From Bacteroidota bacterium (lineage in GTDB: Bacteria > Bacteroidota > Bacteroidia > Bacteroidales > F082): a stretch of DNA of 64,000 bases. Both the position numbers and the translations under genes were made by a program. Position 1 is the first letter of the stretch. Each line of letters begins with the position of its first letter. Shown piece by piece: positions 1 to 64,000 of the stretch. The notes under the pieces were generated by a model that did no database searches, had not been told where the DNA came from, and worked only from the letters and a program-made list of their open reading frames with translations. Where the stretch lies: positions 8,590-72,589 of the forward strand of contig NYYH01000014.1 of NCBI GenBank assembly GCA_002686705.1, given 5' to 3'.

Positions 1-2
1 GA

Positions 3-938
3 CTAATGAATATCTAATTGGTGAATCATGTAGAGTGAATGAGTCACAGTTTTGAGAATTTCATCTAGATATTCATTTACAGCCTTACTACTTCCAGGGA
101 GACAATAAACATTAGTTTGATCAATAACCCCTGCTATTGATCGACTAAGTAAAGCTGCCGGTTTTTCAGCGCCATACTTAATCCTGATTAAATCCATAAT
201 GCCGGATAATTGTTTTTCCAACATGGGGGCTACTACTTCAGGGGTTATGTCCTTTGGTCCAATTCCGGTTCCACCGGTAGTGAAAATAAAGTCACTATGA
301 TTTTCTATTGCTTTCTGAATACTTTGTTTTAACAAATTAGCGTTGTCAGGTATTAAAACATAATCCACTTCAGATTGGCGGTCTATACTTTTCCAGAATT
401 CTTTTAGCCGTTTTTCTATCTGCTTACCACTCTTATCAGTATATATTCCTTGATATGCCCTATCGCTTAAAGTAATTACCGTTGATTTGATGATTCTGGG
501 ATTATACTTTAGTTCATCCCCAGCCTTTACTTGCCCTTGTCTGACTACTCGTGCAAAAATTCCTTCTTTTGGCATTACACAATTGCCCACCTCACGAAAT
601 ATTTCACAATTAGTACCATGACATTTTTTTCCGATTTGTGTGACTTCCAATTCGACATTATTATTATAAAACCTGTCTAAAGGTAAAGTTTTGTATAATT
701 CTATTCCATGAGTAGTGATGTTTTCGGCGAATTCTCCATAAGAAATTTCTCTACCTGCTTCTTTGGAAGATTTACCAATACTTTCAACTCCTAGCATGCT
801 TACTTGACGATTCCATGGGCCTGAATGTGCATCACTTTCCACACCAACATCTGTAAGAGAGATGCTGTTAACCGGCTTCTTTATTGTACCTTTTTTCTTG
901 GAAATATTAACTGATAAAATCTTAATTGCCTGCGTCAT
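3..938 (-). CDS. MOSC domain fused to MogA/MoaB-like molybdopterin adenylyltransferase
   Basis: Two-domain protein of 311 residues. Residues 1 to about 148 form a MOSC domain: the cysteine region CHGTNCEIF and the following GNCVMPKEGIF are typical. Residues from about 150 form a MogA/MoaB domain, with the loop TTGGTGIGPKD near residues 220-230 and LPGSS near 280-284, which bind molybdopterin and ATP in this family. The known role of the second domain is adenylylation of molybdopterin before metal insertion; MOSC domains bind sulfur-carrying metal cofactors. It is the last gene of the minus-strand molybdenum-cofactor operon, 3 bp after moaC. The stop codon is at 3-5, so the gene is complete. 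The fusion suggests that adenylylation and sulfur or cofactor handling are coupled, which is inference. Confidence 0.9.
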   Translation of the reverse strand: MTQAIKILSVNISKKKGTIKKPVNSISLTDVGVESDAHSGPWNRQVSMLGVESIGKSSKEAGREISYGEFAENITTHGIELYKTLPLDRFYNNNVELEVTQIGKKCHGTNCEIFREVGNCVMPKEGIFARVVRQGQVKAGDELKYNPRIIKSTVITLSDRAYQGIYTDKSGKQIEKRLKEFWKSIDRQSEVDYVLIPDNANLLKQSIQKAIENHSDFIFTTGGTGIGPKDITPEVVAPMLEKQLSGIMDLIRIKYGAEKPAALLSRSIAGVIDQTNVYCLPGSSKAVNEYLDEILKTVTHSLYMIHQLDIH

Positions 939-941
939 AAC

Positions 942-1397
942 TTAAATGTCTTTTTTTGTTTTCTCCACTAATTTAACTTGACCAATCACCATATTTTTAT
1001 CAACGGATTTACACATATCATAAACAGTAAGCAATGCAACGGAAACTCCCATCAGGGCTTCCATCTCAACACCGGTTTTTCCTTGTGACTTAACGATGCT
1101 GGTTACTTCCACGCCACTTTTAATTATTGAGGTTTCGATTTTTACTTTATTCAACAATAATGTATGACAAAGGGGAATAAGATTCGGCGTTTGTTTTGCT
1201 GCTTGGATTCCTGCTATTTCTGCTACCGTTAGAACATCACCCTTCTTTATTTGATTCCTTACTATGAGTTGAATTGTTTCTGGTGACAACCGTATGATGC
1301 CACTTGCTGTGGCTTGCCTGTATTGGTCAGGTTTAGATCCCACATCTACCATTTCTGCCTTACCGGTTTCATTTATGTGACTTAGGTTCTTTTTCAT
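942..1397 (-). CDS. moaC: Cyclic pyranopterin monophosphate synthase MoaC
   Basis: 151 residues, the normal length for MoaC. Visible family features are the N-terminal MVDVGSKP motif, NLIPLCHTL in the middle and KTGVEMEAL(M)GV towards the end. It converts the MoaA product (3',8-cyclo-GTP) to cyclic pyranopterin monophosphate, the first stable molybdenum-cofactor intermediate, in the cytoplasm. It starts 1 bp after the moaA stop, so the two genes that act consecutively are translated together. Confidence 0.97.
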   Translation of the reverse strand: MKKNLSHINETGKAEMVDVGSKPDQYRQATASGIIRLSPETIQLIVRNQIKKGDVLTVAEIAGIQAAKQTPNLIPLCHTLLLNKVKIETSIIKSGVEVTSIVKSQGKTGVEMEALMGVSVALLTVYDMCKSVDKNMVIGQVKLVEKTKKDI

Positions 1398-1398
1398 T

Positions 1399-2199
1399 TT
1401 ATCCTCCTATATTATAAAATTCATTTACCAAATTTTTTTGTCCTTTTTCAGGTTTCCTGCCAATCGCCCTATGTATAGCATTTTTAGCTTCCCATTCTCT
1501 TACATTATAGCCATAACTGCTAAATAAACAAGGTTTAACATCACCTTGTGCAGTTAATCTTATACGGTTACAAATAGAGCATTGTCCTCCATCACCTCCT
1601 TCAACCGGGTAAAAACTTCCGGTGGTTAACGACATCTGATGAATAAATCTTAGTTTGTAATCTTTCTCTTTACAGAATGAACTAAGTTCAAGTTTATCTT
1701 CTTCTGTGGTTTGTTCATTCAACACACAGTTAATCTTTATTGGGCTCAAGCCTGTATGATACGCTGCTTCAAGTCCCGCGAATACTTTGCCAATATCTCC
1801 TCCTCGAGTTAGCATACTATATTTTTCAGAATTCAAAGTGTCGAGGCTAACATTCACTCTATTAAGTCCGGCTTTATACAGTTCTTCTGCATATTTTTCG
1901 AGCTGTTGTCCATTTGTTGTCATTGCAAGATCCTTAACTCCTTTGGTTTCAGCTATCATCTTTACGAGATTTGCTATTCCCTTACGCACAAGAGGTTCAC
2001 CACCAGTTAATCTGATCTTTTCAATACCTAGTTCAACGGCTACTTCCACAACATCAATAATTTCCTCGAAACTAAGCATCTTACTGTGATCAAGCCATGT
2101 TATACCTTCAGATGGCATACAGTATATGCAACGCAAATCACAACGATCTGTTACTGATATTCTTAGATAACTTATCTTTCTATTAAATTGGTCTAACAT
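1399..2199 (-). CDS. moaA: GTP 3',8-cyclase MoaA (short form)
   Basis: Radical SAM enzyme of 266 residues; typical MoaA has about 320-340. The N-terminal 4Fe-4S motif is CDLRCIYC, the SAM-binding LTGGEPL follows, and the second cluster cysteines lie in QCSICNRIR plus VKPCLF. The protein ends in the conserved Gly-Gly needed for catalysis, so the gene is not 3'-truncated. The missing residues fall in the segment between LRFIHQM and the C-terminal cluster. It carries out the first step of molybdenum-cofactor synthesis from GTP. Its start overlaps the moeA end by 17 bp, indicating tight operon structure. An internally shortened but probably active form is my reading. Confidence 0.95.
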   Translation of the reverse strand: MLDQFNRKISYLRISVTDRCDLRCIYCMPSEGITWLDHSKMLSFEEIIDVVEVAVELGIEKIRLTGGEPLVRKGIANLVKMIAETKGVKDLAMTTNGQQLEKYAEELYKAGLNRVNVSLDTLNSEKYSMLTRGGDIGKVFAGLEAAYHTGLSPIKINCVLNEQTTEEDKLELSSFCKEKDYKLRFIHQMSLTTGSFYPVEGGDGGQCSICNRIRLTAQGDVKPCLFSSYGYNVREWEAKNAIHRAIGRKPEKGQKNLVNEFYNIGG

Positions 2200-3364
2200 C
2201 GATTATAGTTCCCTTTTTTAATTCTACAAATCCAATCGGAAAACATGCCATTCCGTCGGCCTGTTGGTATGCATTTAAATGAGCCGAGCCTTGATAATCA
2301 AGTGGTTCAGCTTCCATATTATCACTGATCTTCACTGGAAAAAATAACATCCTATCGGCTCTATTTCTTCTTTTATCAATGCTTATTGCCAATTTCAATA
2401 TCTTTGATTTTGGCATCTTACCAACCAATCTGTTTAGCAACGGTTTTATAAGCAAATGAAATTGTACAAATGAAGAAACAGGATTTCCTGATAATCCAAA
2501 TAAGTATTTCTTACCAACAGTTGCAAAAAGAACAGGTTTACCGGGTTGGATTGCCAGAGTTGTAAAATGAGTTTTAGCATCTAATTTGTTAAATACCTTT
2601 TCAGTAAAATCATGATCACCAACAGAGGCGCCTCCAGTTAAAACAACAATATTTGATAACTCTAAAGCCTTTTGAACAGCATCAAAAATCATGTCAATAT
2701 TATCGGCTACATGCCCGATACTCAATGCTATAGCTTTTGAATTATGCACCATGCTTTCAAGTTGGCTGGAATTACTATCTCTTATCTTTGGCGGTAAAGG
2801 TTTTTCCTCAGGTGAGACAAGCTCGCTTCCTGTTGAAATAATTGACACAATTGGCAAACTATAAACCAATGGTTCAATAGCCCCGACTGAAGCAAGCATC
2901 CCAATATGTGACGGATTGATATTAACCCCTTTTTGTACTAACAAATTGCCAGTTTTTAGGAATTCCCCTTGCTTGAGTATATTGTCTTTTGACTTTGGAT
3001 TAACCACTGTAATAAATTCACCTGATACAGTTACATCTTCTTTCATAACAACCATGTCTGCTCCCTCAGGTATCATTGCTCCGGTCATTATTTTGGAACA
3101 TGTTCCTGAAACAACGCTCTTCTCAGGCCTTTTTCCGGCAGGAATAAATTCAATGATACGTATTGTGTTGGACATATCTTCTCGTTGCATTGCATATCCA
3201 TCCATGGCTGATTTATTAAAAGAGGGAAAATCCATATCTGTAAAAACATCCTCAGCTAATACCCTGTTCAAAGCAATTTCAATCCTAACCCTTTCTGATT
3301 CCATAGGTTTAGCACAAGTGTTGTCTATTAAGGTAATTGCTTCTTCTAAACTAATCATGATCAT
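2183..3364 (-). CDS. moeA: Molybdopterin molybdenumtransferase MoeA
   Basis: 393 residues, the normal MoeA length. The N-terminus has DFPSFNKSAMDGYAM, the middle TGAMIPEGADMVV, followed by the MoeA core TGSEL and SNSSQL, TGGASVGDHDF and FGLSGNPVSS. It inserts molybdate (or tungstate) into adenylylated molybdopterin in the cytoplasm. It overlaps both neighbours (14 bp with the mobB-like gene, 17 bp with moaA), so translational coupling is likely. The window holds no second moeA to hint at separate molybdenum and tungsten forms. Confidence 0.96.
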   Translation of the reverse strand: MIMISLEEAITLIDNTCAKPMESERVRIEIALNRVLAEDVFTDMDFPSFNKSAMDGYAMQREDMSNTIRIIEFIPAGKRPEKSVVSGTCSKIMTGAMIPEGADMVVMKEDVTVSGEFITVVNPKSKDNILKQGEFLKTGNLLVQKGVNINPSHIGMLASVGAIEPLVYSLPIVSIISTGSELVSPEEKPLPPKIRDSNSSQLESMVHNSKAIALSIGHVADNIDMIFDAVQKALELSNIVVLTGGASVGDHDFTEKVFNKLDAKTHFTTLAIQPGKPVLFATVGKKYLFGLSGNPVSSFVQFHLLIKPLLNRLVGKMPKSKILKLAISIDKRRNRADRMLFFPVKISDNMEAEPLDYQGSAHLNAYQQADGMACFPIGFVELKKGTIIDVRPI

Positions 3365-3908
3365 TTTTATTTATTGTCCAGCTGGTGCCAGCGTAACTTA
3401 TAAGAGGACTAAGATTAGACTGCGTGAACTCGTCCGATGTAGTAATAATTTCCGCTTTCCTTAAATTAGAGTAGTATGATTTCTTTGAATCATCGATATC
3501 AGCACCAACAACCAGAATGTGTAATCCGGGTTTATATGCAGTTGCAAAAGACCCTGACTCACAAACTATTGGATAGCCTTCAGGTATTAGTTGCTTTATC
3601 CGAGCATAAATTCTCAACAAATTTTCATCAGAACACTGAATAAAGTAAACTTCTTTTGCACCTGCAACTAACATACGAGAACTATCTTTTCCAGAACAAT
3701 AATCTGTCTCCCTATATATTTTGTATCCATTTCCCTCTTCAACTATTTGTTGCAAATCTCCAGTTTTATGAAAATGAGGAGTTATTTTTAATCCATATAC
3801 AATTCTATTTCTTTTCAATTGATTGATAATATTACAAGCAACTGTTGTTTTTCCACAATTACGACCCGACCCGGATACCAATAATATATTTCTAAATTCA
3901 CTCAACAT
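3351..3908 (-). CDS. MobB-like P-loop GTPase of molybdenum-cofactor synthesis
   Basis: 185 residues. The Walker A motif is GSGRNCGKTT at residues 12-21, as in MobB-type and related P-loop proteins; the remaining sequence is divergent from E. coli MobB. MobB binds GTP and supports MobA in making the guanine dinucleotide form of the cofactor. No mobA is present in the window. The gene lies between the permease gene and moeA, which supports a cofactor role. I call it MobB-like rather than MobB because of the divergence and the missing partner. Confidence 0.75.
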   Translation of the reverse strand: MLSEFRNILLVSGSGRNCGKTTVACNIINQLKRNRIVYGLKITPHFHKTGDLQQIVEEGNGYKIYRETDYCSGKDSSRMLVAGAKEVYFIQCSDENLLRIYARIKQLIPEGYPIVCESGSFATAYKPGLHILVVGADIDDSKKSYYSNLRKAEIITTSDEFTQSNLSPLISYAGTSWTINKNDHD

Positions 3909-3929
3909 TACTTGTTATTATACTTATAA

Positions 3930-4661
3930 TCAAACTAAAAACAATTTAATACTGGCCAAAAACAAAACAAAAGCAAGTAAATACTTCAACTTGACTAGCG
4001 ACAATTTGAAACTCCCCATATAAGCACCTAATATCCCTCCCATGAATGCTACAATAACCCAATATAATAAATGAGGACTAACATGGATGCCAGATGAAAT
4101 TAATCCTGCAATACCAGATGCAGAATTCAAAAAGATAAAACTGGCTGAAATTGCAGCTGTCTCTTTCATATTGGCCCAACCCAACAATAATAGCAATGGA
4201 CTTAAAATAATACCACCACCTATACCAATTAACCCAGAGAAGAATCCAAGAAATGCTCCAATAAAGAATGCAATTACAAAGTTGAATGGTATAATTTCCT
4301 TACGATCACTTTTCGGCACATAAATCATTCTGGTAACAGCAATAACAAGAAAAATTCCAAGGATAAATTTGAATAATTGAGGGTCGATATTCATTCTAGC
4401 ACCCAGAAAAGCCATTGGTAATGATCCAATTATAAAAGGGACTAATAATTTAATTTTAAAATATCCTCCCTTGTAAAATGCGTAAAATGAAACTGCTGAA
4501 ACAAAAAGGTTTAGAATAAGTGCGGAAGATCGCATGAATATTGTTGATACTCCAAACAATGCCATTAGTGCAAGATAGCCGCTAGCACCTCCATGCCCTA
4601 CCGACGCATACATAAATGCTACTATGAATAAAGCAATTAAAAACAGAATGTTGATTTCCAT
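3930..4661 (-). CDS. TauE/SafE family anion permease
   Basis: 243 residues with about seven or eight hydrophobic membrane segments and the TauE/SafE signatures VGHGGASGYLA near the N-terminus and SGLIGIGGGIILSPLL in the middle. Members export or import sulfur-containing anions such as sulfite, sulfoacetate or thiosulfate, and the substrate is not readable from sequence. It is the first gene of the molybdenum-cofactor operon, directly downstream of the structured RNA leader. Oxyanion (molybdate or tungstate) or sulfur-compound transport linked to the cofactor is possible, but this is inference from position only. Confidence 0.88.
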   Translation of the reverse strand: MEINILFLIALFIVAFMYASVGHGGASGYLALMALFGVSTIFMRSSALILNLFVSAVSFYAFYKGGYFKIKLLVPFIIGSLPMAFLGARMNIDPQLFKFILGIFLVIAVTRMIYVPKSDRKEIIPFNFVIAFFIGAFLGFFSGLIGIGGGIILSPLLLLLGWANMKETAAISASFIFLNSASGIAGLISSGIHVSPHLLYWVIVAFMGGILGAYMGSFKLSLVKLKYLLAFVLFLASIKLFLV

Positions 4662-4698
4662 AGTTTATAAATAAATAATCACACTCTTATGGAAACAA

Positions 4699-4848
4699 GG
4701 CTAAGCATCCAATTCATGGACTGTCAACATTCCTCCTTTCCAAGTCATTCCGCATTGCGGAAATCGGGAGGATGACCGGTTTCCCTGCCATCCCGTCGGC
4801 ACAAATTCCATATGCAGGAGCATTTAGGAAATGTACTCGGAGCTTTAC
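4699..4848 (-). ncRNA. Moco-riboswitch-like structured 5' leader
   Basis: Minus-strand leader between a promoter and the first gene of the molybdenum-cofactor operon. Read on the minus strand it starts with GTAAAGCTCCGAG and contains several helices. These are CATTT/AAATG, GGATG/CATCC enclosing a GGGAAACC hairpin with GAAA tetraloop, UUCCGC/GCGGAA, and UCCA/UGGA; a short closing helix pairs AAGC with GCUU. Conserved-looking strings CTCCGAG, CCTCCCGA, GGAAAGGAGG and TGACAGTCCATG agree with my memory of the Moco RNA motif (Rfam MOCO_RNA_motif), which controls molybdenum-cofactor operons. The identification rests on pattern recall plus perfect context, not on a covariance search. Confidence 0.68.
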
Positions 4849-4883
4849 ATTTATAATGTTTTCGAGTATTACAATACCCAGTA

Positions 4884-4891
4884 CAAATGTA
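4884..4891 (-). promoter_or_regulatory. Bacteroidota -7 element for the molybdenum-cofactor operon
   Basis: Minus-strand TACATTTG matches the Bacteroidota -7 consensus TAnnTTTG. Transcription would start about 30 bases before the structured leader, so the leader would be included in the transcript. The remaining gap (4892-5178) up to the next gene holds nothing else I can recognise. Confidence 0.5.
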
Positions 4892-5178
4892 ATATAATTT
4901 TCAAATTAAACGGGGTAAATGAACAAATTTAAAATTCTCTAGCACCTACAAATTAGGAAACAAGACCTTTGCTTTATTATTTATGGCTTTCTGTTTTCAC
5001 TTTTCGCAGAAAAACTATTAAAAACATATTAAAAGTGAATTGTATGTTCTGGAATTTATTAAGTAACGGTCTACGAATAATAGAGATAGTGATTGAATTA
5101 AACAACATATCCAATTTATTGAAAAATCGGTTAGAATTGTTAACACGTCTAGGGGAAAAGTATAAATAATGTTGACCT

Positions 5179-7005
5179 TTAATCAGGTTGTACTACAGCT
5201 GTTTCTAGGGAAAGATTTTCTATTTCTAACTTAAGAATATGTAGAGTTCTCATACAAACTTCCAGATCACTTTGAATTATAGATTTTGTATCTTCAAATC
5301 TATCTTTCAACTCATTAAATAAACCAGAATAGTAGTTTATCCCTTCTTTTAATTTTTGTACAAAAGCTAACAAATTCTTTTCTTGCTTATTTGTCATTGA
5401 AGCTTTTGTTTCTTCAATTTTATTTTTGAGAAAATCGATATAAATTTTCAACTCTTTAACAAACATATTAGGCCGATCGTTTCTGGTTATTATATTCGCT
5501 CTTCCATAAATATGATCAATCATTCCTTGCAGACTCGTTATTTTTGAGAAATATGCCATGTTCGGTCCAGGACAAACTGAAACACCATCGCCATAAGCTT
5601 TAGTCCCTTCATTATTCACCAAAAGTGCAGATTCGGCTAACCCAAGGCAAAGGCATGATTTGTCAACGATTTTATCAAATTTGGTTTTATACTCCTTAGG
5701 AAATAATAATTCATTGTCTAACTCTTTTATTTTCAGACGTTGGTATTTATAGGAGGCAGTACAAATTGGTTTCTCAGTAAACTCAGTATTATTGAGAAGA
5801 TACTTTTTAGGACATGAACTACCTGGTCGACCTTTGTCGATCAATGATAACTTTTCAACATCCATTGAATTTCCTCTAAGGCTATTAAAAGGAACACCTA
5901 ATGGTGAAATATTACTCAAATACAGATCATCCTCTTTCGCTTCACTCAGTTGCTCTCTTGTGTGGTCGTCAAGGTTTGTTACTTCAGGCACTAGAAGAAA
6001 AGGTGATCCCCATCCCACTGAATCAACTTCATAATGGTCGATTAGAAATTGATGTTCTTCAGCAGTGCCAACACCTCCTTGAGCAGTAATTATTATGGGC
6101 AGCTCTGCGTCAGGTACAGTACGATCTCTATCAGAAAGAGCTTTTACCAGGACGGCATGAATTGAAGAAATCAATTCTTTCCGATTTTTTTTAAACTCTT
6201 CCAATATTGGACCCATTAGATTTCCGTCAGTTGCAAAAGCATGCCCTCCACAATTAAGTCCTGATTCAATCCTGTATTCACTTACCCATAATCCTTTTTT
6301 TGCTAAGAATTTGCCCTGTATCAAAGCCGACCTATAGTCGCTAACTTTTAATACGATTTTCTTTTTTATTTCTCCTGATTCATCTGGAAAGAAATCTTCA
6401 AATTGCTCAATATAACTGTATAATCTGGTATTCATTCCTGCTGAAAGAATAATTGAAGATTTCAAATCGCTTTTTGCATAGCCCCTTAGTGAAGCATGTG
6501 CATCATTATATTCAATTGGTAATTGCCCTTCTTTTGTGTAATTAGCTTTATCAACTTTGGTCATGATATTTACATCAACACTACCCATTGATAGATTATC
6601 CTTTATCCAGTTTTTAATCTCGTTAAAATTAAAATATTTCTCAGTTAAACTATTGAATTCCTGTTTAATAGTTGAACTATCAGGCAACATGTTGAAGTAT
6701 TCTTTTACTTCATTGCTTTTCTCAATTGTAGCATTCTTTAATTCTTCAAATTTCTTTTCGGCTAAGCCATTTATCAAGTTTAGATAAGATGTAACTCTTT
6801 TTGCTCTAAAGTCTTCAATCTTTTCAGAAATTTCATCGTAAGGGATTTCAAATTTATTACAATATACCTTTCTTAACTTTTCAAGAAGCATATCATCAAC
6901 TATAGAAATAACAGAATTTATTCCAAATTGACTAACTTTTAATGGGGTATCAACAGAAAATCCAAGGCCCATAACAGGAATATGAAATGAATGTGTTTTG
7001 CTCAT
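5179..7005 (-). CDS. Uncharacterised protein with TIM-barrel/nitronate-monooxygenase-like central region
   Basis: 608 residues without signal peptide or membrane segments. Residues about 180-340 contain glycine-rich strands such as SGLNCGGHAFATDGN and PIIITAQGGVGTAEEHQFL, followed by VDSVGWGSPFLLVPE. These resemble flavin-binding TIM-barrel proteins of the nitronate monooxygenase/PfaD type, but similarity is only visual. The flanks are rich in charged, helical sequence (about 60-130 and 500-590), and several cysteines (SCLCLGL, SVCPGPN) lie in between. It is a single gene convergent with nothing; an IS3 element lies in its upstream region. Function unknown; a cytoplasmic flavoenzyme is the best guess. 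Confidence 0.7.
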   Translation of the reverse strand: MSKTHSFHIPVMGLGFSVDTPLKVSQFGINSVISIVDDMLLEKLRKVYCNKFEIPYDEISEKIEDFRAKRVTSYLNLINGLAEKKFEELKNATIEKSNEVKEYFNMLPDSSTIKQEFNSLTEKYFNFNEIKNWIKDNLSMGSVDVNIMTKVDKANYTKEGQLPIEYNDAHASLRGYAKSDLKSSIILSAGMNTRLYSYIEQFEDFFPDESGEIKKKIVLKVSDYRSALIQGKFLAKKGLWVSEYRIESGLNCGGHAFATDGNLMGPILEEFKKNRKELISSIHAVLVKALSDRDRTVPDAELPIIITAQGGVGTAEEHQFLIDHYEVDSVGWGSPFLLVPEVTNLDDHTREQLSEAKEDDLYLSNISPLGVPFNSLRGNSMDVEKLSLIDKGRPGSSCPKKYLLNNTEFTEKPICTASYKYQRLKIKELDNELLFPKEYKTKFDKIVDKSCLCLGLAESALLVNNEGTKAYGDGVSVCPGPNMAYFSKITSLQGMIDHIYGRANIITRNDRPNMFVKELKIYIDFLKNKIEETKASMTNKQEKNLLAFVQKLKEGINYYSGLFNELKDRFEDTKSIIQSDLEVCMRTLHILKLEIENLSLETAVVQPD

Positions 7006-7286
7006 AGTTGAATTAATTTAACCAAACTTCCTTACTAATAACGATTTTTATATGCAAATCAATATAGAAGTCATCCTTTTTCCACAATTATTATCGATAA
7101 TTATGTTCCTGCAAAATTACAAAAATACTCTTAATAACAATCTTCCAAAATATTTTAACTTTTTAGATAAGAGAATATGGCTTCAAATATTTCAATTATT
7201 GTTTCTATATTGCACCACATGTAGTATCCCCTAAAAATAAGACAGTTTAAAAGTAGACAAATTATATTAATTTTAAACTGTTAAAT

Positions 7287-7553
7287 ATGAAGAGAAAAAG
7301 ATTTACACCAGAGAAGATTAGTGCCATTTTACGTGAATATGATAATGGTAAAGATGTTCAAACAATAGTTAGAGAATACGGTATTAGCAAGGCTTCCTTT
7401 TATAAATGGCGTCAACGTTATGAAGGTATGGACACCAAATCTCTCAAACGCCTTAAGGATCTTGAGTTAGAGAACCAAAAGCTAAAGCATATGTATGCGG
7501 AACTGGCTCTGGATCTAAAAGTGGCTAAGGAGATCATCGAAAAAAAGCTTTAA
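7287..7553 (+). CDS. IS3-family transposase OrfA
   Basis: 88 residues: helix-turn-helix of the transposase_8 type (KRFTPEKISAILREYDNG, then YGISKASFYKWRQRY), followed by a leucine-zipper-like coiled coil (LKDLELENQKLKHMYAELALDL). It binds the element ends and, through ribosomal slippage, provides the N-terminus of the OrfAB transposase. The stop TAA at 7551-7553 follows directly after the slippery A-run. Confidence 0.95.
   Translation: MKRKRFTPEKISAILREYDNGKDVQTIVREYGISKASFYKWRQRYEGMDTKSLKRLKDLELENQKLKHMYAELALDLKVAKEIIEKKL
7540..7547 (+). promoter_or_regulatory. Programmed -1 frameshift site of the IS3 element
   Basis: Seven A followed by G, read in orfA as AAA AAG. It has the A AAA AAG form used by many IS3 elements for -1 slippage. 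The -1 frame continues with the orfB protein without interruption. Confidence 0.85.
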
Positions 7554-8455
7554 AGCCCTGTGTTAAGAAACAAGTAGCTCAGGAGTTAGCAGATGAGAAT
7601 ACATGCAGTATTCATAGGGCTTGTAAAATAATATCCTTAAGCAAAGCTGGTTTTTACCATAAGCCAAAACAAAGGGATGATTCTACAATTATAGTAGCGT
7701 TACAGAAAAATGTAGAAGAACACCCACAGGAAGGTTTTTGGTTAAGTTATCATCGTTTTAGAAATCAAGGTTACTTATGGAACCACAAAAGAGTTTTCAG
7801 AATATATCAATCTATGGGACTTAGTTTGAGAAGAAAAATGAAAAAGCGATTACCTTCAAGAGTAAAAGAACCATTACTTGTGCCAGAAACAATAAATGAT
7901 ACATGGAGCATAGACTTTATGAGTGATGCCTTAGACAATAAGCGGAGATTCAGGTCATTCAACATAATGGATGATTATAACCGTGAGGCATTACATATTG
8001 AAATAGAATATTCATTTCCTAGCAGCCGAGTAGTTTATATTTTGAACAGATTGACAAAGAAACGAGGGTTGCCAAGTAAAATAAGAATGGATAACGGACC
8101 TGAGTTTATTGCAAAAATATTACAGAACTGGGCTGAAGTCAAAGGAATCAAGTTTCATTACATTCAGCCTGGTAAGCCTACTCAAAATGCTTTTATTGAA
8201 CGTTTAAACAGAACGTATAGAGAGAATGTTCTCGATGCATATATGTTTACCAACTTAATGGAAGTGCGGGAACAGACTGAAGTCTGGATGGATGATTACA
8301 ACAACTACCGTCCACATAAATCATTAGGAAATAAACCTCCTAGGCAATACAATGATATTGATTTATTGAAAACTCTCGTGCCTCGAGTTTCCAACAAGTC
8401 AACATCACAAAATCATAGACATAATGAAAGAAATTTAGAAAAATGTCTACCTTAG
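7547..8455 (+). CDS. IS3-family transposase OrfB, reached by -1 frameshift
   Basis: The reading frame is open from the slippery site onward (A run at 7540-7546 then G) and continues uninterrupted to 8455, so the OrfAB fusion is intact. The integrase core (rve) shows the DDE residues: Asp in TWSIDFMSD, Asp in RMDNGPEF and Glu in NAFIERLNRTYRE, with the typical spacing. The first ATG in this frame is only at 7814, which supports production as a frameshift fusion with OrfA. Confidence 0.93.
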   Translation, partial: ALKPCVKKQVAQELADENTCSIHRACKIISLSKAGFYHKPKQRDDSTIIVALQKNVEEHPQEGFWLSYHRFRNQGYLWNHKRVFRIYQSMGLSLRRKMKKRLPSRVKEPLLVPETINDTWSIDFMSDALDNKRRFRSFNIMDDYNREALHIEIEYSFPSSRVVYILNRLTKKRGLPSKIRMDNGPEFIAKILQNWAEVKGIKFHYIQPGKPTQNAFIERLNRTYRENVLDAYMFTNLMEVREQTEVWMDDYNNYRPHKSLGNKPPRQYNDIDLLKTLVPRVSNKSTSQNHRHNERNLEKCLP

Positions 8456-8559
8456 CTTTGTCTTATGATGGGGGATACTACATATTGATTGTAAATTATT
8501 CTTTTGACGAATAATTAACATCTTTTGTTACATATTGGTCTTTGGTGCTTAGTCTTTGG

Positions 8560-9162
8560 TTATTGGTTGCAAAAATTATCAATGTCTTTATCCTCTTGCC
8601 AATTATATTCTATTTGAATGGCTACATTTTTTGCAAATTCCAATCCATGTATGTCTCTTATAAATCCCAAAGTCATATCCATACCTGCACTTATGCCTGA
8701 AGATGTATAAAATTTATCATCGATTGTCCAGCGTGCTTTTCTAATCCATTTTACTTTTTTACCATTAGAAATTACCCAATCGAATGCTATTTTGTTTGAT
8801 GTGGCAACTCTGTTGTCTAAAAGTCCTGTTTTTGCAAGCAATGCACTCCCGGTGCAAACTGTAAGAACAAAGGTGCTTGATTTTGCAATTTGTTTTATAA
8901 TATTTATAAGTGTCTTATTATTAACTTCTTTTCTGGTTCCCATACCTCCGGGAATGAGAAAAACATCCAAACCATCAGCTATCTTTTCAAGTTTTTGTGT
9001 ATCAATAGAAACCCCTTGAGAATTTTTCACAAGTTCGCCTGATTCTGAATAAAAAGAAATTCGGTAATAATCATTAAGCCTGCCCATAATTTCAACAGGA
9101 CCAAATACATCTAGTGTCTCAAAGTCATTAAAAAGTAATACCCCTATTTTTTTGATGTACAT
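8560..9162 (-). CDS. DJ-1/PfpI family protein (isonitrile-hydratase-like)
   Basis: 200 residues of the class I glutamine-amidotransferase-like fold. The nucleophile elbow is VLTVCTGSALLAKTG, with the reactive cysteine near residue 103, and the upstream FLIPGGMGTR is the family oxyanion region. The protein resembles the sensor half of AraC/GATase1 regulators and isonitrile hydratases, but has no DNA-binding domain. The substrate is unknown. It lies 4 bp before the S9 peptidase stop region on the same strand (downstream of that gene), so the two may be co-transcribed. Confidence 0.88.
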   Translation of the reverse strand: MYIKKIGVLLFNDFETLDVFGPVEIMGRLNDYYRISFYSESGELVKNSQGVSIDTQKLEKIADGLDVFLIPGGMGTRKEVNNKTLINIIKQIAKSSTFVLTVCTGSALLAKTGLLDNRVATSNKIAFDWVISNGKKVKWIRKARWTIDDKFYTSSGISAGMDMTLGFIRDIHGLEFAKNVAIQIEYNWQEDKDIDNFCNQ

Positions 9163-9166
9163 TATT

Positions 9167-11590
9167 CTATCTTGTGGCAGATCTATTCTTTACATGTTGT
9201 TCCAGCCATTGATCCTGCTCCCATAAAAGATGAAGAACACTTTCTTTGGCTCTGTAACCATGACTTTCCTTTGGCAATATAACTAACCTTACATTAGCTC
9301 CTAATCCTTTAAGGGCATTAAAATATCTCTCGCTTTGCATTGGGTAGGTGCCTGAATTATTATCAGCTTCACCATGGATTAATAATAATGGAGATTTCAT
9401 TTTATCAGCATGCATAAAGGGCGACATTGTGTAATATATTTCAGGTGCTTCCCAATAATTTCTTTCCTCACTTTGAAATCCAAAAGGTGTTAATGTCCTG
9501 TTATAAGCACCACTACGTGCAATTCCTGCAGCAAATAAATCAGAATGAGATAACAAGTTGGCAACCATAAACGCTCCATAACTATGTCCACCTACAGCTA
9601 CTTTGTTTTTATCGATATATCCAAGTTTATCAACCGCATCTATTGCCGCTTTTGCATTTGCCACCAGCTGTGTTCTGAAAGAATCATTTGGCTCTGTTTC
9701 TCCTTCACCAACAATAGGAAATGAAGCATCATCTAATATGAAATATCCTCTTGTAATCCAGTAAATCATTGACCCATAATAAGGATATGTAAATTCATTT
9801 TTATTTTGGGTACTTTGAGCTGCCGATGATTTATCTTTGAATTCTGTTGGATATGCCCACATTATCATTGGTGCTTTTTCTTTTATTATAGTATCGTATC
9901 CAAGCGGGAAATATAGTGTTCCTGAAAGCTCTAATCCATCATCACGTTTATACTTGATAACTTCCTTTTTCGCGTTTTGTATACTTTCGAATGGATTCTT
10001 AAAAAATGTGAGTTGAGTTAATTTATCTTTATTTAGTTCCTTAAAATAATAATTAGGAAACATATTTGGAGATTCTATTCTTACCAGAATTTCATTTTTC
10101 TTGGGATAATATTTCCGAATATCCTCAATTCTATCGGTATATTTTGATAGATAGAGACGCTTCTTTTCAATGGTTTTTAAATTTAATTTATCAACAAAAG
10201 GAAATTGGCCATTATCTGTGTATCCATCTCCAATTAAAAATGCGTTATCATTTTCTAATGCCAAAACTGATTTCCCGAATTTATTTCTCTTTGTAACAAA
10301 ATTTCCGGGATCATTATATCTATCCTGATAGTTTCTATCTTCTATAATATCAGGTTCCTGAGAAACATCAGAAGGATTAAAAACATAGGTTTTCATATTT
10401 CTGGTATTCCACCAATAATCATAAGCTATAGCAATATCTTCATCTCCCCACTGAATATAATAATAACGATTTGCAGTTTTTATAAGACTTTTAGGATCAC
10501 CATTAAAAGGGGCTTTTAGTTCAAAAACCTCATCACGATATACAACTTCATTTTCCGGATCACCCTCATCAAGAGCTTCAACAAAAATTAACGATGAAGG
10601 TTTGTCGTTTCTCCAAGAAAAATCTCTTTTTCCTTTTCTGGTTGCCATAAAACCTTTTGGCAAATCTTCAATAAGCGGTACTTCAAGTACTGTCTCTACT
10701 TTTTTGCCTTCTTTAGTATAAATGGTTGTTTTAGATGGGAAACGATAATATGGGACCAAATAAGAAAATGGTTTTTCTACTGTACTTACCATAACATATT
10801 CACCATCAGGTGAAAAATTTATGCTTCTGTACATTGCACTTCCCAGCCACTTTTCTTTAATTCCATCCAGAGATATTTTATAGATTTCTGATAAGGTTAA
10901 TTGCTCAAAATTATGTTCATCATTTTTATTCTTCAATAAATCCTGGTATGTTCTGTTCTGCGCCTTTTTCCCTTCATTTATAGATATAGTTGGGCCTGTT
11001 GGAATAGCACTTTTTGTGTTGATAAGAGGTTTTCTTTCTTCAGAAATTGTTTTAACTAATATAGATTTGCCGTCTTTAAACCAATTTATCACATCTCTGA
11101 GATTTGCGTTAATATTAGCCTCAGTTATTTTTTTTGCTGAACCAGTAGCTAGTTCTATAACCCAAACCTCAACGCCTTTGTTGGTTGTATTAGTGAAAGC
11201 TATTTTTTTCTGATTTGGGGACCATGAGAAATTAGATATTCTGGGGTTTGGTGGCATACCCAACACATCATTTGCTTCCGAATTTTTTTTCTTTATGTTT
11301 TTTATTTGAATCTTATTGTAATAAGTTACTCTACTGCCAATATTGTTTTTAGGATCTATTCGCAAACCACCTAGCCGAAGCTCTTCTTGCGACAGTTGTT
11401 CGATGGACTTATAAGCATCTCTTGTCAGTAATATCAAATATTCGTTTTTCTCATCAATACGAACTGAAGGGGCAATCTGTACATCTACAAGGTCTAATAT
11501 TTCCTGTGGGGGTTTTTGATAAACAATGTTCTCTTGTGCATTAATATTCAAAATGAAAAAGAACAACATTAAAATTGAGATTTGTTTCAT
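9167..11590 (-). CDS. Secreted S9 (prolyl oligopeptidase) family peptidase
   Basis: 807 residues from the chosen ATG at 11590. That start gives a clean signal peptide (MKQISILMLFFFILNINAQ); the frame is open 20 codons further but would overlap the upstream kinase gene. The N-terminal half is beta-propeller-like with repeated ISNFSWSPNQKKIAF-type strands. The C-terminal alpha/beta-hydrolase domain carries the catalytic Ser in GGHSYGAFM, the Asp in GEADNNSG and the His in ESHGYR. Family members cleave peptides in the periplasm or outside the cell. It lies 34 bp after the histidine kinase and just before the DJ-1 gene, a possible operon. Confidence 0.93.
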   Translation of the reverse strand: MKQISILMLFFFILNINAQENIVYQKPPQEILDLVDVQIAPSVRIDEKNEYLILLTRDAYKSIEQLSQEELRLGGLRIDPKNNIGSRVTYYNKIQIKNIKKKNSEANDVLGMPPNPRISNFSWSPNQKKIAFTNTTNKGVEVWVIELATGSAKKITEANINANLRDVINWFKDGKSILVKTISEERKPLINTKSAIPTGPTISINEGKKAQNRTYQDLLKNKNDEHNFEQLTLSEIYKISLDGIKEKWLGSAMYRSINFSPDGEYVMVSTVEKPFSYLVPYYRFPSKTTIYTKEGKKVETVLEVPLIEDLPKGFMATRKGKRDFSWRNDKPSSLIFVEALDEGDPENEVVYRDEVFELKAPFNGDPKSLIKTANRYYYIQWGDEDIAIAYDYWWNTRNMKTYVFNPSDVSQEPDIIEDRNYQDRYNDPGNFVTKRNKFGKSVLALENDNAFLIGDGYTDNGQFPFVDKLNLKTIEKKRLYLSKYTDRIEDIRKYYPKKNEILVRIESPNMFPNYYFKELNKDKLTQLTFFKNPFESIQNAKKEVIKYKRDDGLELSGTLYFPLGYDTIIKEKAPMIMWAYPTEFKDKSSAAQSTQNKNEFTYPYYGSMIYWITRGYFILDDASFPIVGEGETEPNDSFRTQLVANAKAAIDAVDKLGYIDKNKVAVGGHSYGAFMVANLLSHSDLFAAGIARSGAYNRTLTPFGFQSEERNYWEAPEIYYTMSPFMHADKMKSPLLLIHGEADNNSGTYPMQSERYFNALKGLGANVRLVILPKESHGYRAKESVLHLLWEQDQWLEQHVKNRSATR

Positions 11591-11624
11591 GATTATTGTG
11601 TTGTTATTTATTTCTACATACCAT

Positions 11625-13211
11625 TTATTTTGTTTCCATATACTCTTCAATTAAATTAAACAATATATCTTTCTTTATTGGCTTTGTAATATATTCATTA
11701 CATCCGGCTTGAATAGCCTTTTCTTTGTCTTCTACAAGAGCAAATGCTGTTTGCGCAATTATGTGGACATTTTTATTGAACTTGCGTATTTCCCTCGTAG
11801 CTTCATATCCACTCATGTCAGGCATTTTGATATCCATTAATATAATGTCGATGTCAGGGTTATTGTTGCATAGGTAAATAGCTTCATCTCCGGTATTGCT
11901 TTGTAATATTTGACAATTAATACTCTCGAGTATAGTTTCTATATATACTGAACTAACTTCATCATCTTCAACAATTAATATTTTTAATTTTTTGTCAGTT
12001 TTGCTCTTTACTTTTGTGGTCTTACTTGCTATTTCATTACTATCTTCCTGTTTGCTTTTCTTCTTTCCATTATCTTTTAATATGGTGAAATAGAACGTCG
12101 ATCCTTTATTCTCCTCCGACACAACCCAAATTGTACCTCCCAGCATCTTTGCATATGAACTGCAAATTGCTAATCCGAGCCCTGATCCTTCGAAGCCCTT
12201 TGTTATATTTATATCGGCCTGCACAAAGCGTTCAAATATTGCCTCCAGTCGATCATTATTAATACCCATTCCAGTATCTTTAACAAAAAACTTTAGAACG
12301 TTATTATTCTCTTCACAACCAAACTCAATTTTGCCTGTTTTCGTGAACTTAATAGCATTTTTAAGCAGATTGGTTAATATAGAATCCAGTTTGTTTTTAT
12401 CAGAATATACAATTACATTTTCCAGATAGTTGGCATTAACAAGATTAAAATTTAGCCCCTTCGATTTGGTTTGTGGTAAAAAGAAATCATAATAATCGGT
12501 TAGTAAATTCTTAATATTGATATCTTCTTTTTCGATTTCAATATTATCCGATTCTATTTTCGAAATCTCAATAATGTCATTAATTGTGTTCAGTAGTCTT
12601 TCGCCACCTTTGTTAACTATGTCAATGTAATTGTCCTTTTTTGCATCTGTTAAATCAGGTTCTTGAAGTAATCCCAAAAAACCTAGTATTCCATTCATTG
12701 GAGTGCGAATTTCATGACTCATATTTGCAAGAAATGCCGATTTGAGGCGATCAGATTCTACAGCTTTTTCTTTAGCTATAACTAGCTCTTCTTCCACTTG
12801 TTTGCGCTTGGTGATATTAGTAAGATAGATTGTAAAACCGGTAACTTTATTGTAGCTGTCAAAAATCGGATTATAAATAGATTCATACCATGATCGACTT
12901 TCTAATATTCCATACTGTTCAGTTTCTATAAATCGTCCTTTGTTGTTCAAAGTAAATACTCCAATTTCCTGCTTGTCAGAATCCCAAAAAAAGTAGCCAT
13001 TAGTATGTACATTCAATTTTTCTGTATCAGAAGTATAGTTTATTGCTTTCCCATCCCATACGGATTTCCATTCTCTAAAGCTTATTATTATACCCTCACC
13101 ACGTAATCCTTGCATCTCGCTTTGCCATATTTTGTTCGTAAATGGTTCTAGTAATTTTAGTTTTTCATCTAATTCTTGTCCATAAATTGATGTGATTGAC
13201 ATCGTTATCAA
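11625..13211 (-). CDS. Hybrid sensor histidine kinase with frameshifted N-terminus
   Basis: The open frame gives 528 residues: an N-terminal region with WDSDKQEIGVF, a PAC-like segment ending YLTNITKRKQ, HisKA with the phospho-acceptor His166 in SHEIRTPMNG, an ATPase domain (NAIKFT, DTGMGI, GSGLGLAI) and a receiver domain with MDIKMPDMSG. The first in-frame start is TTG at 13211, inside what should be a signal peptide. An ATG at 13246 with GGAGG upstream reads into a stop after 12 codons; one extra A in the A6 run at 13238-13243 would restore a perfect signal peptide (MKKIKYVFCTVLL...). So the gene is either recently frameshifted, phase-variable or mis-sequenced. Residues before the PAC segment look lipocalin-like rather than PAS, which is tentative. 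Confidence 0.88.
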   Translation of the reverse strand: MITMSITSIYGQELDEKLKLLEPFTNKIWQSEMQGLRGEGIIISFREWKSVWDGKAINYTSDTEKLNVHTNGYFFWDSDKQEIGVFTLNNKGRFIETEQYGILESRSWYESIYNPIFDSYNKVTGFTIYLTNITKRKQVEEELVIAKEKAVESDRLKSAFLANMSHEIRTPMNGILGFLGLLQEPDLTDAKKDNYIDIVNKGGERLLNTINDIIEISKIESDNIEIEKEDINIKNLLTDYYDFFLPQTKSKGLNFNLVNANYLENVIVYSDKNKLDSILTNLLKNAIKFTKTGKIEFGCEENNNVLKFFVKDTGMGINNDRLEAIFERFVQADINITKGFEGSGLGLAICSSYAKMLGGTIWVVSEENKGSTFYFTILKDNGKKKSKQEDSNEIASKTTKVKSKTDKKLKILIVEDDEVSSVYIETILESINCQILQSNTGDEAIYLCNNNPDIDIILMDIKMPDMSGYEATREIRKFNKNVHIIAQTAFALVEDKEKAIQAGCNEYITKPIKKDILFNLIEEYMETK

Positions 13212-13464
13212 AAGGACCGTACAAAAAACATATTTAATTTTTTCATGTTCAATTCCTCCATTATATTTAGTTAATTATTGGTTGCTCCATAAATTTATTA
13301 TCTCGTTGTAACAATAAGTAATGGTTCTACAATAACGCAATAAATACAGAAAATTGTAACACGTAAACTGTTACTTTTTAAAAGGATGTGAGGTAATTAT
13401 ATTCTAATTATTGCTACAATAACTAAATATATTAAACAAGAAGTGAAAAACTAAAACTATATCC

Positions 13465-13932
13465 TTACAAGTCTATTTGCGACTCAACGCTTTTTATCCA
13501 ATTTTCCGGGCCACCTTTAACATAACCAGTTTTAACGGCTTTTCCGTTGGCGATAATAATGATTGTAGGATATCCTCTTACTCCCATTTCTCTTGCTAAA
13601 GATACGTTTTGAGATTTGAGTTCCTGTGATTGAGAAATTCTTTTTGGAAAATCTAATTCTAGTAGTTCAACATTATTATTTTTTACCCATTCTTTAAATT
13701 CTGGAGTATCAAAAATTTCTTTTTTTATCTTTTTGCACCAAACGCACCAATCACTTCCGGTAAAATTCAACAATATTGGATTGCCGTTTTCTTTCGAATT
13801 ATTAAAAACCTTTTCGGCATTATTGGTCCATCCTTCACTTTGAACAGGATCGGTTATTTCGTATGATGATTGCGCGCAAAGGCCAATTGATGTTAATAGA
13901 AACACAATTATTATTAGTTTATATATTTTCAT
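13465..13932 (-). CDS. Secreted thioredoxin-fold protein
   Basis: 155 residues with signal peptide (MKIYKLIIIVFLLTSIGLCAQ). The thioredoxin_7-type active site is TGSDWCVWCKKIKKE with a CVWC redox motif near residues 63-66, and the cis-proline loop is RGYPTIII. It probably reduces or isomerises disulfides in the periplasm. It is a stand-alone gene, facing away from the amidinotransferase gene. Confidence 0.92.
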   Translation of the reverse strand: MKIYKLIIIVFLLTSIGLCAQSSYEITDPVQSEGWTNNAEKVFNNSKENGNPILLNFTGSDWCVWCKKIKKEIFDTPEFKEWVKNNNVELLELDFPKRISQSQELKSQNVSLAREMGVRGYPTIIIIANGKAVKTGYVKGGPENWIKSVESQIDL

Positions 13933-14090
13933 TTCGTTTTAATTAGATAATTTGTCAAATATATTAATTTGACGAAAAATAAACGCTTACCTTACATAAA
14001 AAATTAATAATAAATTTAAAATAATTACTTATCTTCACGATTTTCAAAGTTTTTATAAAAAACATTAAACAATCTAAGGGGGGATTTATT

Positions 14091-15107
14091 ATGCCAAACA
14101 TTAAACGCAGATTTGAGGGTAATTCAAATTATAGTGGAGTTTATAATGAGTGGGACAGGTTGAGGGAAGTAATGTTGGGAGATGTACATGAATCTATTTT
14201 ACCTCATTATCAGGAAGATTGGGGACGTTATGCTAACTTGAAAGAGTTTATTCCAGGTAACGCAGGTATTAAGTGGATCGATAGGGATCCTGAAAGTGGA
14301 CACAAAATGATTGAGCAGATGGATAACTTTGAAAAACTTCTGAAATCTTATGATGTTAATGTTCATCGGCCATGTTCTATTCCAAAAAGTATTCGTGACG
14401 GTAACAGTTTAATTGGTGACGCCATGCTTTATGCGCGTGATCCTCATCTTGTATTAGGGCAGAATATTATTCAGACTAATATGAGAATGACTTTCAGGAT
14501 AAAGGAGCATTATGGCTGGATACCTCTTTTTCAGAAATACTGCGAAAAGAATCCTGGGATTCGTTGGATAAATATGCCCGACGTGAAACCTGAGCCCGAA
14601 GGTAAAACACCAGCTGAGTGGATAGAGGATAGGCGCCTATTTGTTGAGGGTGGAGATACTTTTGTTCTGGGTAATGATATTCTTGTAGGCTTTTCTTCTC
14701 TTGGGTCAAGCCCTGCTGGTATCAAATGGCTACAAAGTATACTTGCTGATTATGGATATAAAGTACATACAGTTCCTCTAAAAGATACATGGCTTCATCT
14801 TGACTGCTGTTTTGCTGTAATAAAGGAAGGTCTTGCGGTGGCCTGCATGGACGGTTTTAAAGAAGGGATTCCCCGAATTCTCAAAGATTGGGAATTTATA
14901 GAAGCTTCACCAGAAGAGTGTCACGCTATGGGTAGTAATACTTTATGTCTTGAACCAGGAAAAGTCTTTATGGGTTCTCAATATAAACGCCTGATTAATG
15001 AAATAGAAAAAAAAGGATGTGAACCAATACCTGTTGATTATGATGCTGTCGAATGGAACGGGGGAGGTATTCGATGTACAACCCATCCTCTTGTAAGAAA
15101 AAATTAA
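14091..15107 (+). CDS. Amidinotransferase family protein (arginine:glycine amidinotransferase-like)
   Basis: 338 residues of the guanidino-group-modifying enzyme superfamily. Visible catalytic features are the acidic ARDPHLVLG, the VEGGD motif, the His in WLHLDCCFAV and the nucleophilic Cys in NGGGIRCTTHPL near the C-terminus. Relatives transfer an amidino group from arginine to glycine, inosamine phosphates or other amines; the acceptor here cannot be read. AAGGGGGG stands 7 bp before the ATG as a ribosome-binding site, unusually strong for this genome. Directly downstream lies a ureohydrolase remnant, hinting at an earlier arginine/guanidine pathway. Confidence 0.9.
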   Translation: MPNIKRRFEGNSNYSGVYNEWDRLREVMLGDVHESILPHYQEDWGRYANLKEFIPGNAGIKWIDRDPESGHKMIEQMDNFEKLLKSYDVNVHRPCSIPKSIRDGNSLIGDAMLYARDPHLVLGQNIIQTNMRMTFRIKEHYGWIPLFQKYCEKNPGIRWINMPDVKPEPEGKTPAEWIEDRRLFVEGGDTFVLGNDILVGFSSLGSSPAGIKWLQSILADYGYKVHTVPLKDTWLHLDCCFAVIKEGLAVACMDGFKEGIPRILKDWEFIEASPEECHAMGSNTLCLEPGKVFMGSQYKRLINEIEKKGCEPIPVDYDAVEWNGGGIRCTTHPLVRKN

Positions 15108-15108
15108 A

Positions 15109-15237
15109 GTAAACATTATCATTCCAATAACAGCAGGTAGAAACATCTCAATCAAATATCACATACTGAAATCTTTAGAAGAGGAACGTTCTCTTGCTAT
15201 AATTCATTTTGACGCCAAATACACTTTTACTGATTAA
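15109..15237 (+). pseudogene. Ureohydrolase (agmatinase/arginase-like) remnant
   Basis: Translation in one frame gives a 42-residue stretch with IPITAGRNISIKYHIL followed by LAIIHFDAKYTFTD and a stop. This matches the metal-site block of agmatinases/arginases, normally GG(D/E)H-S plus HFDAHxD, but the metal-binding histidines are gone (AGRN, HFDAK). No start codon and no further long frame follow. A second short string around 15436-15455 (HDPHPGGF) may be another relic. It begins 2 bp after the amidinotransferase stop, so a former two-gene unit for guanidino chemistry is likely. Confidence 0.55.
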
Positions 15238-15534
15238 CAATTTAGAAGGTAAATTTGCAGATATAAAACTTAAAAATTTTCAATATTTTATAAAGAACCA
15301 ATCGTTTTATGAAACATTGGATTTCTATATATAAATACAATATGTGTTTATATAAACGGTTAAAATCGTTTATTAAATTGCATATTAGGGGAAGTCTATG
15401 ATGGTACTTATGGATCGTTACTAATCTTACGAGTTACATGATCCTCATCCGGGAGGTTTTAGGTTGCTGTTAATGTGAACTAAATTGAAACAGAAAATAT
15501 ATTGTTTTCTATTTTGTTGGTTCCTTTTATTTTG

Positions 15535-15605
15535 AGGTACCGGACGGATTCGAACCGCCGTGAATGGTTTTGCAGACCACCGCCTAGCCACTCGGCCACG
15601 GTACC
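15535..15605 (-). tRNA. tRNA-Cys (GCA)
   Basis: Minus-strand cloverleaf of 71 nt: acceptor stem GGTACCG/CGGTACC, anticodon stem-loop GGT-CTGCAAA-ACC with anticodon GCA, T-arm GGCGGTTCGAATCCGTC. The discriminator base is U, the identity base of tRNA-Cys. CCA is not encoded (CTCAAA follows). Confidence 0.96.
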
Positions 15606-15705
15606 AAGGCTAAAAATTGGATTGCAATATTACTTCTTTTTTGAGAGATGGATGATATTATTTTACAAAATGGTTAATTAATATTACTTGTTCATATAAC
15701 TGTGG

Positions 15706-15885
15706 TTAACTTTTCTCTGCAAAACTCTGGAGACACACCGGACACAAGCATGAGTTGTACTTCTTTTCAATTTCATCAAGTACTGTAGGGGATACTTTGA
15801 CTTCAAAGCACCAGCATTTTCCAGACTTACTACACTGAAACGGGATTCCGCATTTTGGGCATTTTTCGTCTTCAGTCAATTTCAT
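15706..15885 (-). CDS. Cysteine-rich CWC-type small protein
   Basis: 59 residues starting MKLTEDEKCPKCGIPFQC, then GKCWCFEVKV and CLCPVCLQSF near the end. Eight cysteines include two CxxC pairs and the CWC string that names the cysteine-rich CWC family; zinc binding is likely. It starts 1 bp after the folB stop on the same strand, so it is probably co-transcribed with folB and gltX. No function is established for the family. Confidence 0.85.
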   Translation of the reverse strand: MKLTEDEKCPKCGIPFQCSKSGKCWCFEVKVSPTVLDEIEKKYNSCLCPVCLQSFAEKS

Positions 15886-15886
15886 G

Positions 15887-16237
15887 CTAGTAATCTAATG
15901 TAATGCTTACAAAATCCATTTTCCCGCCTAATGGCGGATTCATTTTTCGTATTTTAAGAGTGGCTTTTTCAATTTGTGGAAAATTTTCTTTTACGGATTT
16001 AAGTATCCTACCACCAACATGTTCAAGTAATTTTGACGTTACCTTCATCTCATTTTTAACAACTTGAAAAACTTCCTGATAATTTACAGTATCCTGTAGG
16101 CTGTCAGATACTTCAGCTTTAGAGGTATCAACAGATAACAATAAGTCGATAATAAATTTTGTGCCAATTAATTGCTCTTCTTTAAAGCAGCCATGATAGG
16201 CAAAAAATTCCATTCCTTCAATTGAAATCACAGACAT
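15887..16237 (-). CDS. folB: Dihydroneopterin aldolase FolB
   Basis: 116 residues, the normal length. The N-terminal IEGMEFFAYHGCFKEEQ contains the FolB Tyr-His-Gly motif; KATLKIRKMNPPLGGKMDFVSI is the conserved C-terminal block. It cleaves dihydroneopterin to 6-hydroxymethyl-dihydropterin in folate synthesis. It follows gltX by 25 bp on the same strand. Confidence 0.95.
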   Translation of the reverse strand: MSVISIEGMEFFAYHGCFKEEQLIGTKFIIDLLLSVDTSKAEVSDSLQDTVNYQEVFQVVKNEMKVTSKLLEHVGGRILKSVKENFPQIEKATLKIRKMNPPLGGKMDFVSITLDY

Positions 16238-16262
16238 GTTCTAACTTATATTTAATAAAGTA

Positions 16263-17789
16263 TTATTTCCTTCCAATTTCATGCAATCCCTGGTCAATTC
16301 TCTCTAGGGTTTCTTCTTGTCCAATAAGGGCAACTATATCAAAAAGATGAGGACCTTTTAATGCTCCGACTATTAGTAGTCTTAAAGCATTCATTATCAA
16401 TCCCATTCCATATTCCTTTTCTTCTATCCACAACTTAACAATTCTTTCAGTATTTTCTGCTGTAAAATCCTCGATCTCTGAAAGTACATTTTTCAATTCC
16501 TCCATTTGGTTATATGAGTCGGGTTTCCATCTTTTATTAACAGCCTTCTGGTCATATTCTTGTGGTCTTTTGAAAAAGAAATCAAGTTGGTTCCATAATT
16601 CCTCAACAAAATTGACCCTGTTTTTAACTAAAGCAATAGCTTCGCCAAGTTGTTCCTTTTCAACTAGTACACCATTATTAATAGTGATTGGCATTAGTAA
16701 TTCTGCTAGTTCATTATTATCTTTTTTTATAAGATATTGGTGATTATACCATATAGCCTTTACGGGATTAAATCTTGCTCCAGATTTTCCAACCCTGTCC
16801 AGTGAGAAAACTTCTGTTAGCTCTCTCATTGAAAATATTTCTCTTTCATCACCGGGATTCCATCCTAACATGGCCAATATATTAACCATAGCCTCTGGAA
16901 AATATCCTTCTTCCCTGAAGCCAGATGAAATATCGCCGGTTTTTGGGTCTGTCCATTGTAGAGGGAAGACGGGAAATCCTAAACGGTCACCATCACGCTT
17001 GCTTAGTTTTCCATTTCCATCAGGTTTTAGTAGAAGTGGTAAATGTGCAAATTCGGGTTTTTCCCAACTAAACGCTTCGTAAAGTAATACATGTAGTGGG
17101 AGAGAGGGAAGCCATTCTTCACCACGAATTACATGGCTGATTTTCATCAGATGGTCATCTACAATGTTTGCCAGATGATATGTTGGCATTCCGTCTGATT
17201 TAAAAAGAACCTTATCGTCAAGCTCCGAAGTATTAACCTCTACCCTGCCGCGTATTAAATCGTTCATTATTACGGTTTTGTTTTCAGGCATTTTAAACCG
17301 GATAACAAATGGTTCCTTGTTTGCGATAATCTGGTCTGTATCTTCTTGGCTCAGGGTTAGGGAGTTGTTCAGCTTTTTTCTTTCGGTTGCATTGTATGTA
17401 AATGTAAGCTTTTGTGATTCGTATTCAGAGCGTATTTTGTTTAACTCATCGGCCGTATCAAAAGCATAATAAGCATGTTTACTGCTAATGAGCATCTCCG
17501 CATATTGGCGATAAATTTGCTTTCTCTCCGACTGCTTATAAGGCCCATACTCACCTCCTGTGGTTACACCTTCATCGAATTCTATTCCACACCAGCTAAG
17601 TGAATCAATTATATACTGCTCAGCTCCCGGCACAAATCTGTTTTGATCAGTATCCTCAATGCGAAGTATTAATTTTCCTCCCTTCTTCTTTGCAAATAAA
17701 TAATTGTACAAAGCTGTTCTTACTCCTCCTATATGTAGCGGACCAGTTGGGCTTGGTGCAAACCTTACTCTTATTTTGCTGTTACTCAT
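16263..17789 (-). CDS. gltX: Glutamate--tRNA ligase GltX
   Basis: 508 residues from the ATG at 17789, which puts the HIGH-type motif ([13 protein letters not shown]) eight residues into the protein as in other GltX. A TTG 24 bp further upstream is also in frame but is unlikely. The KMSKS-type motif is GKLSKRDGD. It charges tRNA-Glu with glutamate. It is the first gene of a probable gltX-folB-CWC unit. Confidence 0.97.
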
Positions 17790-18004
17790 TATAATAAATT
17801 TATCGGGCAGCAAATATAGTTAAGTTGAAAGTTTAATGTTATGTCTTTACTTAAAAAGTTTTTTCTACAATTTTTTGTGTTCGTGTACGTTTTGCTATTT
17901 TTTAACGCTTAATTACAAGCCATTTTTTACTCAATAAAATAAAGGCACTATATATAATTTTTGTCAAAAATGATCAGGTTTTCGTTTAAAAGACCAAAAT
18001 TGTA

Positions 18005-18012
18005 TAGATTTG
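18005..18012 (+). promoter_or_regulatory. Bacteroidota -7 element before the S9 lipoprotein peptidase
   Basis: TAGATTTG fits TAnnTTTG and lies 53 bp before the ATG at 18065, with a T-rich stretch upstream. Confidence 0.45.
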
Positions 18013-18064
18013 CCGTCAGAATCGCAAAATCATTTCTTATTAGTCATACCTAAAACATATTATC

Positions 18065-19999
18065 ATGAACATTAGAAATTCAATTATTATTACAATAGTC
18101 AGTATATTTTTGCTGGCCTCATGTTGTAACCACGCAGATAAAAATCAAATGACCGCTAAACAAATTCCATTAGAAGATTTTTTTAAGAATCCCGAAAAAA
18201 CCAGTTACAGAATTTCACCTGACGGGAATTACTACTCTTATATGGCTCCTTACGAAAACCGAATGAATGTTTTTGTACAGGAAAAGGGTAGTGATGAGGT
18301 AATTCAGTTAACAGCCGAAACCGATAGAAGTGTTTCTAATTATTTCTGGCCAAACAGTGAACGAATCCTTTACCTAAAAGATACAGGAGGCGATGAAAAC
18401 TTCAAACTTTATGGTATTAATATTGATAGTACCAATCCTATTGCATACACTGAATTTGATGGTGTGCGCACTCAAATTATTGATGATTTACCTGATATTC
18501 CAAATGAGGTAATAATTGGATTAAACAAGCGTAATCCTCAGGTTTTTGATCCTTATCGCCTAAATCTTGAAACTGGCGAAATGGAGATACTTGCAGAAAA
18601 TCCTGGAAATATTCAGGGTTGGATGTTTGATCATGATGGCAAATTAAGGGTTGCTTTTGCAATCGTTGATGGCATAAATGTTAGCTTGTTATATCGTGAA
18701 ACAGAAGCCGATGAATGGAAAAGTGTACTTACCACCAGTTTTAAAGATAATATTAGCCCTGAGTTTTTCACTTTTGACAACAAAAATGTTATTGCAACAT
18801 CAAATTTAAATCGCGACAAGAGTGCTGTAGTTGAATTTGATATTGCTAATGGTAAAGAAGTGAAAGTTCTATACGAAAATCCAGATTATGATGTCTCTAG
18901 CGTTAGCTATTCAAGGAAAAGAAAGGTGATGACCTCGGCAAATTATACTTCGTCCAAAAGAGAAAAACACTTTTTTGACAAAGAAGTAGAAGATCTTTAT
19001 AAGCGTCTTGAAAAAGATTTGGGAGATTATGAAATTGCTATTACCGGTCTTAATGATAACGAAGATGTTTTTATTATAAGAACATATAGCGACCGTTCTC
19101 TGGGATCATATTATATTTACGATAAAACAACTGACAAACTTGATAAAATTGTTGAAGTTAGTCCTTGGATTGATGAAGATAATATGGCAAATGTTTATCC
19201 CGTGAAGTATAAATCACGTGATGGCCTTACTATACATGCTTATCTCACTTTACCTTTGGGGTATACGCCAGAAACTGCAAAAGATCTCCCTACGATTATC
19301 AACCCTCATGGTGGACCATGGGCTCGTGATGGGTGGGGTTTTAATCCGGAAATACAATTTTTAGCAAACAGAGGATATGCTATTTTTCAAATGAACTTCA
19401 GGGGCTCCACAGGTTATGGTAAAAAATTCTGGGAGGCTTCATTTAAAAAATGGGGACAAGAAATGCAAGACGACATTACCGATGGTACTAATTGGTTAAT
19501 TAAAAAGGGTATTGCTGATCCAGACAAAATAGCTATTTATGGAGCAAGTTATGGTGGATATGCTACCCTAATGGGGCTTGTTAAGGAGCCTGAATTATAT
19601 GCTGCAGGTGTTGATTATGTAGGTGTTTCAAACATGTTCACGTTTATGAAAACTATTCCTCCATATTGGGAGCCTTTGCTTGCAATGATGTATGAGATGG
19701 TAGGCAACCCAACAACAGACAGTATAATGATGCGCGAAATTTCTCCTGTATTTCATGTAGATAAAATTGTTTCCCCTCTTTTCATTGCTCAGGGAGCGAA
19801 TGATCCTCGGGTTAATATCGATGAATCAGATCAAATTGTTGAGGCCATGAAGAAACGTGGTGTTCTAGTAGAATATATGGTTAAAGACAATGAAGGGCAC
19901 GGTTTCCATAATGAAGAAAACAGGTTTGATTTTTATAGATCAATGGAGGCCTTTTTGGCGCAACAACTTGCTGATGAAAAAGAAACTGCTAAAAATTAA
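18065..19999 (+). CDS. S9 family peptidase lipoprotein (prolyl oligopeptidase type)
   Basis: 644 residues. The signal peptide ends in a lipobox, LLASC, so the protein is probably anchored to a membrane by lipid. The beta-propeller half is followed by an alpha/beta-hydrolase with nucleophile Ser495 in YGASYGGYA, Asp580 in GANDPRV and His612 in EGHGFHNE. It most resembles acylaminoacyl-/dipeptidyl-peptidases of Bacteroidota, which degrade short peptides in the periplasm. Stand-alone gene followed by a strong terminator. Confidence 0.94.
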   Translation: MNIRNSIIITIVSIFLLASCCNHADKNQMTAKQIPLEDFFKNPEKTSYRISPDGNYYSYMAPYENRMNVFVQEKGSDEVIQLTAETDRSVSNYFWPNSERILYLKDTGGDENFKLYGINIDSTNPIAYTEFDGVRTQIIDDLPDIPNEVIIGLNKRNPQVFDPYRLNLETGEMEILAENPGNIQGWMFDHDGKLRVAFAIVDGINVSLLYRETEADEWKSVLTTSFKDNISPEFFTFDNKNVIATSNLNRDKSAVVEFDIANGKEVKVLYENPDYDVSSVSYSRKRKVMTSANYTSSKREKHFFDKEVEDLYKRLEKDLGDYEIAITGLNDNEDVFIIRTYSDRSLGSYYIYDKTTDKLDKIVEVSPWIDEDNMANVYPVKYKSRDGLTIHAYLTLPLGYTPETAKDLPTIINPHGGPWARDGWGFNPEIQFLANRGYAIFQMNFRGSTGYGKKFWEASFKKWGQEMQDDITDGTNWLIKKGIADPDKIAIYGASYGGYATLMGLVKEPELYAAGVDYVGVSNMFTFMKTIPPYWEPLLAMMYEMVGNPTTDSIMMREISPVFHVDKIVSPLFIAQGANDPRVNIDESDQIVEAMKKRGVLVEYMVKDNEGHGFHNEENRFDFYRSMEAFLAQQLADEKETAKN

Positions 20000-20064
20000 T
20001 TAGCATATTTTTAGAGAGAAATTTTAACCTGTATTTCACTTTGTATGGGTATCAATAAATAATT

Positions 20065-20106
20065 GATGGGGTTTATTAGATTAATCTAAAAACCCCATCT
20101 TTTTTG
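20065..20106. terminator. Intrinsic terminator between convergent genes
   Basis: Ten-base-pair stem GATGGGGTTT / AAACCCCATC around a 15-base loop, followed by T6. It terminates the plus-strand peptidase gene and could slow transcription of the minus-strand M1 peptidase, which ends 45 bp later. Confidence 0.88.
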
Positions 20107-20150
20107 TTTTTATACGAACGGAATGCCCTGTTTAGATTTGGCCTTTTGAT

Positions 20151-22124
20151 TTATATAATAAACTTTTTTGTAATAGTTTTCTTGCCGTGAGAAACTGAAA
20201 CAAAATATACTCCACTCCCTAAATTAGCTGTGTTGAACTTAAAAATATTGTCGGTTGTTTCTCCTAAAAATATTTGTTGTCCGGCAAGATTGATAATTCT
20301 AATCTTTCGCGATATTGAATCTGTATTTAGGAAATAAACATGTAGTTTATCGACAACAGGGTTGGGTCCAATTATAAAGTTTGGTAGGTTCATTTCTAAT
20401 TCCCCAATACTTGAAATGTTGGCTACTTCTTCCAATGTCCATTGTTCTGGATCAGCTTCAACGAAAGTAACTTTTTGATCACACTCCATTGAGAATACAT
20501 TGAGATTATCAGTTTGCCTGAATTGAACCAGGGTATCACTACCATCAGCAAAATGCAATCTGAAATCAAGTAACATATCATATAGTGTTGTGTGCATAGA
20601 AGAAGTTGATTGTGAAGAGCTTAAATAAAATATGTGTTGGTCGTCTGTCCAATATTTGAAGTTATAAATAGGATAACCCTGTCCATAATACCACTGATCA
20701 AAAAATTGATCGAAGTCTATACCTGTTATTTCTTCAGCAGTTTCCTTAAAGTTTTCTCCTGTTGCGGTGCCTCCGCCAAAATTTATTTGAAATGTTTTAA
20801 GCACATCAAAAAATAACTCATCATTTTGAATTTCGTGTCTTAACATATGGATAATGGAAGCACCCTTGTCATACGAAAGTCTACCTGAGAAAATACGCCA
20901 TTCATTTCCTGGGTATATTTCATCTACAGGAATATAAATACTTCCATTTGAAACAGACATTGCATGATTTTGAGCGTATTGAATAAACATTTTTCCTGCC
21001 TCTTTTCCCAGTATAAATTCATGAGCCAAACAATCGGAATAGGTGGCAAATCCTTCGTTTATCCATATATCACTCCATGTTGCACACGTAACATTATCAC
21101 CAAACCACATATGCCCAAGCTCATGAGCTACAAGATGAAAACTAAAATTCCCCATCGTTGACATTGTTTGGTGTTCCATCCCGCCGCCCAGCTGCGTTTC
21201 ACAATGACCATATTTCTCTTTATGAAAAGGATATAAAGTAAATAGATCACAGTAAAGTTCCATTATTTCAGCGGTATTATCCAGATCTTCCTTTTTCATT
21301 GCAAGGTTTTCCGGATTATTATAAATGTAATTTTGAATCAATAGCGAATCGCCTTCCATCTCGATGGGATGAGCATAAATACTATAATCCAGATAATCAG
21401 CTACAGCAAAAGAAATTAAATAATAATCAATCGGATAGGCTGTTTTCCATTCATATTTTAATTTACCATTGCCTAAATCAACCACATTTGTAAGCAGTCC
21501 TTGTGAACCAACCTTGTTTGTTGATGGGGTTGTTAAAAAAACCCAGGCCGAGTCTGCTTTATCTTGTAAGACCTGTTTTACCGGAAACCAGGATTTTGCT
21601 GCAAAGGGTTCTGATAATGTCCATGTTACATGTTTTTGCCAGCCGGGTGAGTAATCCGTTGTTACACCTGAAAAGAAACCTCCTGTTGGTGGTTTTCCGT
21701 GGTAGAAAATTTGAGTAGAAATGGGTGTTCCTTCCGGTACTTCATTAACAGGAACCAACACGTTACCATCATTACGAGTATAATTAGTATATACTGTACC
21801 GTTGAAGATAATACTATCAATCTGCTGCTGTTCAATAAGTTCAAAAGCAAATGTGTCTAACGCGACAAGAGCAACACAATTAATTATAACATTTCCGGCA
21901 ACATACGTTGTTGTATCACTTACTTCTATGTCTAATAAATATGATGTAACGTCATAATCAAACAGGTATTCACTCTGCCAATAATAGTCGGGGTCAAAAG
22001 ACATCTTATCGGTTAAAGATTTGAAGTGTGAACATTTTTTATCAATATTTGAGTCTTTGTTCCATTGAGCTCCGGCAAATATTGAATAAACAAGAAAAAT
22101 AAAGAGTGTTGCGATTCGTTTCAT
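20151..22124 (-). CDS. M1 family metallopeptidase with T9SS C-terminal sorting domain
   Basis: 657 residues. Signal peptide MKRIATLFIFLVYSIFAGAQ. The gluzincin zinc site is HELGH (His334-His338) with the third ligand Glu357 in NEGFATY; the aminopeptidase exopeptidase motif is GGGMEHQ. The last about 75 residues (IIGPNPVVDKLHVYF, then LGSGVYFVSVSHGKK) form a type A T9SS sorting domain, so the enzyme is probably exported through T9SS to the cell surface or medium. Likely role: cleavage of N-terminal residues from external peptides. Confidence 0.94.
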   Translation of the reverse strand: MKRIATLFIFLVYSIFAGAQWNKDSNIDKKCSHFKSLTDKMSFDPDYYWQSEYLFDYDVTSYLLDIEVSDTTTYVAGNVIINCVALVALDTFAFELIEQQQIDSIIFNGTVYTNYTRNDGNVLVPVNEVPEGTPISTQIFYHGKPPTGGFFSGVTTDYSPGWQKHVTWTLSEPFAAKSWFPVKQVLQDKADSAWVFLTTPSTNKVGSQGLLTNVVDLGNGKLKYEWKTAYPIDYYLISFAVADYLDYSIYAHPIEMEGDSLLIQNYIYNNPENLAMKKEDLDNTAEIMELYCDLFTLYPFHKEKYGHCETQLGGGMEHQTMSTMGNFSFHLVAHELGHMWFGDNVTCATWSDIWINEGFATYSDCLAHEFILGKEAGKMFIQYAQNHAMSVSNGSIYIPVDEIYPGNEWRIFSGRLSYDKGASIIHMLRHEIQNDELFFDVLKTFQINFGGGTATGENFKETAEEITGIDFDQFFDQWYYGQGYPIYNFKYWTDDQHIFYLSSSQSTSSMHTTLYDMLLDFRLHFADGSDTLVQFRQTDNLNVFSMECDQKVTFVEADPEQWTLEEVANISSIGELEMNLPNFIIGPNPVVDKLHVYFLNTDSISRKIRIINLAGQQIFLGETTDNIFKFNTANLGSGVYFVSVSHGKKTITKKFII

Positions 22125-22304
22125 AATAGTGATATGCTTGATTAATAATTAATGTGGGTTAACAGACTATAGATTGTGTCATCCTGTTCATGATTATATT
22201 TTGTAGCTCACTGCTTTTGTGGTTTTCACAAAAGTGTGCAAAGGGATAAAAATAATTAGCTGTAAGTATGAAGAAGATTGAAATCATTGAACCCTAAGAA
22301 TTTA

Positions 22305-22312
22305 TATCTTTG
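22305..22312 (+). promoter_or_regulatory. Bacteroidota -7 element before the DUF4175 gene
   Basis: TATCTTTG fits TAnnTTTG and lies 55 bp before the ATG at 22368. It probably drives the DUF4175, ATPase-like and ybeY genes, whose frames overlap. Confidence 0.5.
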
Positions 22313-22367
22313 TCAAATACAAATGTACTTATTATAAAAAGACAAATAAGGAAAGATAAAAGTTGCT

Positions 22368-25300
22368 ATGATCACAGCATTTGAAATATTAATATCAAAA
22401 CTTAATAAATTCATACGTAAGTATTATTTGAATTTAATTATTAAGGGGGTATTGTTGAGTTTTGGCCTTGTTATTATGCTGTTTTTACTTGTTAGTGTTT
22501 TTGAATATTTTTCATGGTCTGATATAATTACCAGAACTGTAATTTTTTACTTGTTTGTACTATCCGTCCTTTTGATTCTTGTTTATTATATAATTCTCCC
22601 TGCTTTAAAGTTGATCAAATTAGGCAAGATTATTTCACAAGAAGAAGCTGCCCTTATTATTGGAGAGCATTTTCCGGAAGTTAACGATAAGCTACTAAAT
22701 ACTTTGCAATTGCATAATCACAGCAGTGTTTCAAATATGGAATTATTGTTAGCAAGTATTGAGCAAAAATCAGCAAGCCTTAATCCTGTTCCATTCAAAA
22801 ATGCTGTTAAGTATAAAAAAAATCTGCGCTATCTTAAGTTGATCGTTCCTCCGGCGCTATTATTATTATTAATCCTGGTAATTTCTCCAGGGTTTGTATT
22901 TGAGCCTGCCGACCGAATTATAAATCATAATACATATTTTAGTAAGCCCCTGCCATATAAAATTGAGTTGCTAAACAAAGATTTTACCTGCGCTCAACAT
23001 GAAAATTACAGCGTAAAAATTGTGGTTCACGGCAATGAAGTGCCATCAAAAATATGGACTACTGAAGGTGGGTTTCGCTACCGGATGATAGAGGTTAAGC
23101 CAGGAGAATTTGAATATACTTTTAACGACCTGGTTTCCGATAAATATTTTTCAATTGTAACCGACGACTTTGCAAGTGATAAGTATCATCTGAGAATATA
23201 CCCACAGCCTGTCATATTCAATTTTGATGTGTTTATAAGATATCCCAAATATCTATTGTTACAGAACGAAAAAATTGAAAATACCGGCGATCTAATAGTA
23301 CCTGAGGGCAGTTCAATTACATGGGCCATATTTACTCGTGATACTGAGAGTGTTTATTTTATTGCTGATGATAGTTTGTTTACATTATCCGCCTCCGGAA
23401 CTAATGTTTTTAAGCACTCGCTTGTGGCAATGCATGATTTAAATTACACATTAGTGGCAAATAATCAATTTATGCAAAGCACAGATTCTATGCAGTTTAA
23501 TGTTCAGGTTATTGCAGATGAATATCCGTTTATAAACGTTAATGAATTTAAAGATGAATTGAATTATGGTGTAGTTAATTTTAGTGGTTCGGTGGTTGAT
23601 GATCATGGTTTTACAACACTATACTTTTACTACCGCAAGGATAGTGTACACGAAAAAGAGTGGAATAAAATTGCGCTGGATATACAACAATCGGTAACTC
23701 GGCAACATTTTGATTATATGATGATTGCTAATAATTTCGATCTCATGCCCGGGGATGGTCTTAGCTATTATTTTGAAATCAGGGATAATGATGCTGTCAA
23801 CGGTTTTAAACGAACCAAATCTGAATTGTATTATTTTAAATTGCCCGATGCTTTAGAACTGGAAAAGAAAATTGAAAACAGTTCGAACGAAATTAAATCA
23901 AAACTGAAAGAATCTCTTGATCAGGTTGATGAACTTACTAGGCAAATTGAAGAAACTAAACTTAATCTGTTCGGGAAAAAAGAGTTAAGCTGGATGGACA
24001 AACAGCTGCTTGAGGATCTTCTGAAAAAGGAAGAAGGTGTAAAAAAGCAGCTGGAAGAATTAAAGAAACTCAATGATGATATTAACGAGCTAGAAGATCT
24101 TCTTAAGAAAAAACTTAGTCCTGAGCTTCTTGAGAAATTAAAACAATTAGAAGATCTGTTCAATGAGCTCGTTAACAAGGATCTTGAAAAATTAAAAGAG
24201 AATCTTGAAAAGGATAAAATAAATGATTTTCTTGAAAAAATGAAAGAGCAAAACGAGGAGCTCAAAAACGACCTTGAGCAAAATCTTGAATTGTATAAAC
24301 AGCTTGAATATGAAAAACTTATTCAGGAGTCGATTGACGAGTTAAACAAGTTGTCAGAAGAGCAAAAGAATTTATCTGATCAAACAGTCAACAAGAAATT
24401 TGACAAGGAAAAATCTCTTGAAAATCAAGATGAAGTTGAAAAGAAGTTTTCTGATTTAATGGACAAACTTGATAAGGCCAGTGAGCTCAACAAAGAGCTT
24501 GAAGAGCCTTATAATGTGAAAACTGACACCGCTATGGCGAGCGAAATTGATGAGCAAATTGACGATGCACAGAAAAATATTCAAAAAGGCAGAAAAAACA
24601 AAGCGTCAGATAGTCAGGAAAACGCCGGAAACAAAATGAAAGAAATGGCTGATGGGCTGTCTCTTATGATGCAAGGAGCAATGGAGGCTCGTATGGGAGA
24701 AGATATTGAACAAGTAAAAAATATGCTTGACAACCTGTTGGATATTAGTTTTGCTCAGGAATTACTGATTAAAGATCTTCAAAAGATTACAATAAATGAT
24801 CCAAAGAATGATTACATCCGAGAACAGCAAAAGGGTCTTAAAGATGATTTTGAAATACTACACGATTCTTTAATAGCCCTTAGCAAGCGCCAGGTTACTA
24901 TACAGCCCTTTATTGTAAAAGAATCTGATAAAATAAATAAACACATCGATAGGGCGCTGTCACAGCTCCAGGATCGTAATAACGGAAAGGCTTCTGCTGA
25001 CCAACAGTATTCCATGACCTCAATGAATAATCTTTCTCTAATGTTGTCAGAATCTTTAGAGCAAATGAAGCAGTCTATGCAAATGTCAAGCAATCAAAAA
25101 GGGAGTGGTAAGTGTAAAAGTCCTGGCAAGGGTAATTCCCCATCTATGTCTGAAATTATGAATCAGCAAAAAGGTCTTAATAAAGGGCTCAAGGGTAAAA
25201 CAAAAAAGAATGGATTAGATGGAAAAAATGGACTAAATTCGAGAAGTGAAGAGCTTGCAAGAATGGCTGCTGCACAAGGTGCGATAAGAAAAATGCTGCA

Positions 25301-25682
25301 AGAATTTATTGAGCAATTAAAAGGCGAAGGCGCTGATGGCGGTGCTTTACAAAAGCTTGCCGAAGATATGAAAAAGTCTGAAGATGATATTGTAAACCGA
25401 AGAGTTTCACAAGAAACCTTAGAGCGTCAAAAAAATATTGAAACAAGATTATTGAGGTCACAAAAAGCCTTACACGAAAGAGAAAAGGAAAAAAAACGAG
25501 AATCAAAAGAGGGTATAAATCGTAAAACTGGTAACCTAAATAGCAAAATTGAGTATAAAACAACAACGGATATAAAAGAGGAAATCTTAATTACCGATCC
25601 GCTTGAGGTTTCTCCGTATTACAGAAACCTGCTTAAAGAATATTTATATAAACTAGAAAGAAAAAACGAAGATGGTAAATAA
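22368..25682 (+). CDS. DUF4175 family membrane protein with long coiled coil
   Basis: 1104 residues. Three hydrophobic segments lie near residues 25-47, 57-80 and 155-175, followed by an extracytoplasmic beta-rich part (about 190-490). A very long charged coiled coil rich in Leu-Glu-Lys (about 500-760) comes next, then a Gln/Met-rich region and a basic tail. This is the architecture of DUF4175 proteins found throughout Bacteroidota. No biochemical role is known. It is followed by an overlapping ATPase-like regulator gene and by ybeY, a conserved housekeeping order in the phylum. Confidence 0.9.
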   Translation: MITAFEILISKLNKFIRKYYLNLIIKGVLLSFGLVIMLFLLVSVFEYFSWSDIITRTVIFYLFVLSVLLILVYYIILPALKLIKLGKIISQEEAALIIGEHFPEVNDKLLNTLQLHNHSSVSNMELLLASIEQKSASLNPVPFKNAVKYKKNLRYLKLIVPPALLLLLILVISPGFVFEPADRIINHNTYFSKPLPYKIELLNKDFTCAQHENYSVKIVVHGNEVPSKIWTTEGGFRYRMIEVKPGEFEYTFNDLVSDKYFSIVTDDFASDKYHLRIYPQPVIFNFDVFIRYPKYLLLQNEKIENTGDLIVPEGSSITWAIFTRDTESVYFIADDSLFTLSASGTNVFKHSLVAMHDLNYTLVANNQFMQSTDSMQFNVQVIADEYPFINVNEFKDELNYGVVNFSGSVVDDHGFTTLYFYYRKDSVHEKEWNKIALDIQQSVTRQHFDYMMIANNFDLMPGDGLSYYFEIRDNDAVNGFKRTKSELYYFKLPDALELEKKIENSSNEIKSKLKESLDQVDELTRQIEETKLNLFGKKELSWMDKQLLEDLLKKEEGVKKQLEELKKLNDDINELEDLLKKKLSPELLEKLKQLEDLFNELVNKDLEKLKENLEKDKINDFLEKMKEQNEELKNDLEQNLELYKQLEYEKLIQESIDELNKLSEEQKNLSDQTVNKKFDKEKSLENQDEVEKKFSDLMDKLDKASELNKELEEPYNVKTDTAMASEIDEQIDDAQKNIQKGRKNKASDSQENAGNKMKEMADGLSLMMQGAMEARMGEDIEQVKNMLDNLLDISFAQELLIKDLQKITINDPKNDYIREQQKGLKDDFEILHDSLIALSKRQVTIQPFIVKESDKINKHIDRALSQLQDRNNGKASADQQYSMTSMNNLSLMLSESLEQMKQSMQMSSNQKGSGKCKSPGKGNSPSMSEIMNQQKGLNKGLKGKTKKNGLDGKNGLNSRSEELARMAAAQGAIRKMLQEFIEQLKGEGADGGALQKLAEDMKKSEDDIVNRRVSQETLERQKNIETRLLRSQKALHEREKEKKRESKEGINRKTGNLNSKIEYKTTTDIKEEILITDPLEVSPYYRNLLKEYLYKLERKNEDGK

Positions 25683-26157
25683 TAATCAATCAGTTTTGGT
25701 TAAGCTTCAGCCTAAGTCGATGAGAGATATTGAATTATTTGTTGATACTATTTGTGATCAACTATTTATTAATGATACATATTATGGTAATATTCTTATG
25801 GCTATTACTGAATTGTTTAATTATTTACTCGAAAACAAGCATGGTGACTCACTAAATATTACTTATAATTCCGATTATAAAAATATTGAGATCTCTTTTC
25901 AACCCGTTGACACTCAGGCTGGTAACAGATTGTCAGATGCCATTGATTTTGATGAGATGATACACAAGGATAGCGATAAAAATATATTTCTTATACACTC
26001 TCTTGTTGACAAAATTAGCCTTGCCAATAAAGACACTCTTTCACTAGGGTTTGATATAAGTGCACTCCATAATGAAATATATAATAAACGGGCTGCATTA
26101 CTAACAAAATATTTTACCAAACAAACCAGCGAAAAGGTTCAAAAAGAAAATGATTAG
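25672..26157 (+). CDS. HATPase_c_2-like (anti-sigma-factor/RsbW-type) protein
   Basis: 161 residues. The segment ILMAITELFNYLLENKHGD resembles the N-box helix of RsbW-type ATPases, and SDKNIFLIHSLVDKISLANKDTLSLGFDI the region after the ATP lid; the classic glycine boxes are weak. It overlaps the upstream coding region by 11 bp and the ybeY start by 8 bp, so translation is coupled. A role as a regulatory kinase or binding protein is inferred from the fold only. Confidence 0.7.
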   Translation: MVNNNQSVLVKLQPKSMRDIELFVDTICDQLFINDTYYGNILMAITELFNYLLENKHGDSLNITYNSDYKNIEISFQPVDTQAGNRLSDAIDFDEMIHKDSDKNIFLIHSLVDKISLANKDTLSLGFDISALHNEIYNKRAALLTKYFTKQTSEKVQKEND

Positions 26158-26569
26158 TTATACTTACCTGCTGTCGTACAATATTGATAATCTAAACGAG
26201 CCCTATTATACTAACTGGCTTAAAACCGTTATTTCTTCAGAAGGAAAAAAAACAGGAAATATTCAATATGTTTTTTGTGATGATAGTTATCTCCATGAAC
26301 TAAATAAATCTTTTCTTAATCACGATTCTTTTACAGATATCATAACTTTTTCAACAACACAAAATGATGATATTATTTCTGGAGAAATATATATTAGTTT
26401 GGATCGTATAGATGAAAATACAAAAATGCATTCTGTATCATTGGACCATGAATTAAGCAGGGTTATTGTTCATGGTGTTCTTCATCTTATTGGTTATAAT
26501 GATATCTCTTCCTCCGAAAAGAAGCTAATGCGAAGTAAAGAAGATTATTATTTACATTTGCAGCGTTAA
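26150..26569 (+). CDS. ybeY: Endoribonuclease YbeY
   Basis: 139 residues. The metal motif is VIVHGVLHLIGYND: the first two histidines of H-x3-H-x5-H are present, the third is replaced by Asp, as is common in Bacteroidota YbeY. It processes 16S rRNA ends and takes part in ribosome quality control. It overlaps the preceding gene by 8 bp and lies just before the parS/mnmG region. Confidence 0.93.
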   Translation: MISYTYLLSYNIDNLNEPYYTNWLKTVISSEGKKTGNIQYVFCDDSYLHELNKSFLNHDSFTDIITFSTTQNDDIISGEIYISLDRIDENTKMHSVSLDHELSRVIVHGVLHLIGYNDISSSEKKLMRSKEDYYLHLQR

Positions 26570-26579
26570 TTTTCCCAAT

Positions 26580-26595
26580 TGTTCCACGTGAAACA
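26580..26595. promoter_or_regulatory. parS centromere-like site (1)
   Basis: TGTTCCACGTGAAACA is identical to the Bacillus parS sequence recognised by ParB; it is a 16-bp palindrome with a single mismatched pair. It sits immediately before mnmG. A second copy lies 1.9 kb away on the other side of mnmG. Confidence 0.93.
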
Positions 26596-26602
26596 AAAAA
26601 GT

Positions 26603-28471
26603 ATGTTTGAGCAATATGATATCATAGTTGTTGGAGCGGGTCATGCAGGTGCAGAAGCTGCGGCTTCTGCCGCCAGGCTTGGTTCAAGAGTATTGCTTAT
26701 AACAATGAATTTACAGCAAATTGCTCAAATGTCATGCAATCCTGCAATGGGTGGTGTGGCAAAAGGACAGATCGTTCGTGAGATTGATGCACTAGGTGGA
26801 TATTCCGGATTGGTTTCAGACAGTACAATGATTCAATTCAGAATGCTAAACAAATCAAAAGGTCCGGCAATGTGGAGTCCGCGAACTCAAAATGACAGAG
26901 TGCAATTTTCGATAGAATGGAGAAATATCCTTGAATGTATACCAAATCTCGATTTTTGGCAAGACACAGTTACTAGTTTAATCATTAAGAACAACAAGGT
27001 TTGTGGGGTAGTAACAAAAATGGGGCAAAAAATATATAGTCAGTCTGTTATTCTAACAAACGGCACTTTTCTTAATGGTAAAATTCACATTGGACAAAAA
27101 CATTTCTCTGGTGGAAGAATTGGCGACCCTTCTTCATTGGGAATAACAGAACGGCTTGTCGGTCTGGGATTTGAGTCGCTACACCTTAAAACTGGCACAC
27201 CGGTTCGCGTTGATGGAAGAACAATAGATTTTTCTAAAATGGAAGAACAAAAGGGTGATGAGAATCCTGGCGGTTTTTCATTTCTCAAGAAAAATCGACT
27301 CAAAAAACAGCGGAGTTGCTGGATAGCATATACTTCTTCTGAGGTACACGACGAGCTTCGGTTGGGATTCTCCGAATCTCCAATGTTTGCAGGAAGAATA
27401 GAGGGTACTGGTCCCAGATATTGTCCCTCAATTGAAGATAAAATCAATCGATTCTCTGATAAGAATAGACATCAACTATTTATAGAACCAGAAGGTTGGA
27501 ATACTATTGAGTATTATATAAATGGTTTCTCATCATCTCTTCCTGATAAAGTTCAATTAAGTGCGCTAAGAAAAATTGAAGGCTTTGAAAAAGCAAAAAT
27601 ATTTGTCCCCGGCTATGCTATCGAATACGATTATTTTCCTCCCACACAACTCCGTTATACAATGGAAACCAAGTTAATTGAGAATTTGTACTTTGCTGGG
27701 CAAATAAATGGCACAACCGGGTATGAAGAGGCTGCAGCACAGGGATTAATGGCCGGAATTAATGCAAATCTGAAATTAAACAACAAACAAGCCTTTATTC
27801 TTAAAAGGCATGAAGCATATATTGGTGTTTTAATTGATGATCTTGTTACAAAAGGTGTTGATGAACCATACAGGATGTTTACTTCAAGGGCTGAATACAG
27901 AATATTGCTTAGACAGGACAATGCTGATTTAAGGCTCACACACCTGGGGTATAAAATTGGCCTTGCCACAAAGGAACGATTCGATTTAGCTTTAAAAAAG
28001 CAAAGCATAATCACTGATATTATTGACTTTTCTAAAAAGCAAAGTGTAACCCCTAAAGAAACTCAAAAATTATTAAAAGACCGAAATACTTCACCCTTGA
28101 GGCAAAAGATCAAATTATCAGAATTACTTCTAAGGCCTCAGGTAAATCTTTCAGATCTTATTTCTATAAGCGTACCGCTTAAAGATAAAATAAATAACCT
28201 TTCTGCAAGCCCGGAAGATATAGAGGGCGCTGAAATACTAGTGAAATATGATGGCTATATTAAAAAGGAAAAAGATCTAGTCTCTAAGCTTTCAAAACTT
28301 GATAATATTCCTTTAAAAAAGGACTTTGATTATAATAACTTAAAGTCGCTTTCTACCGAAGCAAGGGAGAAGCTTTCAAAAATAAAACCAGAAACCATCG
28401 GTCAGGCATCTCGAATAAGTGGGGTTTCTCCTTCAGATATTAATGTAATCGCCGTTTTCATTGGCCGATAA
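26603..28471 (+). CDS. mnmG: tRNA uridine-5-carboxymethylaminomethyl modification enzyme MnmG (GidA)
   Basis: 622 residues from the ATG at 26603. The N-terminal FAD motif is IIVVGAGHAGAEAA, later CNPAMGGVAKGQIVREIDALGG, and AGQINGTTGYEEAAAQG near residues 365-385. With MnmE it modifies U34 in certain tRNAs, using FAD and methylene-tetrahydrofolate. A TTG at 26579 is also in frame and would add eight residues (MFHVKQKS) encoded by the parS site itself; I prefer the ATG. mnmG next to parS is typical of origin-near regions. Confidence 0.96.
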   Translation: MFEQYDIIVVGAGHAGAEAAASAARLGSRVLLITMNLQQIAQMSCNPAMGGVAKGQIVREIDALGGYSGLVSDSTMIQFRMLNKSKGPAMWSPRTQNDRVQFSIEWRNILECIPNLDFWQDTVTSLIIKNNKVCGVVTKMGQKIYSQSVILTNGTFLNGKIHIGQKHFSGGRIGDPSSLGITERLVGLGFESLHLKTGTPVRVDGRTIDFSKMEEQKGDENPGGFSFLKKNRLKKQRSCWIAYTSSEVHDELRLGFSESPMFAGRIEGTGPRYCPSIEDKINRFSDKNRHQLFIEPEGWNTIEYYINGFSSSLPDKVQLSALRKIEGFEKAKIFVPGYAIEYDYFPPTQLRYTMETKLIENLYFAGQINGTTGYEEAAAQGLMAGINANLKLNNKQAFILKRHEAYIGVLIDDLVTKGVDEPYRMFTSRAEYRILLRQDNADLRLTHLGYKIGLATKERFDLALKKQSIITDIIDFSKKQSVTPKETQKLLKDRNTSPLRQKIKLSELLLRPQVNLSDLISISVPLKDKINNLSASPEDIEGAEILVKYDGYIKKEKDLVSKLSKLDNIPLKKDFDYNNLKSLSTEAREKLSKIKPETIGQASRISGVSPSDINVIAVFIGR

Positions 28472-28473
28472 AA

Positions 28474-29376
28474 ATGTTTCACGTGAAACAAAATGCAGAA
28501 TTAATAGAAATAAAGAATTGTCCAGTTTGTTCTGAAACTGTTTTTAAACCTTTTCTTAACACTACGGATTATTTCTACACTCAAGAGGCGTTTTCATTAA
28601 CCCAATGTGAAAATTGTGATTTTGTTTTTACTAATCCTGTGCCGAACAATCCCTATAAATACTACGAAACTCAAGATTATCTATCACATGATTCAGGTGA
28701 TCGGGGTGTTATTGGCAGGCTATATTCATTGTTTAGAAATATCAATATTAAAAGAAAGTATGAACTCGTAAGAAAATATTGCGATAATGGTAGTATTCTT
28801 GATATAGGTTGTGGTACGGGCGAATTATTAAGGTTTTTCAATAAAAAGAATTGGTCTGTAACAGGCATTGAACCTAATCCTAAGGCACGAGAATTCGCGA
28901 TATCAAATTATAATTTAAATGTTCTTGACGAAAATAATCTCGATGAATTTTCTCCAGGTACTCTCGATGTTATTTCATTGTGGCATGTTCTCGAACATGT
29001 GCCAGATCTTCACAAAAGATTATCCCAGATTAACGAGTTATTAAAAGATGATGGTACAATTTTTATTGCGCTTCCTAATCTTGAATCTCCCGACTCTGAA
29101 AAATACAAAGAATATTGGTCTGGCCTAGATGTTCCTCGCCACCTCCATCATTTCACCAAAACTACTTTTAGCAAATTAATTTCTACACATAATATGAAAA
29201 TCGTACATTCAGAACCAATGAAATTCGATTCATATTATGTTAGCTTATTAAGTGAAAAATATCTCAAAAATCGCTTTTACTTCTTATCAGCAATTTACAA
29301 TGGCTATATCTCGAACTTAGAAGCGAAAGTTTCAAATAACTATTCCAGCATGATATTTGTTGTAAAAAAGCAGTAG
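28474..29376 (+). CDS. Class I SAM-dependent methyltransferase with N-terminal zinc ribbon
   Basis: 300 residues. An N-terminal zinc-ribbon pattern (CPVCSE...CENCDF) is followed by the SAM-binding motif ILDIGCGTGELLRFF near residues 109-123 and the motif VISLWHVLEHVPD, as in Methyltransf_23 proteins. The C-terminal part contains WSGLDVPRHLHHF. Relatives act on small molecules, sugars or lipids; the substrate is unknown. The start codon is in the parS palindrome, 2 bp after the mnmG stop. Confidence 0.88.
   Translation: MFHVKQNAELIEIKNCPVCSETVFKPFLNTTDYFYTQEAFSLTQCENCDFVFTNPVPNNPYKYYETQDYLSHDSGDRGVIGRLYSLFRNINIKRKYELVRKYCDNGSILDIGCGTGELLRFFNKKNWSVTGIEPNPKAREFAISNYNLNVLDENNLDEFSPGTLDVISLWHVLEHVPDLHKRLSQINELLKDDGTIFIALPNLESPDSEKYKEYWSGLDVPRHLHHFTKTTFSKLISTHNMKIVHSEPMKFDSYYVSLLSEKYLKNRFYFLSAIYNGYISNLEAKVSNNYSSMIFVVKKQ
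28475..28490. promoter_or_regulatory. parS centromere-like site (2), perfect palindrome
   Basis: TGTTTCACGTGAAACA is the perfect consensus parS palindrome. It overlaps codons 1-6 of the methyltransferase gene (ATG at 28474), so the N-terminus FHVKQ is dictated by the site. ParB loaded here would mark the origin region for segregation. Confidence 0.96.
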
Positions 29377-29386
29377 TTTTTTTATT

Positions 29387-29394
29387 TATCTTTG
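29387..29394 (+). promoter_or_regulatory. Bacteroidota -7 element before the NtrY-like kinase
   Basis: TATCTTTG, 51 bp before the ATG at 29446. Confidence 0.45.
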
Positions 29395-29445
29395 GGGGCC
29401 AGCCAGTACAATAGAACAATATACTATAATGATTAACTACAACTT

Positions 29446-32400
29446 ATGGGTAAAGTGACAAATAAATCTGTATTGTTTTTTTTCTTGGCGACTTCAATTC
29501 TATTCTTATTCTCATATTATCTTACCCAATATTTCCACAACCAACATCACACATTAGAATCTGAATTCGTTTCTCTAAGTGAATGTGTTGATTTTCAGTC
29601 TGTTAAGCTGCTTAATGGGGGGGTTGAGGTACGTAATTTTATTGAGACTAGCCCAAATGATATTTGGAAAAAATTAGATTTTTTCTTTTCCCAAAGCACA
29701 TATTTTTGTTTTGTTACTCATAATGATAGTGTCATTTATTGGAACTCAAACAAAGTTGCTATTGATAACTTCAGAGAATTAATTAGTGACAACAATATAC
29801 ACGCAGTCAACCTACCTTCAGGGTGGTATTTATATTATGGGTCCAAAGTTGGTAACTACAATATCTATATCCTTGACTTAATAAAAACAGGTTTTCTTGT
29901 AAATAATGAATTTCTAACGCCAGGTTTTAATCCGGCATTTTCAAGTTGCAATGATATTGATCTGACATTTAATGTTGGTATTGCTGATTATGTTATTTAT
30001 AACAATAATGATCAGGTATTGCTATGCGCCACTATCGATTCTAATAACGCATTACACAATAGTGATAATTATGTTCTTTTCCTTCTTTTCTTTCTGTCAT
30101 ATGTTTTTCTGCTTCTATTTTTGCTTCAGCTCATAAAGATGTCGGAATTGTATAAAAGGGAACCATTATTTGGCTTTACTGTTTTTATATTATTGGTGAT
30201 TATTATGCGGTTTCTGGTTACTTTCCTCAGTATTCCAACAGAGCTAAAATCATCGTCAATATTTGCTAATAACATATTCAATATCCCTTTTACTAAATCT
30301 CTAGGTGACCTGATAATTAATACTACCTTATTAATTATTTGTTCGGTCGGATTATTTCGTTTTTTTAGAAAAATAACGACTACGCCATCTCCTTCTAAAA
30401 TAATTCTATTATACACCTCTTTATGGATATATATATTAGTAATAGTCTACGTACTGTATCACACTATTTTCGATCAAAACATTTCATTTTTCTCAGGAAG
30501 TATTTTTAAAAATTTTGAATTATTTATATCTGTTTTAATAATCGTTGGGCTAAATATATCCTTCTACTATGTTATCGTTACCTATTTGAATTCTAATCAG
30601 AATAAAAAGGAACCCTTTTTTGTTTCATACATTATCACGTTTGTGGGTGTTTTTGTAATTTACCTCATATCAGACACTCCAATTATTCTTCTTACAACAA
30701 CCCTTGTAATAACATTTTCTATATTATTAATAAAGCAATTATTGTGGAAGTATTTTTCTGATTCGTTTCTGAATCATCTTTTTTTATTAGTGTTTTTAGC
30801 CGCAATATCTTCATTTGTAATAATTAATGCTTATCAGCTCAAAAATGAGGACTATCAAAAACACATCGCCAAAACACTAGCTATTGCAAATGATTCCTTG
30901 TTTGAAAATTCGTATGTAAATATCATTGACGTCATTAAAAATGATGAGCGTTTAAAACAAATGTTGATTGCTGAAACTGTTACAACAGATGAGCTCTTAG
31001 AAGTCTATATAAAATCTGAATATTTCAGCGACTTTTTAAACAAATATACTATTCAAATTACTATCTGTGGAGAAGATGAGCTGCTTGAAATTCAGCCCGA
31101 AGGTGATGTATATGGTTGTGCGGATTATTTCAACACATTAATAGAAGAAATTACCATCCCTGTTATTGATTCAACGTTGTTCCGCTTTAACTCAGGTACA
31201 GAAAGTATTTATTACATAAGCAGGATTACACTTAATAATGCTGGTAATCGAAAACTATTTATTGAATTTGCCTCATCACATGTGCCCGAGGGTCTTGGTT
31301 ACCCGGAGCTATTGATTGATAAGCACTCAAATGAATTGAATCTATCAGAATATTCATTTGCAAAATATACTGACAATCGCCTCACATATAAATTTGGCGA
31401 TTTTGCCTATAACACTTATTTTACAGTTAACAAATCTTTCAAATTTGACAGTTTTTTTGATTATACCGGTTATAGACATTTTGCAATTTCTATTTCGCCT
31501 GACGGTTTTCTAATAGTCAGCAAGGAGAACACAAGACTTACCATGAAGCTGGTAGTGTTTTCAGCAATTTTTATACTACTGGCTTTAATCTCAATTATAG
31601 TATATCTCCTCATGTATGCCAGAAAGGCGGTCCATTTATTTAGATTAAATTTCAAAACCCGTCTTCAAACCTTTGTTATAGCCACCCTAACCCTTACGTT
31701 TGTTCTAGTGGCAGTATCAACTCTTGTATATATTGAAGATAACAGTAGGGATGATCTGGAAAAACAGTTAACAGAAAAAACGAACTCAGTACTTATAGAG
31801 CTTCAGCACAAGCTTTCGCCGATCACAAATTTCAAAAGTGAGGATCCTGATTTCCTACATCAGTTATTACGTAAATTCTCGTTAGTATTTTTTTCTGATA
31901 TAAATTTGTATGATAACTCGGGTTATTTGATTGCAACTTCAAGACCAGAAATATTTGAAAAAAACCTATTATCCTCATTTATCAATCCATTAGCTTACAA
32001 GGCAATATTTACTGATAATAAATTAAATTTTATAACCGAAGAAAAGATCGGTTCACTGAAATATTACTCGGCTTATGTTCCAATTAACCTAAACAACGAT
32101 CGCCCTATTGGTATTGTAAACCTTCCATATTTTGCCCGTCAAACAGAGTTCACCAGATCATACTATATTATGTTATCATACTTAATTAATATTTATGTTA
32201 TAATTGGTATAATAGGGGCTTTAATCGCTATTACTTTTTCAAGATATTTAACCCGGCCCCTGGTGCTTCTTCAGAAGAGTTTAGCAACAATCAGAATTGA
32301 CGAACATAACGAAAAAATAGACTGGAATAAAAAAGATGAAATAGGGACCCTTATCAAAGAATATAACTTAATGGTGGACAAATTAGAGCAAAGCACATAT

Positions 32401-33087
32401 CTTCTGAAGCATTCGGAAAGAGAAAGCGCCTGGCGGGAAATAGCAATGCAAATTGCACATGAAATCAAAAACCCACTAACCCCAATGAAACTAAATATTC
32501 AGTACCTTGAAAAGTCTTTTAAAAATAAAGATCCGGATTTTGACTCAAAAATTAATTCTATCAGCCAATCATTAATCACACAAATTGATGCTTTGGATAA
32601 TGTTGCTGAGATGTTTTCAAATTTTGCAGAAACAAGATTTTCAGATTTTGAAAAAGTAAATTTGAAAACTATTATAGATTCGTCAGTAAATTTGTTTGAT
32701 AAAAAAAACAATGTAGTAATATCTATAACTTATACCGATGCCGATTTGTTTACTCTTGGTTTTGAAAAAGACATCTTGAGGGCCTTTAATAATATTCTCA
32801 AAAATGCAATCCAATCAATTGAAAATAGCGAAAATGGGGAAATTAAAATTACCGCAAAGCGAGATTCAAACTTTATAACAATTGAGGTATCTGACAACGG
32901 GAAGGGGGTTTCGGAAGAAATGAAATCTAAGATTTTCCAGCCATACTTCACAACAAAAACAAGTGGAACCGGTTTGGGCCTGGCAATCGTTAAAAATATT
33001 ATGAACGAAATTGGGGGTAAGGTAAGTTTTGAGTCAAACACCGGACAAGGCACAACTTTCTCCTTAATGTTTCCGGAATCCTCATAA
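29446..33087 (+). CDS. NtrY-like multi-pass sensor histidine kinase
   Basis: 1213 residues. One N-terminal membrane segment (about 9-27) precedes an extracytoplasmic part, then a cluster of seven or eight membrane segments (about 205-460), a second extracytoplasmic part, two further segments (about 700-770) and another near 910-930. A HAMP domain follows (SRYLTRPLVLL). The kinase core has the phospho-acceptor His1005 in IAHEIKNPLTPM, then the N-box NNILKNAIQS, DNGKGVS and GTGLGLAIV. The proline after His (HEIKNPL) is NtrB/NtrY type. No response regulator lies next to it. Confidence 0.92.
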   Translation: MGKVTNKSVLFFFLATSILFLFSYYLTQYFHNQHHTLESEFVSLSECVDFQSVKLLNGGVEVRNFIETSPNDIWKKLDFFFSQSTYFCFVTHNDSVIYWNSNKVAIDNFRELISDNNIHAVNLPSGWYLYYGSKVGNYNIYILDLIKTGFLVNNEFLTPGFNPAFSSCNDIDLTFNVGIADYVIYNNNDQVLLCATIDSNNALHNSDNYVLFLLFFLSYVFLLLFLLQLIKMSELYKREPLFGFTVFILLVIIMRFLVTFLSIPTELKSSSIFANNIFNIPFTKSLGDLIINTTLLIICSVGLFRFFRKITTTPSPSKIILLYTSLWIYILVIVYVLYHTIFDQNISFFSGSIFKNFELFISVLIIVGLNISFYYVIVTYLNSNQNKKEPFFVSYIITFVGVFVIYLISDTPIILLTTTLVITFSILLIKQLLWKYFSDSFLNHLFLLVFLAAISSFVIINAYQLKNEDYQKHIAKTLAIANDSLFENSYVNIIDVIKNDERLKQMLIAETVTTDELLEVYIKSEYFSDFLNKYTIQITICGEDELLEIQPEGDVYGCADYFNTLIEEITIPVIDSTLFRFNSGTESIYYISRITLNNAGNRKLFIEFASSHVPEGLGYPELLIDKHSNELNLSEYSFAKYTDNRLTYKFGDFAYNTYFTVNKSFKFDSFFDYTGYRHFAISISPDGFLIVSKENTRLTMKLVVFSAIFILLALISIIVYLLMYARKAVHLFRLNFKTRLQTFVIATLTLTFVLVAVSTLVYIEDNSRDDLEKQLTEKTNSVLIELQHKLSPITNFKSEDPDFLHQLLRKFSLVFFSDINLYDNSGYLIATSRPEIFEKNLLSSFINPLAYKAIFTDNKLNFITEEKIGSLKYYSAYVPINLNNDRPIGIVNLPYFARQTEFTRSYYIMLSYLINIYVIIGIIGALIAITFSRYLTRPLVLLQKSLATIRIDEHNEKIDWNKKDEIGTLIKEYNLMVDKLEQSTYLLKHSERESAWREIAMQIAHEIKNPLTPMKLNIQYLEKSFKNKDPDFDSKINSISQSLITQIDALDNVAEMFSNFAETRFSDFEKVNLKTIIDSSVNLFDKKNNVVISITYTDADLFTLGFEKDILRAFNNILKNAIQSIENSENGEIKITAKRDSNFITIEVSDNGKGVSEEMKSKIFQPYFTTKTSGTGLGLAIVKNIMNEIGGKVSFESNTGQGTTFSLMFPESS

Positions 33088-33136
33088 CAACAACAATTTA
33101 ACAAATTACATCTAAATTTCTAGAAAAATTTTTACC

Positions 33137-33144
33137 TACTTTTG
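33137..33144 (+). promoter_or_regulatory. Bacteroidota -7 element before the flippase gene
   Basis: TACTTTTG, 5 bp before the ATG at 33150. This would make the transcript almost leaderless, or a different start is used. Confidence 0.3.
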
Positions 33145-33149
33145 GTTGC

Positions 33150-34628
33150 ATGATTAAGGGTGCTAATCCCATAAAAAAACTTGTCGGCGAAACTGCTATA
33201 TATGGTCTTGGTACGATGGTTCCAAGATTCCTAAATTATCTTCTTGTTCCATTATACACTATTTACGTATTTACTAAGGCTGAATATGGCCAGGTTACCC
33301 TGTTATATTCATACATCGCCATATTACTGGTTTTGCTGACCTACGGAATGGAGACGGCATTTTTCAGGTATGCAAACAAAAGTAAAGATGCTAAAAAGGT
33401 ATTTAATACTGCTACATCTTCTGTATTAATTACATCGACATTGTTTTTGCTCATTATTTTTGTTTTTTCCAGTGATATTTCTAGATTAATACAATATCCA
33501 TCCAACAATGAATATGTGTTAATTGTGTCCTTAATAATTGCTGTTGATGCTATCACCGCTCTGCCTTTTGCATATCTCAGATATCAAAATAAACCTTTTA
33601 AGTTTTCTGTAATTAGAATAATTAGTGTTGTTATAACTATTTCGCTAAATCTCATTTTCCTCGTTGTGATCCCCAATTATTATGGCGATAACTTCAGGGC
33701 CCTCCCTGTATATAGAAGCACTAGCCTTGTGACGTTTGTGTTTATTGCAAATCTGATTGGCTCTCTGTCAGCACTACTTATGTTAAGTAGAGAGTTTGGT
33801 TATTTCCGATTTAAGATTGACACCACCCTGCTGAAACAGTTACTTAAATATGGATTGCCAATACTTATTATTTCTCTATCCTTTATGATCACGGAGGTCG
33901 CTGATAAAATACTTCTCAAATATTTTTTGCCTGATGGGGCGGATGCAGATTCGCAAATTGGAATATATGCTGCTTGTTACAAGCTTGCAATAATAATGAT
34001 GTTATTCATACAAATGTTTAGATATGCTGCTGAACCATTCTTTTTTTCAGAGGCAGATAAAAAGGATGCGAAAAATACATATAGCAGGGTAATGACTTTG
34101 TTTATTGCTTTTACCTGGTTTATTTTTTTATTGGTAATTTTATATATAAATCTTTTTAAACATTTTATAGGAGATGCCTTTTGGCCGGGACTTAAAATAG
34201 TCCCAATTATTTTAGCCGCTAAATTGTTTTTGGGAGTATTCTATAATTTATCTGTTTGGTATAAGCTAACCAACAAAACTTACTATGGAGCCATTGTTGC
34301 CATAATAGGAGGGCTAATTACAATTATATTGAATATAATATTCATTCCAATCTATGGGTATGTGGGCTCTGCCTGGGTAAATTTTGCTAGCTATTTTGTG
34401 ATTTTAGTCATTTCATATTTCTGGGGGCGAAAAATTTATCGCGTTAATTATGAGCTTAACAAGGTATTATTATATACCCTGTTGGCCGTAGCTATATATT
34501 TTGTCTCAACTTTTCTTGTTGGTTTTCAGACATCTGTTTATTATTCTTTTGTTACCCTTCTGTTGATTATTTATGTACTATTTGTGTTTATAATTGAATT
34601 CCGCAGAAAGAAACATGTGAATAATTAG
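33150..34628 (+). CDS. Polysaccharide flippase (Wzx/MATE-like, MVF superfamily)
   Basis: 492 residues with about 14 membrane segments. The N-terminal GETAIYGLGTMVPRFLNYLLVPLYT is typical of lipopolysaccharide/O-antigen flippases. It moves lipid-linked sugars across the inner membrane. No glycosyltransferases lie next to it, so its substrate cannot be inferred. Confidence 0.9.
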   Translation: MIKGANPIKKLVGETAIYGLGTMVPRFLNYLLVPLYTIYVFTKAEYGQVTLLYSYIAILLVLLTYGMETAFFRYANKSKDAKKVFNTATSSVLITSTLFLLIIFVFSSDISRLIQYPSNNEYVLIVSLIIAVDAITALPFAYLRYQNKPFKFSVIRIISVVITISLNLIFLVVIPNYYGDNFRALPVYRSTSLVTFVFIANLIGSLSALLMLSREFGYFRFKIDTTLLKQLLKYGLPILIISLSFMITEVADKILLKYFLPDGADADSQIGIYAACYKLAIIMMLFIQMFRYAAEPFFFSEADKKDAKNTYSRVMTLFIAFTWFIFLLVILYINLFKHFIGDAFWPGLKIVPIILAAKLFLGVFYNLSVWYKLTNKTYYGAIVAIIGGLITIILNIIFIPIYGYVGSAWVNFASYFVILVISYFWGRKIYRVNYELNKVLLYTLLAVAIYFVSTFLVGFQTSVYYSFVTLLLIIYVLFVFIIEFRRKKHVNN

Positions 34629-34636
34629 ATTATGGT

Positions 34637-34668
34637 TTTGATTATTGTTTATTTTTAGGCTACATTTG
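34637..34668 (+). promoter_or_regulatory. Bacteroidota promoter (-33 and -7 elements)
   Basis: TTTG at 34637-34640, a 20-bp spacer, and TACATTTG at 34661-34668. This is the best complete promoter match in the window. It lies 30 bp before the ATG at 34698. Confidence 0.6.
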
Positions 34669-34697
34669 CATCAACCACTACCAATTAATTTTTGATT

Positions 34698-35321
34698 ATG
34701 CACTCGTTTTTTAGTTCAACTAAGAAAAAAACAAAACAAAAAGGAGAATCTTATTATCATCGAGAAAACTTGATTCAAACAGAATATGAGCTTTGTAAAG
34801 TTCTCGATCATTTAGAATCTACTACGGCTACAAAAACATCATTAAAAATTCTTTTTCAGAGCAGGGAATTAGATTCTATTATTAAAAAAAACATGGCAAA
34901 GGATTTTGGTAAAGAGTCTTTTTTACTAAAGCCCAATAGTAATATTTCTGGTCATGAGATATACTTTTATCACATTACATCAGACAGTTTGCGCTTTTTA
35001 GTTCAGCTTCACTTTGTTGATGACCTATTTTTCTTCGCGGCCAACAAAGTATATTCTGATATGTTTTTATCGGACTCTGATAGAGAGAAAATTGTTAATC
35101 GTATCAAAAACAAGTACTGCAAAGATGCCGACAATGAAATAATTGAATTTGAAGTTATTGATGCAGTTGGTAATATATTATATTCGCGTGATGATGTATA
35201 TTATTTCATAAAATATCTAGCTAATAATCCCACAAGTCAAAAGCTTAAAAAGCAATACAAATGTTATGTGAGGCCCGGCCAAGGGCAAAAAACCAACGAC
35301 AAATTAGACGGATTAATATAG
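34698..35321 (+). CDS. Uncharacterised Bacteroidota protein
   Basis: 207 residues from the ATG at 34698 (a TTG two codons earlier is also in frame). No signal peptide or membrane segment; the N-terminus is Lys-rich (STKKKTKQKGE) and the rest mixed alpha/beta. I recognise no family. It sits between the flippase and hemW genes, with its own good promoter. Confidence 0.75.
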   Translation: MHSFFSSTKKKTKQKGESYYHRENLIQTEYELCKVLDHLESTTATKTSLKILFQSRELDSIIKKNMAKDFGKESFLLKPNSNISGHEIYFYHITSDSLRFLVQLHFVDDLFFFAANKVYSDMFLSDSDREKIVNRIKNKYCKDADNEIIEFEVIDAVGNILYSRDDVYYFIKYLANNPTSQKLKKQYKCYVRPGQGQKTNDKLDGLI

Positions 35322-35388
35322 TCTTTTTCATTTATCGGCGCTGCTTTGTTGATTTTAAGATTACGGCTTAATTCTCCTTTAATTCTAA

Positions 35389-36522
35389 ATGGCCAGCGTT
35401 TATATTCATATCCCATTTTGTAAGCATAGGTGTCACTATTGCAATTTTTATTCCGCCGTATCTCTTAAATATCGAAAAGAATTTATTGGCAAATTATTAA
35501 AAGAGATTAACCTAAGAAAGAATTATCTGGGTGATGAAAAAATCAACACAATTTATTTTGGTGGAGGAACTCCCTCGTTGTTATCGGTTGATGAAATATA
35601 CCACATAATCAACACCGTTTATAAATCATACAGCGTATCTAATGATGCAGAAATTACCTTGGAGGCAAATCCAGATGATTTCAACAAAGAAAAAATATCT
35701 TATATAAAAAATAATACGCCTGTTAATAGATTAAGCATTGGCGTTCAAAGTTTTTTTGATGATGATTTAAATTATCTCAATAGGATTCATGATTCCAAAC
35801 AGGCACAAAGCTCAATTGAGGCTTCAATAAATGCAGGATTCGAAAATATTACAATTGATTTGATATATGGCATACCTACTTTGAGTAATAAAAATTGGAA
35901 AGAAAACCTGCGGCGTTTTTTCGAATATAAGATCCCACACCTATCATCATATTCACTAACTGTAGAGCCAAAAACCGCCCTACACACTCTAATCAAAAAG
36001 AATAAAATTAAAAACGTTGTTGAAAAAGAGAGTGTTCACCATTTTGAAATTCTGCTTGAAGAAATGCAAAAAAACAATTTTATTCATTATGAAATCTCAA
36101 ATTTTGCGCTTGAGGGTTATTATTCAAAACACAATAGTATTTATTGGCTTGGAGGTAATTACATTGGTGTTGGACCATCCGCTCATTCTTATAATGGAAA
36201 ATCCCGACAATGGAATGTGTCCAGCATTAAAAGCTACTGCGAACAAGATAACTTTGTAAATATTATTGAGGAAAAAGAAGTGCTTAATCAGGATCAATTA
36301 TTCAATGAATATGTACTAACATCAATTCGTACATCCTGGGGGTGTGATCTTGAACATATTAATAATTTATTTGGTGAAAAATACAGTCGTCATTTTTTTA
36401 AAAATGTGAAGATGATTATAAATGAAAAAAAGATTTTCCGCAAAGGAAATGTCTTCACATTAACAAATAAAGGAAAGCTTTATGCGGATGGAATTTCTTC
36501 TTCGTTATTTTACGGCATTTAA
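35389..36522 (+). CDS. hemW: Radical SAM heme chaperone HemW
   Basis: 377 residues, normal HemW length. The cluster motif is IHIPFCKHRCHYCNFYS, where the CxxxCxxC is followed by the extra CxxF-like aromatic typical of HemW rather than HemN; IYFGGGTPSLL is the SAM motif. The C-terminal HemN_C domain is present. It delivers heme to proteins. The last 18 bp overlap a small minus-strand gene. Confidence 0.94.
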   Translation: MASVYIHIPFCKHRCHYCNFYSAVSLKYRKEFIGKLLKEINLRKNYLGDEKINTIYFGGGTPSLLSVDEIYHIINTVYKSYSVSNDAEITLEANPDDFNKEKISYIKNNTPVNRLSIGVQSFFDDDLNYLNRIHDSKQAQSSIEASINAGFENITIDLIYGIPTLSNKNWKENLRRFFEYKIPHLSSYSLTVEPKTALHTLIKKNKIKNVVEKESVHHFEILLEEMQKNNFIHYEISNFALEGYYSKHNSIYWLGGNYIGVGPSAHSYNGKSRQWNVSSIKSYCEQDNFVNIIEEKEVLNQDQLFNEYVLTSIRTSWGCDLEHINNLFGEKYSRHFFKNVKMIINEKKIFRKGNVFTLTNKGKLYADGISSSLFYGI

Positions 36523-36693
36523 GGCCTTTGGACTAGTTTTAGCAACAATGTATCCAATTATAGGAGAAAATATCATGCTGATGAAAAAAGACCATTCTAC
36601 GCCTATTTTTCTTCGCTTCCCAATTGTTTCTGAAATTACCAGCGACAGAGCATACCATACAATAAATATTATTGTGATCCAGTAAACGTTCAT
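36505..36693 (-). CDS. Small membrane protein downstream of PepSY gene
   Basis: 62 residues with two hydrophobic segments (ITIIFIVWYALSLVI and FFISMIFSPIIGYIVA). It begins 3 bp after the PepSY gene stop on the same strand, supporting a real gene. The hairpin form of two membrane segments around a basic loop (GKRRKIG) suggests a small accessory membrane subunit. No family recognised. It overlaps the hemW 3' end by 18 bp in convergent orientation. Confidence 0.6.
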   Translation of the reverse strand: MNVYWITIIFIVWYALSLVISETIGKRRKIGVEWSFFISMIFSPIIGYIVAKTSPKALNAVK

Positions 36694-36696
36694 AAC

Positions 36697-37251
36697 TCAA
36701 TAAAAATAAATAAACAAGTATATTATTGGTATTAAAATCCCCAGTACAGTCATCCATGCCCCACGTTTGGTTATTCCCTTTGATCCTCTGGGTATTAAAA
36801 TTCCGGTTATGCCAATTAGTATTAATGCTCCAGCAAAAATATCAGAATACCAGGTCCAATATTTAATTGGGTTGTAATGCAGATAATTAACTTCCCTAAA
36901 CAATGCTCTTCGCTTGGTTTTTTCAATAAGCCCCTTGCCGCTAATAAGGTTTATGTAAACCGTTCCATCTTTAATGAAAATTTTTACAATTTTATCATTT
37001 GGGAAATAATGGTTTTTATAATTATCGGATTCGTTAAACGGTTCAAGAAGCTTTTTTAATTCAGTTTTTCCGGGTTTTGTTGCTGGAGGGTTTACCTCAA
37101 TATCCTCTGTAATTACTACATAATTGGGGTTCCAGTCGTTGATGTGGTTTATGGCTATTCCCGATAAGGAATATATTACCACCATACCAAAAAAGAAATA
37201 TCCAAAATCTCGATGAACAGCCTTGTTCCATTTACGCCATTTAAATGCCAT
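36697..37251 (-). CDS. PepSY-associated membrane protein
   Basis: 184 residues. An N-terminal segment HRDFGYFFFGMVVIYSLSG and two C-terminal segments surround a PepSY-like extracytoplasmic domain (VKIFIKDGTVYINLISGKG). This is the layout of PepSY_TM proteins, often tied to metal or heme reduction at the membrane. It is in a minus-strand set with the Asp/His-tailed lipoprotein (11 bp upstream) and a small membrane protein, so a shared metal-related job is plausible. Confidence 0.85.
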   Translation of the reverse strand: MAFKWRKWNKAVHRDFGYFFFGMVVIYSLSGIAINHINDWNPNYVVITEDIEVNPPATKPGKTELKKLLEPFNESDNYKNHYFPNDKIVKIFIKDGTVYINLISGKGLIEKTKRRALFREVNYLHYNPIKYWTWYSDIFAGALILIGITGILIPRGSKGITKRGAWMTVLGILIPIIYLFIYFY

Positions 37252-37262
37252 CGAGAAATTGC

Positions 37263-37910
37263 TTATTTATGATCGTGGTCATCATCGTCATCGTCATCAT
37301 CGTCATCATCACCATCGTCGTCATCATCATCTAACTCATAAGATGTACATAGTACAGAGTAAAATGATAAATATCCGTTTTCAGATTTTTTAAGCATTTC
37401 CCGAAGATTGTAAATTTTCTTCATCTCATCGCTAGTGTCAGCATCCATGCCGCCTTTTTCTATTTTACCCCCTAAATGTGAGCCCTCTCCTTTATCGTCA
37501 TCCAAATCTGTTCCTGATTTTATTTCCTCTTCCCATTCGCGAACATAGTCTTCATCGATTCTCTGTTCTTCTACAATACCTATAAGTTCTATTTTGTCTC
37601 CCTCTAGTTCATCATTAAAGGCTGCAATTTCTTCATCTGGCACAACTTTAATACGAGCATCTGATTCCTCTGTTACTAGAAATAATTTTTGACCTCCGTG
37701 TTTACAAACATGATCCACTATTCCTTCAAGTTGAATCTTTTTTCCAATGTAATTTCCTGCCTGCTTATCAAAATCAGCAACGCTTAAAATTGCTATTTCA
37801 TCAGCTACTATTAAATCTGCATTAGTGTTTTTCGATTCTGTGTTTGTAACGTTTTCACAAGAAATTGTGACTACGGCGATTGTCGCTAAAATTAAAATAA
37901 TCTTTTTCAT
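37263..37910 (-). CDS. Lipoprotein with OB-fold-like domain and Asp/His-rich tail
   Basis: 215 residues. Lipobox TISC after a short signal peptide. Residues about 40-120 look like an OB-fold (GKKIQLEGIVDHVCKHGGQKLFLV, then GDKIELIGIV). The C-terminus is an almost pure run of aspartates ending HDHK, encoded by GAT/GAC triplets, suggesting metal binding outside the inner membrane. It starts the PepSY set. The function is not known; divalent metal capture is inference from composition. Confidence 0.8.
   Translation of the reverse strand: MKKIILILATIAVVTISCENVTNTESKNTNADLIVADEIAILSVADFDKQAGNYIGKKIQLEGIVDHVCKHGGQKLFLVTEESDARIKVVPDEEIAAFNDELEGDKIELIGIVEEQRIDEDYVREWEEEIKSGTDLDDDKGEGSHLGGKIEKGGMDADTSDEMKKIYNLREMLKKSENGYLSFYSVLCTSYELDDDDDDGDDDDDDDDDDDHDHK
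37269..37331 (-). repeat. Trinucleotide (GAY) tract encoding the acidic tail
   Basis: About 20 consecutive Asp/His codons, on the plus strand a string of ATC/GTC triplets. The tract can expand or contract in frame by slippage, so tail length may vary between strains. Confidence 0.7.
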
Positions 37911-37933
37911 AGCTTTAATTATATTTGGTTTTG

Positions 37934-37941
37934 CAAAGATA
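37934..37941 (-). promoter_or_regulatory. Bacteroidota -7 element for the lipoprotein-PepSY set
   Basis: Minus-strand TATCTTTG, 24 bp before the ATG at 37910. Confidence 0.5.
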
Positions 37942-37961
37942 AATAATTATCTCCGAACATC

Positions 37962-39488
37962 TTACTGAATTTCAGATTCTATGCTTATTCCGTCATATTT
38001 TGTTTCTTTTCCGCCGCTATATGATATTATAATTATCGGGAAACCACTTTCGTCAAACTTTTTCCAATCTCCATTTTTTCTTCCCATAACATAATTTCCC
38101 TGCTGCTTAATTTTCCCATTATCCCAATACCACTTATGTTCGCCGTTTGGATTATCATCGATAAATTTTCCTTCAAACCTAATATTACCTTCAGAATAAA
38201 ACGAGCTCCATAATCCATTGCGCATGCCTTCACTATAATCACCTTCGTCTTTGGAGTCGCCAACTTGATAAACCCAGTGCCCCTCTTTCTGGTCCTCTAA
38301 GTAATCACCTTGGGTAATTACATTTCCCTCTTTATCGTATTCTGTTAACATTCCGTCTCTTAGACCATTATAGAACTGTTCATTTCTCAGTATTTTTCCA
38401 TCACTATAATACCAGCGCCACGTACTGTCTGGCACGCCGTTAATATACTTGCCTGTCTCCTCAAGCTGACCATTTTTGTAATAATATTTCCATATACCGT
38501 CATGCAAATCATTTACATAATTACCCGTTGCTTTTAAACTGCCATCATTATAATACTCTTTCCAATTCCCCTGCTTTTGCCCAGCATCAGTAAATATGCC
38601 CTCTCCAATTATTTTTCCATACCTGAAAATAAATGATTTTTCAACCTGTCCCTGTTCATTATATTCTCTCCTTACCCCTTCCGGAATACCATCTTTTGTA
38701 TAAGTAGCAACCACTTTAACTTTTCCGTTGGGATAATAGTCGGTTCGGATATCTAGTTTTTGAAGTTCTTCGGCTTTTTCATATTTTTCACCATCAATAT
38801 ATTTTGTTGCTGAAATTAGATTCCCGTCTTTGTCATATTCTTTAAAATATCCATGTTTTAATCCATGCTTATAATTTCCGTCAATTAATACAACCAATTC
38901 ATCATCAGTAAACCACTTCCAGCTACCATGTGGCATATTATCAGAATCATAACGATTAATTCTTTCTCTATCAGTAATGTAGCCTTTTTTATAAGTTATT
39001 AATTGAATAATATTACCATCAATATTATATTCACGCGCCCTGCCTTCTTCAAATCCGTTAACGAAGGGTGTCCTTGATTTTATTTTCTTATTAGCGTAAA
39101 ATACTAATGTATTACCGTGTTTTACATCGTTAACAAAATTTTCTTTAATAATTTCGGCACCCTGGTGTGTAGTTCTAAAACCGTTTTTCTTTCCTGCTTT
39201 ATAAGTAATTTCGAGAAGTATCTTTCCTTCTTCATCATAAAATTTCCAAATGCTATCAAGATCAAAATCTTTTCTGTTTCCTTCTGATTTTAATGCTCCG
39301 CTTGAATAGAAATTTTTCCAATATCCATCAGGTTTTCCATTTCGCATGGTTCCTTCGCTAACCTTTGTGCTGTCCCCCTCATAGAAAATATTATACCCAT
39401 TGGGGTTAATCTTTACATCTTCTTGTGAAAATGATGAAAAGGTTATAAAAATGAATAAATTAAATGATATTATGCAGATTTTGTTCAT
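37962..39488 (-). CDS. Secreted YwqK/MORN-repeat protein
   Basis: 508 residues with signal peptide (MNKICIISFNLFIFITFSSFSQ). About 17 repeats of roughly 22 residues follow, of the MORN_2/YwqK type, for example GYWKNFYSSGALKSEGN, GNWKEYYNDGSLKATGNY and GIWKYYYKNGQLEETGKY. Databases often call these 'toxin-antitoxin YwqK antitoxin', a misleading name here since no toxin gene is present. Repeat proteins of this kind are probably envelope binding proteins. It starts 2 bp after the preceding frameshifted lipoprotein gene. Confidence 0.9.
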   Translation of the reverse strand: MNKICIISFNLFIFITFSSFSQEDVKINPNGYNIFYEGDSTKVSEGTMRNGKPDGYWKNFYSSGALKSEGNRKDFDLDSIWKFYDEEGKILLEITYKAGKKNGFRTTHQGAEIIKENFVNDVKHGNTLVFYANKKIKSRTPFVNGFEEGRAREYNIDGNIIQLITYKKGYITDRERINRYDSDNMPHGSWKWFTDDELVVLIDGNYKHGLKHGYFKEYDKDGNLISATKYIDGEKYEKAEELQKLDIRTDYYPNGKVKVVATYTKDGIPEGVRREYNEQGQVEKSFIFRYGKIIGEGIFTDAGQKQGNWKEYYNDGSLKATGNYVNDLHDGIWKYYYKNGQLEETGKYINGVPDSTWRWYYSDGKILRNEQFYNGLRDGMLTEYDKEGNVITQGDYLEDQKEGHWVYQVGDSKDEGDYSEGMRNGLWSSFYSEGNIRFEGKFIDDNPNGEHKWYWDNGKIKQQGNYVMGRKNGDWKKFDESGFPIIIISYSGGKETKYDGISIESEIQ

Positions 39489-39489
39489 A

Positions 39490-39983
39490 TTACCTGGCTA
39501 CGTTTCTGCCTCTAAGAACCCGCCGCTTCTTCTCATAATTTGAAATATATTCCTTATTCACCATAAGCATAGTATGGCTGCTGCTTGGAACAATGAAATA
39601 AACAGTTGTATCATATTTTACTGAACCAAAATTTTGTTTCCACATGTCGATCGTAAATCTCGCTTATCACCTTCCTCAAAAGCAACTCTTAAATACTCGG
39701 ATCCCTTTTTAGTAACAACACCTTTTGTTCTTTTAGGTATAATGATTTCTTCAAAATACTGACCGTTTTCAAAAACTATAACACCCTTGGCTACTTGAGT
39801 TTCGTCTTTGGTTAAATTCCTTTTTAAAACTATTTTATCTGAGTTATAAAACTGTACTTTGTTCACTTCCTGATGATTTTTATTAAGGTTGTCTCTCGTC
39901 TCTTTAGTAAACAACATAAGGTTTGAACATGATGATAACAGTATTAATACTATTACACATGTAGCTAAAACTCTATTTTTCAT
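39490..39983 (-). pseudogene. Lipoprotein gene with probable frameshift
   Basis: Frame A starts at 39983 (lipobox region LLSSC) and ends at 39618 after KRDLRSTCGNKILVQ. A second frame (-1) covers 39490-39645 and encodes a 51-residue tail MWKQNFGSVKYDTTVYFIVP... that ends 2 bp before the YwqK start. The two frames overlap where frame A becomes non-conserved-looking, so one protein of about 160 residues broken by a single-base lesion near 39640-39660 is likely. Alternatively, both are separate small genes. No slippery heptamer is visible. It follows nadA by 4 bp. Confidence 0.6.
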
Positions 39984-39987
39984 AACA

Positions 39988-40923
39988 TCAAATGATTTTA
40001 AGTTTTTTTGAAATATCAAGCATTCTTATTATCGGCTTTTTCGCCTTCTCCATCAAATCTTTATTCATAATTATGGCGGGTGTTTCATTTTTCAAAGCTA
40101 AGTATAATTTTTTCAATGTGTTCAATTTCATATAAGGGCAATCATTACAATTACATGTAGAGTCAGATGGAACTATTAAAAATTCCTTTCCCGGTGAAAG
40201 TTTTTGCATTTGATGAATGATACCTGATTCAGTAGCAACAATATATTTATTGGAATTATCCTTTTGGGTAAATTTTATCATACCTGTCGTTGATCCAATG
40301 TAATCTGCCAAGGTTAGTACAGGAGCATTACATTCTGGATGAGCTATTATACTAGCATCAGGATTGTCTTCTTTAAGTTTAATAATTGCTTCAGTTGTTA
40401 ATATGTCATGAACCTCACAAGTACCATTCCATAATACCATATTCCGCCCAGTAATTCTGTTAATATATCCCCCTAAATTTTTATCAGGTGCGAAAATGAT
40501 TTTTTCATTTTTAGGCAAGGATTCAACAATTTGAACTGCATTACCTGAAGTACAAACAATATCTGTAAGTGTTTTAATTGCTGCTGTGGTATTTATGTAT
40601 GAAATAACTATGTGGTCAGGATGCTTATTTTTAAATTCTTTAAATTTATCTTCAGGGCATGATTCTGCTAATGAACAACCTGCTTCTAAATCAGGAAGAA
40701 TAACCAGCGTATCAGGATTTAACATTTTTGCCGTTTCGGCCATAAAATGAACACCTGCAAAAACTATCAAATCTACATCAGCTTCGGCAGCTTTTTGCGC
40801 TAAACCAAGACTGTCTCCAACAAAATCAGCCAATTCTTGTATTTCGGGTATTTGATAAAAATGGGCAAGAATTAATGCGTGTTTCTCATTTTTAAGTTTT
40901 AATATTTCTGTTGTATAATTCAC
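39988..40923 (-). CDS. nadA: Quinolinate synthase NadA
   Basis: 311 residues. The 4Fe-4S cluster cysteines are in AGCSLAESCP, VCTSGNAV and CNCNDCPYMKLNTL. N-terminal ALILAHFYQIPEIQELADFVGDS is diagnostic. It condenses iminoaspartate with dihydroxyacetone phosphate to quinolinate for NAD synthesis. No nadB or nadC lies next to it in the window. Confidence 0.96.
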   Translation of the reverse strand: MNYTTEILKLKNEKHALILAHFYQIPEIQELADFVGDSLGLAQKAAEADVDLIVFAGVHFMAETAKMLNPDTLVILPDLEAGCSLAESCPEDKFKEFKNKHPDHIVISYINTTAAIKTLTDIVCTSGNAVQIVESLPKNEKIIFAPDKNLGGYINRITGRNMVLWNGTCEVHDILTTEAIIKLKEDNPDASIIAHPECNAPVLTLADYIGSTTGMIKFTQKDNSNKYIVATESGIIHQMQKLSPGKEFLIVPSDSTCNCNDCPYMKLNTLKKLYLALKNETPAIIMNKDLMEKAKKPIIRMLDISKKLKII

Positions 40924-41464
40924 TTCTTATAATTTGCAATTATAGTTTAAAGTTAAAGAGATAATTAATATTAACAATTATTTACATTTATATATTTTAT
41001 TAATAAAAGAAATACTTATTAATAATATCCGGTTAACTTTATTGATTACTTAATACAGTATTATTTTGATTTTACAATATATGTATTTTACTAACAATTT
41101 ACTTACAAAATATAACCTTATAATAAACTAACAATTAATAATTTGACAAAGTAATTAACATACAATAAATTTACACATTAGTGATAATTTTATTTACTAA
41201 TGTTTAATAATTCATGTTAACATCTGATAATATCTTTTGGTAAAAAACATCTATTTTATACAACATTAATAATTGATTTAAAGCAATGTTAATAAAGCCT
41301 TATTTATTACAAAGTTTCCAACAAAATTAAACAGATATTAACAACAAACTAGTTATAAATAGTAAATTTTTGATTGTTAAATCATTAGATTGTTTATCTA
41401 ATTTTATTTAATTTTTAAATATAATGATTTTCAGTTAGTTTAATTTTCAACAATAAAATTTGGC
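40924..41464. other. Long, extremely AT-rich gap between divergent nadA and rpiB
   Basis: About 540 bp with very few G or C, many TTAAT/ATTAA runs and no open frame. I found no clear DnaA boxes (TTATCCACA), no repeats longer than short AT words, and no RNA gene. It contains the promoters of the two divergent genes and could be an easily melted region; an origin role is unproven. Confidence 0.4.
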
Positions 41465-41472
41465 TACTTTTG
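41465..41472 (+). promoter_or_regulatory. Bacteroidota -7 element before rpiB
   Basis: TACTTTTG, 18 bp before the ATG at 41491. Confidence 0.45.
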
Positions 41473-41490
41473 TTCACTAATTTATTAACA

Positions 41491-41943
41491 ATGATAAAAA
41501 GTAGCACGGTTTTAGCTATTGCTTCTGATCATGGCGGATTTAAGATGAAGGAATTTATCAAAAGGAAGCTTGAAGATGCCAATTATAAAATTAAGGATTT
41601 TGGAACCTTTTCAGATGAAAGTGTAGATTATCCCGACTTTATTCATCCATTATCAAAAGCGATTAATGATGGTGAATATGATATCGGAATAATAATATGT
41701 GGAAGCGGTAATGGTGCTCAAATTACAGCTAATAAATATAATAATGTGCGAGCAGCTTTATGCTGGAACGAAGAACAGGCAATGTTATCAAGAATGCACA
41801 ACAAAGCAAATATATTGTCTATACCCGGAAGATTTGTTCCTTTTGATCAAGCATGGAGGATTGTCGAAATATTTTTATCAACCGATTTTGAGGGTGGCAG
41901 ACATTTGCAACGGGTAAACAAAATTTCTAAAATTTTGAAATAG
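41491..41943 (+). CDS. rpiB: Ribose-5-phosphate isomerase B
   Basis: 150 residues from ATG 41491 (a TTG seven codons earlier is also in frame, but would overlap the promoter). Family motifs: IASDHGGFKMKEFI at the start, VDYPDF, ICGSGNGAQITANKYNNVRAAL in the middle. It interconverts ribose-5-phosphate and ribulose-5-phosphate in the pentose phosphate pathway. lutB follows 10 bp later. Confidence 0.95.
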   Translation: MIKSSTVLAIASDHGGFKMKEFIKRKLEDANYKIKDFGTFSDESVDYPDFIHPLSKAINDGEYDIGIIICGSGNGAQITANKYNNVRAALCWNEEQAMLSRMHNKANILSIPGRFVPFDQAWRIVEIFLSTDFEGGRHLQRVNKISKILK

Positions 41944-41953
41944 TAATCGATAA

Positions 41954-43345
41954 GTGAAAAACAGTATTGAAAATAATTCATTTCTAGCAGCCTCTGAAAA
42001 AGTTGCATTTGATGAGGCGCACCGCGATAAGATAAAATTTAATATAGGAAAATATAATAATGCTGTTGACTCTGGTAAAAAGAATTATAGTAACCTTGAT
42101 ATCGCCAAAGAACGTGTTGGATTTTTCAAATACAAAGTTATTAATGAACTCGATCGATATCTAATAGAATTTGAAGCTAATTTTATTGCTAATGGTGGTA
42201 AAATTATATGGGCTGAAGATTCAGAAGAAGCCTTGGAAGAAATAATCAAAATAGCCAGAAACCATAACCTTAAATCTGCGGTAAAATCAAAATCAATGAT
42301 CACTGAAGAAATAGAGCTCAATGAAGCTTTAGAAAATTGTGATATTGATGTTGTAGAAACAGATCTTGGTGAATTTATTGTACAACAAGCAGGACAAAAA
42401 CCGTATCATATTGTTACGCCGGCAATGCATATGTCTAAAGAAGACGTGGCATTATTATACAACGAAAAGTTTAATACGCCTGATGATATGTCGCCTGAAG
42501 AACTTACTTTATATACACGAAATTATTTACGCGAGAAGTTCACAGATGCGGATTTAGGAATCACCGGAGCTAATTTCTTAATTGCTGATACAGGAGCCAT
42601 AGCATTAACAGAAAATGAAGGTAATGCCATGTTATCAATGTCGTTTCCAAAAGTTCATATTGCTATTGCCGGAATAGAAAAGATAATACCTAAACTTGAA
42701 GACCTTGATTTGTATTGGCCTTTATTATCAACTCATGGAACCGGCCAGGCGATGACTGTTTATAATTCGATAATTAGTGGGCCGTGCAAAAATGGAGAAA
42801 AAGATGGCCCCGATAATATGTATTTGATATTACTGGATAATGGCAGGGTTAATCTGCTTAAAGAGGAAAAACAACGTCAAGCTTTGTTATGTATTAGATG
42901 TGGCGCTTGTTTAAACGCATGTCCTGTATATAAAAATATTGGTGGTCATACATACAACACAACTTACAGCGGACCAATAGGTTCAGTAATAACGCCATAT
43001 TTGAAAAGCATGAAAAAGTATAAGCACCTAAGCTTTGCTTCATCACTTTGCGGAAACTGTACAACAGTGTGTCCTGTAAAAATACCCCTTCACGAACTAT
43101 TACTTGCTAACCGAAATCATGCTGTTAAAAAGGGCTTTCATACATTTTTTGAAAAAAGAAGCATTAAACTTTCATCGAGAGCATTGAAATCTAGAAAACT
43201 ACTCGATATGCTTACGGGTAAATCAAAAAACAAGTTATTAAAGACAGCAATTAACAAAAGCTGGGGTCCACGTCGTGATCTTCCTGAAATAGCACCAAAA
43301 TCATTTAATCAGCTTTGGAAAGAAAGCATGAACAAAGAGAAATGA
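41954..43345 (+). CDS. lutB: Iron-sulfur lactate-utilisation protein LutB
   Basis: 463 residues from GTG at 41954. The N-terminal LUD domain (TGANFLIADTGAIALTENEGN) is followed by two 4Fe-4S sites CIRCGACLNACPVY and CGNCTTVCPVKIPLH. LutB is the iron-sulfur subunit of the L-lactate oxidation complex LutABC. LutA and LutC are not present nearby, so they must be elsewhere or the protein serves another electron-transfer complex. It is 10 bp after rpiB, probably co-transcribed. Confidence 0.9.
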   Translation: MKNSIENNSFLAASEKVAFDEAHRDKIKFNIGKYNNAVDSGKKNYSNLDIAKERVGFFKYKVINELDRYLIEFEANFIANGGKIIWAEDSEEALEEIIKIARNHNLKSAVKSKSMITEEIELNEALENCDIDVVETDLGEFIVQQAGQKPYHIVTPAMHMSKEDVALLYNEKFNTPDDMSPEELTLYTRNYLREKFTDADLGITGANFLIADTGAIALTENEGNAMLSMSFPKVHIAIAGIEKIIPKLEDLDLYWPLLSTHGTGQAMTVYNSIISGPCKNGEKDGPDNMYLILLDNGRVNLLKEEKQRQALLCIRCGACLNACPVYKNIGGHTYNTTYSGPIGSVITPYLKSMKKYKHLSFASSLCGNCTTVCPVKIPLHELLLANRNHAVKKGFHTFFEKRSIKLSSRALKSRKLLDMLTGKSKNKLLKTAINKSWGPRRDLPEIAPKSFNQLWKESMNKEK

Positions 43346-43359
43346 TTTATAATTTGTAG

Positions 43360-44397
43360 TTAAAAATATTTAGCCTTCATTTTCAAAGAAACATTAACGA
43401 GAGCTATTAATACAGGTACCTCAACCAAAGGGCCTATTACTGCCGCAAAGGCTTCCCCAGAGTTAATTCCAAAAACAGTAATTGCAACAGCAATTGCAAG
43501 CTCAAAATTGTTACTTGCGGCGGTGAACGAAAGGGTGGCCGTTTTTTTGTAATCTGTTCCCATTTTTCGGCTGATATAGAACGATACAAAAAACATAACT
43601 ACGAAATATATAATTAACGGAATCGCAATACGAACAACATCCAGCGGAAGCTGTACAATATACTCGCCCTTTAATGAGAACATTACATAAATAGTAAAAA
43701 GCAAAGCAACCAACGTTAACGGGCTTATTTTTGGTATAAAACTACGCTGATACCAGCCCTTACTTTTTATCTTAATTAATGAGTAGCGAGTTATTATACC
43801 TGCGAGGAAAGGTATTCCAAGATATATTAAAACACTTTCTGCAATCTGGCCAATAGTAATATCTATTTCTGATCCTCGCAATCCAATTTTCTCCGGGAGA
43901 ATAGTAATAAAGAAATAGGCGTAAATAGAAAAGAATAGTATTTGAAAAATACTGTTGAAAGCAACAAGTCCGGCAGCATATTCGGTGTCACCCTTTGCCA
44001 GGTCATTCCACACAATTACCATTGCAATACATCTTGCCAGCCCAATTAAAATAAGCCCAGTCATATACTGTGGATAATCGTGTAAAAATATGATTGCGAG
44101 CGCAAACATCAACACAGGGCCAATTATCCAGTTTTGGACCATCGATAATAGCAAAACTTTCCGGTTACGAAATACATCTTTCAGTTCTTCATATTTTACT
44201 TTTGCTAATGGAGGGAACATCATAACAATGAGGCCTATCGCTATAGGTATATTGGTTGTTCCTTTATTAAAACTATTCCAGTAGGCTGCAATTGTAGGAA
44301 AAACATATCCAGAACCAACACCGATAAACATTGCTGTAAAAATCCACAGAGTTAAGTAGCGATCTAAAAATGAAAGTTTTTTAATTTGTGATGGCAT
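43360..44397 (-). CDS. acr3: ACR3 family arsenite efflux permease
   Basis: 345 residues, ten hydrophobic segments. Typical ACR3 strings are [21 protein letters not shown] at the start and [17 protein letters not shown], which contains the conserved Cys. [16 protein letters not shown] is the conserved helix near the end. It expels As(III) across the inner membrane. Its start overlaps the arsC stop by 1 bp (TAATG), so translation is coupled to the reductase that supplies its substrate. Confidence 0.95.
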
Positions 44398-44822
44398 TAT
44401 ATCAATGGTTTTAATAGCTCATTATAAAATATTGTAAAATCATGTTCTATTTCATTTCTGATTCTAATAAACTCATTCATGATTTCTTCATCTGTTCCAG
44501 AAGCTTCTGCAGGATCGTCAAAACCAAAATGAATAGTGTTTTTGACCTTTCCACCGAAAACAGGACAACTTTCCTTAGCGCCCCCACAAACAGTGATTAC
44601 ATAATCGAAGTCTTCCGACAAAAAATCTTTAACCGATTTCGGAAAATTAGTACTAATATCAATATTAATATCTTTCATAACGCTTATGGCCAACGGATGT
44701 ACACTTACACCAGGAACAGTACCGGCCGAAAAGACGTTTAAGCCCTGGTTGAAAGATTTCAAAAATCCCTCAGCCATTTGGCTTCGGCAGCTATTTCCTG
44801 TACATAAAATTAATATTTTCAT
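44397..44822 (-). CDS. arsC: Arsenate reductase ArsC, low-molecular-weight phosphatase type
   Basis: 141 residues from ATG 44822, which places the P-loop [15 protein letters not shown] at the N-terminus; a longer in-frame extension lacks support. The redox Cys pair is in [14 protein letters not shown]. It reduces As(V) to As(III), coupled to thioredoxin. It overlaps acr3 by 1 bp; no arsR is seen next to it. Confidence 0.93.
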
Positions 44823-44913
44823 TATTCTTGATAAAAACGGAGCGGTAAAAATATAAACAATAATCACAGAAACTTATTTATCCTGTTGTGAATTAACGTG
44901 AATAAAGAAAAAA

Positions 44914-44931
44914 TTGTTAAATAATTAATAA
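44914..44931 (+). promoter_or_regulatory. Imperfect Rex-type operator (candidate)
   Basis: TTGTTAA ATAA TTAATAA differs from the Rex consensus TTGTTAAnnnnTTAACAA by one base. It lies just upstream of the TAACTTTG promoter of the TlpA-like pseudogene. Because the region is AT-rich, a chance match cannot be excluded. Confidence 0.35.
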
Positions 44932-44948
44932 ACCTTAAAGGCTATTCG

Positions 44949-44956
44949 TAACTTTG
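44949..44956 (+). promoter_or_regulatory. Bacteroidota -7 element before the TlpA-like gene
   Basis: TAACTTTG, 22 bp before the ATG at 44978. Confidence 0.5.
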
Positions 44957-44977
44957 CACAAACCAAACAATTGTATT

Positions 44978-46102
44978 ATGCGAAAATTATTTTATCTCAT
45001 TTTAATCGTTTCTATTGTAATAGGAATCAGCACATCTTGTGAAAAACATATAAAACATAATTTTACTATTTCATTGGATATCGCTAAGGGCGACTCCAGT
45101 ATAATATATTTAAGCAAACGCGAAGGCGGAGAAATGGTAAATTACGACTCGGCCCAACTTATAAAGGGTATTGGTACAATTACAGGAACCATTGAAATGC
45201 CTGAATTTTATTACCTAAAGGTTAAGGACACCCGGACTTATTTCCGGTTGTTTGTTGAGGCGGGAGATATTGTTGTTCAGGCAGACATGGATGATCCGAA
45301 AAATCCTGTTATATCAGGATCTCTATCTCATGATAGTTTTGAGGCATATAACGATTCACTAAAAGAACTCAATGAGCAAACATCGTTGTTAAGCAAACAA
45401 TATGGCGTGGCACACAAAAATAACGATACTGTCCGAATGGCGGAAATCGAAGAAGAATACAACCTTATTGAGGGCGAAAAAACAGACTATTTAATAAAAT
45501 ATGCAGTTAACAATAATGACAATGTTGTGTCGGCATTTTTAGCTCTTAGTAACTCATATAAACTTGATCTCGAAGATCTTGACATAATTGTTGGCAGTTT
45601 TAACCCATCAATTGATTCAAGTTCATACGTTAAAAAGCTGAAAAATCATCTTGCCACATTAAAAAGAACAGCAGTTGGATAGCCATTTGTAGACTTTGCT
45701 CTTGATAGCCCCGAAGGAATCCCCATTCCTCTTTCATCTATTACTAATAGTAATTATGTGCTAGTAGATTTTTGGGCCTCATGGTGCGGACCATGTCGTG
45801 CAGAAAACCCCAATATTGTATTGGCGTACAACAAATTTCATGACAAAGGATTTGATATCGTCGGCGTATCATTTGATAAAGATCATGATAAGTGGGTAGA
45901 GGCAATTAAGGAAGACAGCCTTAACTGGACACATGTTTCGGATCTTAAATATTGGAGCTGTGCGGCAGCTGAACTTTATGCGATTAAAAGCATTCCACAA
46001 AACATTCTTATTGACCCTGATGGAATAATTATAGAAAAAAATCTTCGAGGACAAGAACTTCAAGACAAGCTTGCCGAGCTGCTAGGTCCTGTTGAGAATT
46101 AA
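44978..46102 (+). pseudogene. DUF4369/TlpA-like thiol-disulfide oxidoreductase, interrupted by in-frame TAG
   Basis: N-terminal part: lipobox (GISTSC), then a DUF4369 domain (ISLDIAKGDSSIIYLSKREG...). The frame stops at TAG 45680-45682 in TAVG-stop-PFVDFALDS. The same frame continues without further stops through a thioredoxin domain with WASWCGPCRAENP and AIKSIPQNILIDPDG to 46102. A Gln or Lys codon at this place (GQPFVDF) is normal, so a single C-to-T or A-to-T change explains the break. As read, the product lacks its redox domain. The intact protein would reduce disulfides in the periplasm. Confidence 0.88.
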
Positions 46103-46190
46103 GGCCTACAAAATCATTTTGTCAGCATATTTAAGATTAACTATTTTAATAATATTTGTAGTGATCTACCATTACACAAATAGATAAACT

Positions 46191-46724
46191 GTGCAAAACC
46201 TTATCAAAACAGAATATTATAGTTCACCAATCGGTGAACTTATTTTGGGTTCGTTTAATGATAAATTGTGTTTGTGTGACTGGCGTTACAGAAAAAAGAG
46301 AACTTCGATTGATTCCAGATTGAAGAACAGAACAAATGCCGACTATATTGAGCAAAGCTCAAACATAATTACAGAAACAATTGCTCAACTCACACAATAT
46401 TTTAAGGGTAATAAAATCAAGTTTAATATTCCGCTTCTATTAATTGGAACTGATTTTCAGAAAGAAGTTTGGGGGGCGCTACAGGAAATTCCTTATGGGA
46501 AAACAAACACCTATTTAAGGCTTGCAAAAGAACTAAAAAACGAGAAGGCAATTCGGGCAATCGCTTCAGCAAATGGTGCAAACGCAATTTCAATAATTGT
46601 TCCATGTCATAGAATTATTGGAAGCAATGGCGGCATGGTGGGTTATGCCGGTGGTTTGGAGGCAAAAATGAAATTACTAAAGCTAGAAAACGCACTGGTT
46701 GGAAACCAGCTTAGTTTATTTTAG
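46191..46724 (+). CDS. ogt: Methylated-DNA--protein-cysteine methyltransferase
   Basis: 177 residues from GTG 46191. The active-site motif IIVPCHRIIGSNG carries the acceptor Cys; the helix-turn-helix part is FQKEVWGALQEIPYGKTNTYLRLA. The N-terminal half is the short Ogt-type methyltransferase domain. It repairs O6-alkylguanine by irreversible transfer to its own cysteine. Stand-alone gene. Confidence 0.95.
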   Translation: MQNLIKTEYYSSPIGELILGSFNDKLCLCDWRYRKKRTSIDSRLKNRTNADYIEQSSNIITETIAQLTQYFKGNKIKFNIPLLLIGTDFQKEVWGALQEIPYGKTNTYLRLAKELKNEKAIRAIASANGANAISIIVPCHRIIGSNGGMVGYAGGLEAKMKLLKLENALVGNQLSLF

Positions 46725-46935
46725 AACAGAACCGGGGAACTAATAATCGCACCAATACAACAACTCCACCCATTAACCAAATCCCATTTTGAGAAAACTT
46801 GTATATCTTTAGAGATATAATTTGTCTTTCAATTATTTTACTGGTTAGCCACACAAATATGCGAACTGCAGAAAAAAGAAGCACCTTCAAAAGAAATATA
46901 AAAAAGCACCGAAGTATAACCAACAAGAGCTTGAT

Positions 46936-47088
46936 ATGTGTCGAAAGATTGATAACATGAATGACATAGTATATAATTTATTGGAAATAGGTAAAATACA
47001 TTTCTCTATGTCAAATTTTGATATGGCAGCATCCTTTTTGGTGGAGGCTCAGTCTATGATCAAAAATATTAATTATTTATATTCATGA
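46936..47088 (+). CDS. 50-residue protein translationally coupled to sigZ
   Basis: Small frame MCRKIDNMNDIVYNLLEIGK... ending in TGA at 47086-47088. It shares four bases (ATGA) with the sigZ start at 47085, the classic overlap of coupled genes. The product is predicted helical (IVYNLLEIGKIHFSM, FDMAASFLVEAQSMI), without signal or membrane segments. The in-frame ATG at 46936 is the first after a stop far upstream. I recognise no family. A role as a regulator of the sigma factor or merely a coupling leader is inference. Confidence 0.55.
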   Translation: MCRKIDNMNDIVYNLLEIGKIHFSMSNFDMAASFLVEAQSMIKNINYLYS

Positions 47089-47675
47089 AAAATAAAACTG
47101 AAGAACTCTGGATACAATATAGTAATAAGCTAAAAGCATTTATTATTAGCAAGGTTCATAATGAAGCTATCGCAGACGATATACTACAGGACGTATTTAT
47201 TAAAGTACATGCAAAAATAGATCAGATTAATAATGATACAAAAATTCAATCATGGGTTTATCAAATAACCCGGAATTTAATTGTGGATCATTTTAGAAGC
47301 ATAAAAAGGGAAGACCAAAAATCGCAATATATATTCGATGACCCTGAAGATAATTTTTCAGATAACATGATGTCAGAAGCAATGCAAGATATGGTCTTAA
47401 TGATGGAAGAATTATCTCCCGAATTTTGCGAAGCAATCTGTTTAATAGAATTTGAAGGAATGAGCCAAAAAGAGTATGCAAAAAAAATTGGCATTTCATA
47501 TTCCGGAGCTAAATCACGAATACAAAGAGCCAGAAAAATGTTAAAGGACATGCTCATGAATTGTTGCCATTACCAGTTTGACAAGTATGGTACGGTTCTG
47601 AGTATCAGCCCCAAAAGCTGTTGTTGTTGTAATGATGAGCAGCTTAATTTGAATGAAACCGTCCTAGCCAAGTAA
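47085..47675 (+). CDS. sigZ: RNA polymerase sigma factor, SigZ type, with cysteine-rich tail
   Basis: 196 residues. Region 2 includes LQDVFIKVHAKIDQINNDTKIQSWVYQITRNLIVDHFR; region 4 has EFEGMSQKEYAKKIGISYSGAKSRIQRARKML, the helix-turn-helix for the -35 element. The C-terminus carries CCHYQFDKYG and PKSCCCC, a thiol cluster as in SigZ proteins, suited to sensing metals or arsenite. No anti-sigma gene with a membrane domain is next to it. It stands upstream of arsM, whose promoter is not of the housekeeping type. Confidence 0.9.
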   Translation: MKNKTEELWIQYSNKLKAFIISKVHNEAIADDILQDVFIKVHAKIDQINNDTKIQSWVYQITRNLIVDHFRSIKREDQKSQYIFDDPEDNFSDNMMSEAMQDMVLMMEELSPEFCEAICLIEFEGMSQKEYAKKIGISYSGAKSRIQRARKMLKDMLMNCCHYQFDKYGTVLSISPKSCCCCNDEQLNLNETVLAK

Positions 47676-47693
47676 GCTCAATTTTATTTAATC

Positions 47694-47726
47694 TGCATCT
47701 TTTTTGTCATTTCACGTCTATATAGT
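47694..47726 (+). promoter_or_regulatory. Candidate SigZ-type promoter of arsM
   Basis: TGCATCTTTTTT, 8 bp, ACGTCTATATAGT. The ACGTC block is 48 bp before the arsM ATG. An almost identical element with the same spacing precedes the gene at 54871. CGTC-containing -10 elements are typical for ECF-type sigma factors; no TAnnTTTG is found here. Confidence 0.7.
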
Positions 47727-47761
47727 GATAAAAGATTTAAAAACAACTAATAACTATAAAA

Positions 47762-48574
47762 ATGGAAAATAACACCAATAAAATCAGAGACGCGGTAAGA
47801 GAAAATTACAGCAAAATCGCAGAAGCGAATTCTACTTATACTGGTTGTGGATGTGGGCCTGAGGTTGATACCGAATGCTGCCCTCCCTCAACATCAACAT
47901 CATTTGACAAAATATCCTCAAAACTCGGATATTCGTTTGAAGAATTAAAAAATGTTCCTGAAGGCTCAAATATGGGGCTTGGTTGTGGAAACCCTCAGGC
48001 AATAGCTGCACTAAAAGATGGTGAAACAGTTATTGACCTTGGAAGCGGGGCAGGATTTGATGTATTTCTTGCTGCAAACCAGGTTGGTCAGAATGGAAGA
48101 GTAATTGGAATAGATATGACCCCAACAATGATTTCGAAAGCACGTAAAAATGCAATTAAGGGAAAATACAATAATGTTGAATTCAGACTTGGGGAAATTG
48201 AAAACATTCCTGTTCAGGATAACATTGCTGATGTAATTATCTCAAATTGCGTTATCAACCTTTCACCAGAAAAACAAAAAGTGTTTAATGATTCTTTTAG
48301 AGTACTAAAAAGTGGTGGAAGACTGGCTATTTCAGACGTAATTGCTACCGCAGAACTACCAGAAGAAATCAAAAACGACATAGCCTTATATGCAGGATGT
48401 GTATCAGGCGCATCAAACCTTAATGAAGTTGAACAAATGCTGAAAAAGGCAGGATTTATTAATATTGAAATTAAACCCAAAGATGAAAGCAGTGAGTTTA
48501 TTCGAGAATGGTCCCCAGGAACCAGCATTCATAAATATATAATTTCTGCTTCTATAGAGGCAATTAAACCTTAG
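47762..48574 (+). CDS. arsM: Arsenite S-adenosylmethionine methyltransferase ArsM
   Basis: 270 residues. SAM motif VIDLGSGAGFDVFLAA; arsenite-binding cysteines in NMGLGCGNPQA, IISNCVINLS and YAGCVSGA match ArsM spacing; the N-terminal CGCGPE...ECCPP is a further Cys cluster. It methylates As(III) to methylated, partly volatile forms. It follows sigZ by 86 bp and has its own ECF-like promoter. Confidence 0.95.
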   Translation: MENNTNKIRDAVRENYSKIAEANSTYTGCGCGPEVDTECCPPSTSTSFDKISSKLGYSFEELKNVPEGSNMGLGCGNPQAIAALKDGETVIDLGSGAGFDVFLAANQVGQNGRVIGIDMTPTMISKARKNAIKGKYNNVEFRLGEIENIPVQDNIADVIISNCVINLSPEKQKVFNDSFRVLKSGGRLAISDVIATAELPEEIKNDIALYAGCVSGASNLNEVEQMLKKAGFINIEIKPKDESSEFIREWSPGTSIHKYIISASIEAIKP

Positions 48575-48598
48575 AATAAAATGGCAGTGAATAAAGAA

Positions 48599-48625
48599 TC
48601 GCTGGCTATGTTAGCGGTTTTTTTT
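48599..48625 (+). terminator. Intrinsic terminator after arsM
   Basis: Short stem TCGCT/AGCGG with a nine-base loop followed by T8. It separates the arsM transcript from hypA. Confidence 0.6.
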
Positions 48626-48632
48626 ATTCTAA

Positions 48633-48658
48633 TGTATTGTTAATTAATTAACAATACA
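48633..48658. promoter_or_regulatory. Rex operator upstream of hypA (26-bp perfect palindrome)
   Basis: The core TTGTTAATTAATTAACAA (48637-48654) equals the Rex consensus TTGTTAAnnnnTTAACAA; the symmetry extends four bases further on each side. It lies directly before the -7 element TATCTTTG at 48659-48666. Rex would repress hypA-hypB when NADH/NAD+ is low. Confidence 0.82.
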
Positions 48659-48666
48659 TATCTTTG
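48659..48666 (+). promoter_or_regulatory. Bacteroidota -7 element before hypA
   Basis: TATCTTTG, 22 bp before the hypA ATG and touching the Rex operator. Confidence 0.55.
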
Positions 48667-48687
48667 CAACTAACAACATGAAGTGTT

Positions 48688-49047
48688 ATGCATGAATTTT
48701 CAATTGCATTAAACGTGGTTCAAAGCGCTGAAGAGGAGGCGATTAAGGTTGACGGAGTCATTACTGAAGTAGTACTTGAAATTGGGAAATTATCTGGGGT
48801 CGTAAAGGAAGCGTTGGAATTTGCACTAGACGAAGCAAAAAAACGAACAAGGCTTTCAGGCGCAATAATTAAATATATCGAAATACCAGGATCTGCAAAA
48901 TGTAATAACTGTGGGAACACGTATGACACAGATGATCATTTTTCCATTTGTCCCGAATGCAATCATCCGTATTGTAGTTTTATTCGGGGAAAAGAAATGC
49001 GAATAAAATCTATCAAAGTTGAAACTGAAAATTCAATAAAGGTATAA
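48688..49047 (+). CDS. hypA: Hydrogenase nickel incorporation protein HypA
   Basis: 119 residues. The nickel-binding N-terminus MHEFSIA is the family hallmark; the zinc site is CNNCG...CPEC near residues 71-93. It delivers nickel to hydrogenase precursors together with HypB, which follows 22 bp later. Confidence 0.96.
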   Translation: MHEFSIALNVVQSAEEEAIKVDGVITEVVLEIGKLSGVVKEALEFALDEAKKRTRLSGAIIKYIEIPGSAKCNNCGNTYDTDDHFSICPECNHPYCSFIRGKEMRIKSIKVETENSIKV

Positions 49048-49069
49048 TTATTAAGAAAGGAGATAAAGT

Positions 49070-49885
49070 ATGTGTGGTACTTGTGGATGCGCAGAAAGTG
49101 ATGAGGTAAAGATTATGAGGCCTCATAATAAAGAAACAATAGAATATTCTAACGATAACCTAACGTATGATTATATTCATACTCATGATGAAAAACATGC
49201 ACATGATTACCACCACCATCATTCTCACTCAAAAGAAATTATTCTTGAACAGGATATATTAAAAAAGAATAACTTATTAGCAGAACGCAACAGGGGTTAT
49301 TTTGATGCCAAGAATATAATTAGCATAAACTTAGTTAGCTCACCCGGATCTGGCAAAACAACACTTCTTGAAAAAACCATCTCTGGTTTAAAGGATGAAC
49401 TTCCTGTATTCGTAATTGAAGGTGATCAGCAAACAATGAATGATGCTGAAAGAATTAAAAATACAGGGGCACCTGTCGTTCAGATAAATACAGGATCAGG
49501 GTGTCACCTTGATTCTTCTATGGTGAATTTAGCAGTTAAGAAATTAGAGCCCAAAGAAAATTCTATATTATTTATTGAAAATGTTGGCAACCTGGTTTGT
49601 CCCAGCATGTTTGACCTCGGAGAAAACTTCCGGATCGTAGTTATAAGCGTAACCGAAGGAGATGACAAACCGGCTAAATATCCAAATATGTTTGAATCAT
49701 CAGACCTGTGTATTATCAATAAGACAGATTTGTTACCCTATGTTGATTTTAACGTGAAGAAAGCGAAAAAATATGCCATGCAGACTAACCAAAACATTGA
49801 ATTTATTGAGCTTTCTGCCAAAACCGAGGATGGGCTCAAAGATTGGATAAACTGGCTAAAAAGCAAATTCAAAGTAGAGAAATAA
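49070..49885 (+). CDS. hypB: Hydrogenase maturation GTPase HypB
   Basis: 271 residues. N-terminal nickel-binding motif MCGTCGCAE, then a His-rich metal-storage stretch (HAHDYHHHHSHS), Walker A SSPGSGKTTLLE and the metal-binding GDQQTMNDAERI and GSGCHL. The GTPase drives nickel insertion into [NiFe]-hydrogenase. AGAAAGGAG precedes the start. hypC-F and hydrogenase genes are not in this window. Confidence 0.96.
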   Translation: MCGTCGCAESDEVKIMRPHNKETIEYSNDNLTYDYIHTHDEKHAHDYHHHHSHSKEIILEQDILKKNNLLAERNRGYFDAKNIISINLVSSPGSGKTTLLEKTISGLKDELPVFVIEGDQQTMNDAERIKNTGAPVVQINTGSGCHLDSSMVNLAVKKLEPKENSILFIENVGNLVCPSMFDLGENFRIVVISVTEGDDKPAKYPNMFESSDLCIINKTDLLPYVDFNVKKAKKYAMQTNQNIEFIELSAKTEDGLKDWINWLKSKFKVEK

Positions 49886-50000
49886 GCAAACACAAATACA
49901 CCCTCCCCATAAGCTTAAAATCTTTAATGCCAAAGTTGGCTAAAAAACAGAATCCTTCTTTGGAAAAAGATCAAAAATCCAATCATGTTAATATTCAGTA

Positions 50001-50018
50001 CTGTTAATTAATTAACAT
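50001..50018. promoter_or_regulatory. Rex operator upstream of rex
   Basis: TGTTAATTAATTAACA (50002-50017), the inner 16 bases of the Rex palindrome, lies in the -33 region of the rex promoter, whose -7 element TATTTTTG is at 50046-50053. It implies negative autoregulation. Confidence 0.72.
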
Positions 50019-50091
50019 TTTTCTTGCATTACTGGTACAACATTGTATTTTTGTATAATAACTATTGAAACTAGTAACATCTAACTGTGCT

Positions 50092-50751
50092 ATGAAACAC
50101 TTACCCCATAAAACAATTGGCAGGCTAAGCCAATACAGAAGGGCTCTTTTACTATGTTTGGCCGATGAGAAAACTCATATCTTCTCACATGAAATAGCAA
50201 AAATTCAACATATAACTGCAGCTCAGGTAAGGCGGGATATAATGCTTATTGGTTATACCGGAACAATTCGCATGGGTTATAATATTCAAGAACTGATTGA
50301 TTTGATCGGAAGCATTATTGACAGCGAAGAGGTAATTAATGTGTGTGCTGTTGGCATGGGAAGACTTGGAAAATCAATAGTTAACTACTTTAACGGTAAA
50401 AGAACTAGACTCTCCATGTCTGCTTGTTTCGATAATGATAGGTTAAAAATAGGCACTGATTTTAAAGGAATTGAAATTTACGATGTAAAAGACCTTAAAA
50501 AGATTGTTAAAGAAAAGAACATTAAGATTGGGATAATCACTGTGACAGCAGTAAATGCAGTTGAAGTATGCGAACAGCTTGTTAAGGCAAAAGTTAAAGG
50601 TATACTTAACTATGCTCCAAAGCGAGTTAATGTACCAAAAAGTATTTTCTTAGAAGAAATTGATATGATTACTTCTCTCGAAAAAGTGGCTTTCTATGTC
50701 AAGACTCATGATGATGAACAGTTTCCTGTTTTCGCCAAATGGGTCACCTAA
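50092..50751 (+). CDS. rex: Redox-sensing transcriptional repressor Rex
   Basis: 219 residues from ATG 50092. The N-terminal winged helix (ALLLCLADEKTHIFSHEIAKIQHITAAQVRRDIMLIG) is followed by a Rossmann NADH-binding domain; the dinucleotide motif VGMGRLGKSI is GxGxxG and the second half contains KIGIITVTAVNA. Rex senses the NADH/NAD+ ratio and leaves its operators when NADH rises. Two matching operators lie within 1.4 kb. The gene ends 2 bp before the transposase stop, so insertion may have altered its last codons. Confidence 0.93.
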   Translation: MKHLPHKTIGRLSQYRRALLLCLADEKTHIFSHEIAKIQHITAAQVRRDIMLIGYTGTIRMGYNIQELIDLIGSIIDSEEVINVCAVGMGRLGKSIVNYFNGKRTRLSMSACFDNDRLKIGTDFKGIEIYDVKDLKKIVKEKNIKIGIITVTAVNAVEVCEQLVKAKVKGILNYAPKRVNVPKSIFLEEIDMITSLEKVAFYVKTHDDEQFPVFAKWVT

Positions 50752-50753
50752 AG

Positions 50754-52187
50754 CTAAAATTCGATATTAAAAACAGCAAGTAACTCTTTTTGTTCTATGG
50801 TGTTAGCCATTACTATTTCAACTGTTTTATTAGAAATGGGTAATGTTGTTTTAACTCCATAAATAGATTTTAGGATATCTAATGCCTTTTCAGGGCTTAA
50901 GCCTGTTTTTTTTACGGAGAGTTGCCTTTCAAACTCTTTGTATAGTTTATAACTACAGAATGCAATTAGCAAATGAGTTTCTATTCTACTTGCTTTTCTA
51001 TGATAAATGGGGCGAACTTTAAGATCTGTTTTAGATATCTTGAATGCCTTCTCTATTTGCCATAACTGCCTGTATTGTTCAATTACTTGCTTAGCATTTA
51101 AAGAAGCATTGGTGATGTAGCCTTTTAGGCCATCCCATTTACTGTCATGGTTTATTTTCCCTAAATCCAAACGTATGGTAGCGTTTCCTTCAATTTTTAA
51201 AAACTTGTTGTACCCTCTATTGTTTATGTTTTCTTTAGTTAACTTGCCAGAGATGATTCGCTTTTGAAGTCTTTTAATTCCATTGTCCCTATTGTTTGCA
51301 TCTTTTCTAGCCCGTTTTTCAGAGTAACTTACAATTAGTTTTGTCCGTTCTTCTTTTTCAAATTCGTGGATAGTATCACTTGCCCACTTCTTAGAAATAA
51401 TCTGATCTTTTAGTTGTTTTGTTTCGTTTTTTATCCTTGCGCCCAGAATAAATTCATAACCATGGCTTAGTAACTGTTCTATATTGTTCTTTGACAGAAG
51501 CCCTGCATCTGCAACCACAACCAACTTACCAGGATTATATCTTTTTTTGAAGTGCTCTAGCACAGGAATAAGCGTTTCTCCTTCATATTTGTTTCCTTCA
51601 AACATCTCAAATGCTAAAGGATAACCTCCGGTAGTAACCAATAATCCAAGAACAATTTGAGGGCAGTGTGGTTTTCCATCTTTACTAAACCCTAGTTTTC
51701 TTAGTTCATCTTCTCTGGAAGCCTCAAAGTACAAAGTGCTGACATCATAGAAGATAGCTGATAAAACACCTTTAAAAAGTTTTAAGGTGTGCTGATAACT
51801 TATTAGTTGCAATTGTTCTTTGTATCCCTGATTGAGTTTGTCCAGATAGCGGTAAACTGATGACATAGGGTAATGCTCCTGATAATGCCTTGACAAATAC
51901 TCAATAGTTCTTAGTTTGCTGCCCGGGTAGAGTAATCTGGAAATTATCAGATGACGTAAAAGTTTTTCCGGGATCTGATTGAAACCTATTTCATTGAATA
52001 TGTTTACTAAAACAAGTTCTGTCCCTACAATGCGAACTGCTTGAATACTTTTGCGAACAAAACTAATATGGTCTTCATCCTGATCATAAGTGAACTCAAT
52101 AGCCTTTTGTTTAGTAAGTCTTTCTATCTCTTTTCGAGCTAAACTCTCAAGTTGATTAATATCACTCTCTCTTTTAGCAGAACCCAT
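50754..52187 (-). CDS. IS1634-like (IS4 superfamily) transposase, probably 5'-truncated
   Basis: 477 residues. The DDE domain shows Asp in IFYDVSTLYFE, Asp in VVADAGLLS and Glu in YRQLWQIEKAFKISKTDLKVRPIYH. The frame is open upstream of the ATG to a TAG at 52236-52238 and reads KQYGNQKLIKSMGSA, the normal family sequence for that place, so about 40-50 N-terminal residues are missing. No terminal inverted repeats were found. A degraded, probably immobile copy is my reading. Confidence 0.85.
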   Translation of the reverse strand: MGSAKRESDINQLESLARKEIERLTKQKAIEFTYDQDEDHISFVRKSIQAVRIVGTELVLVNIFNEIGFNQIPEKLLRHLIISRLLYPGSKLRTIEYLSRHYQEHYPMSSVYRYLDKLNQGYKEQLQLISYQHTLKLFKGVLSAIFYDVSTLYFEASREDELRKLGFSKDGKPHCPQIVLGLLVTTGGYPLAFEMFEGNKYEGETLIPVLEHFKKRYNPGKLVVVADAGLLSKNNIEQLLSHGYEFILGARIKNETKQLKDQIISKKWASDTIHEFEKEERTKLIVSYSEKRARKDANNRDNGIKRLQKRIISGKLTKENINNRGYNKFLKIEGNATIRLDLGKINHDSKWDGLKGYITNASLNAKQVIEQYRQLWQIEKAFKISKTDLKVRPIYHRKASRIETHLLIAFCSYKLYKEFERQLSVKKTGLSPEKALDILKSIYGVKTTLPISNKTVEIVMANTIEQKELLAVFNIEF

Positions 52188-52279
52188 TGACTTAATGAGT
52201 TTTTGATTACCATATTGCTTCTCTGACTTTTCCTTCTAAGTCAAAAATTTTTGTTTTATTTCCCATTTTAAGAATTACT
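50754..52279 (-). mobile_element. Remnant of an IS1634-like insertion sequence
   Basis: The transposase gene fills the whole space between rex and the T9SS pseudogene. Its 3' end lies 2 bp from the rex stop, leaving no room for a normal end, and the 5' part is truncated. Exact borders cannot be set. Confidence 0.5.
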
Positions 52280-54545
52280 TTATTTAATGTTAATCTTCTC
52301 AGTTTCAAAATGCATCCCTTTTTTTGTTTTCAAAATATACATTCCTGGTTTAGCGTCGGTTAATCCATATTCAATATTATTTTTACCAGGCACTAGTCCT
52401 TTGTAAACTTTTTCTTGAACAACTTGTCCATGCATATTGTAAAGAATTGTCTCTAAAGGTTGGGTATCATTTGATATATATTCGAGTGTAAACTTACCAT
52501 TAGAAGGATTTGGATAAACATAAGCATTGTCAGGTTTTGGAGGAGCTACCTTTTCTGAAATTCCAACAGTCTTTGGTATATGTACAAAATAATTGAAATA
52601 ATCTTGAGGATCATTTAGACAAAGATCTTCTCCCTATTGATTCATTTCCCAAATCCTACTGATATCATCTTCATAAACTATTTCTTTATCGAATTTTCTT
52701 TCTATTGAAAGTTGGCTGTTATCTCCGAATTCTGCCCATTCTTCTTCTGTTGGATCTGTAAAGGGTGTCTCCTTGATTGAAAGGAGTTGTTAAAACATAT
52801 GCTCCTTGTGTGTCTTGTACGTTAATTAATTGATCATGAGTTGCTGAAGCTGTATTTGAAGAATTATAATCTCCCACCATCCCATTCCATGTTCTCGTCA
52901 CTAAATAAGTTACATCAGAACAAGAACCATCATTTGTTTGATCTGAAACATCTGAATGTGAATAAACCGTTCCAGCATACAAACTATCTGGTTCTCCATT
53001 TGCTGCTACAGAAATATCTGCAGGAAATTCATGTGTTTGATCATCAGGATATTCTACTTGAAGCATTGGATCCCAGTAGGTTGTTAGATCTGGATCTTGA
53101 AAAGTTAATGTTGGATTTCCTGCCAAAAGATCATATTGTAATACATTCCTTATTGAATGTCCCCACTGATTCCAAATTGAATTATATTCATACCCATACC
53201 AATCTATTTGTACTGAGTGATTTGCATCCATTGAATAATCTCCTGGAACAACTTGTTGATCAGTTTGAGGTTCCCAGAAATACCATTGATTAAAATCTGT
53301 TACATCATTATCTTCCAAATTTTCTGCACCAACAAAATTCCCACAGATAGCATGTGGTACTCCATCCGTGGTTGTAGTTCTCACTCCATAAGCTACATTT
53401 TCCCAATCCCCATTTGTTGAAAAATCATATTCTAAGTTTGCTCCTGAAGATAAACCCGAGTTATCAATATCATAAACTCCAAAAAAATCAATATGTCCCA
53501 TTTGAGTCATGTATTGATCACAGATCCATCCAGAAGTTGTTGCATTAATTTGATTAACTGTATTCTCTATAATATTTGCTTCTAATTTGGTTATTTTATT
53601 TACTTTGTTCTTTATTGCAATATCATCTACTAAAGGAATTGTATCATTACCTGGCCTATATGGAACTAAACCAAATGAAGGATCCGTGATGTCATAAACC
53701 AAATCCATTATTCCTCTTGAACTCATTTGTTTATTTTGTTTATCTCTAAATGATTTTGCTTGTGCTTCATTTAAGAAAGAAACAATTGTATCTCCCGTGG
53801 GTGTTACATGCCAGTGCCTGTATTCTCCATCCCATGATTGGCTTCCATCTTCATTCATTGAATAATCTCCTGGAAAAACTCTCTCATTTGTTTGAGGTTC
53901 AACAAATGTTTCATCAAAGTTAGAAAAAGTTTCTGTTCTTGGCGCCATATCTTCAGGTAATTGAGGGGCATTTTGTGCTTGAATAGAATTTATATTAAAC
54001 AATGAAAATGGGATTTCCTCCTTTGTGAGAGGATCCTGAACAAGTATTGTGCTCATGTCTCTCCAGTGATATTTCAGTTGAACTTTAGTCATGTTGGCAG
54101 CATGACAATCAAAACAAACTTGTCCAACAGCTTCATAGGCTGGCATTATCTTGCCTGGATCTTTAGTCTCAAGCGCCTTTCCAAGTTCATCAACAACACC
54201 CATTGGAAATCTGTTTTTCCATTCAGGAACCATTTTTGAAACTTCAATATATTGGGCTTTAAAATTTTCGAAATCAACTAGCACGTTCTCAAAGTCATTT
54301 TCAAACAGATCGACAACAATTCCCGTAAACGGAGTGTTCATCTCAAACATTTTAAAAAAAATTGGTGCCATTGCAATTGGTGGATAAAAAATATCCATTG
54401 ATGCCGGTGGGGGCGCGGCAAGTTCATTTAGTTCTAAATTCGTCTGTTTTAGCATAGCCAGCTCCTCAGCCTGAGGATTTCTACATCCGGCTATTAATAA
54501 TAAGACAATCGCAGCATTTAATAAGTGTAAACAAATTAGTTTCAT
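52280..54545 (-). pseudogene. Chimeric cytochrome c-type lipoprotein/T9SS protein, frameshifted
   Basis: The frame from 54545 encodes a lipoprotein (LLIAGC) with a heme motif CFDCH and the string DPLTKEEIPF. It then switches in frame to SLFNINSIQAQ, the end of a signal peptide, and continues as a secreted protein with two repeats (EPQT...PGDYSM). Near 52790 the frame is lost, giving a false end at 52719. The -1 frame continues EEEWAEFGDNSQLS to a TAG at 52634-52636, and beyond it comes a T9SS sorting domain (AYVYPNPSNGKFTLEYIS, GMYILKTKKG) ending at 52280. So there are one fusion, one frameshift and one nonsense codon. It lies beside the IS1634-like remnant. Confidence 0.8.
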
Positions 54546-54802
54546 ATAACCTCCTTTTTAATTAAGTAATAAAATTCGCAGAAAATTTAGTATATTTAGT
54601 AAGATTCTAATTATTTAAAACAAATTATTATATACAAACTAATAAATATTTTGACATATTCCAAATTATCAGTTCTGTAAGATGAATTAGAATAATGTCC
54701 AAATATAATATGACTAAGCTCTTTTGCTTACGTTATAACATTGGCCAACAAAACCCGGAAAGCAAATAAAATAACTTTCTAACAATGAATCGCTAAATTG
54801 AA
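54546..54802. other. Non-coding gap upstream of the 98-residue gene
   Basis: Start region of the minus-strand chimeric gene and the space up to the SigZ-type promoter. AT-rich, no repeats, no open frames and no RNA gene found. Confidence 0.4.
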
Positions 54803-54835
54803 TGCATCTTTTTTCTAATTGTACGTCTATATAGT
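54803..54835 (+). promoter_or_regulatory. Candidate SigZ-type promoter of the 98-residue gene
   Basis: TGCATCTTTTTT, 8 bp, ACGTCTATATAGT, the same as before arsM except within the spacer, and also 48 bp from ACGTC to the ATG. The leader shares AAAAACAACTAA with that of arsM. Confidence 0.7.
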
Positions 54836-54870
54836 AAAAACAACTAAGAATTTATCACAAAACATAAATC

Positions 54871-55167
54871 ATGAAAACAAAACTAAATAACACAATGATG
54901 CTTATCCTGATTTCTGTAATCATTACCTTTAGCGTAATATTATCTGACTTTACATTTAAAGATGAGCCCCATATTGATGATATCCCAATCAGCACAGAAA
55001 TTATATTTGACTCTTTAAAAAACCATGAATTTGTTTTTGAAGAAGAAGATTACATTGATGATATCCCATTCAACACTTGTTCAATAGCCATTGAAAGTGC
55101 TAATGAAATTTACGAGGATCTTTATGAGCTTGAAATGACAGAAAAGTGGTGCATGAATAGACTTTAA
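54871..55167 (+). CDS. Small exported acidic protein with repeated DDIP motif
   Basis: 98 residues. One N-terminal hydrophobic segment (MLILISVIITFSVIL) acts as signal peptide or anchor. The rest is strongly acidic and contains a duplicated element HIDDIPI / YIDDIPF about 35 residues apart, plus two cysteines (NTCSIA, KWCMN). No family is recognised. It stands behind a promoter nearly identical to that of arsM, so it may belong to the same stress response; metal or arsenite binding is speculation. Confidence 0.75.
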   Translation: MKTKLNNTMMLILISVIITFSVILSDFTFKDEPHIDDIPISTEIIFDSLKNHEFVFEEEDYIDDIPFNTCSIAIESANEIYEDLYELEMTEKWCMNRL

Positions 55168-55223
55168 ATATCGCAACCAGAAATATAATTATTAATCGGC
55201 TGTGAAAAAAAAATAATGCCAAA

Positions 55224-55260
55224 GCGTATCCTTTCTAAAAAGACTTACGTCCATAAAGAT
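55224..55260 (+). promoter_or_regulatory. Weaker SigZ-like promoter of the 69-residue gene
   Basis: GTATCCTTTCT ... ACGTCCATAAAG; the ACGTC block is 51 bp from the ATG at 55298. The spacer is 2 bp longer than in the other two copies, so the match is partial. Confidence 0.4.
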
Positions 55261-55297
55261 GAAACAACAAATTAATAATTACTAAAAACGAAAAGTC

Positions 55298-55507
55298 ATG
55301 GAAACAATTAAAGAAACTACCCAAAAGAAAGAAATACATGGACTTGCAACTCGCGGCTGGTCAACACTTTGTTATAACTGCGGCATATGCAAATTCGCTC
55401 ACAAAAAACCCGGATCAACCTTTGATAAAGCAATGGAATGGCATCGCACATGGTGTCCTGGCTGGGCTTCACATACCAAAGTGTATGGATTAAAAGATAT
55501 ATCCTAG
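55298..55507 (+). CDS. Small cytoplasmic cysteine protein (CxxCxxC)
   Basis: 69 residues without signal peptide. Cysteines lie in TLCYNCGICKFA (CxxCxxC) and RTWCPGW, with several His and Trp (EWHRTW, GWSTLC, GWASH), suggesting a metal- or thiol-binding small protein. No family recognised. It follows the 98-residue gene by 130 bp behind a partial copy of the same promoter motif. Confidence 0.7.
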   Translation: METIKETTQKKEIHGLATRGWSTLCYNCGICKFAHKKPGSTFDKAMEWHRTWCPGWASHTKVYGLKDIS

Positions 55508-55550
55508 ATATAATAGAAACGACACCTATTTTTTGATATGAATCTATAAA

Positions 55551-56543
55551 TCAAGTTTTGCCTAGTTTGCGTAAGGCGACCCACTGTTTAAGCATTTCTC
55601 TAGAATCTGTTGCAGGATAACCCAATACCGTCTTTCCGGCAGGTACATCGTTCATAACACCAGAACCCGCACCCACAATGGCTCCATCGTGTATTGTTGT
55701 GTGGTCTTTTATAGAAGCACCTCCTCCAATTATAACGCCATCACCTAAAGTAACTGATCCCGCCAAACCACTGTTGCCCGCCATAATACATGAACGGCCC
55801 ATTACACAATTATGGCCAACCTGAACAAGATTGTCAATCTTACACCCATCTCCAATAATTGTCGAACTAAACTTGCCACGGTCAACACATGAGCCTGCTC
55901 CAATTACAACCCCATTTCCAATAATAACATTCCCAATATGAGGAATTTTAACAAGCCCTTTGCCATCTTCACTCGGACGATAACCAAATCCATCAGCACC
56001 AATGCTTACATTAGTGTGAAAAATACAAAATTGCCCTATTTCGCAACGCTCTCGAATAACGGTCCCCGACCAAATAACAGTACCATTACCAATTTTGGTT
56101 TCATCTAGAATTGTAACGTTAGGAAATAAAACAACGCTATCGCCCAAAATAACATCTTTGCCAATGTAACTACCCGCACCAATTTTACAACCTTTTCCCA
56201 TTGTTGCTGATTCATGAATAACAGCTGTTGGATGAATGTCATAATCAACCTGAGGAAGACCAGGGTCAAACACTTCCAATAACTTAGCCATAGCCAGATC
56301 TGCATTATTTACTTTAATTAATGCACGATTTTCACCTGGTTCAATTTCCAGTTTATCATTAACAATTGCCGCACAGGCTTTTGACGTATCCCATAACAAT
56401 GCATATTTCGAACTTCCAATAAATGAAATGTGATTATTAGACGCTTTGTCAAGTTGCTCAGCTCCTATTATCCGCTGATTAGTATCTCCAACCAATTCAC
56501 CTTTTAATATTTCGTTGATTTCTTTAATTGTTAACGATTTCAT
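55551..56543 (-). CDS. lpxD: UDP-3-O-acylglucosamine N-acyltransferase LpxD
   Basis: 330 residues, normal length. The N-terminal uridine-binding domain is followed by about nine left-handed beta-helix (hexapeptide) turns (IGAGSYIGKDVILGDSVVLF...) with the catalytic His in QVGHNCVMGRSC. It adds the second acyl chain in lipid A synthesis. Its upstream gap (56544-56724) holds nothing distinctive. Confidence 0.95.
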   Translation of the reverse strand: MKSLTIKEINEILKGELVGDTNQRIIGAEQLDKASNNHISFIGSSKYALLWDTSKACAAIVNDKLEIEPGENRALIKVNNADLAMAKLLEVFDPGLPQVDYDIHPTAVIHESATMGKGCKIGAGSYIGKDVILGDSVVLFPNVTILDETKIGNGTVIWSGTVIRERCEIGQFCIFHTNVSIGADGFGYRPSEDGKGLVKIPHIGNVIIGNGVVIGAGSCVDRGKFSSTIIGDGCKIDNLVQVGHNCVMGRSCIMAGNSGLAGSVTLGDGVIIGGGASIKDHTTIHDGAIVGAGSGVMNDVPAGKTVLGYPATDSREMLKQWVALRKLGKT

Positions 56544-56724
56544 AGGGTTCTTTTTTGTTAATGGACCTTTGTGTACAGCGCTGGCAAAACTATAAAAAAC
56601 AAGGAAATGGATACCATTTTTGGTTTGTTAAGTATTATTCTGGAATTTTAAAGAAGTAGAGCTAAGGTCAATAGCTGGTAAACCTCAATTATTTAATTTC
56701 TTGGATTCTTACAACCATCAAACA

Positions 56725-56750
56725 AATAAAAGACATTGATGTCTTTTATT
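56725..56750. promoter_or_regulatory. 26-bp palindromic operator before ric
   Basis: Two 12-bp arms, AATAAAAGACAT and ATGTCTTTTATT, around TG, perfectly symmetric. It lies in the -33 region of the ric promoter (-7 TATATTTG at 56761-56768). A nitric-oxide or redox-responsive regulator (for example Rrf2/NsrR or CRP/FNR-like) is plausible, since ric repairs nitrosylated clusters. Confidence 0.7.
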
Positions 56751-56760
56751 AAACATTTAA

Positions 56761-56768
56761 TATATTTG
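56761..56768 (+). promoter_or_regulatory. Bacteroidota -7 element before ric
   Basis: TATATTTG, 29 bp before the ATG at 56797. Confidence 0.5.
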
Positions 56769-56796
56769 CAAATTCAAAAAACAAAATATATCAGAG

Positions 56797-57498
56797 ATGG
56801 AAATAAAAAAAATAGACGAATTAACAGTTGGTGAAATTGTAGCAAACGATTTTAGAGCATCATCAGTTTTTAAAAATGCAGGTATTGATTTTTGTTGCGG
56901 AGGAAAACAAAGTCTTGAAGAGGCTTGCCTTGAAAAAGGAATCAATAAAGAAGAATTAGCATTAGAATTGAAAAACCTTGAAAAGGAACCAACCAACAAT
57001 TCCATTAATTTCAAAGAATGGGAATTAGGATTTTTATGTGATTACATTGTTAATACGCATCATAAATTTGTTGCAAAAAATTTACCTGAAATAGTATTTT
57101 ATACAGAAAAAATAGCAACTGTACATGGAGAACACCATCCTGAATTAATTGTTGTTGCAAACCTATTTAGCAAAATAAATGACGCACTTATACCTCACTC
57201 GAAAAACGAGGAGGAAATTCTTTTTCCTGCAATTAAAGAAATGGTTTTAAATGAATCACCGACAGCAAAGAAGACAATTGTAAGTGAGATTACGCGTATG
57301 TTGGAAGAGCATGATAATGCCGGAAAAGCTATGGATGAAATAAACAGGAAAACAAAGTCTTATCAAGTGCCGGAAGATGGTTGTGCAACGTATCAGGTCG
57401 CATTTAAAATGCTTCAAGAATTTGAAGACGATCTACATGTTCATGTTCACCTTGAAAACAACATACTTTTTCCTAGAGCCATTGAATTGGCAAGTTAA
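56797..57498 (+). CDS. ric: Iron-sulfur cluster repair di-iron protein (ScdA/YtfE/RIC)
   Basis: 233 residues. The N-terminal ScdA_N domain contains AGIDFCCGGKQ; the hemerythrin-like domain has the metal-binding histidines in VNTHHKF, VHGEHHPE, IPHSKNEEEILFP, LEEHDNAG and HVHVHLENNILFP. It repairs iron-sulfur clusters damaged by nitric oxide or oxidants. Stand-alone gene under a palindromic operator. Confidence 0.95.
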   Translation: MEIKKIDELTVGEIVANDFRASSVFKNAGIDFCCGGKQSLEEACLEKGINKEELALELKNLEKEPTNNSINFKEWELGFLCDYIVNTHHKFVAKNLPEIVFYTEKIATVHGEHHPELIVVANLFSKINDALIPHSKNEEEILFPAIKEMVLNESPTAKKTIVSEITRMLEEHDNAGKAMDEINRKTKSYQVPEDGCATYQVAFKMLQEFEDDLHVHVHLENNILFPRAIELAS

Positions 57499-57615
57499 AA
57501 AGAGCTCACTAATTTGAATAACCAACTTTTTTCTGACGTTGTTTAAATCATTTTTAATTTCTAACTAATTCTTAAATAAACCATATCTTCGGCGCTAAAA
57601 TAATTAAAGCGCATT

Positions 57616-58785
57616 ATGGAGTCATTAATATCCCCCGACAGCCACGTAGTTTTGTTTTTAATGGTTATCGGCGCAGCGGCCCTAGGTATTTATTCTGAAT
57701 ATAAAAAGTGGTTTGGCAAACTTTCTGGCATACTTGTAACTATGATTTCTATGTCTTTACTATCAATGGCAGGAGTAGTTCCAGTTGCTTCTAATCCGAA
57801 CATTAAAGTGGATGTATACGAGATGGTATTCAGCTACTTTATTCCTATTTCAATTCCAATGTTATTATTTAGCACCAATATTACAAAAATAATAAAGGAA
57901 AGTGGAAAGCTACTAGTAGCATATATTATTGGAGCAATAGGTATTGTAATAGGATGTTTTATTGCTTATAGCTTTATCGATCTGGGGGAGGATTCTGGAA
58001 ATACCGCAGGTGTTATTGCGGCTACTCTTATAGGTGGTAGTGTTAATTTTATTGCTGCTGCCAAAATATTGAATTTTAGTACAAATCCCATGTTTACAGC
58101 AACAATCGCCGTTGACAATTTTGTATCTAATTTATACACTTTATTTCTGTTTTTAACCCCTTCTATTATTTTTCTCTCACGGTTTTTTGTAAAGCCAAAG
58201 AAGGAAAATCTTGAGGATAAAGATGAAAAGCAACTGGAAGAAAAATTCCCAATTACAATGGAGCGAATTGCCGTTTCGTTATTTATTGCAGCATTAATTG
58301 CTGCCATGGGCAATATAATTGCCCCCCCCATTACAAAATCTACTACAAACAGATCTTAATTTGAGCCTACTTTTAATTACAATTTTTGCGGTTGTTGCAG
58401 CTAATCTGTTTCCAAAAAAACTAATTGCTTTAGAGAAAACATCTTTTTCACTTGGCATGTGGATGATGTATGTGTTTTTAGCAGTAATTGGAGCAGCGAC
58501 CAATATTGAGCAAATATTAAGTATTGGCCCCTCCGTACTATTATTCTACATTACAATAATGCTTTTCCATTTTGTGTTTTTGGTTTCTTTAGCGAAACTT
58601 TTCAAACTAGATGTTTATGAAGTAGTTGTTTCATCTGCAGCAAACATAATGGGGCCTTCGGTAGCGGCACCAATGGCGGCATCCATGGGACGAAAAAAAC
58701 TAGTTACACCGGCATCCTTGTCGGAATACTAGGGTATGTAATTGGAACTTTTATTGGTGTTTCAATTGCAATGTACCTATCGTGA
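57616..58785 (+). pseudogene. DUF819 family membrane transporter, two frameshifts
   Basis: Frame 1 runs from 57616 to a stop at 58359. The frame is lost at a C8 tract (58322-58329), where C7 would read IAPPLQNLLQTDLN and join directly to frame 2 (to 58732). Frame 2 is lost at ...RKKLVTP near 58690-58710, and frame 3 supplies GILVGILGYVIGTFIG to 58785. Together they make one DUF819 protein of about 390 residues with about ten membrane segments and conserved KKLVTPGILVG-like end. The substrate of DUF819 proteins is unknown. One insertion and one deletion, both at homopolymers or short repeats. Confidence 0.88.
58322..58329 (+). repeat. C8 homopolymer in the DUF819 gene
   Basis: Eight C in a row in an otherwise AT-rich genome, exactly at the frame break; a slippage hotspot. 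Confidence 0.85.
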
Positions 58786-58992
58786 AGCTCAATGGATATA
58801 TAATTGATAATAAATAACTGAAAATACACATTATTAGTTTTCCAATCAATAAAAATTCAATTAACAAAAAATTAAAACTAGTTGATTGTGTTTTAGTTAA
58901 AGCAATAAACAGATTTAAGGCGATCAATAGCTTTGGCTCGTCGGAATTTTAGTTGATATTTAGCTATCTTTACACTCCAAAGAAAGTAAGCT

Positions 58993-60741
58993 ATGAAAAA
59001 GCGATGGGTGCTTAGAGAAAAACCTGATCACGAGGTAGTTGAGCGGCTATCCAAAGAGCTTAATATAAATACTATACTTACCACATTACTAATTTTCCGA
59101 GGGATTACTACCTATAAAGATGCTAAGTCTTTTTTTCGACCACAACTTACTGATCTATTGGATCCATTCCTGATGAAGGATATGGACAAAGCTGTTGAAC
59201 GGGTAATCTCAGCCAAAACCACGGGTGAAAAAATTATGGTTTACGGTGATTATGATGTAGATGGAACTACAGCAGTAAGTATAGTTTATTCATATTTGAA
59301 AAACACTCACAAAAAAGTTGATTTTTATATTCCCGATAGATATAAAGAAGGGTACGGTATATCCTATATTGGAATTGATTATGCTGTTGAACATGGATAT
59401 AAACTTCTAATTTCTCTCGACTGTGGTATTAAGGCTGTTGAAAAGGTTGACTATGCAAAGAAGAAAGGTCTTGACATTATAATTTGCGATCATCATCGAC
59501 CCGGTGAAATTATTCCTGATGCAGTAGCCGTTCTTGACCCCAAACAACCCGACTGTAACTATCCCTTTAAAGAATTGTCAGGAGCAGGAGTTGGGTTTAA
59601 ATTAATTCAGGCACTTTCGATTCGATCTGAGATACCTGTTGAAAAGATTTACTCGTGCCTCGATCTTGTGGCAATAAGTATTGCTGCTGATGTAGTTACC
59701 ATGGTTGGTGAAAACAGAACACTTTCTTATTTCGGTTTAAAGAATCTGAATAAAGAGCCACGTATTGGAGTTAAATCATTGCTTAAATCTGCAGGTGTCG
59801 GCAAAAAAATGAGCCTGGGAGAAGACCAATATTTTAAAAAGAAAATTACTGTTAGTGATCTGGTATTTTTGCTTGGTCCAAGGATTAATGCTGCTGGCAG
59901 AATTGAAAGTGCCACAGATTCAGTACGATTGTTGATCAGCAACAATATAGAATACGCCGAGAAACTAGGCAAACAAATTAATGATTTGAATACAACCCGT
60001 CGAGAGCTCGACAGTAATATTACCAAAGAAGCATTACAGATTCTCAATGAAGACAAAAACATTAACAATAAAAAAGCAACAATAGTTTATAATGATAATT
60101 GGCACAAGGGTGTTGTCGGGATTGTTGCATCTCGTCTAATTGACAGCTATTATCGACCAACAATTGTACTAACAAAAGCAGATGGAATACTTTCTGGATC
60201 GGCCAGATCTGTCAAAAATTTTGATATTTATGATGCAATAGATTCAACAAGCCATCTTCTTGAAAACTTCGGCGGACACAAATACGCCGCAGGCCTTGCC
60301 CTTAAGCCTGAAAATCTTGATGAATTTATTAGTAAGTTTCAGGATTATGCTGATAAACATATTTCGGAGGATATGCTTGTTCCTGAAATAGAAATAGATG
60401 CCGAATTATTTATTAGCGATATTAATTTTAAGTTTTATAAAATTCTAATGCAATTTGCCCCTTTCGGCCCTGGCAATATGTCACCTGTTTTTCAAACAAA
60501 AAATGTGATTGATACAGGTTTTGCAAAACTTGTTGGAAAGAAAGACAACAAACACCTAAAATTTTCCGTAGTACATCCTGACAGAACAGGGAATCCTGTG
60601 CCCGCAATTGCCTTTAATCAGGGTCGCCATTTGGAAGAAATGGAAAAGGGTACACCCTTTGAAATATGTTATCACATTGATGAAAATACATGGCTAGGCT
60701 CAACAACACTCCAGCTTCGAGTATTAGATATTAGGTTTTAA
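58993..60741 (+). CDS. recJ: Single-stranded-DNA-specific exonuclease RecJ
   Basis: 582 residues. The DHH phosphoesterase motifs are MVYGDYDVDGTTAVS, ISLDCGIKAV and CDHHRPG; the DHHA1 domain includes SGSARSVKNFDIYDAI and GGHKYAAGLAL. It degrades single-stranded DNA 5' to 3' in recombination and repair. A near-consensus -7 element TATCTTTA lies at about 58965. Confidence 0.96.
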   Translation: MKKRWVLREKPDHEVVERLSKELNINTILTTLLIFRGITTYKDAKSFFRPQLTDLLDPFLMKDMDKAVERVISAKTTGEKIMVYGDYDVDGTTAVSIVYSYLKNTHKKVDFYIPDRYKEGYGISYIGIDYAVEHGYKLLISLDCGIKAVEKVDYAKKKGLDIIICDHHRPGEIIPDAVAVLDPKQPDCNYPFKELSGAGVGFKLIQALSIRSEIPVEKIYSCLDLVAISIAADVVTMVGENRTLSYFGLKNLNKEPRIGVKSLLKSAGVGKKMSLGEDQYFKKKITVSDLVFLLGPRINAAGRIESATDSVRLLISNNIEYAEKLGKQINDLNTTRRELDSNITKEALQILNEDKNINNKKATIVYNDNWHKGVVGIVASRLIDSYYRPTIVLTKADGILSGSARSVKNFDIYDAIDSTSHLLENFGGHKYAAGLALKPENLDEFISKFQDYADKHISEDMLVPEIEIDAELFISDINFKFYKILMQFAPFGPGNMSPVFQTKNVIDTGFAKLVGKKDNKHLKFSVVHPDRTGNPVPAIAFNQGRHLEEMEKGTPFEICYHIDENTWLGSTTLQLRVLDIRF

Positions 60742-60779
60742 ATTCAAACGCTAATTTCAACCTATACCATTAAATTTCT

Positions 60780-61322
60780 TTATTTGCTATTCTGAAGATT
60801 CTTTAGTTTAAAAGCAAACGAAATCAGCACAATCCCAATAATAATGGACATAACACCTATAATTACAACAAAAACGGATGCCAGGGCAAAAGGATTAAAA
60901 AAGAGAAGTATCCCAAAAATTATAGTAAATAAGCCGCTGTAAAGTAGAAACCGTTTATCACCCTTGGTTTCTAGGCTTGCCATAATAATTAATTGGCCAA
61001 TACCAAGTAGAATTGCCCAGATTCCGACAATAAACACAAAAATTTCAAGAGTTTTTTCTGTAAAAAATGACAGAACCACACCAAGCCCAATTGTAACTAT
61101 GGCGCTAATTAAATCGGTTCCATAATTTAATTTGTTTTTCATGCTTGAATATACCCCAAACATCATTGCAATACCCACAATAATCATAACAATGCCGAAA
61201 TACATAATAATAACTTTCAGAGTGTCTAATGGAGAGAAAATAGCCATTAAACCAAATAGCAAGGCAATTAATCCGTTAAAAGCCAATACCGACCAATTAA
61301 TTGAATAAGAGTTTGATTTCAT
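60780..61322 (-). CDS. DUF308/HdeD-like membrane protein
   Basis: 180 residues with six hydrophobic segments in three similar pairs, each with a PhhG-like turn (FGLMAIFSPLDTL, LGVVLSFFTEKTL, FGILLFFNPFALA). This is the HdeD/DUF308 fold; E. coli HdeD helps acid resistance, but the role in Bacteroidota is unknown. Convergent with recJ. Confidence 0.88.
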   Translation of the reverse strand: MKSNSYSINWSVLAFNGLIALLFGLMAIFSPLDTLKVIIMYFGIVMIIVGIAMMFGVYSSMKNKLNYGTDLISAIVTIGLGVVLSFFTEKTLEIFVFIVGIWAILLGIGQLIIMASLETKGDKRFLLYSGLFTIIFGILLFFNPFALASVFVVIIGVMSIIIGIVLISFAFKLKNLQNSK

Positions 61323-61465
61323 TTTTAAGAATATTAGTGAGCAGTAAAGATAACTTATTTCTGGATTTGGATTTTTATTAAAGAATAGTCTAATTTTGTA
61401 TTAACATAACAAATAAAAGGAGCAAAAAGGCTGAGAACAAGGTAGTAATAACCAAACTTAACACC

Positions 61466-62863
61466 ATGAACAGAATTAGCATTTTTCTAGTAATCATTTT
61501 TTCCTGTACCGCATTAATAGGCCAAGTGACATTCATAATCAGCTCATTACCGGAATCGACACCCTCCGAGGATATAATATATCTAGCAGGAGATCTGAAT
61601 TCATGGAATCCCGGAAATCCTGATTTCGCACTTGAAAAAAACACTGATGAATTGTGGTTTATAACACTTCCTGGACAACCTGATGGAAGTCAAATAGAAT
61701 TTAAGTTTACCCGTGGTGATTGGGGTACTGTTGAAAAAGGAGCCAACGGCGAAGAAATAGCAAATCGAGAATTTACTTTCGGGAATGGCGACACCGTTTA
61801 TGTTGAGATATTAACTTGGGCCGATACGGGTGGGAGCGGTAGCTCAACTGCAGCCGAAAATGTGTTCATTATAGATGAAAACTTTTATATTCCACAATTA
61901 GACCGCACCAGGCGAATATGGATTTATCTTCCCCCCGATTATGATAATTCCAATGAACATTACCCAGTGTTATATATGCACGATGGGCAAAATCTTTTCG
62001 ATGCGTTTACCTCCTATTTAGGAGAATGGGAAATTGATGAGACCCTGAACGAACTTGCCGAAGATGGTTATCAGGTGCCTATTGTCGTAGGAATTGATAA
62101 CGGAGGAGAGGAAAGAATGAATGAGTATAATCCATGGGTAAACCCACAGTATGGAGGAGGGCAAGGAGATGAGTATATCGACTTTCTTGTATTTAACTTA
62201 AAACCGTATATTGATAAAAACTATCGAACCTTGTCAGGAAAGGAAAATACGGGTATAATGGGAAGTTCCATGGGGGGGTTAATTTCACAATACGGCGCAC
62301 TTAAATTTCAGGATGTTTTTAGCAAATCAGGAATTTTTTCTCCAGCTTACTGGACAGCTGACTCGATATGGGCATTTACAAATGAAACAGGCAAACAGCA
62401 AAACATGAAACTTTTTCAGTTAATAGGTGGTGAGGAAGGATCTGGTGCGATAGATGATATGTGGGCTATGCATAATGTATTCACAGATCTTGGATTTAGT
62501 GAAAATGAACTTTTTTCAATTGAAGTAGAGAACGGACAACACAATGAAGCCTTCTGGAAGGAACAATTTGCCGATGCTTACTTATGGATGTATACTTCTT
62601 TTGCCAATGACATTAACGAAATTATCAGAAGTGTAGAAATGGAAATAACCCCAAACCCTGCTAAAAATTATATTACGCTAGACAGTAATAAATTTGGAAA
62701 CAACGACAGCCTTGAGATAATTGATATGAGGGGAAGAAAAATCATGAACCTTAATATTGGCGACAATGGAAAGGTTGACGTTAAGGGATTAAATCCGGGC
62801 AGTTATATATTGATTATTAAAACAAAAGAGAGAACTTATTACGGAAAGTTTATAAAGATATAA
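61466..62863 (+). CDS. Secreted carbohydrate/ester hydrolase with T9SS sorting domain
   Basis: 465 residues. Signal peptide MNRISIFLVIIFSCTALIGQ. Residues about 21-130 form a starch-binding-like domain (LAGDLNSWNPGNPDF). The esterase-D-like alpha/beta hydrolase part has Ser268 in GSSMGG, with IYLPPDYDN and MHDGQNLF before it and the probable His in NGQHNEAFW. The C-terminus (ITPNPAKNYITLDSN, GSYILIIKTKE) is a T9SS type A sorting domain. It is probably an exported esterase acting on glycan- or siderophore-linked esters; the substrate is inferred only broadly. Confidence 0.9.
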   Translation: MNRISIFLVIIFSCTALIGQVTFIISSLPESTPSEDIIYLAGDLNSWNPGNPDFALEKNTDELWFITLPGQPDGSQIEFKFTRGDWGTVEKGANGEEIANREFTFGNGDTVYVEILTWADTGGSGSSTAAENVFIIDENFYIPQLDRTRRIWIYLPPDYDNSNEHYPVLYMHDGQNLFDAFTSYLGEWEIDETLNELAEDGYQVPIVVGIDNGGEERMNEYNPWVNPQYGGGQGDEYIDFLVFNLKPYIDKNYRTLSGKENTGIMGSSMGGLISQYGALKFQDVFSKSGIFSPAYWTADSIWAFTNETGKQQNMKLFQLIGGEEGSGAIDDMWAMHNVFTDLGFSENELFSIEVENGQHNEAFWKEQFADAYLWMYTSFANDINEIIRSVEMEITPNPAKNYITLDSNKFGNNDSLEIIDMRGRKIMNLNIGDNGKVDVKGLNPGSYILIIKTKERTYYGKFIKI

Positions 62864-62935
62864 GAAGTTTCAAAACAAAAAACCATCTCCAAATTAACAA
62901 ATCGGAAGTAGATTTTAATTAGCCAATTTATAATC

Positions 62936-63928
62936 TCAGTCAATAGCCCATTTTAAATAAATAGAACCCCAGGTAAATCCACCACCAAAAGCAGCAAGAA
63001 TAAGATTATCGCCTTTTTTTAATTTTGGAGCCCATTCAAAAAGACACATTGGAATTGTTCCATTAGTAGTATTGCCATACCGCTCTATATTGATCATCAC
63101 CTTCTCCCTTTCAATACCCATACGTCTTGCAGTAGCATCAATTATACGCATATTTGCCTGATGAGGAACAAGGTATGCAACATCTTCTGCCTTAAGATTA
63201 TTCCTCTCCATTATTTCAGCTGAAACATCTGCCATTTTAGTAACAGCAAATTTAAATACGGACTGCCCCTCTTGAAAAATAAAATGTTCGCGCGCATCAA
63301 TAGTTTCATGTGTTGGAGGTTTTGCCGAACCACCAGCTTTTTGATGTAGGTGGGGTATTCCTACACCATCACTATATAAAGCAGAATCGATAATTCCTAG
63401 ATTTTCAGTTGTTGGCTCTAATAATACAGCACCGCCAGCATCTCCAAATAATATACACGTTGTCCGATCAGTATAATCAACAATTGAGGACATTTTATCT
63501 GCACCAACAATTATAACTTTTTTATATTGTCCTGACTCAACAAATCTTCGGCCAGTTTCAAGGGCATAAAGAAACCCTGAACAAGCCGCGTTTAAATCGT
63601 AACTAAAAGCATTCTTAATTCCAATATTTTCACTAATAATCGTAGCTGTTGCAGGAAACAACATGTCGGGGGTTGCTGTGGCACAGATTATTAATTCAAT
63701 TTCATCAGGAGAAGTATTTGTTTTTTTAAGCAAACCTTCAACTGCTTTTGCACCAATAACCGATGTTCCCTGTCCTTCACCTTTTAGTATGTGTCTTTCT
63801 TTTACCCCAGTACGTGTAACGATCCATTCATCTGAAGTATCCACTAAAGTTTCAAGCTCTTTATTTGTCAGAATATATTCAGGAACCCACGCGTGTATTC
63901 CGGTTATAGCTGCATTAATTTTTGACAT
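62936..63928 (-). CDS. fabH: 3-oxoacyl-ACP synthase III FabH
   Basis: 330 residues from ATG 63928 (an upstream in-frame TTG at 63958 is unlikely). Catalytic Cys in [11 protein letters not shown], His in VPHQANMRI and Asn in [10 protein letters not shown]. It starts fatty acid synthesis by condensing acetyl-CoA with malonyl-ACP. Last gene of the window, followed at the 3' side of its strand by the secreted hydrolase. Confidence 0.95.
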
Positions 63929-64000
63929 ACGTTGTTTTTTCAAATTATTGAGGCTCAAAAATACAAATTTTCAATTGGCATTTTAAAACATAAAAATTAT

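Follow-up and report, generated by a model that had tools for sequence, protein, structure and literature searches.

SigZ of B. subtilis is the founding member of the SigZ family (TIGR02959), a group of ECF sigma factors. In ECF-type promoters some 15-17 bp separate the -35 box from the -10 box, and the latter contains CGTC; for many ECF sigma factors CGTC or CGTA is usual at this place. The metals to which CorE-type factors are linked are copper, cadmium and zinc. CorE and CorE2 of Myxococcus xanthus (former ECF44, now partly ECF238) are described in a section of PMC8999054 as having a C-terminal cysteine-rich extension and as being metal-controlled without an anti-sigma factor, and the same section calls a CXC motif in the sigma2-sigma4 linker essential for CorE activity. 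For Pseudodesulfovibrio mercurii ND132, an ArsR-like regulator is reported to control hgcAB (cited in a portion of PMC10349881). Our literature search returned nothing treating SigZ together with arsM, and the excerpts that it covered give no promoter or regulon for the SigZ family.

A cysteine-tailed SigZ beside an arsenic locus

The window, i.e. the whole stretch of 64,000 nucleotides that was analysed, encodes a 196-aa SigZ-family ECF sigma factor (sigZ, 47085..47675, plus strand) with the C-terminal tail CCHYQFDKYGTV...CCCC. The protein scored 189.9 bits against TIGR02959, above the curated cut-off of 168.65, and 195.2 bits against NF007215 (PRK09637), below the cut-off of 212. Its domain layout is that of an ECF factor, with PF04542 at residues 11-75 and PF08281 at residues 104-153, while no model of sigma region 3 was matched in the Pfam search. 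The last 45 residues contain six cysteines, and the alignment of 32 sequences revealed that the tail cysteines are invariant or nearly so. Within the family, the CC that ends region 4 is common to the window protein and Priestia SigZ, whereas the CCCC-like cluster is present in most close Bacteroidota members and missing from Priestia SigZ.

The cysteine-rich C-terminus resembles that of CorE and CorE2, and no recognisable anti-sigma gene adjoins sigZ. Unlike in the CorE type, the sigma2-sigma4 linker of the window SigZ (residues 75 to 104) contains no CXC, and the genes behind its predicted sites are of arsenic and mercury type, not genes for copper, cadmium or zinc. One relative (L094) has a site, yet its SigZ lacks the cysteine cluster, and therefore the tail cannot be the sole mode of control. 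Structure models of SigZ (mean pLDDT 73.4, pTM 0.41, last 12 residues below 50) and of a 69-aa protein encoded further downstream (mean pLDDT 60.9) were of too low quality to yield more than a weak suggestion of two strands in CCHYQFDKYGTVLSI.

Predicted promoter sites in the window and in relatives

The first-pass annotation had proposed that the same unusual promoter precedes arsM and two small orphan genes and is read by the nearby SigZ. A whole-window pattern search for TGCATCTTTTTT-N8-ACGTCTATATAGT returned exact matches at 47694-47726 and 54803-54835, both on the plus strand, before arsM and before a gene for a 98-aa acidic protein with DDIP repeats (hereafter DDIP), respectively. No further copy was found in the window with up to three mismatches allowed, and 100 shuffles gave zero matches. 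Each copy consists of TGCATC (-35), a T tract, an N15 spacer and CGTCTATA (-10), and this arrangement, TGCATC-N15-CGTCTATA, has the anatomy of an ECF-type promoter. All 25 specified bases agree between the two copies and the N8 spacer differs, while the distance from ACGTC to the ATG is 48 bp in both cases (47714 to 47762; 54823 to 54871), so that the proposed identity of element and spacing was confirmed. The proposed common leader AAAAACAACTAA was likewise recovered in exactly two window copies (47739..47750 and 54836..54847, both plus strand), with unequal offsets of 12 bp and 0 bp from the element. The TAnnTTTG element was, as had been noted before, absent from the 150 bp upstream of arsM, the DDIP gene and the gene for the 69-aa protein. 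It is also lacking before sigZ.

For scoring, a matrix was trained on relatives only, using 38 sites chosen by pattern with 15 or 16 as the only spacers permitted in the search; the training scores carry no evidential weight because these sites were pattern-picked. Within the window the 47694 site scored highest (24.8), followed by the 54803 site (19.2) and a next best candidate at 11.2; when the window was simulated 40 times under a first-order Markov model, the maxima had a mean of 10.3 and a largest value of 18.4. As the largest simulated maximum lies so close to it, the score of the 54803 site is by itself barely beyond chance, and this site is convincing through its identity to the 47694 site in all 25 specified bases.

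Motif conservation in relatives was a point on which the first-pass annotation had allowed its proposal to fail, and the motif was found to be present. The family element, TGCGTC-N15/16-CGTCTWT with a T tract, was found no farther than 2 kb from sigZ at 20 of 24 SigZ loci, compared to 1-3 of 24 in shuffles and 2 of 19 control loci of other ECF sigma factors. The loci bearing it belong to Bacteroidota, one Nitrospirota and one Chloroflexota, and the sites stand mostly within about 70 bp upstream of a start codon, in one reading direction and with boxes 15-16 bp apart. No site within 2 kb was found in the remaining four loci (L008, L010, L011, L013), with the contigs of L008 and L010 stopping 365 and 48 bp past the sigZ match, and none was found at the SigZ loci of Priestia, Vibrio and an Arenibacter plasmid.

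A scan of 395 Bacteroidota genomes that was blind to sigZ gave nine genomes matching the strict pattern, eight of which encode a SigZ of at least 150 bits with a site no more than 5 kb away, compared to SigZ in 2 of 16 genomes matching the reversed pattern (Fisher p 3e-4; the 150-bit line was chosen after the scores were seen, and at 107 bits the control becomes 3 of 16). Without two genomes that had been fetched earlier via SigZ (G002 and G018), the ratio is 6 of 7 (p 0.002). The raw number of matches was rejected as evidence, with 9 for the strict pattern and 19 for the reversed one in the 395 genomes; since the strict matches are not in excess, the association of element and SigZ rests on place and not on number. 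A similar pattern matched five of 198 genomes of the order, three of them with SigZ, and its reversal matched none. In 39 SigZ genomes, a relaxed pattern gave 26 matches and its reversal 13, or 18 and 8 after removal of six genomes that had been chosen for having a site (G234, G680, G569, G523, G725, G701), and no match was obtained in 16 of the 39. Genome comparison thus establishes, at the level of sequence, that the site exists and that it is associated with SigZ, and it strongly supports the proposal that SigZ reads the promoter of an arsenic or thiol-metal response, from which one of the proposed members, the gene for the 69-aa protein, falls out.

Genes behind the sites

The first window site precedes arsM (47762..48574, plus strand), encoding an arsenite methyltransferase of 270 aa (NF008823, 359.2 bits, cut-off 263). 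Two context genes on the minus strand encode the arsenite efflux transporter ACR3 (acr3, 43360..44397; TIGR00832, 458.1 bits, cut-off 282.8) and an arsC-type arsenate reductase (44397..44867; PF01451, and TIGR02691 with 116.9 bits, under the cut-off of 174.3), and no SigZ site was found at either gene. The second site precedes the DDIP gene (54871..55167, plus strand), an ORF whose acidic product has a hydrophobic N-terminus and two DDIP repeats, gave no match to NCBIfam or Pfam and has four homologues. The homologues P0138-P0140 come from contigs of 769-3534 bases. The earlier prediction of this gene as a SigZ target draws its support from the perfect site (second in the matrix ranking of the window), and its product may take part in the metal(loid) response. 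An IS-type transposase gene sits between the two sites.

The 69-aa CxxCxxC protein (55298..55507, plus strand), which features WHRTWCPGW, likewise gave no match to NCBIfam or Pfam and has 16 homologues. The partial promoter copy described before its gene exists as ACGTCCATAAAG at 55247, 51 bp from the ATG; the resemblance (55225..55258, plus strand) was judged no SigZ site, with a matrix score of -6.8 that is the best in the 200 bp upstream and ranks 142 on the plus strand. Regulon membership is thus not supported. The 200 bp upstream of weak homologues in five counted loci (L073, L074, L099, L100, L101; L102 and L103 stand outside the count) contained no site, the best candidates having 5 or 6 mismatches.

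In relatives, ArsP-type permease genes (ArsP_1) stand behind sites in 12 loci, ArsM in L047, L080 and L081, and ArsI in L045 and L078, in the latter case followed by ACR3; together with HgcAB, these make up the largest share of targets. MATE exporters and serine acetyltransferases were also found, as were genes off the metal theme (PhzF, DUF5916, PAP2 and an unnamed 116-aa gene), and sigZ itself follows a site in L084 and L128. Four of the 26 sites in the 39 SigZ genomes lie away from sigZ, three of them before a MATE gene. Cultured bearers include Bacteroides luti DSM 26991 (L020) and Marinilabilia salmonicolor (L019), and in L019 the site is close to where the contig ends. The SigZ tree, in which branches are long and the L084 row was read in a wrong frame, places arsM-linked SigZ on more than one branch.

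Along a permafrost thaw gradient, hgcA transcription at the fen sites was, according to an excerpt of PMC7438021, highest from Bacteroidetes, the transcribers all being vadinHA17, which are not closely related to the cultured bearers among the Marinilabiliaceae. HgcA exceeded the cut-off in 5 of our 39 SigZ genomes vs 1 of 385 sampled Bacteroidia (Fisher p 3e-5, uncorrected for kinship, the 39 having been sampled differently and including one Nitrospirota and one Chloroflexota). A site directly upstream of hgcA is present only in L015 and L017. In G019 the site and hgcAB are on separate contigs, G009 and G024 have hgcAB without a nearby site, and no site was found near hgcAB of G931 and G358, two genomes outside the 39. 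Control of hgcAB by SigZ was consequently rejected as a general rule. Like ND132, the two direct cases would place an arsenic-type regulator over hgcAB; they differ from it in that the candidate is a sigma factor, which has a promoter of its own, and not a repressor.

Alternative readings and the predicted SigZ response

We consider it probable (roughly 0.8) that the adjoining SigZ-family factor uses the element as its promoter and would drive genes for metal(loid) methylation and export upon sensing by its tail. The agreement of the window copies could alternatively stem from duplicated arsM promoter DNA, carried for example by the IS element between them, which would leave the DDIP copy functionless. 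The common 12-base leader and the intervening transposase gene fit such an event, but the copies agree at all 25 box positions and diverge in the N8 and in the sequence that follows the leader, and the distance to the ATG is equal despite the different leader position, which makes this origin unlikely. That the element is instead bound by a metal-responsive repressor or activator of the ArsR or MerR kind appears highly improbable. Sites before ars-type genes would suit such a protein, as would the ArsR-like regulation of hgcAB reported elsewhere (cited in a portion of PMC10349881); however, two unidirectional boxes 15-16 bp apart with CGTC at -10 have the layout of an ECF promoter, visual inspection of the window sites showed no obvious inverted repeat, and the co-occurring gene is sigZ.

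A further question concerns the signal, as SigZ might read the promoter and respond to thiol or oxidative stress at large, such as a low thiol redox state, rather than to metal(loid)s. Serine acetyltransferase and MATE genes among the targets point in this direction, as do DUF5916, PhzF and PAP2 genes behind sites, but with ArsP-type permeases, ArsM, ArsI with ACR3 and HgcAB forming the largest share of targets, we regard this reading as rather unlikely.

For SigZ as a metal(loid)-responsive promoter-reading factor, the conservation of the site suggests that RNA polymerase bearing SigZ would recognise TGCRTC (-35, with the T tract behind it) and, at a spacing of 15-16 bp, CGTCTWT (-10). It would transcribe arsM and also the DDIP gene for a small exported protein, which lies 7 kb away on the far side of the insertion sequence. 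The residues of the tail point to metal(loid) sensing; the likeliest trigger would be arsenite or another thiophilic metal(loid) bound at the C-terminal cysteines (CCH...CCCC), and binding may release or stabilise SigZ. ArsM would then methylate the toxicant, and in relatives ArsP-type permease, MATE, ACR3 and ArsI would export or process it.

For a sparsely characterised sigma factor family, the analysis supplies both a promoter sequence and a gene set as predictions that reporters can test, and it offers a candidate regulator of hgcAB for two Bacteroidota loci. The results also suggest arsenic sensing via the sigma factor itself. As a more tentative extension, SigZ could, in several phyla, sense metal(loid)s directly and act without an anti-sigma partner, its conserved promoter connecting hgcAB with the methylation and export of arsenic, in which case methylmercury formation may be part of a SigZ-controlled metalloid stress response in some Bacteroidota, with DDIP as a new exported member.

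The element in the window and beside sigZ

Inspection of the window revealed that sigZ (47085-47675, + strand) is followed 18 bp downstream by the first copy of an element, TGCATCTTTTTT-N8-ACGTCTATATAGT (47694-47726, +), which precedes arsM (47762-48574, +), while a second copy with the same boxes (54803-54835, +) precedes a gene for a 98-aa acidic protein with two DDIP repeats (54871-55167, +). The distance from ACGTC to the ATG is 48 bp at both copies, and a 12-base leader common to both (47739 and 54836) has its only two occurrences in the window there. A search of the 64 kb allowing up to three mismatches found no further copy, and none occurred in 100 shuffled windows. As the N8 between the boxes differs (GTCATTTC versus CTAATTGT) while all 25 named positions agree, the similarity looks like constraint rather than plain copying.

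An arsC-acr3 pair lies on the opposite strand 2.2 kb before sigZ, and an ogt-type methylated-DNA cysteine methyltransferase gene (46191-46724, +; TIGR00589) lies upstream of sigZ. The interval between arsM and the DDIP gene holds an IS-type transposase gene (50754-52187, −; DDE_Tnp_1) and, at 52280-54545 (−), a gene whose large, exported product contains a CxxCH-type stretch. By eye the latter gene seems split: a 608-aa frame stops at 52719, and what looks like the C-terminal part forms a 51-aa frame of its own (52280-52435). It is likely broken.

The window SigZ was aligned with 31 homologues and the DNA adjoining sigZ was then read. On first inspection, TGCGTCC-TTTT-N..-CGTCTAT stood directly 3' of sigZ in many loci, among them loci of Nitrospirota (L021, as TGCATCC) and Chloroflexota (L022). 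A scan of the genome collection for SigZ yielded 25 loci, of which 24 were retained after leaving out L025 (25% identity). Applying a single rule to all (at most two mismatches in total to TGCGTC and CGTCTWT, a spacer of 15 or 16, and at least three T in the seven bases after TGCGTC), a site was found less than 2 kb from sigZ in 20 of the 24 loci. Five rounds of Markov shuffling of the same stretches gave 3, 3, 1, 3 and 2 of 24, and among 19 loci of other ECF sigma factors two had a site. No site lay within 2 kb of sigZ in L008, L010, L011 and L013; the contig ends 365 bp (L008) and 48 bp (L010) past the sigZ match.

Genome scans started from the pattern

The pattern TGCRTCYNTTTN{11,12}CGTCTWT, run on 395 Bacteroidota genomes independently of sigZ, matched in nine, with one site apiece. 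Eight of these (G002, G018, G234, G680, G569, G523, G725 and G701, not G734) encode a SigZ of at least 150 bits, in each case less than 5 kb from the site (maximum 4.5 kb). As controls, 16 of the 17 genomes matching the reversed pattern were searched for SigZ, the remaining one (G680) being already in the first group; two reached 150 bits and a third, G854, scored 109. With this line, chosen after the scores were known, the difference in co-occurrence gave a Fisher p of 3e-4, or 0.002 without G002 and G018, which were already known through SigZ. Since the reversed pattern matched more often than the true one overall (19 versus 9), the raw numbers are uninformative, which counts against the SigZ reading.

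Among 198 sampled genomes of the order, five matched a slightly stricter pattern, three with SigZ and two (G216, G179) without, and none matched its reverse; SigZ of at least 107 bits occurs in 11 of the 198 genomes, five of them over the curated cut-off. When the pattern was relaxed and applied to 39 SigZ genomes, 23 of them yielded a total of 26 sites, versus 13 sites for the reversed pattern, a count that is partly circular as six of the 39 were chosen for having a site. Twenty-two of the 26 sites lie on the sigZ contig, less than 5 kb from sigZ; for the genomes from the SigZ scan of the collection, contigs were paired by their length. Because three of the four sites away from sigZ (G001, G009, G012, G023) precede a MATE gene, the predicted site appears to occur in trans too.

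Genes behind the sites

The gene behind the site encodes, by Pfam, an ArsP_1-type permease in 12 loci (L001-L007, L009, L012, L014, L022, L023). In NCBIfam scans of three of these (L001, L002, L022), the SO_0444 and SaoE metal permeases were nearest, under cut-off, and the Pfam name is therefore no ground for the term 'organoarsenical'. ArsM follows in L047, L080, L081 and the window (all over the NF008823 cut-off), ArsI/CadI in L045 and L078 (in the latter followed by acr3), and a MATE exporter in L018, L032, L042, L111 and L113 by Pfam and in L016 and L020 by eye. Two back-to-back sites, one per direction, serve diverging MATE and serine acetyltransferase-like genes in L020 (8971-9003; NCBIfam EpsC, over cut-off) and L042 (388-446; a serine acetyltransferase-like hexapeptide protein). 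Further genes are DUF2703 (L021), DUF5916 (L024, L079), a PAP2-type gene slightly over its cut-off (L075), PhzF (L076), a 116-aa gene without match (L087/L122) and sigZ itself (L084, L128); none was found behind the site in L019 and L104, and an 82-aa frame alone follows L084:7023. Arsenic and efflux genes predominate in this set without accounting for all of it.

Of the two sites on the Hymenobacter plasmid L084, the one at 4931 lies about 50 bp upstream of sigZ itself, the other (7023) roughly 0.5 kb away from an arsC-acr3 pair running the opposite way; together they suggest SigZ self-control. The leaders (site to ATG) of the ArsP-type genes in L001, L002, L006, L007 and L014 share a GTTTAA stretch, a possible 5' leader element.

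Directly behind the site, hgcA was found in L015 (Salinivirgaceae) and in L017 (Marinilabilia), where the site is weak (TGAATC-N15-CGTCTTT). The respective HgcA proteins, with the motif NVWCAAGK, score 419.9 and 390.6 bits (NF040863, cut-off 275), and hgcB comes next, at 95.2 bits (slightly under) and 108.4 bits (NF040864, cut-off 99). HgcA is present in five of the 39 SigZ genomes (G009, G015, G017, G019, G024); among 385 sampled Bacteroidia, a single genome has it over cut-off. As the site precedes hgcA in these two loci only, the mercury link is not general: no site lies near hgcAB of G009 (among ars-type genes) or G024, nor near that of two genomes not belonging to the 39, G931 and G358. 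In G019 (Marinilabilia salmonicolor), the site is near a contig end, and hgcAB lies on another contig behind a DUF5916-like gene (L131:265-1416) with 62% identity over 205 residues to the gene behind the SigZ site in L024 (8206-10053), which hints that this hgcAB may be tied to the site via the DUF5916-like gene. Without a SigZ site, hgcAB adjoins arsC-like genes in L138 (G009; by eye also an acr3-like gene) and L136 (G358), a separate link of mercury methylation with arsenic genes in Bacteroidota, unlike that through the SigZ site.

SigZ, the small genes and overall assessment

Of the sigma regions, the window SigZ has just 2 and 4. No recognisable anti-sigma gene adjoins sigZ in the window, and a 50-aa frame overlapping its start (46936-47088) had no Pfam match. 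In the SigZ tail, a CC-H closes region 4 and CCCC comes a short stretch later; these motifs vary little or not at all across 32 sequences, while Priestia SigZ retains the first part only and L094 has the site without the cysteine cluster. This tail would bind metal. The closest precedent for a tail that senses metal is CorE of Myxococcus (PMC8999054); since its linker CXC is absent from SigZ, the resemblance would be one of function, not of membership.

The first-pass annotation had also placed a gene for a 69-aa CxxCxxC protein (55298-55507) under SigZ. Scored with a matrix built from 38 sites of relatives, its upstream stretch reached −6.8, versus 24.8 and 19.2 at the two true sites, so on present evidence the gene appears to fall outside the regulon. 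The protein has 16 homologues with invariant C25, C28, C31, C53 and WHRTWCPGW. Distant homologues of 64-75 aa (FWRWHI..CPGW) occur in L073, L074, L099, L100 and L101, with no SigZ site upstream; together they make up a small, unnamed family of cysteine proteins. Of the 5.8 billion proteins searched, four are homologous to the DDIP protein, one at 99% identity, and come from contigs 769-3534 bases long.

Excerpts of the SigZ/ECF sigma factor literature, including PMC3171730, hold nothing on a SigZ promoter, and the papers retrieved for extracytoplasmic function with arsM concern Cupriavidus metallidurans. Among the papers searched, none combines SigZ with arsM and none joins sigma factor, hgcA and methylmercury. 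With the reservation that the ECF classification, reportedly that of Casas-Pastor from 2021, may list a predicted motif for the SigZ group, we regard the predicted SigZ promoter as new. Given the partial circularity of the 39-genome count and a set of targets more mixed than initially described, we assign a probability of about 0.8, not higher, to the best explanation, namely that the element is a SigZ promoter that would serve metal(loid) genes.
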